A stretch of 32,971 bases of DNA. Source: Candidatus Izemoplasmatales bacterium. Its GTDB lineage: Bacteria; Bacillota_I; Bacilli_A; Izemoplasmatales; Hujiaoplasmataceae. Shown here in pieces: positions 1-32,971 of the stretch. Both the position numbers and the translations under genes were made by a program. Position 1 is the stretch's first letter; every line of letters starts with the position of its first letter. The notes beneath the pieces were generated by a model. It did no database searches. It was not told the origin of the DNA and saw only the letters and a program-made list of their open reading frames with translations. The DNA is taken from assembly GCA_028697025.1 (NCBI GenBank), contig JAQVFZ010000005.1, forward strand, positions 1-32,971, given 5' to 3'.

Positions 1-39
1 ATCGTGACTATTGAGGAATTAGACGCGTTTTGCAATTAA
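1..39 (+). CDS. possible C-terminal end of a truncated upstream CDS (…IVTIEELDAFCN*)
   Basis: Open frame from base 1 to TAA at 37-39; too short to identify. Confidence 0.25.
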   Translation: MVTIEELDAFCN

Positions 40-53
40 AAAATAACGTTTAT

Positions 54-107
54 TGTGAAGTATGAGATTAATGGAATCAAAATCAATGATTGATCTCATA
101 TTTCACA
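54..107. repeat. imperfect inverted repeat, 15-bp arms (tgtgaagtatgagat / atctcatatttcaca)
   Basis: Arms 54-68 and 93-107 are complementary except one G/T position; 24-nt loop. Confidence 0.6.
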
Positions 108-136
108 CGATATAAACCATATCGAGTAAAAAAAAA

Positions 137-161
137 CTAACGTTTGGTGATAAAAGTTGAT
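137..161 (+). repeat. left terminal inverted repeat ctaacgtttggtgataaaagttgat
   Basis: Exact reverse complement of 1270-1294. Confidence 0.95.
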
Positions 162-173
162 ATTTGAAATTGT

Positions 174-1085
174 TCATTTTAAAATATCGGTTATTCCTTT
201 ATCATTTAAGTAATTTTTGTAGTTTATTGTTTTTGTGTTTTTCATAATTCTAATGTGTAAATCTTCTATCATTTTATTTTTAGCTATAATATGCTGCCGA
301 TGATTTTCAATATTTTCAATTGAAAGATGATTATATCGATAGACAAAGAAATTTAAGTAATGCTGTATGTTTTTAATTCTATAACCACAATGTTTGAATA
401 AGTATCGTTTCAAATTACTATGAAATGAATCAATATAGTCCGTCGAATACAATTCAGTTGGCTCTCTTCGTGGATCTATGAGTTCACATTTATATTGATT
501 CATAAATTGCTTCTGTTTCGGATTACCATCATGGACAAATCTTTCAACTGATTCAATATTAATATTACATAGTCTTTTGTAATCTTCAGGCATGGCCATG
601 GCTCGTGAAGAAATTTTTGCGATACACGTACCACCTAAATCAATGAGTGTAATCACACATAACTGATTGAAAGATAATCCACGATAATCTAGCCCATCTT
701 GTCTGATCAATTTATATTTCTTATCTCGAATTCTAATAAAAGTTTCATCAATGAGAATGATTCCATTTAATCTTACTTCGTCTTGATAATTCATAAGCGA
801 ATGAAAGACGAGATATCGATAGTAATGGGCGGTTTTTATATCTATTTTTAAGTTTCTTGCTATGACACTTAATGTGACATCATCTACCATATATCCAATG
901 AACTTTTTAAATGTGTGTTCGCTTGTTTTTAGATACTTAATGGGAGAGTTATTTAAAATAAAAGTTTTCTTACAGGACTTACAATAATATCTTTGTACTT
1001 GTTTTTTTGATAAACCATTCTTAATTAATTGCTGTTCGGTTCCACATTTAGGACAAATGTATAATTTGGTCATAAGACGTTCCAT
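174..1085 (-). CDS. IS1595/ISXO2-like transposase (the ORF track extends to a TTG at 1130; ATG 1085 or 1073 is more likely)
   Basis: N-terminal zinc ribbon CPKCG…CKSCKKTF, HTH-like segment, acidic motifs IDETF and VHDGNP, C-terminal HSNLKRYL…NFFVYRYNH resembling DDE transposases of the ISXO2 type. Confidence 0.8.
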   Translation of the reverse strand: MERLMTKLYICPKCGTEQQLIKNGLSKKQVQRYYCKSCKKTFILNNSPIKYLKTSEHTFKKFIGYMVDDVTLSVIARNLKIDIKTAHYYRYLVFHSLMNYQDEVRLNGIILIDETFIRIRDKKYKLIRQDGLDYRGLSFNQLCVITLIDLGGTCIAKISSRAMAMPEDYKRLCNINIESVERFVHDGNPKQKQFMNQYKCELIDPRREPTELYSTDYIDSFHSNLKRYLFKHCGYRIKNIQHYLNFFVYRYNHLSIENIENHRQHIIAKNKMIEDLHIRIMKNTKTINYKNYLNDKGITDILK

Positions 1086-1086
1086 A

Positions 1087-1180
1087 ACGAGAAAAGCGAG
1101 CACTCTACCCCAAGGAACGTCGCCAAACAATTCGAGGGTAAAGTACTCGCTTTTCTCGTCCCTTATTAGAATTGTTTGGC
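1087..1180 (-). other. interleaved inverted repeats (A-B-A'-B' order) in the transposase leader
   Basis: A 1087-1103 pairs with A' 1143-1159 (one wobble); B 1122-1133 pairs exactly with B' 1169-1180. Confidence 0.75.
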
Positions 1181-1186
1181 AGATTT

Positions 1187-1192
1187 ATTATA
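1187..1192 (-). promoter_or_regulatory. putative -10 box (TATAAT) of the transposase; weak -35
   Basis: TATAAT on the minus strand places the start site near 1180, at the outer arm of the 1122-1180 inverted repeat. Confidence 0.4.
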
Positions 1193-1269
1193 CCATTTTT
1201 CAAGTTTGTTTACATTTGTTTTTTTAGTAAACGTATTTTGGCTAAATTTGGGTTAAAGGTAAAATCGTC

Positions 1270-1294
1270 ATCAACTTTTATCACCAAACGTTAG
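1270..1294 (-). repeat. right terminal inverted repeat
   Basis: Exact reverse complement of 137-161. Confidence 0.95.
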
Positions 1295-1321
1295 AAAAAA
1301 AAATATCAGCATCAGCTGATA
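1295..1321 (-). terminator. intrinsic terminator of tRNA-Tyr (TATCAGC-TGAT-GCTGATA-T9)
   Basis: 7-bp stem, 4-nt loop and T9 on the minus strand directly after the tRNA; the T-run abuts the IS. Confidence 0.75.
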
Positions 1322-1327
1322 ATTAGA

Positions 1328-1412
1328 TGGTGGAGGGGGACGGTTTCGAACCGCCGAACCCGATGGGAGCAGATTTACAGTCTGCCGCGTTTAGCCTCTT
1401 CGCTACCCCTCC
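1328..1412 (-). tRNA. tRNA-Tyr (GTA), CCA encoded
   Basis: Acceptor stem ggagggg, long variable arm, anticodon loop CTGTAAA, T-loop GGTTCGAAACC, 3' CCA. Confidence 0.93.
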
Positions 1413-1429
1413 GTTTATTTTGCTATTAC

Positions 1430-1458
1430 ATTATAACAAAACCATATTTAAAATGCAA
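1430..1458 (-). promoter_or_regulatory. promoter of tRNA-Tyr, TTGCAT-N17-TATAAT
   Basis: -35 at 1458-1453, -10 at 1435-1430, 17-nt spacer. Confidence 0.7.
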
Positions 1459-1576
1459 CTACATTTTTCTAAAAATGACAATGGTGATTATTATGCTTTT
1501 TTGGCTTAAAAAGTTATATAAACTAATAAATCATGATATAATCTATAAGTAGCCTTATCTCAGGAGGAAATTTAGA

Positions 1577-1939
1577 ATGATTATCGCTTTAATAGCCCAT
1601 GACAAGATGAAATCGGAAATGATTGATTTCGCAAAAAAATATCAGGCAACCTTAAAAAAACATAATCTAGTCGCTACCGGAACAACCGGTCATAGAATTA
1701 TTGAAGCCACAGGTTTAAATGTCAAATGTTTTCGCTCAGGCCCTTTGGGTGGAGATCAAGAAATCGGTGCGGAAGTGGCAAACGGAAAAATCGATTTAAT
1801 TTTCTTCTTTCGCGATCCATTGACTGCACAACCTCATGAACCAGACGTATCAGCATTATTGAGATTATCTGATGTCTACAAAATACCTTTAGCAACAAAT
1901 ATCTCTACCGCAGAACTTATCGTTCATTCAATACATTAA
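1577..1939 (+). CDS. mgsA: methylglyoxal synthase
   Basis: 120 aa; [36 protein letters not shown] motifs. Confidence 0.95.
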
Positions 1940-1963
1940 AGGCTCTCAAACTAGAGAGCCTTT
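1938..1963. terminator. bidirectional intrinsic terminator between convergent mgsA and the phosphatase gene
   Basis: aaaggctctc-aaacta-gagagccttt followed by T-rich sequence. Confidence 0.85.
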
Positions 1964-3072
1964 TTATTTAAAACTATAACAGGAATCATCATTTCATCCT
2001 TGATTAAACCAGCATGAGTAGCTTTGTGAATATGTTTGGCGTTTTGTAATCTAAAACTGTATTTATCAATAGCCAAAGAAAAGTAGTCCCCTAAAAAGCC
2101 TTCTGTTCTCGGGCTTTTTTGGCCCTTACCGAACAATTCCATCTTCAATAAATCTTGGCTTTTATACAAAATAAACTTATCTTTGAAATGTTTGTTGAAG
2201 GCATTTTCAAACTCTTCACGCTTATCATCTTTAATATAGAACGCTGTCGCTCTAGCTTCTATTGCTGGCTGATGAAGAAAGGTACTGGTTATGTCTTCAT
2301 ATTCCCAAAGGTTGATTCCTTCAATATCTATTTGTCCGTGGTCAGCGGTAATTAATACTAAAGTATCTTCATTGATTTTATCATATAAATATTGAATTGC
2401 TGAGTCTATTTCTTTAATATGATTTGATATAATTTCAGACTGAGTTCCAAATTCATGAAGAAAAGTATCAAGCTTATCCCAATAAGCATAAATGAAATTT
2501 TGTTGTCCATTACCAAGGGTCTTGATTACAGTATCGATCTGATCTTTAATGGTTTTGTGTTCCTTTATTCGAAATTCCGGAAAAATCTCATGTGTTTTTA
2601 CATCTGGATTTTTTTCATTGATCAACTCATATATATATTTAACTTTAACGTATTTATCACTAACATTATAATCAAATTTATATAATTCGTCATAATAGTC
2701 TTGATTTAAAAAGAATACGACGTTTTTGTCTTCCTCTTTAACATATTGTTGCCATCCAATCCAACCTGTAGCCACTGGAGGCAAACCAGTAGTTGCGGTT
2801 GTTGTCGCTGCGACTGTTGTTGAAGGAAAAACTGTCGTTACATCTATAATTTTCTTTTTGTTTAAAAACTCTGATACTTCTTTGTGTTTGTTCAAAATTT
2901 CACTGCCCATGGCGTCTACAAGATAAAGTACAACATTCTTGTATTTTTTATCCAGTATTTTGTCAAGCGAATCCAATCCTTTATATCCCAAATTTACTCC
3001 ATAAAATTTTAAAATGGAATTTGTTATACTCAGTAAAGAATTATCATAATCGGGAAACACGATATTCGCCAT
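1951..3072 (-). CDS. alkaline phosphatase superfamily / type I phosphodiesterase-like protein
   Basis: 373 aa; YLVDAMG, FPSTTVAATTTATTGL, ITADHGQ, THAG motifs. Confidence 0.8.
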   Translation of the reverse strand: MANIVFPDYDNSLLSITNSILKFYGVNLGYKGLDSLDKILDKKYKNVVLYLVDAMGSEILNKHKEVSEFLNKKKIIDVTTVFPSTTVAATTTATTGLPPVATGWIGWQQYVKEEDKNVVFFLNQDYYDELYKFDYNVSDKYVKVKYIYELINEKNPDVKTHEIFPEFRIKEHKTIKDQIDTVIKTLGNGQQNFIYAYWDKLDTFLHEFGTQSEIISNHIKEIDSAIQYLYDKINEDTLVLITADHGQIDIEGINLWEYEDITSTFLHQPAIEARATAFYIKDDKREEFENAFNKHFKDKFILYKSQDLLKMELFGKGQKSPRTEGFLGDYFSLAIDKYSFRLQNAKHIHKATHAGLIKDEMMIPVIVLNKKAL

Positions 3073-3075
3073 AAA

Positions 3076-4470
3076 TTAAACCTCTTTTCTTGTTTTCGGT
3101 AAGAATTTAACTTTACTATAAAGAAAAGCTCCGACCAAAGCCGCGAGAACGTTACTTGCAAGCATTGCATACCAGATTCCCATAGGTCCCAAATCTGTAT
3201 ACTTGTTAGCCAATAATATCATTGGTAGTCTTAAAATCCATAACCTTGTAATCGCCAAAATGAATGACTTTTTCGTTTCTCCGCTTCCTTGAAACGCAGA
3301 TAAATATACTTGGAACAAAGCCATCAAAGGTAAACCGATTCCAATCCAAAATACATAGGTTGTAGCGTGTTTAATTGTGTCTGAGTCCTTGCTGAACAAG
3401 TGAACTATCGATTCTGAAAAAGGCAACAAAATTATAATTCCCACAATCATCATGATTACAGAAATTACTATACCTTCTCTTACAGATTTTTTAGCTCGAG
3501 GAATGTTTTGCGCACCTACGTTTTGAGCAATATAGATAGCGACTATCGACGATACAGCAGATACCGGGAACATTACCAATGAAGAAATTCTATTGCCAAT
3601 GTAAAAAGCTGCGGAAACGCTTGTTCCGTAAGCGTAAATCAATGAATTCAAGATAACAAAACCCACGGCTTGTATTGATTGGCCCGTGGAAGCGGGAATA
3701 CCTATATTGAATATATCGCCTATAATCGTCTTATTCAATTGTTTAATATTGAAATTCACGGTCAAACTCTTTTTGGATTTCAATAAAAAGAATATTATTA
3801 TCGGTAATATAACCGAGTGAGCTGTCACAGTAGATAAGGCAGCTCCCGTTACGCCCATATTAAGTGACAAAACCATAATTGGGGTCAGTATTATATTTAA
3901 AGCTATACCAATTGCATTGACAACGACCGGAGTTGTTGTATCTCCAGTAGCTCTTCTTACAGCTTCAAAGGCATACATCAAAAACAAAATCGGCAATTCA
4001 AAACTTCTTATCCTTAAATATGTAATTGCAAAGGTTAAATCAGATCCCTCTGCGCCCATCAATTTTAAAATATATGGAGCGGATAAATAAACAATTGCAG
4101 TAAAAAGAATCCCTAAGAAAACGGAAATATAAACAGTATTATTTGAATATTTCTTGGCAGTATCGTAATCTCCTTTGCCCACATACTGACCAATCAATGC
4201 ATTACCAGCGACACTAAGTCCCATACCAAAAGAAATAAAAATGAAAAAGATTGGCCATGTTAGTGCTACTGCACTTTGCATAGAAGTAGCAAGTGATGTT
4301 CCAGCATCGGTAACTCCATCAACCATACCCAAGAAAATGCCATCAACAATATCATGAAGAGTTTTTAGTACATTGACCAGGAACACTGGAAAACTTAAAT
4401 ATAATAGTCCCTTCCAGATTGGATTTTTATAAAGAATTAAATTCGTTCGATCATCAATTTTTGTGTTCAT
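3076..4470 (-). CDS. MATE-family efflux transporter (start corrected from 4584)
   Basis: Multi-TM protein with MATE pattern (PVFLVNVLKTLHDIVDGIFLG…GQYVGKGD); ATG at 4470 preceded by AAAGGTGAG; the longer ORF extension runs through a terminator-like hairpin toward a tRNA. Confidence 0.9.
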   Translation of the reverse strand: MNTKIDDRTNLILYKNPIWKGLLYLSFPVFLVNVLKTLHDIVDGIFLGMVDGVTDAGTSLATSMQSAVALTWPIFFIFISFGMGLSVAGNALIGQYVGKGDYDTAKKYSNNTVYISVFLGILFTAIVYLSAPYILKLMGAEGSDLTFAITYLRIRSFELPILFLMYAFEAVRRATGDTTTPVVVNAIGIALNIILTPIMVLSLNMGVTGAALSTVTAHSVILPIIIFFLLKSKKSLTVNFNIKQLNKTIIGDIFNIGIPASTGQSIQAVGFVILNSLIYAYGTSVSAAFYIGNRISSLVMFPVSAVSSIVAIYIAQNVGAQNIPRAKKSVREGIVISVIMMIVGIIILLPFSESIVHLFSKDSDTIKHATTYVFWIGIGLPLMALFQVYLSAFQGSGETKKSFILAITRLWILRLPMILLANKYTDLGPMGIWYAMLASNVLAALVGAFLYSKVKFLPKTRKEV

Positions 4471-4495
4471 AGACTCACCTTTTTTAAGAAAATAA

Positions 4496-4527
4496 ATGTG
4501 GCGTACTGTAAAATCAGTACGCCACAT
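4496..4527 (-). terminator. 13-bp perfect hairpin between the tRNA operon and the MATE gene (terminator or attenuator)
   Basis: atgtggcgtactg-taaaat-cagtacgccacat; minus strand continues TTATTTTC. Confidence 0.6.
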
Positions 4528-4555
4528 CCATGCTTTACGCATAATATTTGTGAGT

Positions 4556-4631
<76 letters not shown>

Positions 4632-4632
4632 A

Positions 4633-4708
4633 TGGTGGAGGTTGACGGGCTCGAACCGCCGACCCTCTGCTTGTAAGGCAGATGCTCTCCCAGCTGAGCT
4701 AAACCTCC
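4633..4708 (-). tRNA. tRNA-Val (TAC), CCA encoded
   Basis: ggaggtt acceptor stem, anticodon loop CTTACAA, GGTTCGAGCCC T-arm, CCA. Confidence 0.93.
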
Positions 4709-4727
4709 ATTTTTCACTCGCATAAAG

Positions 4728-4756
4728 ATTTTACTATTTATTAGTTTTATTGTCAA
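4728..4756 (-). promoter_or_regulatory. promoter of tRNA-Val/tRNA-Thr, TTGACA-N17-TAAAAT
   Basis: -35 at 4756-4751, -10 at 4733-4728, 17-nt spacer. Confidence 0.75.
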
Positions 4757-4798
4757 GAAAAAAAATTAAAAATCCTATTTTTTTTCTTGTTTAATAAT

Positions 4799-6058
4799 TC
4801 ACTCTAAGAACTGATATTTTTCGTTGAAAACTTTAATAAACACCGTTACGACCAACAAGTCAGCGCTACCGCCAAAACTCAAGTTATTTGCGATACAATA
4901 ATCGTTTATTTTCATGACATCCTCAGTGTTATTTAAATCCAATCCCGCGAACATTTCTTTTATACACAAATACTTTTCATATGAACCAGCTCTTTGATAC
5001 AAGGAAGTATCTTCACTATTGATGATAAGAAAAATCAAAGTTTGAATTTTTGAATAAGTGGATAAATCAAATAGCTTCTTTAAGGCTTCTTTTACTGTTG
5101 AAAAGCCTGACAATGCTTCTCCTCTTATGCCTTTAATAGAGTGTTCTTGAAATGCCTTGTCACCATAACTAGCACTAGAGTAATCATAATCCAAAAAGAG
5201 TTGTTTTGCAAATGATTGGCTTATATCAAAAATTGTTCTCTTTTCATATCTAGATAATTTATATCCTATACTTGAAATTATTAATCCTAAATTAAAAATT
5301 AAGCCCTTATAGGCGTTGACACCTTGAGTAGCTTTAAACATAGCTGTTTCAGCGCTTTTTCCTATACTTTGAAGATTTCTGATTAAGTCAATTTCCTTCA
5401 AATTTTTAAATGTTTCAAAAAACATCTCAATCAGATAAGGCATTATTGCTTCTTTTGCTTTTATCATCAATTCATAGTTCATATCTGGATGACTTCCCGA
5501 TGTATAGGGAGTTACCAAACCAAATTTGGGATCGAGTTCTAACTCTTCCATTATACTCTGATTTAAAATTTGAGAAATGCTATTTTCATAAAACATTTTA
5601 GCTTTCTTATCTATTATATCTAATATCTCTAAGTCAGTATGTCTTTGATTCCTCATGCAAAAAGAAGCTTGATTATCGCAGATTATGCATTTTCTTTTTT
5701 GTTCCCTAATCGTTACAGTTCCATATCTATCATATACATCCAAGTCAATAAACCTACCCAACTTATGATGTTCTTCGATTGATATCATTTGTCTTTTTAT
5801 CGATTTGGCCTCAAATCCATTTAATAAAATTAAAACAAAAGGACCATCACCATTTTGATGATAGTCGTAAGTAACGGATGGAAATGATTTAAGGATAAAA
5901 GAAAAAGCGTTGATCAAAAGATAAGATAAATAATTGTTCTTTTCTGTGCCGGGCATGTTTGCTTTAATGCTGACGACAGTTTCATAAAAGTTTAAGTACT
6001 CTTCTATAAGTTTTGATCTTTTCTCTCTTCCCGACAGTATGTCATCTAAAATATTCAT
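4799..6058 (-). CDS. citXG: fused CitX (apo-citrate lyase phosphoribosyl-dephospho-CoA transferase) - CitG (triphosphoribosyl-dephospho-CoA synthase)
   Basis: N-terminal CitX signature (GRFIDLDVYDRYGTVTIREQKRKCIICDNQASFCMRNQRH) followed by CitG-like helical domain with TPYTSGSHPDMNYELM and GGSADLL. Confidence 0.85.
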   Translation of the reverse strand: MNILDDILSGREKRSKLIEEYLNFYETVVSIKANMPGTEKNNYLSYLLINAFSFILKSFPSVTYDYHQNGDGPFVLILLNGFEAKSIKRQMISIEEHHKLGRFIDLDVYDRYGTVTIREQKRKCIICDNQASFCMRNQRHTDLEILDIIDKKAKMFYENSISQILNQSIMEELELDPKFGLVTPYTSGSHPDMNYELMIKAKEAIMPYLIEMFFETFKNLKEIDLIRNLQSIGKSAETAMFKATQGVNAYKGLIFNLGLIISSIGYKLSRYEKRTIFDISQSFAKQLFLDYDYSSASYGDKAFQEHSIKGIRGEALSGFSTVKEALKKLFDLSTYSKIQTLIFLIINSEDTSLYQRAGSYEKYLCIKEMFAGLDLNNTEDVMKINDYCIANNLSFGGSADLLVVTVFIKVFNEKYQFLE

Positions 6059-7577
6059 CTTTAACTTTTCTCAAGACATCAAGATATGTGCCATCTCGAT
6101 ATTCGACATAACCGATGATTTTCTCGTCTGTTTCAATATGTCTTGGTACACCGGTAATATTATGCGTGATTGAAAGCAGTTCTTCAATTTTATATAATGT
6201 AAACGGACTATCTTCAAGTTTTTTCAAAAGATCTTTTCGCAATGGGTTTACCGCAATCCCTCTTTCGGTAATCAAAATGTCAATATCCGATCCTGGAGTC
6301 GTCACTGTCATAACCCGCTCTTTTATAATTGGTATTCTCGATTTAATCAATGGTGAAATAATTATTGATACTTTTGATCCATAAGCTATATCAGCGTGGC
6401 CGCCGCTACCGCCGATAAGATTGCCCAAAGAATCGGTAGTGACATTGACATTAAAGTCTAAATCTATCTCTGTAGCACCTAATATGACAAAATCTAGTTG
6501 ATTACAGATTGGATTATCTTCAAAAGGATTTCCATACTCACTAGCAGACATCGCCAGATGGTTTTTATTCTTAGCAAATGAAGTCACGGCTTCCAAATCA
6601 AAACACTGAACATCATAGAGATTCTTGAACAAGTCCTTTTCCAACATATCTACATATGCTTTAGTGATTCCCCCTGAGGCAAAACTTCCTATTATGCCAT
6701 TTTTAATCATAATATCTTCCACAAATTTAACGACTGCTAAAGATGTTTTTCCTGCACCTGTTTGCATGGAAAAACCATCTTTTATCAAACCAAGATAGTT
6801 CAACAAATTAGCGCAATCTTTAGCGATTTTTAACCCTATTGGATCCTTTGATACTTCAGTAGTTCCTGAAACAATGCCACCTCTGTCTCCGATTGAATCG
6901 ATAACTAATACATAATCAACGTATCTGCCGTCAATTTGGTGAGCTACCAGGGTGTCTACTAACGTATCAGTCACTAAAACAACTTTTTTTGCATATTCTA
7001 AGTCACTGATAGCGTACCCTAATGTACCACAAGCACTCTTTCCAATCGCGCCATGGCCATTACCAAATTGATCGACTACCGGACAAGCAATAAAAGCAAC
7101 ATCTATTGCCAGATCTCCGCTTTCAATCGCTCTCGATCTTCCGCCATGAGTATTCATAATCAACTTACCCTGAAGATATCCTTGACTTATGGTATCGGCA
7201 ACAGGGCCATTTAAGTAATTGGTATGAATATCAGTAACATTGCCATTCTTGATTAAATCAACCAGGTTTGTATAACTAGGAAAAATCGAACTTGGAGCGA
7301 GATGGATATTTTTTAAATCTCTTTTTTCTATTTCCTTCGCAACCAATTGAATGACTTTATCACCATTTCGCAAATGATGATGAAATGATAGAGTCATTCC
7401 TGATGTAATATTCAAGGCATTGAATACTTCATCGATATTGTGTAAAAAAACAGTTTCATCTGTTTTGCTCTTCTTAGAAACTGTTTTTCTTATTCTATTT
7501 AAATGTTCGTCGCTGGAGACAAAAGGTTTTAAATTATCAGGTATGAATCTTTTAACTCCATTAATCATTAACATCAC
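6042..7577 (-). CDS. citF: citrate lyase alpha subunit family (context: probable citramalate lyase alpha)
   Basis: 511 aa; SFHHHLRNGD, HGGRSRAIESGDL, GGSGGHADIAYGS motifs of CitF. Confidence 0.92.
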   Translation of the reverse strand: MMLMINGVKRFIPDNLKPFVSSDEHLNRIRKTVSKKSKTDETVFLHNIDEVFNALNITSGMTLSFHHHLRNGDKVIQLVAKEIEKRDLKNIHLAPSSIFPSYTNLVDLIKNGNVTDIHTNYLNGPVADTISQGYLQGKLIMNTHGGRSRAIESGDLAIDVAFIACPVVDQFGNGHGAIGKSACGTLGYAISDLEYAKKVVLVTDTLVDTLVAHQIDGRYVDYVLVIDSIGDRGGIVSGTTEVSKDPIGLKIAKDCANLLNYLGLIKDGFSMQTGAGKTSLAVVKFVEDIMIKNGIIGSFASGGITKAYVDMLEKDLFKNLYDVQCFDLEAVTSFAKNKNHLAMSASEYGNPFEDNPICNQLDFVILGATEIDLDFNVNVTTDSLGNLIGGSGGHADIAYGSKVSIIISPLIKSRIPIIKERVMTVTTPGSDIDILITERGIAVNPLRKDLLKKLEDSPFTLYKIEELLSITHNITGVPRHIETDEKIIGYVEYRDGTYLDVLRKVKDEYFR

Positions 7578-8426
7578 CTACAATATTTCGAATATTTTTG
7601 CTTTTTCAATAATTTTTTCAGCTCGATTGATAATCGGTTTATCAATCATTTTTCCTTGGTATTGGAAAACACCATGCCCTGGTTTGCTAAGATTAATTTT
7701 TATTATCTCTTGAGCCCATTTAATCTCTTCTGGCGAAGGAGAAAAAACCTTGTTTATTGTATCCAATTGGTTTGGATGAATAGATGCTTTAGCTTTCATC
7801 CCTAGGCTCATCGCATAGGTGCTGTCTCGCAATAAGCCTTCCGGATTATTGATGTTTGTATATGGCGTATCAATTGGAATTAAATGATTAATTACGCTTT
7901 GATAAACGATTCTTGATCTTGCGTAGAATATTTCTTCACTAGATTCTGTTCTTTTTATTTCTAAATCGTTAGCTAGATCTTCGGCTCCAATAAATAATCC
8001 AATAAGCCTTTTGTTTTCGGCATATAAAGGCAATTCTTCTACACCTCTAGCAGTTTCAACTAAAGCAATTACTTTAGTTTCTGGCATGTTGTTCTTTGCT
8101 TCATATTCAGAAAGAAGTACAGTCAACTTGTCTGATGTAAGTTTATCCATCTTGGGAATCAGAAGATAATCAATCTTATTGGTTTTAAGAAGTTCTATAT
8201 CTTTATAAAACCATTCGCTATCAATGGCATTAACCCTAAGAATTATCTGTTTAGGTAAAACACTCGAGTTTATTAAATAGTTTCTAACTAGATTTCTGGC
8301 ATTATTTTTTTCGGAAATGCTGATGGCATCTTCCAAATCAAAAATGATGGCATCAGCAGAAAAAACATCGGCGTTTTGTAACATCGAAGGATTATTTCCC
8401 GGAATAAACAACAAAGACCTAAACAT
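7578..8426 (-). CDS. citE: citrate lyase beta subunit family (probable citramalyl-ACP lyase)
   Basis: 282 aa; RSLLFIPGNNPSML, IFDLEDAIS, LIPKMD, IGAEDLANDLEIKR, KASIHPNQ motifs. Confidence 0.93.
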   Translation of the reverse strand: MFRSLLFIPGNNPSMLQNADVFSADAIIFDLEDAISISEKNNARNLVRNYLINSSVLPKQIILRVNAIDSEWFYKDIELLKTNKIDYLLIPKMDKLTSDKLTVLLSEYEAKNNMPETKVIALVETARGVEELPLYAENKRLIGLFIGAEDLANDLEIKRTESSEEIFYARSRIVYQSVINHLIPIDTPYTNINNPEGLLRDSTYAMSLGMKAKASIHPNQLDTINKVFSPSPEEIKWAQEIIKINLSKPGHGVFQYQGKMIDKPIINRAEKIIEKAKIFEIL

Positions 8427-8673
8427 CTTCTTTCATCCTCTCAATCGCCGTCAGCAGCCGAGACTTGATAGTATAATCCAAAGCTCCTTTATCAACAACG
8501 ACAACCTTCACATTTTTCAATCCTTGTTCAGTTAAAGTATCCTCTATCGTTTTAAGAATCTGATTATAGAAAAAAGCGCCGACAATACTATTGATCTCAA
8601 TAGTGGTCTTGTCATTTGTTTCTACACTTATCAAACAATCATTGGATTCTTTGCTTCCTGCGATACCTTTCAT
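8419..8673 (-). CDS. citD: citrate lyase acyl carrier protein (gamma subunit)
   Basis: 84 aa; GIAGSKESNDCLI prosthetic group serine motif. Confidence 0.9.
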   Translation of the reverse strand: MKGIAGSKESNDCLISVETNDKTTIEINSIVGAFFYNQILKTIEDTLTEQGLKNVKVVVVDKGALDYTIKSRLLTAIERMKEDV

Positions 8674-8678
8674 AATTT

Positions 8679-9920
8679 TTACCTCTTCTTTGTTATTGCC
8701 AAAACTCGATTCATTTCATTTTTTACAATCATATAGCCTTCGTCCACTCCCATGCCTGGTTTAGCCAAACATTGGTCAGCCATGCAAGCGATGGCAATAT
8801 TGGTCGTTACTTCAGAGGAAATATTTGTTTCATTGCAAGTACCACCGCAATAACTGCCGATACCTACTTTATTGCAATATACAATTGCCTCGCAAACATT
8901 ATTGACTCCGCCTAAATCCGGTGTCTTTATTTGCAGCATATGTCCAGCTTTTTGATCAGCAAAATCAATTATGTCTTCCAATGTGTTGCACCATTCATCA
9001 GCTACTATTTCCAAAGTTGAATTTTTTTCGCCTATCATACGAGTTAAATCTTTTAGATATTTTATCGTATCTTCCTTATTGCCGCCATCAATTGGGCCTT
9101 CAATTCTCAAAACAAAAGGATGAGCTGCCTTTTCCAGTTCTAATAGATAATCAATGATTCTATCCAAATCATTGTTGAAAGCAATGCCGATGGTGCCATA
9201 AACGTCAATGTGCAGAACCGGTTTGTAATTTTCTCTGGTCCGGAACTTGATGATTCTATTCCTAATCCACTTCACATATTCCAGCAATAGCTCCCCGTTT
9301 TTCCCTAACTTCTTCTCAACATTGTTGATTAGGGCGTGAGGTAACACATCTGCTTCCTTAATAATCATCTTGTCGACATTATTATAACGGTCGTCTCCAC
9401 TCTGAGTGAAAACAGGAATGGCTTTGTACTCTTTTTCAGTTATATTATACTCTTTTCTGATTACTTCTGCCATAGTCAGCCGGGAACTTTTAGCGACGGC
9501 CGATAGAAACGCCTGCGTTAAACCATATCTGATTGCCGTATGTAATTTTTTGCCATCAATGGTCATCCTATCAAATCTTTCAGCCAAAGGTCTAAATTGA
9601 CTGACATCCAGACCTATCATAAGCGGCACTATTTTTTCTTCCAAGAAAGGAATGTAATTATCCGCCAAAAACAACGGATCACGTCCGCCAGTGCCTGAGT
9701 ATTGTACTGCCGCACAATCACCGATTCCCACTTCACCGTTTTCCAATATCAACTGAATAGATATTGCTTCACCACATTGTCTGATTGTCCTAAACCCTTC
9801 TATTATCGGCGTTCCTTCATAAAAGAAGCCATCGTTAACGGCTCCGTTTTTTATTGCTTTTTGATCATCGAAGAAAAATCCAGTGTATGATTTTGACAAT
9901 ACAACATCTTTTATTTTCAT
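8679..9920 (-). CDS. mal: methylaspartate ammonia-lyase
   Basis: 413 aa; enolase-superfamily MAL motifs [43 protein letters not shown]. Confidence 0.95.
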
Positions 9921-11383
9921 TTTAAATTCCTCAAAGGTCTTCCTATTAATTTTCCCTTACTTACAGAGTAAATATCATCCACAGTCAATTGGAAAGAAAT
10001 TTCTCTTCCTTCTGAATCTGCTCTTTGTTTAATTTTTTTATGATGGAATTCTTTAATTTCCTCAGACATTGCCAAGTTCCCAAATTCAAGAATCCTTATT
10101 CTGCCTTCGTTATCTCTTGCAGGGAAAACTTTACCTGCATTGTACTTGCTTGGCGCAAAAGGAATATCCATCAAACCTTGCTCAAAAGCTCTAACGGTAC
10201 CGACAGCCAAGTCTCCTTCTCCCACTTTTAAAACAGTTTCGATTAAACAATTGACTTCTCTTTTAATTTGATCTATTTCCATTCTGAGATCATCACTTTC
10301 GGAAATAGTTTGGTCTTTTAACATATTAACTATGAATTTTGAAGCTTTTACACCTAAGCCATTAGCTTCCATAGTTGGAATACCGACGGATTCATGAGGT
10401 GATTTGGTTATTAGTTTAGTCGCTTTAGATAATGCAGCTACAGAAGAACTATAGGAAATTAGTGCCATAGCTTCAGCTTCGTCGCTTGGAAATCCGCCCA
10501 TCCACTGATGGAAAACAGTTGATACCTCCATGTCTTTATAGCCAAAACGGTCAAGGTATTCGATTGTCTGATCGTACAAAGAATGAACTGCTGCTACATC
10601 TTGAACCAGATTTCCACCCATTCCATAACCGACAGTAATATTTTTGACTCCTTGTTCAGCTGCCAATAAAGCTTCAATAATCATTACAGTATTCGAAATT
10701 GCCGGTGGAACCAAAGTACCTGTCAAAGGGCCAAAAGGTTCACGATTTATCTTGATGCCTCTTTCTTCATAATAGCCGACCAAGCGGTCAACGTACTGCC
10801 AATTCTTGATCGATACTTCTAGAGGTATTGATTTTGCATAAGGAATATTATAGGATATGCCCCCTCCTTCATTCGACGTCCAACCGGCTGCATGTATAAT
10901 TTCCGACAATAATCTTGCGTCTGGCGTACCATGTCTAGCTTCTACCGGCTTATCAACTGACTCAAGAACTTTCTTACAACCCGCAACCCCATGATTTACA
11001 GCTGGAAAGCCATTTAATAAAGCCCTACATTTTGCTTCAGATTCTTCTAAACCTTTTTGAGCTTCTTGATAACGATTATGTCTAGTGTAACTATCGATAG
11101 TTGAAGGTAAACAATCTGCTCCCGAAGCAGAAAGATAATTCAAAAGTTTGATATGCTCCGCCAAAACAGGTACACCACCACGAGGTTGAATCAGCGTATC
11201 ATTTGCGACTTTAGCTTTATTCAAAACAATTGCAAAGTTTTTTTCTTGAGGAACATTTCTTAGGTATTCGACGGCCTTATCCAAATTTAATTCTGGATCA
11301 TTACCAGTTGGCCAAGTCTTCAAAACCTCTAATCTTTGTTCCAAAAATTCTTGTTCCGTTAATTTTTTATTTGCTAGTTTCAT
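9917..11383 (-). CDS. glmE: glutamate mutase epsilon subunit (methylaspartate mutase E)
   Basis: 488 aa; [36 protein letters not shown] motifs. Confidence 0.95.
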
Positions 11384-12785
11384 CTTGATTACCTCTAATT
11401 TGGGTTATATGATTTTTCATTATTTTTAATGCTACCATCGGTTGAATTTTTGCCAACAACCCCATGGCGGACATAATATAGTCATGGTCAATCAAGAACT
11501 CAGGATCATTAGGTCTAAGTTCCGAAGGATTGTGTAGAATATTTGTAGTCTGACGCAAAATTTCATATTGATGTTTTGAATTGATTATTACTCCGCCCGA
11601 TCCGATAACATAACTGACTTCAGATAAATCTTTTCCTGTTTGATTGAAAACTTTTCCCATCGGGGTCAAAACTTCGGTAATTCTGCCGCAATGTCTATGC
11701 ATAGATCTGTATGCACACATTTCCGCCAAAAATTGATCGATAAATTCATCATGTTGATTTTCCGGTAACAATTTTACATTTTTATAACGACGATTGACTT
11801 CCTCAACGATATCAACGCCTTTTTCTTTATTGATGAAGTTAATTTCTCTTTCAGACAACGATTTGACAATTCCAGGAGCTGAGTATCTCATGCCTAAATC
11901 ACCTTCTACAGTTCTTTTCGCAAAAGGTTCTTCCAAGCCTTGGACAATTACATCACTTCTTTTGGTTGAAGTGCATATGGAATATAAATCTGTTGTAGCT
12001 CCACCAATATCAACAACCACTATTTCTCCTAGACCACTTTCATCCAAATAACCTTCCGACAATAACTTGGCTGCTTCCAGCACAGCTGACGGTGTAGGTA
12101 AAATGACTTGATTAATCTCGGATTCGATTTTCTTGATTCCTTTAGCTTCGATAATTTGCTTTAAGAATATTTCCCTAATCTTATCTCTTGCACTATTGAT
12201 GTTTAGAACGTTGATTGATGGCATGACATTTTCGCAAATGTGACCATTCATGTTATATTTTTTGAAAATTTCACTTATTTGATCTTGAGCGGATTTGTTC
12301 CCGGCAAACACTACCGGAATTTTTATCCCCGACTTGCCCAGCAAATCGGCATTAAAAATTACAGCTTCTGAATTACCGCCATCAGAGCCGCCAGCTAATA
12401 AAATAATATCAATATTCATATCAATAATCTGTTTGATTTCACTATTGTTCAAATGATGAGACAAAACCAAATCGACTTTCGCACCAGCACCGAGACAAAC
12501 TCTCTTAGCGGCCTCAACAGTTAGCTCTTTAACTAGACCAATAGCGGCCATTTTTAGGCCGCCAGCAGCTGATGAACAAGCAATGATTTGCTCAAACTCA
12601 ATTTTCTTGCCGATTCTATCAAATAGTTTTTTAAGAGCTTTTTGATAACCTTCTGTAATATCTGTTTCAACTGTCGTAAAGTCGGAAGCAGTTCCCAATA
12701 TATCACATTTTTCAGAATCAACAGCACATAATTTGGTAAATGTTGAGCCAAAATCTATTAGCAAATAGTTTGCCATTTTACTCAC
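11367..12785 (-). CDS. glmL: GlmL/MutL family protein (reactivating-factor-like ATPase of glutamate mutase)
   Basis: 472 aa; [21 protein letters not shown] fold, [15 protein letters not shown]. Confidence 0.92.
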
Positions 12786-13200
12786 CTAAATCTGTTTTAA
12801 TATCTTTTAAAGCCTCGTCTATCGATGTTCCCGGTGGATAGATTCTATTGAATCCCATTTCTAAGAATCTTTTTTTAACTTCATTAAAGTCTTGCTTGCC
12901 GACGACGATATTTCCGCCAACATATAGAAGAATGTTTTCGATACCGGATTCGACACACTTATCTCTCATTCCTCTACAGTCAATTTCACCATGACCATAT
13001 AAAGAAGAAACCATAATCATATCAGCATTTGTTTCTATTGCTGCGTTGATAAAATCTTCTTGCGTAGATAAAACTCCGATATTGACAACATTATATCCCG
13101 ATTTGTTTAAGGTATATTCAATTATTTTATTTCCAACCGCATGTACATCGGCACCGATAACACCAATAACTATTGTTTTCAAACTAGTCTCCCCATACAC
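12778..13200 (-). CDS. glmS: glutamate mutase sigma subunit (methylaspartate mutase S)
   Basis: 140 aa B12-binding protein with [14 protein letters not shown] (DxHxxG). Confidence 0.94.
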
Positions 13201-13216
13201 TTGTAAGCGTTTTTAT
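13201..13216 (+). promoter_or_regulatory. cre-like operator (TTGTAAGCGTTTTTAT), downstream of the glm promoter -10
   Basis: Matches WTGNAARCGNWWWCAW at all but one defined position (T for C at 14). Confidence 0.5.
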
Positions 13217-13226
13217 AACATATAAC

Positions 13227-13255
13227 ATTATAACATAATGATTATAAGATTTAAA
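13227..13255 (-). promoter_or_regulatory. putative glm operon promoter, TTTAAA-N17-TATAAT
   Basis: -35 at 13255-13250, -10 at 13232-13227, in the only sizeable gap of the catabolic block. Confidence 0.5.
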
Positions 13256-13294
13256 GAAAAAATCTTAGAAATTAAACAAGCTCAATTACCTGAT

Positions 13295-13828
13295 TTAAAC
13301 GTTGAAAGAAAGCACGAATAGATAGTCACTCAATCTGTTTAAATATTTCTTTGCCGATTCCAAATCTTCTCTTTTTGTATAATCGACAAACGCATTTAGT
13401 TGTCTTTCGGCTTTTCTTGCCAAGGCACGAGCATAATCAACGTGAGCCCCAGGCTCAGTTTTTTCGCTTCCAGGCAAATAAAATCTACCTTCCAAAGGTT
13501 TTTTTAATAAGAAATCTTGGATTTTTACTTCCAATAATTCGACATCTTCAGGCTTAATCTGTATCAAAATATTATACAAATCCGAATCATAGTCACTGGC
13601 AACAAGAGAATTTATGTTTTGTAAATGCATTTGAATTTCTTTTATGAATTCAATATGTGAGTGATGGTAAGCTATGCCTAAATAGGAACTGAATTCATCC
13701 ATTGTTCCTAGTGTTTCAAATAAAATATGTGATTTCCTATATATTCTGTTTTCGAAATCTTTAGAATTACCCGAATCACCAAATTTGGTTGCTATTTGAT
13801 CTATTTTGTCAATTGGCATTATTTTCAC
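13295..13828 (-). CDS. PduO-type ATP:cob(I)alamin adenosyltransferase
   Basis: 177 aa; KFGDSG near the N-terminus, ETLGTMDEFSSYLG, FYLPGSEKTEPGAHVDYARALARKAER, LNRLSDYLFVLS. Confidence 0.9.
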   Translation of the reverse strand: MKIMPIDKIDQIATKFGDSGNSKDFENRIYRKSHILFETLGTMDEFSSYLGIAYHHSHIEFIKEIQMHLQNINSLVASDYDSDLYNILIQIKPEDVELLEVKIQDFLLKKPLEGRFYLPGSEKTEPGAHVDYARALARKAERQLNAFVDYTKREDLESAKKYLNRLSDYLFVLSFNV

Positions 13829-14555
13829 CTCTTTTTCGATTTAATAGTTCCGTAATCGCAAAAGTTGCAACATCCTCCGCAAAACTTCCCGGTCCAAATC
13901 CAGCATCATACCCTAATTCTTTTGCTAATTCATGAGTAATCCTTGCCCCGCCGGCAACAAGTATTACTTTATCTCTCATTCCTTCAGATTCCAATAGCTC
14001 CACAAGTTCAATCATGTTTTTTAGATGAACTTCCTTTTGTGTCACGGTTTGAGAAACCAAAAGCACATCAGCGTTTTTATCACGAGCAAATTTTATAAAA
14101 TCTTCATTCAAAACTTGAGAGCCTAAATTATAAGCGTCGATGCCTTGATATCTTTCAAGACCATAATGACCGGCAAAACCTTTCATGTTCATAATCGCAT
14201 CAATACCAACCGTATGTGCATCAGTACCTGTAGAAGCTCCAACAAATACAATATTTCGGTCGAACTCGTCTTTGATAATTTTTTCTATCTCTTCTCGGTC
14301 CAGAGCGTGATTGGTTATTTCTTCGACGTGAATTCTATCAAAATCTATGGCGGCTTTTACGCTACCGTAAACAACATAGAAACTGAAACCTTCGCTCAAA
14401 TTTTCAGTATGGACAACGGAAGGATCAATTATACCCATTTCTTTTGCAATTTCTTTTGCAGCTGCTATTCCTTTGGCCGATTTTGGAACAGGCAAAGTAA
14501 AACTAACCTGAACCTTGCCATCATTGAGCGTATCGCCATATGGTTTAATTTTCAT
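13809..14555 (-). CDS. kamE: lysine 5,6-aminomutase beta subunit
   Basis: 248 aa; B12-binding TGTDAHTVGIDAIMN, LLVSQTVTQKEVHLKNM. Confidence 0.94.
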   Translation of the reverse strand: MKIKPYGDTLNDGKVQVSFTLPVPKSAKGIAAAKEIAKEMGIIDPSVVHTENLSEGFSFYVVYGSVKAAIDFDRIHVEEITNHALDREEIEKIIKDEFDRNIVFVGASTGTDAHTVGIDAIMNMKGFAGHYGLERYQGIDAYNLGSQVLNEDFIKFARDKNADVLLVSQTVTQKEVHLKNMIELVELLESEGMRDKVILVAGGARITHELAKELGYDAGFGPGSFAEDVATFAITELLNRKRGENNAN

Positions 14556-16110
14556 TGAAGGATTCCTCCATTTTTTCCAGAACTACATTGACATAATTCT
14601 TATTCTTTCTAAAAACTCCGGATAATCCTTTTCCCCCATTTTCACTTCTTTTTGTTTGAGCGAAAACACCTTTGGCCAAGCTATTGAACATTCCGTCTTC
14701 AGCTATCTGTTTTAGCAGTTTTTCGGCAGAATTCAAAACTTCAACAGCTCGCTTTTGAATGATACCTTCTGGTTTATAACTAATTTCATCACCTAAAGAT
14801 TTCATTGATTTCTGTATCATTTTTGCATTCTTGATTGCTAAATAACGATCTGATAAATATGGTGTATGTATAGCCTCGGTCATCATACCCAAGAGGTGAA
14901 TTGATTGGCCGGTGATTGTCGTAACCATGTTGAACATCACATTTTGTTGATAAGCTTTAAAGATATTGCCGTTGATATGTTTTGTCGGCGGCATATACTT
15001 AAGTGGCGCATCAGGAAAGATCTCTCTAGCCAGTTGTGCTTGCGATAATTCCAACAAAAAGCTATCTTCAACTTCTGGATCAATTTCAAAAGCATGCCCT
15101 AAACCCATTAATTTACTTGGTAAATGAGCTTTTTTTGCAAAAGCTTCATTTATGAATTGCGAAGCAGTCACTGTGTGAGCTTCCTCAACGGCATCGGATG
15201 TTGTGAGATAATTATCTTCACCCGTATTGATGATTATTCCGGCATATGCATTTATAAGACGGGAAAAGTATTGATCCACGAATGTTCTTTGCATATTGAT
15301 GTCACGGAAAATTATACCGTACATGCTATCATTCAACAGCACATCAAGTCTTTCCAAGGCACCCATGGCGGCTATTTCTGGCATACAAAGTCCTGAAGCG
15401 TAATTAACTAAATAAATATATCTACCTAGTTTAAAACTCACCTCATCCAAAGCTTTTCTCATAATTTTAAAATTTTCTTGGGTGGCAAATGTCCCACCAA
15501 AACCTTCAGTGGTTTTGCCGTACGGTACATAGTCCAGCAATGATTGTCCAGTAGATCTTATTACCGCAATTATGTCGGCTCCAGCCTCGGCTGCTGAAAC
15601 AGCTTGTATAACATCTTCATCAATATTTCCCGTAGCCACAATCACGTAAATATCGGTTTTTTCACGAGGAAATTTTGTCAAAAAGTCAGTTCTTTTAGCC
15701 TTATTTTCCAAAATTCTTTTCAAACCGGAATCATAGTAAGGCTTAAGAATATTGAATGTCGCATCTTGATCTATAATTTCATGACCACAGATATTTACCT
15801 CTTCATTTTTATAGGCGATCAAAAAATCGGATAAGCTTAATCCCGAACTTTTTAAAGCACTTGCCAGGTAAGTGCTGACGCCTAAAGATATATTTCCGTT
15901 TTTTACAATATCATCGACTATTCTATTTGGCAGCGGAACTTGGAATTCATCAGTGCCATCAACGCCCAAAAGCCTGAGAGTCGCTCGTTCAACGCTGACA
16001 GTTGTATGTTGATCTATGAAACTCTGGACGTCGTTTGCAATTATTTTTGCATATTTACGACAAGACTCAACTACACTTTGATTTATATTTAGTTTATTCA
16101 TCATGTTCAC
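14545..16110 (-). CDS. kamD: lysine 5,6-aminomutase alpha subunit
   Basis: 521 aa; RATLRLLGVDG, AVIRSTGQSLLDYVPYGKTTEGFGGTFATQENF. Confidence 0.95.
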   Translation of the reverse strand: MNMMNKLNINQSVVESCRKYAKIIANDVQSFIDQHTTVSVERATLRLLGVDGTDEFQVPLPNRIVDDIVKNGNISLGVSTYLASALKSSGLSLSDFLIAYKNEEVNICGHEIIDQDATFNILKPYYDSGLKRILENKAKRTDFLTKFPREKTDIYVIVATGNIDEDVIQAVSAAEAGADIIAVIRSTGQSLLDYVPYGKTTEGFGGTFATQENFKIMRKALDEVSFKLGRYIYLVNYASGLCMPEIAAMGALERLDVLLNDSMYGIIFRDINMQRTFVDQYFSRLINAYAGIIINTGEDNYLTTSDAVEEAHTVTASQFINEAFAKKAHLPSKLMGLGHAFEIDPEVEDSFLLELSQAQLAREIFPDAPLKYMPPTKHINGNIFKAYQQNVMFNMVTTITGQSIHLLGMMTEAIHTPYLSDRYLAIKNAKMIQKSMKSLGDEISYKPEGIIQKRAVEVLNSAEKLLKQIAEDGMFNSLAKGVFAQTKRSENGGKGLSGVFRKNKNYVNVVLEKMEESFNEN

Positions 16111-17095
16111 CTTCTAACACATTAAATACTTCTCTATTTAAACTCGTATTCAATTTATTCTTGAAATCCTCATTATCAAATTCGTAGCCCAGTGGCGACA
16201 CCGGATTGTAACAAACTAAAGACACATTAAGGGGATTGATTACATAAAGTTGATTTTCCAGCTGAAATAGTTTTTTCAATAAGTTGTGGTGCACTTGGAT
16301 ATTAATTGGTGAATCCACAATAATGTCAAACTTGCACCTTCTTCTTTCAAGAATCAATCTTTCCACAAATTTATTGGTTAAGGATTTAGGAAAATAAACT
16401 TTGGATATATTACTGAAATCTAAATTAAAAAAGCTATCCACATTACCTATTATACTCGAATATTCAAGATTTATCATCATACTGTCATTATTGATTAAAC
16501 AGATTTTATCGCCAAAACAGAAGTCTTTAAGGTCATGATACTTTAGAGAAAACTTTTTATGCAAAATAACAGCATCATTAACCACCACATCGATGTCACG
16601 GGAATAATTCGCTCCTACTACCAGGATTGTAGCTTGTGTAATCTTGGCAAAAACATGACGTGAAAAAGCACCATCAATTATAATTTTTTCTAACTGATAG
16701 TTTTTCAGCTCTGATATCAGTTTTGCCATATCTGTTACTTTCGCAGGCCCGGCAACTAAAGCTTTGCCCCTAGAATTAATCTTAACTATTACCACATTTC
16801 CAATAGATGTAGTTATATCTAAAGTCTTGATTATTTCGTAGTCGCAAGTAAACATTGTCAACGTGTCATAAGCCGTAGCGACCAAATAACCTTGTTTAAC
16901 AAGTATTTGCGGCTTTTCTAAATTGGTCACCTGGTCTAGTTCTTCTCCATCCAACCCTATAGACGTAATTGCCACATTCGAACTATCATAATGATTTAAA
17001 TACTCATTCATAACGGTAGTTTTACCCGCATTTTTTGTATTTCCGACAATACTGATGATTTGATAATCTTTTAGTAATTCGATTATTCTTTTGAT
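16094..17095 (-). CDS. kamB: KamB-like P-loop accessory protein of the lysine aminomutase cluster (true start upstream of the first ATG at 17011; ATC 17095 or ATA 17086 are candidates)
   Basis: The 305-aa ATG ORF extends in frame upstream as …NIKRIIELLKDYQIISIVGNTKNAGKTTV-MNEYL…, placing Walker A GNTKNAGKTT at 17044-17015; sits between kamA and kamD. Confidence 0.7.
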   Translation of the reverse strand: MKRIIELLKDYQIISIVGNTKNAGKTTVMNEYLNHYDSSNVAITSIGLDGEELDQVTNLEKPQILVKQGYLVATAYDTLTMFTCDYEIIKTLDITTSIGNVVIVKINSRGKALVAGPAKVTDMAKLISELKNYQLEKIIIDGAFSRHVFAKITQATILVVGANYSRDIDVVVNDAVILHKKFSLKYHDLKDFCFGDKICLINNDSMMINLEYSSIIGNVDSFFNLDFSNISKVYFPKSLTNKFVERLILERRRCKFDIIVDSPINIQVHHNLLKKLFQLENQLYVINPLNVSLVCYNPVSPLGYEFDNEDFKNKLNTSLNREVFNVLEGEHDE

Positions 17096-18330
17096 GTTCT
17101 TTTCCTTCTTTCCAAATCTTTCGGCTCCAGAGAAATCTTCTTTCCTGCCAGCAAACCACTTACACCATTCGCATCTTCATAAGGTTCTTTATTGACATAA
17201 TTATTTGGTTCGGAATATGTTGAAATCACGCCTTCGTAATTTCTAAGCACTATTTTTCCAGGCGCTTGTGATATTACGTAATTTGGCATGACCGGTATTT
17301 TACCGCCGCCTCCAGGGGCATCAACAACAAAAGTCGGCACACAATACCCAGATGTGTGTCCTCTCAGTCCCTCGATAATTTCTATACCTTTCGATACCGG
17401 TGTACGGAAATGTTCAATACCCAAAGAAAGATCGCATTGGTAGATATAATAAGGTCTGACCCTTATATATGCCAATCTTTGAACCAATTTTTTCATGATT
17501 TCAACTGAATCATTTATTCCTCTTAATAATACAGATTGATTACCTAAAGGCACGCCCGCATCAGCTAATTTCTCCATAGCGGCTTTAGATTCGATTGTAA
17601 TTTCATCATAATGATTAAAATGCGTGTTAAGCCAGATTGGATGATATTTTTTTAACATATTTACAAAATCATCCGTTATTCTTTGTGGCATAACTACCGG
17701 CGTTCTAGTTCCTAATCGAATTACTTCCACATGGTCTATTTCTCTTAATCTCTTGATTATTCCTTCGAGAATTTCATCGCTGACCAACAGCGCATCCCCA
17801 CCCGATAGCAAAACATCTCTAATTTCAGGGTGTTTGCTGATATAATCAATAGCTAAGTCTATTCTATCTTGAGGCATTTTTTGATCTTTTTGACCCGCAA
17901 ACCTTCTTCTAGTACAGTGACGACAATACATGGAACACATATCCGTGATCAAGAATAAAACTCTATCAGGATAACGATGCGTCAATCCAGGAACCGGTGA
18001 ATCAGTATCTTCAGCTAAAGGATCAAGCATATCATTTTCACCGATATTCATCTCATAAATGCTTGGAATTGCTTGTTTTCTAATCGGGCAATCAATATTA
18101 TCTGGGTCGATTAAACAAAGGTAATATGGGGTTATGGCCATTCTAAATTTGGAAAGAACGCTAAAAATATCATTTTTTTCTTTTTGAGACAAAGGAATAT
18201 ACTTTTCCAAGTCTTCAACAGTTTTTATTCTGTTTCTTACTTGCCAGCGCCAATCGGACCAATCGGTGTCATTTACTTCAGGGAAATACTTGGCCTTTCT
18301 TTCCAAATAGCTGTCGTTAGTGATTTTCAT
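17083..18330 (-). CDS. kamA: lysine 2,3-aminomutase
   Basis: 415 aa radical SAM enzyme with CSMYCRHCTRRR, DVLLSGGDALL, VDAPGGGGKIPV. Confidence 0.97.
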   Translation of the reverse strand: MKITNDSYLERKAKYFPEVNDTDWSDWRWQVRNRIKTVEDLEKYIPLSQKEKNDIFSVLSKFRMAITPYYLCLIDPDNIDCPIRKQAIPSIYEMNIGENDMLDPLAEDTDSPVPGLTHRYPDRVLFLITDMCSMYCRHCTRRRFAGQKDQKMPQDRIDLAIDYISKHPEIRDVLLSGGDALLVSDEILEGIIKRLREIDHVEVIRLGTRTPVVMPQRITDDFVNMLKKYHPIWLNTHFNHYDEITIESKAAMEKLADAGVPLGNQSVLLRGINDSVEIMKKLVQRLAYIRVRPYYIYQCDLSLGIEHFRTPVSKGIEIIEGLRGHTSGYCVPTFVVDAPGGGGKIPVMPNYVISQAPGKIVLRNYEGVISTYSEPNNYVNKEPYEDANGVSGLLAGKKISLEPKDLERRKRTSKE

Positions 18331-19367
18331 TATTTACCACTTCCAAATCTTTCTTGGAAAATTTCATATAATTCTTTGGATTCTCTTAGTAAGTTCAATG
18401 TAAATTCTGCATGATCTTTGGTATAACCATTACCAATAATCATTAAAGCTTCGGAAGCTATTCCCTCAGCTCCTAAAGCGGCTTTGGTAAAAGAGGTAGC
18501 CATTGAGAAGAAGTAAATGGTTCCTTTACTTTTTGTTGGTAAAATGGATGTCATTTCTGTGTTTGGAACATTAACCACATTTATTGTCACATCCGCCATA
18601 TCAGGCGCAACTTCCTGCACTTTGTGATAAATATCCATTGGTTTGGTGGCGTCACCAACGATAATGTGATCGCAAGCACCTAGTTTTTCCAAATCATGTC
18701 GGCTTCTATCAGAGTGAATTATCGCAATAACCTTACCGTTTTTACCAGCACTTTTTTTAGCTTGGTAGGCACATAGTAAGCCTGATTTTCCACCTGCTCC
18801 TAAAATCAAGACTGTATCGTTTTTCTTGACCAATTTTTCAACTTGAGCTGCAGCGCCCGCTACATCAAGAGCACTTAAAACTATATCCGCTGGTAAATCA
18901 TTAGGAATTTGTGCATAGATGCCAGTTTCAAATAAAATGGCTTGACCAATGATGTTTACTTGGTCCTTAGTCAAATCGATACTTAATATCTTTTCTATCT
19001 TTAGAGGTGTCAATGACAATGAAACTAAAGAGGTAATCTTGTCTCCCGGCTTGACTTTTACTTTTAGATTTTTTCCGACTTCTTTTATTCTACCCAAAAA
19101 CATTCCGCCACTTCCAGTAACTGGATTTTGCATCTTACCCTTATTGTTTACGATGTTTTCAATCATTTCTTTCATCTTGTCGGTATCAGAATTGCATACA
19201 CTTTTTATTTGTGTGAAAGAAGCTGAATCGATATTAAGAGTATCTACATCTACCAATATTTCATTGTCTTGGCAAATCATTTCATTGTTAATTTTTTCTG
19301 CAGTTTGTGGTAAGGATCCTACCGGCGAAATTACTCTGTGTGTACCATATTTACATAAGTTATTCAT
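18330..19367 (-). CDS. kdd: L-erythro-3,5-diaminohexanoate dehydrogenase
   Basis: 345 aa; YGTHRVISPVGSLPQTAEKI, NPVTGSGGMFLG, LILGAGGKSG nucleotide-binding motif; operon position. Confidence 0.93.
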   Translation of the reverse strand: MNNLCKYGTHRVISPVGSLPQTAEKINNEMICQDNEILVDVDTLNIDSASFTQIKSVCNSDTDKMKEMIENIVNNKGKMQNPVTGSGGMFLGRIKEVGKNLKVKVKPGDKITSLVSLSLTPLKIEKILSIDLTKDQVNIIGQAILFETGIYAQIPNDLPADIVLSALDVAGAAAQVEKLVKKNDTVLILGAGGKSGLLCAYQAKKSAGKNGKVIAIIHSDRSRHDLEKLGACDHIIVGDATKPMDIYHKVQEVAPDMADVTINVVNVPNTEMTSILPTKSKGTIYFFSMATSFTKAALGAEGIASEALMIIGNGYTKDHAEFTLNLLRESKELYEIFQERFGSGK

Positions 19368-19368
19368 T

Positions 19369-20196
19369 TTATTTTTCTCCCATTTTCAACATTTGTCTAG
19401 TTTCTTTTGGTGTAGCTATCTCACGATTATATTTTTTTGCCATTGCTACAATTTTTTCTACAAGTTCTCTATTTGATTTTGCCAGAACACCTTTTTCAAT
19501 GTAAATATTGTCTTCAAGTCCAACCCTGACATGACCTCCATGCTTGATTGAGTGTTCTGCTAATGAAAATTCATATCTACCAATTCCGGCAACACTGTAT
19601 GTCGCTCCTGCAGGTAAACTTTCTTTTAAAAAGATGAAATCTCTTTCCTCTCCCGTCATTCCTCCGTTTACACCTAAAACAAAGCTATAATGAAGATGAC
19701 CTTTAATAATACCTTTTTTTATTAATCTCAACGTAGTATCAATATGCCCTTTTTCAAAACATTCCATTTCATACATGACACCTAGTTCATTCATTTTATT
19801 GGCAAAATAAATGATATCATTTTCCGTGTTTATGAAAATCTCGTCACCACCAAAATTCAAAGTGCCACAATCAAGCGTCGCCATCTCAGGCTTAATGTTC
19901 AAGACGTCAGATCTCTCTTCTCTGCTCATTCCAACCGCACCGCCGGTAGAGACTTGAACTATCAACTCCGGGCATTTGTCTTTGATGGCTTCTACTATTT
20001 CTCGGTACCTATCTTTATTTTGTGTTGGTTTTCCATCATCATATCTGGCATGCAAATGGATAATCGAAGCTCCAGCCAAATAAGCTTGATAAGCCGCTTC
20101 GACCATTTCTTCAATAGTATAAGGAACAGCAGGGTTATGTTCTTTTGTGACTTCTGCGCCAGAAATTGCGCATGTAATAATCAATTTATCCATCAT
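19369..20196 (-). CDS. kce: 3-keto-5-aminohexanoate cleavage enzyme (start trimmed from 20220)
   Basis: [44 protein letters not shown] motifs of the BKACE/DUF849 family. Confidence 0.95.
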
Positions 20197-20572
20197 GTCT
20201 TTGCAACCCCTTAGGAACAATGCATGTGCCTATAGCTTTTGTAGTCAAAAGCCGATCTTTTAAAACGTCGCAAGCACTAGGAGCAATATCCGGTCTTGCA
20301 GATATTATTTTATAACAGAAAAATTCCATTTTTCTCGAAGTATTCCCAGCTTCAACAATTTCAGCTTCTATTTCCAAAAAATCCCCTGCATAAACTGGAG
20401 CTAAAAAATCTATTGATTCGTAAGCTCTAAAGAGCCCCTCATCTCCGTCCATTCTAATTAAAAGTTCAGTTGCGGCATCACCGAATAAACCTAAAATTCT
20501 TGCGCCGTCAACTAAGTTTCCTCCATAATGAGCATCATGGTTGGACATTCTAAGTTTTAATGTCGTTTTCAT
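20186..20572 (-). CDS. kal: 3-aminobutyryl-CoA ammonia-lyase
   Basis: 128 aa hot-dog protein; [30 protein letters not shown]; operon position. Confidence 0.92.
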
Positions 20573-21216
20573 TAATTTACTCCTTTCATTTTTTGAACAT
20601 CATTTATAATCAAATCAGCTTCAGTCGCTTTTATTACATCTTCTATAGAATAATCAGGGTGAACTTCCAACAAATGGAGACCATCTTTCTCCACTTTCAT
20701 CACTGCCATCTCAGTAACTATTAGATTTGCCTGATTCGCTGCGGTAAGAGGTAAGCTACACTTCTTTAAAACTTTGGATTGACCATTATTTGTGTGTTTT
20801 AATGCAATTATGACTTTTTTAGCTCCTGTAACCAAATCCATAGCTCCGCCCATACCAGGAACCTTTTTACCCGGAATAATCCACGAAGCAATTGAACCCT
20901 CTTGATCAACTTCCAATGCGCCAAGGACGGTAACGTCAATGTGTCCACCTCGAATAAAGGTAAAGGATGTAACGGTATCGATAAAAGCTCCACCCTTTTT
21001 TATAGTCGCTTTAACTCCTCCCGCATTAACAATATTGGTTTCTTCTTCAGTCAAAGGTCCAAGCCCTATAATTCCGTTTTCCGCTTGAAAAGTTACGTGT
21101 TTGCCTTCAGGCACGTAATCAGCTACCATAGTTGGAATACCGATGCCCAGATTAACCAAATCACCATCGCATAATTCTAATGCTATTCTTGAAGCTATTA
21201 TTTCTTTTTCGTTCAT
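20572..21216 (-). CDS. atoA: butyrate-acetoacetate CoA-transferase subunit B (start trimmed from 21243)
   Basis: [33 protein letters not shown] catalytic Glu motif. Confidence 0.93.
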
Positions 21217-21220
21217 AAGA

Positions 21221-21862
21221 TTAATCCTCCAATATGTAATCAACGAATGGGAAAGGGGTTATGACATCTTCAGGGTCAATTTCACTGACTCTTTTTACCG
21301 CCTCGACAACAACAATTTCCGCAGCCGTAGCCATTACAGGGTTAAAATTTCTCATAGTTTGTGAATACTTTAGGTTGCCATTGTCATCAGCCATAGCACC
21401 ACCAATTAAAGCCATATCAGCTCCAAGCGGTTCTTCCAATAAATATTTCTGTCCTTTGACTTCTAAAATTTGTTTTCCATTTTCGACAATGGTTTGTAAA
21501 CCGGTAGGAGTAAGTATACCACCTAAACCAGCTCCAAAAGCCCTGATTCTCTCTGCTAAAGTCCCTTGCGGAACAAGTTCCACTTCAATTTTGGATTCCT
21601 GCATTAATTTGCCGACATAAGGATTGGTACCGATATGGGAAGCGATTAGTTTTTTTACTTGATTGTTAACTATTAATCTTCCGACCCCTTTATCTTCAAA
21701 ACCCCCATCGTTACAGATAATTGTCAAATCCTTAACTTTGGATTCAATAACTAAGTCGATTAGTTTTTCCGGTGTTCCGTTAGTCAAAAATCCACCTACA
21801 GAAATAGTCATCTCATCTTTGAGCAGATTGATAAATTCATTCTTTTTTATAAATTTCTTCAT
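21221..21862 (-). CDS. atoD: butyrate-acetoacetate CoA-transferase subunit A
   Basis: 213 aa; MTISVGGFLTNGTPEKLID, ASHIGTNP, ELVPQGTLAERIRA. Confidence 0.93.
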   Translation of the reverse strand: MKKFIKKNEFINLLKDEMTISVGGFLTNGTPEKLIDLVIESKVKDLTIICNDGGFEDKGVGRLIVNNQVKKLIASHIGTNPYVGKLMQESKIEVELVPQGTLAERIRAFGAGLGGILTPTGLQTIVENGKQILEVKGQKYLLEEPLGADMALIGGAMADDNGNLKYSQTMRNFNPVMATAAEIVVVEAVKRVSEIDPEDVITPFPFVDYILED

Positions 21863-21865
21863 ATT

Positions 21866-22288
21866 TTACACCTTCCTCGGCGGCATGATTTCTGCTTCGC
21901 CAATGATGACGACGTCATTATTTTGGTTTTTAGCCACGCAATCAAAAACCACGCGATTTCTGTCAGTCATCAATTCTTTTACGATAACCGTTGCGGTTAT
22001 CTCATCGCCAAAATAAACAGGTTTAGTGAATTTTAAAGACTGTTTTGTATAGATGCTACCTAATCCCGGCAACTGAACTCCGAATAGTGAACTAAACAGC
22101 GAACCAACCAACATTCCGTGAACAATTTGTTTTTTAAATATTGTTTTTTCTGCATAAGCTTTATCCACATGCGCCGGATTAAAATCGGTTGAAATTCTGG
22201 CAAAATCCAAAACATCCGTCTCATTAAAACATTTCTTTGTTTCGGCTTTGTCTCCAACTTTGATCTCTTCGATAGTAAAACTTTTCAT
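21866..22288 (-). CDS. MaoC-like / (R)-specific enoyl-CoA hydratase family
   Basis: 140 aa; FARISTDFNPAHVDKAYAEKTIFKKQIVHGML hydratase-2 motif, LGSIYTKQSLKFTKPVYFGD. Confidence 0.88.
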   Translation of the reverse strand: MKSFTIEEIKVGDKAETKKCFNETDVLDFARISTDFNPAHVDKAYAEKTIFKKQIVHGMLVGSLFSSLFGVQLPGLGSIYTKQSLKFTKPVYFGDEITATVIVKELMTDRNRVVFDCVAKNQNNDVVIIGEAEIMPPRKV

Positions 22289-22303
22289 TTTTTTTCTCCT
22301 CCT

Positions 22304-22349
22304 TTTATAAAAATAAAAGAGCCATTATATTATAAAATATAACAGCTCT
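22304..22349 (-). terminator. riboswitch-linked intrinsic terminator (14-bp stem, U-rich tail)
   Basis: AGAGCUGUUAUAUU-UUAU-AAUAUAAUGGCUCU followed by UUUAUUUUUAU on the minus strand, upstream of the RBS aaaggaggag. Confidence 0.85.
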
Positions 22350-22515
22350 CCATTAGTTCAAATGGCAGTATTCAAACTGTCTGTCTAAATACCAAGACTT
22401 TGACTTATAGACTAATCAAATCTTTCGGCGAAACATTCCTTCTTAAACCTGTATCCGTCCAAAATAAAAATGAGATTTAATACCAATATTTCGCGCCTCT
22501 GTGTGTATTCAATTA
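22345..22515 (-). ncRNA. lysine riboswitch (L-box/LYS element) aptamer
   Basis: Minus strand contains AGAGGCGCG (22500-22492), CGCCGAAAG (22430-22422), ACTGCCATT…AATGGAGAGCT (22369-22345) with P5 CCATT-tgaact-AATGG and a P3-like pair AAGATTTGA/TCAAAGTCTT, in the order of the LYS consensus. Confidence 0.9.
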
Positions 22516-22522
22516 CATAGTA

Positions 22523-22551
22523 ATTATACTGAATAATGTAAGCGTTGTCAA
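22523..22551 (-). promoter_or_regulatory. consensus promoter of the lysine operon, TTGACA-N17-TATAAT
   Basis: -35 at 22551-22546, -10 at 22528-22523, exactly 17 nt apart; predicted start ~22516 directly precedes the aptamer. Confidence 0.9.
22536..22551 (+). promoter_or_regulatory. cre-like operator ATGTAAGCGTTGTCAA overlapping the -35 box and spacer
   Basis: Fits relaxed cre WTGNAANCGNWNWCA at every defined position. Confidence 0.6.
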
Positions 22552-22636
22552 CACCGTAAATATAGAATTTGATTGAACATTTATTACTTGTTTTTCCCCA
22601 TAAAACAAAATATATGATATAATTTTAGTTGTAATA

Positions 22637-23395
22637 ATGGAGGTTGACATGTTAGCTGTAATTACGGGAGCTTCATCCGGTATTGGAAGAGAACTTGCAC
22701 TGAGATTAGCGGAAAGAAAATACGATTTAATCTTAATAGCGAGAAGAACGGAAAGATTGCTGGAAATTAGTAATTTATTAAAAAACATTGATATAAAAGT
22801 TGAAATTTTGCCCATGGATTTAACCGATTTAGACGAGTGCAAGAATGTGCTAAATACTTTCAAAAACAGAAAAATCGATTTGTTCGTTAACAATGCTGGA
22901 TTCGGTCTTTATGGTGCATCACTTGACAATGACACTGACAAAGAGTTTCAAATGCTGGATTTGAACATTAAAACTGTTCATTATCTCACAAAGGAAATAT
23001 CAAAAATAATGAGTCGTGGTACAATTATAAATATAAGTTCGATGGCAGCGTTTTTGCCAACTCCTCTTCTCGCCAGTTATGCGGCAAGTAAATCATATGT
23101 TTACAATTATTCAATGGCATTGGCATATGAACTGAAACAGAATAAAGTGCCAATAAACATAATGACTGTTTGCCCTGGTCCAGTTAAAACCGAGTTTAAC
23201 GAAGTGGCCAATGCTAGCCCAAAAATGAAAGGTTTATCTGTCGAAAAGTGTGTTGATAGCATCTTAAAAGGGTTGGATAAAAACAAAACTCTTGTAATCC
23301 CAAGCTTCAAGATGAAAATGTTGCGATTTATGTTAAGATTCAGCCCAACAAAACTTTTACTAAAAGTTTCTTACAAAATTCAAAGTAAGAGATGA
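22637..23395 (+). CDS. SDR-family NAD(P)-dependent oxidoreductase (ATG at 22649 also possible)
   Basis: TGASSGIGRELA, VNNAGFG, YAASKSYVYNYS motifs. Confidence 0.9.
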   Translation: MEVDMLAVITGASSGIGRELALRLAERKYDLILIARRTERLLEISNLLKNIDIKVEILPMDLTDLDECKNVLNTFKNRKIDLFVNNAGFGLYGASLDNDTDKEFQMLDLNIKTVHYLTKEISKIMSRGTIINISSMAAFLPTPLLASYAASKSYVYNYSMALAYELKQNKVPINIMTVCPGPVKTEFNEVANASPKMKGLSVEKCVDSILKGLDKNKTLVIPSFKMKMLRFMLRFSPTKLLLKVSYKIQSKR

Positions 23396-23416
23396 ATCCC
23401 ACCTTACATACACCCC

Positions 23417-23437
23417 TAGCGAGTTTAAAACTCGCTA
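23417..23437. repeat. near-perfect palindrome tagcgagtttaaaactcgcta between the SDR gene and mfd
   Basis: 10-bp arms around a single central base; no T-run follows on the plus strand. Confidence 0.6.
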
Positions 23438-23455
23438 AAAGCACGTGGAGGTTAT

Positions 23456-26400
23456 ATGAAAAAAGTCATCAATTTAATTAAAGATAATAAAGACTTCATT
23501 GCTATAAATTCTTTATTCAAAAAGCGCAAAGAAGTCTATATAAACAATACCAATGAGGATAATGCTTTGTTGGTTCTTTTGGGTTTATTCTATGAGAATG
23601 ATGATACAATCTTCATTGCTACCCCTAATCTTTATAAAGCTCAAATACTATATGATAAACTGAGTAGGGTTCTTGAAAAAGATGAAATCTGTTTTTATCC
23701 TCAAGATGAATTTTTGACAAACGAACTATTGGTTAGTTCCATCGAATTCAAATTAGAGAGAATTAACACTATTATCAAAATCCTTCAAGATAAGAAAAGA
23801 ATTGTCATTACAAATCTATATGGCCTGTTGAAGCCACAATTTCCTCGAATAAAATGGGAAGAATCGAAGATAGATATAAAAATTGAAAATGAATACGACT
23901 TAGAGTGGTTAAAACATAAATTAATAGAGTACGGATATAAAAAAGAGTATACCGTAGAAAAAATCGGCGATTTTGCTATAAGAGGCGGGATAGTAGACAT
24001 TTTTCCGGTAAACTCTATTGTACCTTATAGAATAGATTTTTTCGGCGATCAAGTCGATCAAATAAAAACCTTTAATATTGACACGCAAAGATCCGATGTT
24101 ATTGTGGAGTCTTTTTCAATCTACCCATTCACTGATTTCTTTTATGATGAAAGCGAGTTAAATATTCTACTAAAAACCATCGAAGATAAGGTTGCAAAAA
24201 CTAGTTTCAGCAAAGATGCTTTAGATATTATCAAGGATGACAAAGAAAAACTGAAAAATCGAGATGAGTTAGAAAGACTAAGTCGCTATCTTCCCTTCAT
24301 CACCGACAATCACCACACCGTTGTAAACATTGCCAAAGATTCTCAAGTTTTCTTTCTTGATTATCATAGATCAATAGAGCAGAACGAAATATTGGTTGAA
24401 GAAATCAAAGAATGGTATATGCAGAATAACGATTATCCGAGAATGGAATTCAATATCTTGTACGATTTCAATGAGCTTCTGGTCAAACCAGGAGTAAAAG
24501 TCGATTACTTGGATTATGCTTATAAAAACACCTTCAAAAACACCTTTTCCATCTTCGGTGAAGAGGTAATTACATATAATGACAACTACGCTTTTCTCTT
24601 TAGGGACATCAAAAACAGCGTTGGAAAGTTTAGGCAGATTATCGCTTTTGAAAGTCTGGCGACATTGGAAAGTTTTGCAAAGAAATTGGATATTGAAGGA
24701 ATACCATACTCAAGAGAAAACTATGAAAACGCTGAAAACATAAAGGTTTATCTATCCTTGGACAGCAATGCGTTTGACGTAGTCTCTCGTTCTTTCAACA
24801 TAAAGGTTATTACTGAAGAAGCTTTGAACCGTAGACATATCAGCCGTCGTCGTGGCGAGTATGTGTCAGTGTATCGCCGGTCAGAAAAGCTCTCAAGCAT
24901 TAACGATTTGTCTCCCGGGGATTATGTAGTTCATTATGATTATGGTATTGGTCGTTTTTTGGAAATCAAGACCATGCAGTTCGGCAATGTCCAAAATGAC
25001 TATATCCATATCGAATATAAAAATGGCGATAAACTTTATGTCACTCTGGATGGAATTGATCAAATCCATAAATACACTGGTAGTGAAGGGTACAAACCTG
25101 CGTTATCAAAACTTGGTGGTAGTGATTGGTCAAAAGCGAAAGAAAGAGTTAGAAAACAGGTACAAGAAATAGCCGATAAGTTAATAAAGCTCTATGCTGA
25201 TAGAGAAAAAGCCAATGGATTTGCTTTTGATGACTACCCAAAAATGGAGGAAGATTTCGCTAATAATTTTGAGTACATCGAAACTAAAGATCAGTTAAAA
25301 GCCATTGAAGAAGTCTTCCATGACATGAAAAAACCGATACCTATGGATAGATTAATTTGTGGCGATGTCGGATTCGGAAAAACCGAAATCGCTCTAAGAG
25401 CGGCTTTTAAAGCCGTTTTAAACAAGAAACAAGTCGCTTATCTCGCGCCAACAACCGTTTTATCAAAACAACATTTTGAGACATTCCATAAGAGAATGTC
25501 CGAGTTTGGAGTCAACGTTTCTCTTCTTAATCGATTTATTTCGCCAAAACACCAAAAAGAAACTCTTGAAAGTTTAAAAAACGGCAATATTGATATTGTA
25601 ATTGGTACTCATAGAATTTTAAGTGATGATATCATATTCAAGGACCTTGGCCTTCTTATCGTTGATGAAGAACAAAGATTTGGCGTCTTGCATAAGGAAA
25701 AAATTAAAGAATATAAAGTAAATATCGATGTGTTATCTCTTTCAGCAACACCAATCCCAAGAACACTAAACATGGCTATTATGGGTGTAAAGAATATGTC
25801 ATTATTGGAAACAGCGCCCGAAAACAGGTATCCAATACAGACATATGTACTGGAAAGAAATGAAATAATTCTTAGAGATGCAATCGAAAGAGAACTGGCT
25901 AGAGACGGACAAGTATTTTACCTTTACAATCGAGTAGACAATATCGATTTCATAGCCGATAAAATAAAAAATCTAGTCCCGGAAGCGCGTGTTGACATCG
26001 CTCACGGACAAATGCGAAAACATGATTTGGAAAAAGTAATAGACAATTTTATCGAAAAACAGATTGATGTGTTGATATCTACAACCATTATTGAGACAGG
26101 AATTGATATTCCAAATGCAAATACCTTGATAATTCATGACGCAGATATGTTGGGGCTTTCACAACTTTATCAAATTCGTGGTCGTGTAGGTAGATCCAAT
26201 CGGATTGCTTATGCCTACTTGATGTATAAACGTCAAAAAAAACTTACTGAGGAAGCGGAAAAAAGACTTCAAGTCATAAAAGAGTTTACAGAACTTGGAA
26301 GCGGATTCAAAATTGCTCTCCGCGACTTGTCGATTAGAGGTGCCGGAGATGTTTTGGGCCAGGAACAAAGCGGTTTCATCGATTCGGTTGGTATTGATAT

Positions 26401-26923
26401 GTATATGCAAATCTTACAGGAGGAAGTTTCAAAAGCACAGGGAAAGAAAGCTACTTCTGACAATACAAAAAAAATAAAAGCGAATGTCTCGCGTTTTATT
26501 GACAAAGATTATATCGAAGATGATTATATTAAGATTGAAATGCATAAAAAAATCAATTCGGTAAAATCAATTAATGATGTTTATGAAACCTTAAGTGAAA
26601 TCCAAGATCGTTTTGGAGAATACAATATCTCGTTAGAGATTTACATCTATGAAAAATTATTTGAATATTTGGCAAAACAGCTTGACGTTGAAAAGATTAA
26701 AGAAAGTAAAGCGCGCGTAACACTAGTTTTATCAGAAAATCAAACAACAGGAATGGCCGCTGCTAATATCTTCAAAAGCAGTTTAGACTTCAGTAAAGAT
26801 TTCCGTTTTGCTATAGAGAAAAATCAATTTCATATCATCTTGGATACAGTTGACCTTACCAAACATTGGCTATACACCATGGTTGATTTTTTGGAAAAAT
26901 TGAATAAATTAAAGAACGCTTGA
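23456..26923 (+). CDS. mfd: transcription-repair coupling factor
   Basis: 1155 aa; UvrB-like N-terminal region, RNAP-interacting PGDYVVHYDYGIGRF, helicase motifs GDVGFGKTEIALRAAFKA, DEEQRFGV, LSATPIPRTL, GRVGRSNR. Confidence 0.97.
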   Translation: MKKVINLIKDNKDFIAINSLFKKRKEVYINNTNEDNALLVLLGLFYENDDTIFIATPNLYKAQILYDKLSRVLEKDEICFYPQDEFLTNELLVSSIEFKLERINTIIKILQDKKRIVITNLYGLLKPQFPRIKWEESKIDIKIENEYDLEWLKHKLIEYGYKKEYTVEKIGDFAIRGGIVDIFPVNSIVPYRIDFFGDQVDQIKTFNIDTQRSDVIVESFSIYPFTDFFYDESELNILLKTIEDKVAKTSFSKDALDIIKDDKEKLKNRDELERLSRYLPFITDNHHTVVNIAKDSQVFFLDYHRSIEQNEILVEEIKEWYMQNNDYPRMEFNILYDFNELLVKPGVKVDYLDYAYKNTFKNTFSIFGEEVITYNDNYAFLFRDIKNSVGKFRQIIAFESLATLESFAKKLDIEGIPYSRENYENAENIKVYLSLDSNAFDVVSRSFNIKVITEEALNRRHISRRRGEYVSVYRRSEKLSSINDLSPGDYVVHYDYGIGRFLEIKTMQFGNVQNDYIHIEYKNGDKLYVTLDGIDQIHKYTGSEGYKPALSKLGGSDWSKAKERVRKQVQEIADKLIKLYADREKANGFAFDDYPKMEEDFANNFEYIETKDQLKAIEEVFHDMKKPIPMDRLICGDVGFGKTEIALRAAFKAVLNKKQVAYLAPTTVLSKQHFETFHKRMSEFGVNVSLLNRFISPKHQKETLESLKNGNIDIVIGTHRILSDDIIFKDLGLLIVDEEQRFGVLHKEKIKEYKVNIDVLSLSATPIPRTLNMAIMGVKNMSLLETAPENRYPIQTYVLERNEIILRDAIERELARDGQVFYLYNRVDNIDFIADKIKNLVPEARVDIAHGQMRKHDLEKVIDNFIEKQIDVLISTTIIETGIDIPNANTLIIHDADMLGLSQLYQIRGRVGRSNRIAYAYLMYKRQKKLTEEAEKRLQVIKEFTELGSGFKIALRDLSIRGAGDVLGQEQSGFIDSVGIDMYMQILQEEVSKAQGKKATSDNTKKIKANVSRFIDKDYIEDDYIKIEMHKKINSVKSINDVYETLSEIQDRFGEYNISLEIYIYEKLFEYLAKQLDVEKIKESKARVTLVLSENQTTGMAAANIFKSSLDFSKDFRFAIEKNQFHIILDTVDLTKHWLYTMVDFLEKLNKLKNA

Positions 26924-26937
26924 AAAAGCGTTTTTTT
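26915..26937 (+). terminator. intrinsic terminator of mfd
   Basis: aacgct-tgaaaa-agcgtt followed by T-run, overlapping the stop codon. Confidence 0.75.
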
Positions 26938-26960
26938 ATGCGAAAAATCAACGATTTTAA

Positions 26961-26989
26961 TTGAAAAAAAAGCATTTTTATTATATAAT
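26961..26989 (+). promoter_or_regulatory. promoter of yaaA-recF-gyrB-gyrA, TTGAAA-N17-TATAAT
   Basis: -35 at 26961-26966, -10 at 26984-26989. Confidence 0.75.
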
Positions 26990-27021
26990 ATATTATATAT
27001 AATATAATAACGGTGAAGCCA

Positions 27022-27230
27022 ATGAAAGATGTAAAAATAACAACTCCATTCATTACTCTAGGCCAATTGATCAAGTTCCTAAACCTTATCGGTTCTGGAG
27101 GGGAAGTCAAGCTTTTTATAATGCAAAACCAAGTACTTTTCAACGATGAACCTGAGAATAGACGTGGCAAGAAAATATATCCTAACGACATTGTTGAAAT
27201 CAATGGCTCAAAATATAGGATCGTTAGATA

Positions 27231-27231
<1 letters not shown>
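27022..27231 (+). CDS. yaaA: S4-domain RNA-binding protein, YaaA type
   Basis: ~70 aa; ITLGQLIKFLNLIGSGGEVKLFI…VLFNDEPENRRGKKIYPNDIVEI; immediately upstream of recF. Confidence 0.9.
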
Positions 27232-30232
<3,001 letters not shown>

Positions 30233-30245
30233 GGAGGAGGAAAAA

Positions 30246-32870
30246 ATGGAAGAAAATAAAGGAAATATCAATAATATTAATTTTGATAAAGTCACTGAAA
30301 TAAACCTTACAAATGAAATGAAAAACTCCTTCTTGTCTTATGCAATGAGCGTAATCGTAGCAAGAGCCATACCCGATGTCAGAGATGGATTAAAACCAGT
30401 TCACAGAAGAATTCTTTATGGAATGGACGAATTGGGTGTATATGCTGATAAGGCTTTCAAAAAATCTGCCAGAATCGTCGGCGATGTCATGGGTAAATAT
30501 CATCCTCATGGAGATAGTTCAATTTATGACGCTTTAGTCAGATTGGCTCAAGATTTTTCCACTCGTTATCCTTTGGTCAATGGCCACGGTAACTTTGGTT
30601 CCATAGACGGCGATCCACCGGCAGCGATGCGTTACACTGAAGCAAGAATGGAAAAGATAACTCACGAAATCCTTAAAGATTTAAGAAAGAATACCGTCGA
30701 TTTTATCGATAATTATGATGGTTCCGAACAAGAACCAAAAGTATTGCCGTCAAAAATACCAAATCTTTTAGTCAACGGCTCCAGCGGTATAGCTGTAGCC
30801 ATGGCTACCAATATTCCACCTCATAATCTCAATGAAGTGCTGGACGGATACATCGCTTACATTAAGAATAAGAATATTGATTTGGATGAAATCATGGAGT
30901 TCATAAAAGGTCCTGATTTCCCAACCGGAGGAGTTATACTTGGACAAGCCGGCATAACTTCTGCTTACGCAACCGGAAGAGGTACAATCAGAATCAAGGC
31001 AAAAACTGAAATCGTCGAGATGGCAAATGGCAAGAAGCAAATTATCGTCAAAGAAATACCTTATCAGATTAACAAGACGACTTTGATTGAGAGAATTGCC
31101 GACCTCGCCAAAGAAGGCAAGGTCGAAGGAATTACTGATTTAAGAGACGAATCAAGTAGAAAAGGCATGCGAATTGTCATTGAGTTAAGAAGAGATGCAA
31201 ACGCTGAAGTTGTTCTCAACAACCTTCTCAAAAATTCTTCGATGCAAACTTCATTCGGTGCGAATATGCTAGCACTGGTAAATGATAAGCCTGTTGTTTT
31301 GGGGCTTATTGACATGTTAAAGTATTATTATGAACACCAAATTGAAGTTCTGGTTCGCAAAACCAAGTTTGATCTTGATAAAGCGCAACAAAGACTTCAC
31401 TTGCTTGAAGGTTTCATAATCGCTTTAGACAATATTGATCATGTAATAAAGATTATCAAGGAATCTTACGACGATACAGAAGCACAATTAATGCAAGCTT
31501 TCAATCTATCTGAAATCCAGACCAAAGCCATTCTCGCAATGCAATTAAGAAGATTATCAGGATTGGAAAGAGAAAAGATTGATCAAGAAGTAAAACTGTT
31601 GAGTGAGATGATTACAGATTTACAGGAAACTCTAATCGATAAAGAAAAACAAGACCGTATACTAATTGCTGATGCCTTGGAAATTAAAGAAAAATACGGT
31701 GATGCCAGAAGAACTGAAATTGATCCTTTTGGCGATAGTGATATTGAAGATGAAGATTTAATTCCAATTGAAGACGTAATTGTTGCAATTACTACTAATG
31801 GTTATGTAAAGAGAATGAACCTTGACGTATATCGTTCACAAAATCGTGGCGGCCGTGGAAAAACCGGCATCAATCTCAATGAAGACGACGTCATCGATTC
31901 AATAATCTTCACCCAAACACATGATTACTTGTTATTCTTTACCAATATGGGTAGAGTTTACAAAATCAAAGGCTACAAAATCCCGAATTTTGGTAGGAAT
32001 TCCAAAGGATTGCCGATTGTCAACCTGCTCAATCTAAACGAAGGCGAATATTTGGCTGCTGTTATGTCAATCAAGGATTTTGATTCGGGTTATCTCTTCT
32101 TTACTACCGCCAAAGGAATCGTTAAAAGAACTGCTGTTTCCAATTTCCAAAACATTCGGGTCAATGGCATTAGAGCCATAACTCTAAGAGATGATGATTT
32201 CTTGCATTCAGTAAGATTGACCAACGGTGAACGCGACATCATCATTGGTGCATCCAACGGAAAGGCAATACGTTTCCATGAAACTGACGTTAGGGATATG
32301 GGACGTAACGCTGCTGGTGTTAAAGGTATCAGCCTAGATGATAACGAAATAGTAGTGGGTGTTTCAACGGTTACCGAAGAAAGAAATCAGATTCTTGCCA
32401 TTACCAAAAAAGGTTACGGCAAGAGAACCGAGGTCGATGAATATCGTCTACAAAAACGAGGTGGAAAAGGGGTTAAAACACTCAATGTCACAGCTAAAAA
32501 CGGTGAGTTGGCAAAATTGATTTCCGTAGTTGGCGATGAAGACCTATTGGCTGTATCGGACAAAGGCATAATCATCAGAACACCTATCGATCAAATTTCC
32601 ATTACCAAGAGAGCTACACAAGGAGTAAAGATAATCAATCTCCTTGAAGACCACGTTGTTTCGACCATTGCCTTAGTTGCCAAAGACGAGAGCGAAGAAT
32701 ATGACGTCTCGGAAGAAAATCAACATATCGAAATCGAGGATGAATCAATAAATAACGCTAAAACAGAAGACTTTTCAATCGATGAGTTAGATGAAGTGGT
32801 TATTGAAGAAGATTCAGATGAAAAAAACGAAGTTGATGAATTGGAAGAAATATTAAACAATACATATTAA
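30246..32870 (+). CDS. gyrA: DNA gyrase subunit A
   Basis: [62 protein letters not shown], GyrA-box [10 protein letters not shown]. Confidence 0.97.
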
Positions 32871-32902
32871 AAAGAGTAGGCTGATCTCCAGCCTACTCTT
32901 TT
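32870..32902. terminator. intrinsic terminator after gyrA
   Basis: aaaagagtaggctg-atctc-cagcctactctttt, 14-bp perfect stem. Confidence 0.85.
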
Positions 32903-32919
32903 ACAGACTGTTGACAAAT

Positions 32920-32954
32920 AACAACTTAGTTGATGAAAACTAGGTTGTTTTTTT
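32920..32954 (+). terminator. second intrinsic terminator
   Basis: aacaacttagtt-gatgaa-aactaggttgtt followed by T-run, one wobble. Confidence 0.7.
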
Positions 32955-32971
32955 GATTTTTAAGTAAAACT

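What the first reader, a model, noticed from the sequence alone, without database searches (positions are those of the whole stretch)
22304..22516. Lysine riboswitch heading a lysine-degradation operon, wired as a predicted ON switch
Seen: a full LYS-type aptamer begins ~15 nt after a consensus promoter. Its conserved 3' end (…AAUGGAGAGCUGUU) is itself the 5' arm of a 14-bp terminator (AGAGCUGUUAUAUU/AAUAUAAUGGCUCU + U-rich tail). Established: in B. subtilis lysC, P1 formation frees a separate terminator, so lysine turns the gene OFF. Inference: here P1 pairing (e.g. ACAG just before AGGCGCG with CUGU) and the terminator compete for the same strand, so lysine-bound P1 should prevent termination and switch ON catabolism. 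I recall LYS elements being noted near lysine catabolic genes in a few genomes, but I cannot verify that here; the direct P1/terminator overlap deserves explicit testing.
Basis: partly seen in the sequence, partly recalled or inferred. Interest (0 to 1): 0.9.

Follow-up and report, generated by a model that had tools for sequence, protein, structure and literature searches.

The report
Lysine riboswitch turning on lysine breakdown
A lysine-sensing RNA sits in front of the genes that let this uncultured anaerobe (an Izemoplasma relative) ferment lysine, and its wiring, the same in 49 related copies, predicts that lysine switches the genes on rather than off; such switches had been predicted before, but this set makes the prediction easy to test.

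Summary
Minus strand: a perfect sigma-70-type promoter (22551-22523), an RF00168 aptamer (22509-22335; 74.5 bits, gathering score 30) and an intrinsic terminator whose 14-nt 5' arm (22349-22336) contains the whole 3' strand of P1 (22345-22342). P1 and terminator are mutually exclusive, and no separate antiterminator was found. The operon encodes the lysine fermentation pathway (MaoC, CtfAB, Kal, Kce, Kdd, KamA, KamB, KamDE). Comparative evidence strongly favours the ON reading. In the same order, 36 of 36 LYS elements before this operon have the overlapping terminator; none of 36 before other genes (transport, biosynthesis) does so convincingly. Thirteen elements from Clostridia upstream of kal/kce share the architecture. 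All 49 catabolic aptamers fall on one side of a tree branch, against 56 others. Folding favours the terminator by about 10 kcal/mol without ligand, as expected of a kinetic pbuE-like ON switch. The idea is not new: ON-type lysine riboswitches before catabolic genes were predicted earlier (PMC5584792; PMC2258182). New here: the host order, the systematic ON/OFF contrast, an aptamer variant shared by the catabolic set, and a conserved cre-like operator on the promoter. The lysine response is inferred, not measured.

The parts
22523..22551 (-). sigma-70-type promoter TTGACA (22551-22546), 17-nt spacer, TATAAT (22528-22523)
   Evidence: 12 of 12 consensus match; conserved in the catabolic leaders of the order
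22537..22550 (-). cre-like operator TGACAACGCTTACA fused to the -35 hexamer (predicted carbon catabolite control)
   Evidence: TTGACAACGCTTWCA found (at most 1 substitution) in 34 of 34 catabolic leaders with enough upstream sequence, 0 of 36 other LYS leaders; single copy in the genome; 9 of 10 fixed positions of TGNAANCGNTTNCA
22335..22509 (-). lysine riboswitch aptamer (RF00168)
   Evidence: 74.5 bits, full length
22499..22502 (-). P1 5' strand ACAG
22342..22345 (-). P1 3' strand CUGU, shared with the terminator
22336..22349 (-). terminator 5' arm AGAGCUGUUAUAUU (contains the P1 3' strand)
22318..22331 (-). terminator 3' arm AAUAUAAUGGCUCU
22309..22317 (-). U-rich tail of the terminator UUUAUUUUU
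22296..22303 (-). Shine-Dalgarno AGGAGGAG, outside the terminator
21866..22288 (-). MaoC-type hydratase, first gene of the operon
   Evidence: PF01575 2e-21
21221..21862 (-). CoA-transferase subunit A
   Evidence: PF01144, TIGR02429 over cut-off
20572..21243 (-). CoA-transferase subunit B
   Evidence: TIGR02428 over cut-off
20186..20572 (-). Kal, 3-aminobutyryl-CoA ammonia lyase
   Evidence: NF052388 over cut-off
19369..20220 (-). Kce, 3-keto-5-aminohexanoate cleavage enzyme
   Evidence: NF052387 over cut-off
18330..19367 (-). Kdd, L-erythro-3,5-diaminohexanoate dehydrogenase
   Evidence: NF052381 over cut-off
17083..18330 (-). KamA, lysine 2,3-aminomutase
   Evidence: TIGR03820 over cut-off
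16094..17011 (-). KamB, lysine 5,6-aminomutase reactivase subunit
   Evidence: NF052386 over cut-off
14545..16110 (-). KamD, lysine 5,6-aminomutase alpha
   Evidence: NF052384 over cut-off
13809..14555 (-). KamE, lysine 5,6-aminomutase beta (B12-binding)
   Evidence: NF052385 over cut-off
13295..13828 (-). PduO-like cobalamin adenosyltransferase, probable last gene
   Evidence: TIGR00636 2.4e-24, below its cut-off

Best explanation
This is a transcriptional ON riboswitch for lysine controlling a lysine fermentation operon. RNA polymerase starts shortly before the aptamer and first makes the five-helix lysine aptamer (sequence and homology: shown). If lysine is bound (inferred), P1 (ACAG/CUGU) is held and the polymerase reads on into the operon. 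If lysine is absent, a 6-bp A-U hairpin just after P1 nucleates, its 3' arm invades P1 and the adjacent J5/1 core, and a 14-16 bp terminator with a U-rich tail forms (competition shown by sequence and folding; kinetics inferred by analogy with pbuE). So high lysine opens the pathway that consumes lysine. A cre-like operator on the -35 probably adds repression when better carbon sources are present (inferred).
For: RF00168 hit; lysine fermentation genes directly downstream; P1 3' strand lies inside the terminator arm. First, looser scan: 36/36 catabolic LYS of the order overlap (33 by 10 nt or more), while 35/36 other LYS of the same order have no overlap and the remaining one is an A-U hairpin. 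Stricter scan requiring P1 inside a stem plus a U-run: 34/36 catabolic, 12/13 catabolic from Clostridia (the exception, Caloramator L160, has the hairpin but a weak U-run), against 1/36 and 2/20 controls (4 of the 20 could not be anchored); the 2 precede pckA. The P1 3' strand is kept complementary both to P1 5' and to the terminator 3' arm, with G-C/A-U/G-U exchanges in the stem. P1-enforced folds lie 10.1 kcal/mol above the terminator fold in the window, median 10.6 in the class, 1.6 in the controls. P1 plus the 6-bp apical hairpin coexist in one fold, giving the canonical five helices. The SD lies outside the terminator.
Against: No binding or transcription data. P1 is short (4 bp), so without strong tertiary stabilisation the terminator would always win. 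The P2/P2a internal loop departs from the canonical AGUA motif, so affinity could differ from known lysine aptamers. Two Izemoplasmatales members (G011, G030) have only 8-9 nt of overlap in the looser scan, and two of the 36 fail the strict scan. Folding energies ignore tertiary contacts and kinetics.
Confidence: 0.87

Rival explanations
1. The aptamer senses another compound, for example beta-lysine, D-lysine or another pathway intermediate, and switches ON with that ligand.
For: All 49 catabolic aptamers form one group apart from 56 others, including those of the same genomes, and almost all share a changed P2/P2a internal loop (GGUA in 45 of 49 against AGUA in 52 of 56).
Against: The junction elements AGAGG and G.GCU are kept in all 49 and GCCGAA in 47 of 49; the changed loop is peripheral to the ligand pocket as known from solved lysine riboswitches (own knowledge); RF00168 scores up to 113 bits in this class.
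Confidence: 0.07
2. It is an ordinary OFF switch: lysine-bound P1 would free a terminator, with an antiterminator in the unbound state.
For: [quoted passage not shown]
Against: The terminator itself contains the P1 3' strand, so P1 cannot free it; no alternative antiterminator appears in folds of growing transcripts. OFF control would shut lysine breakdown when lysine is abundant.
Confidence: 0.03
3. The hairpin is a constitutive attenuator and the aptamer is a vestige.
For: The terminator fold is about 10 kcal/mol more stable than the P1 fold.
Against: Both the aptamer and the double complementarity of the P1 3' strand are kept across 36 genomes of the order and 13 elements from Clostridia; a vestige would decay.
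Confidence: 0.03

Closest known systems
Lysine riboswitches upstream of kal/kce in Clostridium sticklandii, Fusobacterium nucleatum and Thermoanaerobacter (PMC5584792; ON logic noted in PMC2258182)
   Same: Same aptamer family, same pathway, same predicted positive regulation
   Different: Here the operon opens with MaoC and CtfAB in Izemoplasmatales; the P1/terminator overlap is documented over 49 elements with controls; a cre-like operator lies on the promoter
B. subtilis pbuE adenine riboswitch (PMC7707468)
   Same: ON switch in which the terminator forms at the expense of P1, nucleated by a hairpin compatible with the bound state, by strand exchange
   Different: Different aptamer and ligand; pbuE's terminator also consumes P3, this one consumes P1 and J5/1
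B. subtilis lysC lysine riboswitch
   Same: Same aptamer family RF00168
   Different: lysC uses a separate terminator and an antiterminator, and lysine turns it OFF (established knowledge)

Membership tests
Lysine riboswitch (RF00168) | Covariance-model score above the curated gathering score over the full model | tested here: met
   74.5 against 30 bits, positions 1-182
Lysine riboswitch (RF00168) | Conserved junction nucleotides (AGAGG, GCCGAA, UGG, CUG.CA, G.GCU) | tested here: met
   All present in the window aptamer
Lysine riboswitch (RF00168) | Five-helix junction closed by P1 | tested here: met
   With P1 enforced the fold shows P1-P5; without it the minimum-energy fold is the terminator state
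Lysine riboswitch (RF00168) | Loop E / sarcin-ricin motif between P2 and P2a (conserved in most, not required by the model) | tested here: inconclusive
   AGUA is replaced by a shorter GGUA variant; whether it still folds as loop E cannot be told
Lysine riboswitch (RF00168) | Lysine binding | not testable with these tools
   Needs in-line probing or calorimetry
ON-type transcriptional riboswitch (pbuE-like) | Terminator contains one strand of P1, with no separate antiterminator | tested here: met
ON-type transcriptional riboswitch (pbuE-like) | Ligand increases readthrough | not testable with these tools
   Needs single-round transcription
Lysine fermentation operon (3,5-diaminohexanoate pathway) | KamA, KamDE, Kdd, Kce, Kal over curated cut-offs | tested here: met
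CcpA cre site | Match to TGNAANCGNTTNCA and a CcpA equivalog in the genome | tested here: inconclusive
   9 of 10 fixed positions match; best CcpA-like protein 240 bits, under the TIGR01481 cut-off of 442; a perfect cre-like site lies 25 nt upstream of that regulator's own gene

The most novel reading that the evidence does not exclude
The catabolic LYS elements are a distinct aptamer lineage, spread across Izemoplasmatales and Clostridia with lysine fermentation genes, whose altered P2/P2a loop retunes affinity, kinetics or ligand choice (for example beta-lysine or millimolar lysine) for an ON switch.
Probability: 0.25. Interest if true: 0.65.

Novelty: new member of a known kind. Interest (0 to 1): 0.45.

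Why it matters
The papers found here describe ON-type lysine riboswitches only as predictions; no in vitro test of a natural one turned up in the held library (most subscription papers are not in it). This set gives 49 ON candidates and 56 controls, many from the same genomes, so one aptamer family can be compared with opposite logic. It also shows how an uncultured, small-genome anaerobe probably times lysine fermentation: lysine present, and perhaps better carbon absent.

Tried and rejected
Rodionov et al. 2003 is not held, so I could not read its own statement on catabolic LYS elements; the two later papers were used instead. Of the loci outside the order that were scanned within 5 kb of Kce, 12 Bacteroidetes-type loci and the Cetobacterium/Fusobacteriaceae, Treponema and Desulfobacterales loci gave no LYS hit. 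Translational control was considered and set aside because the SD lies outside the terminator in the window. Chance overlap was rejected. The first classification misread the strand of 14 loci and was redone. In one search reply a locus id was not accepted as a centre; a genome handle was used instead.

Full report
The observation. On the minus strand a perfect promoter (TTGACA, 17 nt, TATAAT) is followed 13 nt later by a full-length RF00168 match, 22509-22335, 74.5 bits against a gathering score of 30. Directly overlapping its 3' end is a terminator, AGAGCUGUUAUAUU-UUAU-AAUAUAAUGGCUCU plus UUUAUUUUU. P1 is ACAG (22502-22499) with CUGU (22345-22342), and all of CUGU is inside the terminator's 5' arm. 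Shuffling the downstream bases never gave as good a P1-swallowing stem in 5000 trials.

Genes. Downstream lie MaoC hydratase, two CoA-transferase subunits, Kal, Kce, Kdd, KamA, KamB, KamD, KamE and a PduO-like protein: the 3,5-diaminohexanoate pathway of lysine fermentation. After PduO a second set of genes encodes the methylaspartate route of glutamate fermentation. Named near relatives of the Kce gene are MAGs labelled Bacillota, Tenericutes and Candidatus Izemoplasmatales, plus strain zrk2, so the source is most likely an uncultured Izemoplasmatales bacterium.

Comparison within the order. LYS elements were found in 50 of 61 relatives and Kce in 56 of 90. Of 72 LYS elements examined, 36 sit before this operon and 36 before other genes; those sampled are amino-acid binding proteins, LysA-type decarboxylases, and M20-type peptidases (one of each of the first two also by Pfam; the M20 assignment is by inspection). 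In the catabolic set the terminator arm runs into the aptamer in 36 of 36 (median 16 nt). In the other set 35 of 36 have no overlap and instead a separate downstream hairpin; the exception is an A-U hairpin preceding the usual one. A stricter scan gives 34 of 36 against 1 of 36.

Comparison outside the order. All 13 elements have the hairpin overlapping P1; 12 pass the strict scan, and Caloramator L160 lacks a good U-run. In the Caloramator examples P1 is 12 bp and its 5' strand repeats the terminator's 3' arm, a clear strand-exchange design. Of 20 non-catabolic LYS from the same phylum sample, 2 show overlap (4 could not be anchored), and both precede ATP-type PEP carboxykinase.

Mechanism. 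Without ligand the terminator fold is favoured by 10.1 kcal/mol (class median 10.6; other LYS 1.6). With P1 enforced the window RNA folds into P1-P5 and still allows the 6-bp apical hairpin, which can act as a toehold. This matches the pbuE adenine switch, where a hairpin present in both states nucleates invasion through P1 unless ligand blocks it (PMC7707468). Lysine should therefore promote readthrough. The ligand-dependent step is inferred.

One lineage. With P1 and the J5/1 end removed, the 49 catabolic aptamers lie on one side of one branch, against 56 others (support 85/96). Removing the P2/P2a internal loop as well gave 100/97, but that cut could be applied to only 93 of 105 rows, so I lean on the first tree. 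The sequence is short and some branches long. The loop reads GGUA in 45 of 49 catabolic aptamers and AGUA in 52 of 56 others; Rfam alignments show it as a 1-2 nt shortening.

A second control layer. TTGACAACGCTTWCA covers the -35 of 34 of 34 catabolic leaders with enough sequence (one substitution allowed) and of none of the 36 other LYS leaders. It contains a near-match to the CcpA cre box (consensus from own knowledge). In the window AACGCTTACA recurs once, just upstream of the glutamate mutase genes (13211-13202; 0.16 matches expected for the window). A CcpA-like LacI-family protein exists but is under the equivalog cut-off; a perfect cre-like palindrome lies just upstream of its gene. Repression by a CcpA-like protein is a prediction.

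Status. Lysine riboswitches before catabolic genes with positive control are already in the literature as predictions (PMC5584792; PMC2258182). This is a new member of that kind, unusually well supported by comparison, with no experimental confirmation here.

Noticed in passing
window 22550-22537 (-) and 13211-13202 (-): A cre-like motif (AACGCTTACA core) sits on the -35 of the lysine operon and just upstream of the glutamate mutase genes; these are its only two occurrences in the window.
   Followed up: partly
L233 and L234 (genomes G482, G302): LYS riboswitches with a P1-overlapping terminator (ON type) precede ATP-type PEP carboxykinase, an unexpected target.
   Followed up: partly
L208 positions 313-757 and L209 (reverse strand, genomes G408, G451): Tandem pairs of LYS aptamers, each with its own P1-overlapping terminator, precede kdd...kal-kce-kamA operons; two ON switches in series might sharpen the response.
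   Followed up: partly
49 catabolic aptamers, including window 22509-22335 (-): The P2/P2a internal loop reads GGUA (shortened) instead of AGUA in 45 of 49 catabolic aptamers across Izemoplasmatales and Clostridia.
   Followed up: partly
window 22637-23395 (+); L079, L087: An SDR-family gene is divergent from the operon in the window; in G050 and G039 extra coding sequence lies between riboswitch and MaoC, starting like an SDR gene by inspection.
   Followed up: no
window 4799-6058 (-): A fused CitX-CitG protein lies downstream of citrate-lyase-like genes after the glutamate mutase genes.
   Followed up: no
window 174-1130 (-): A weak IS1595-like transposase match near the contig end.
   Followed up: no
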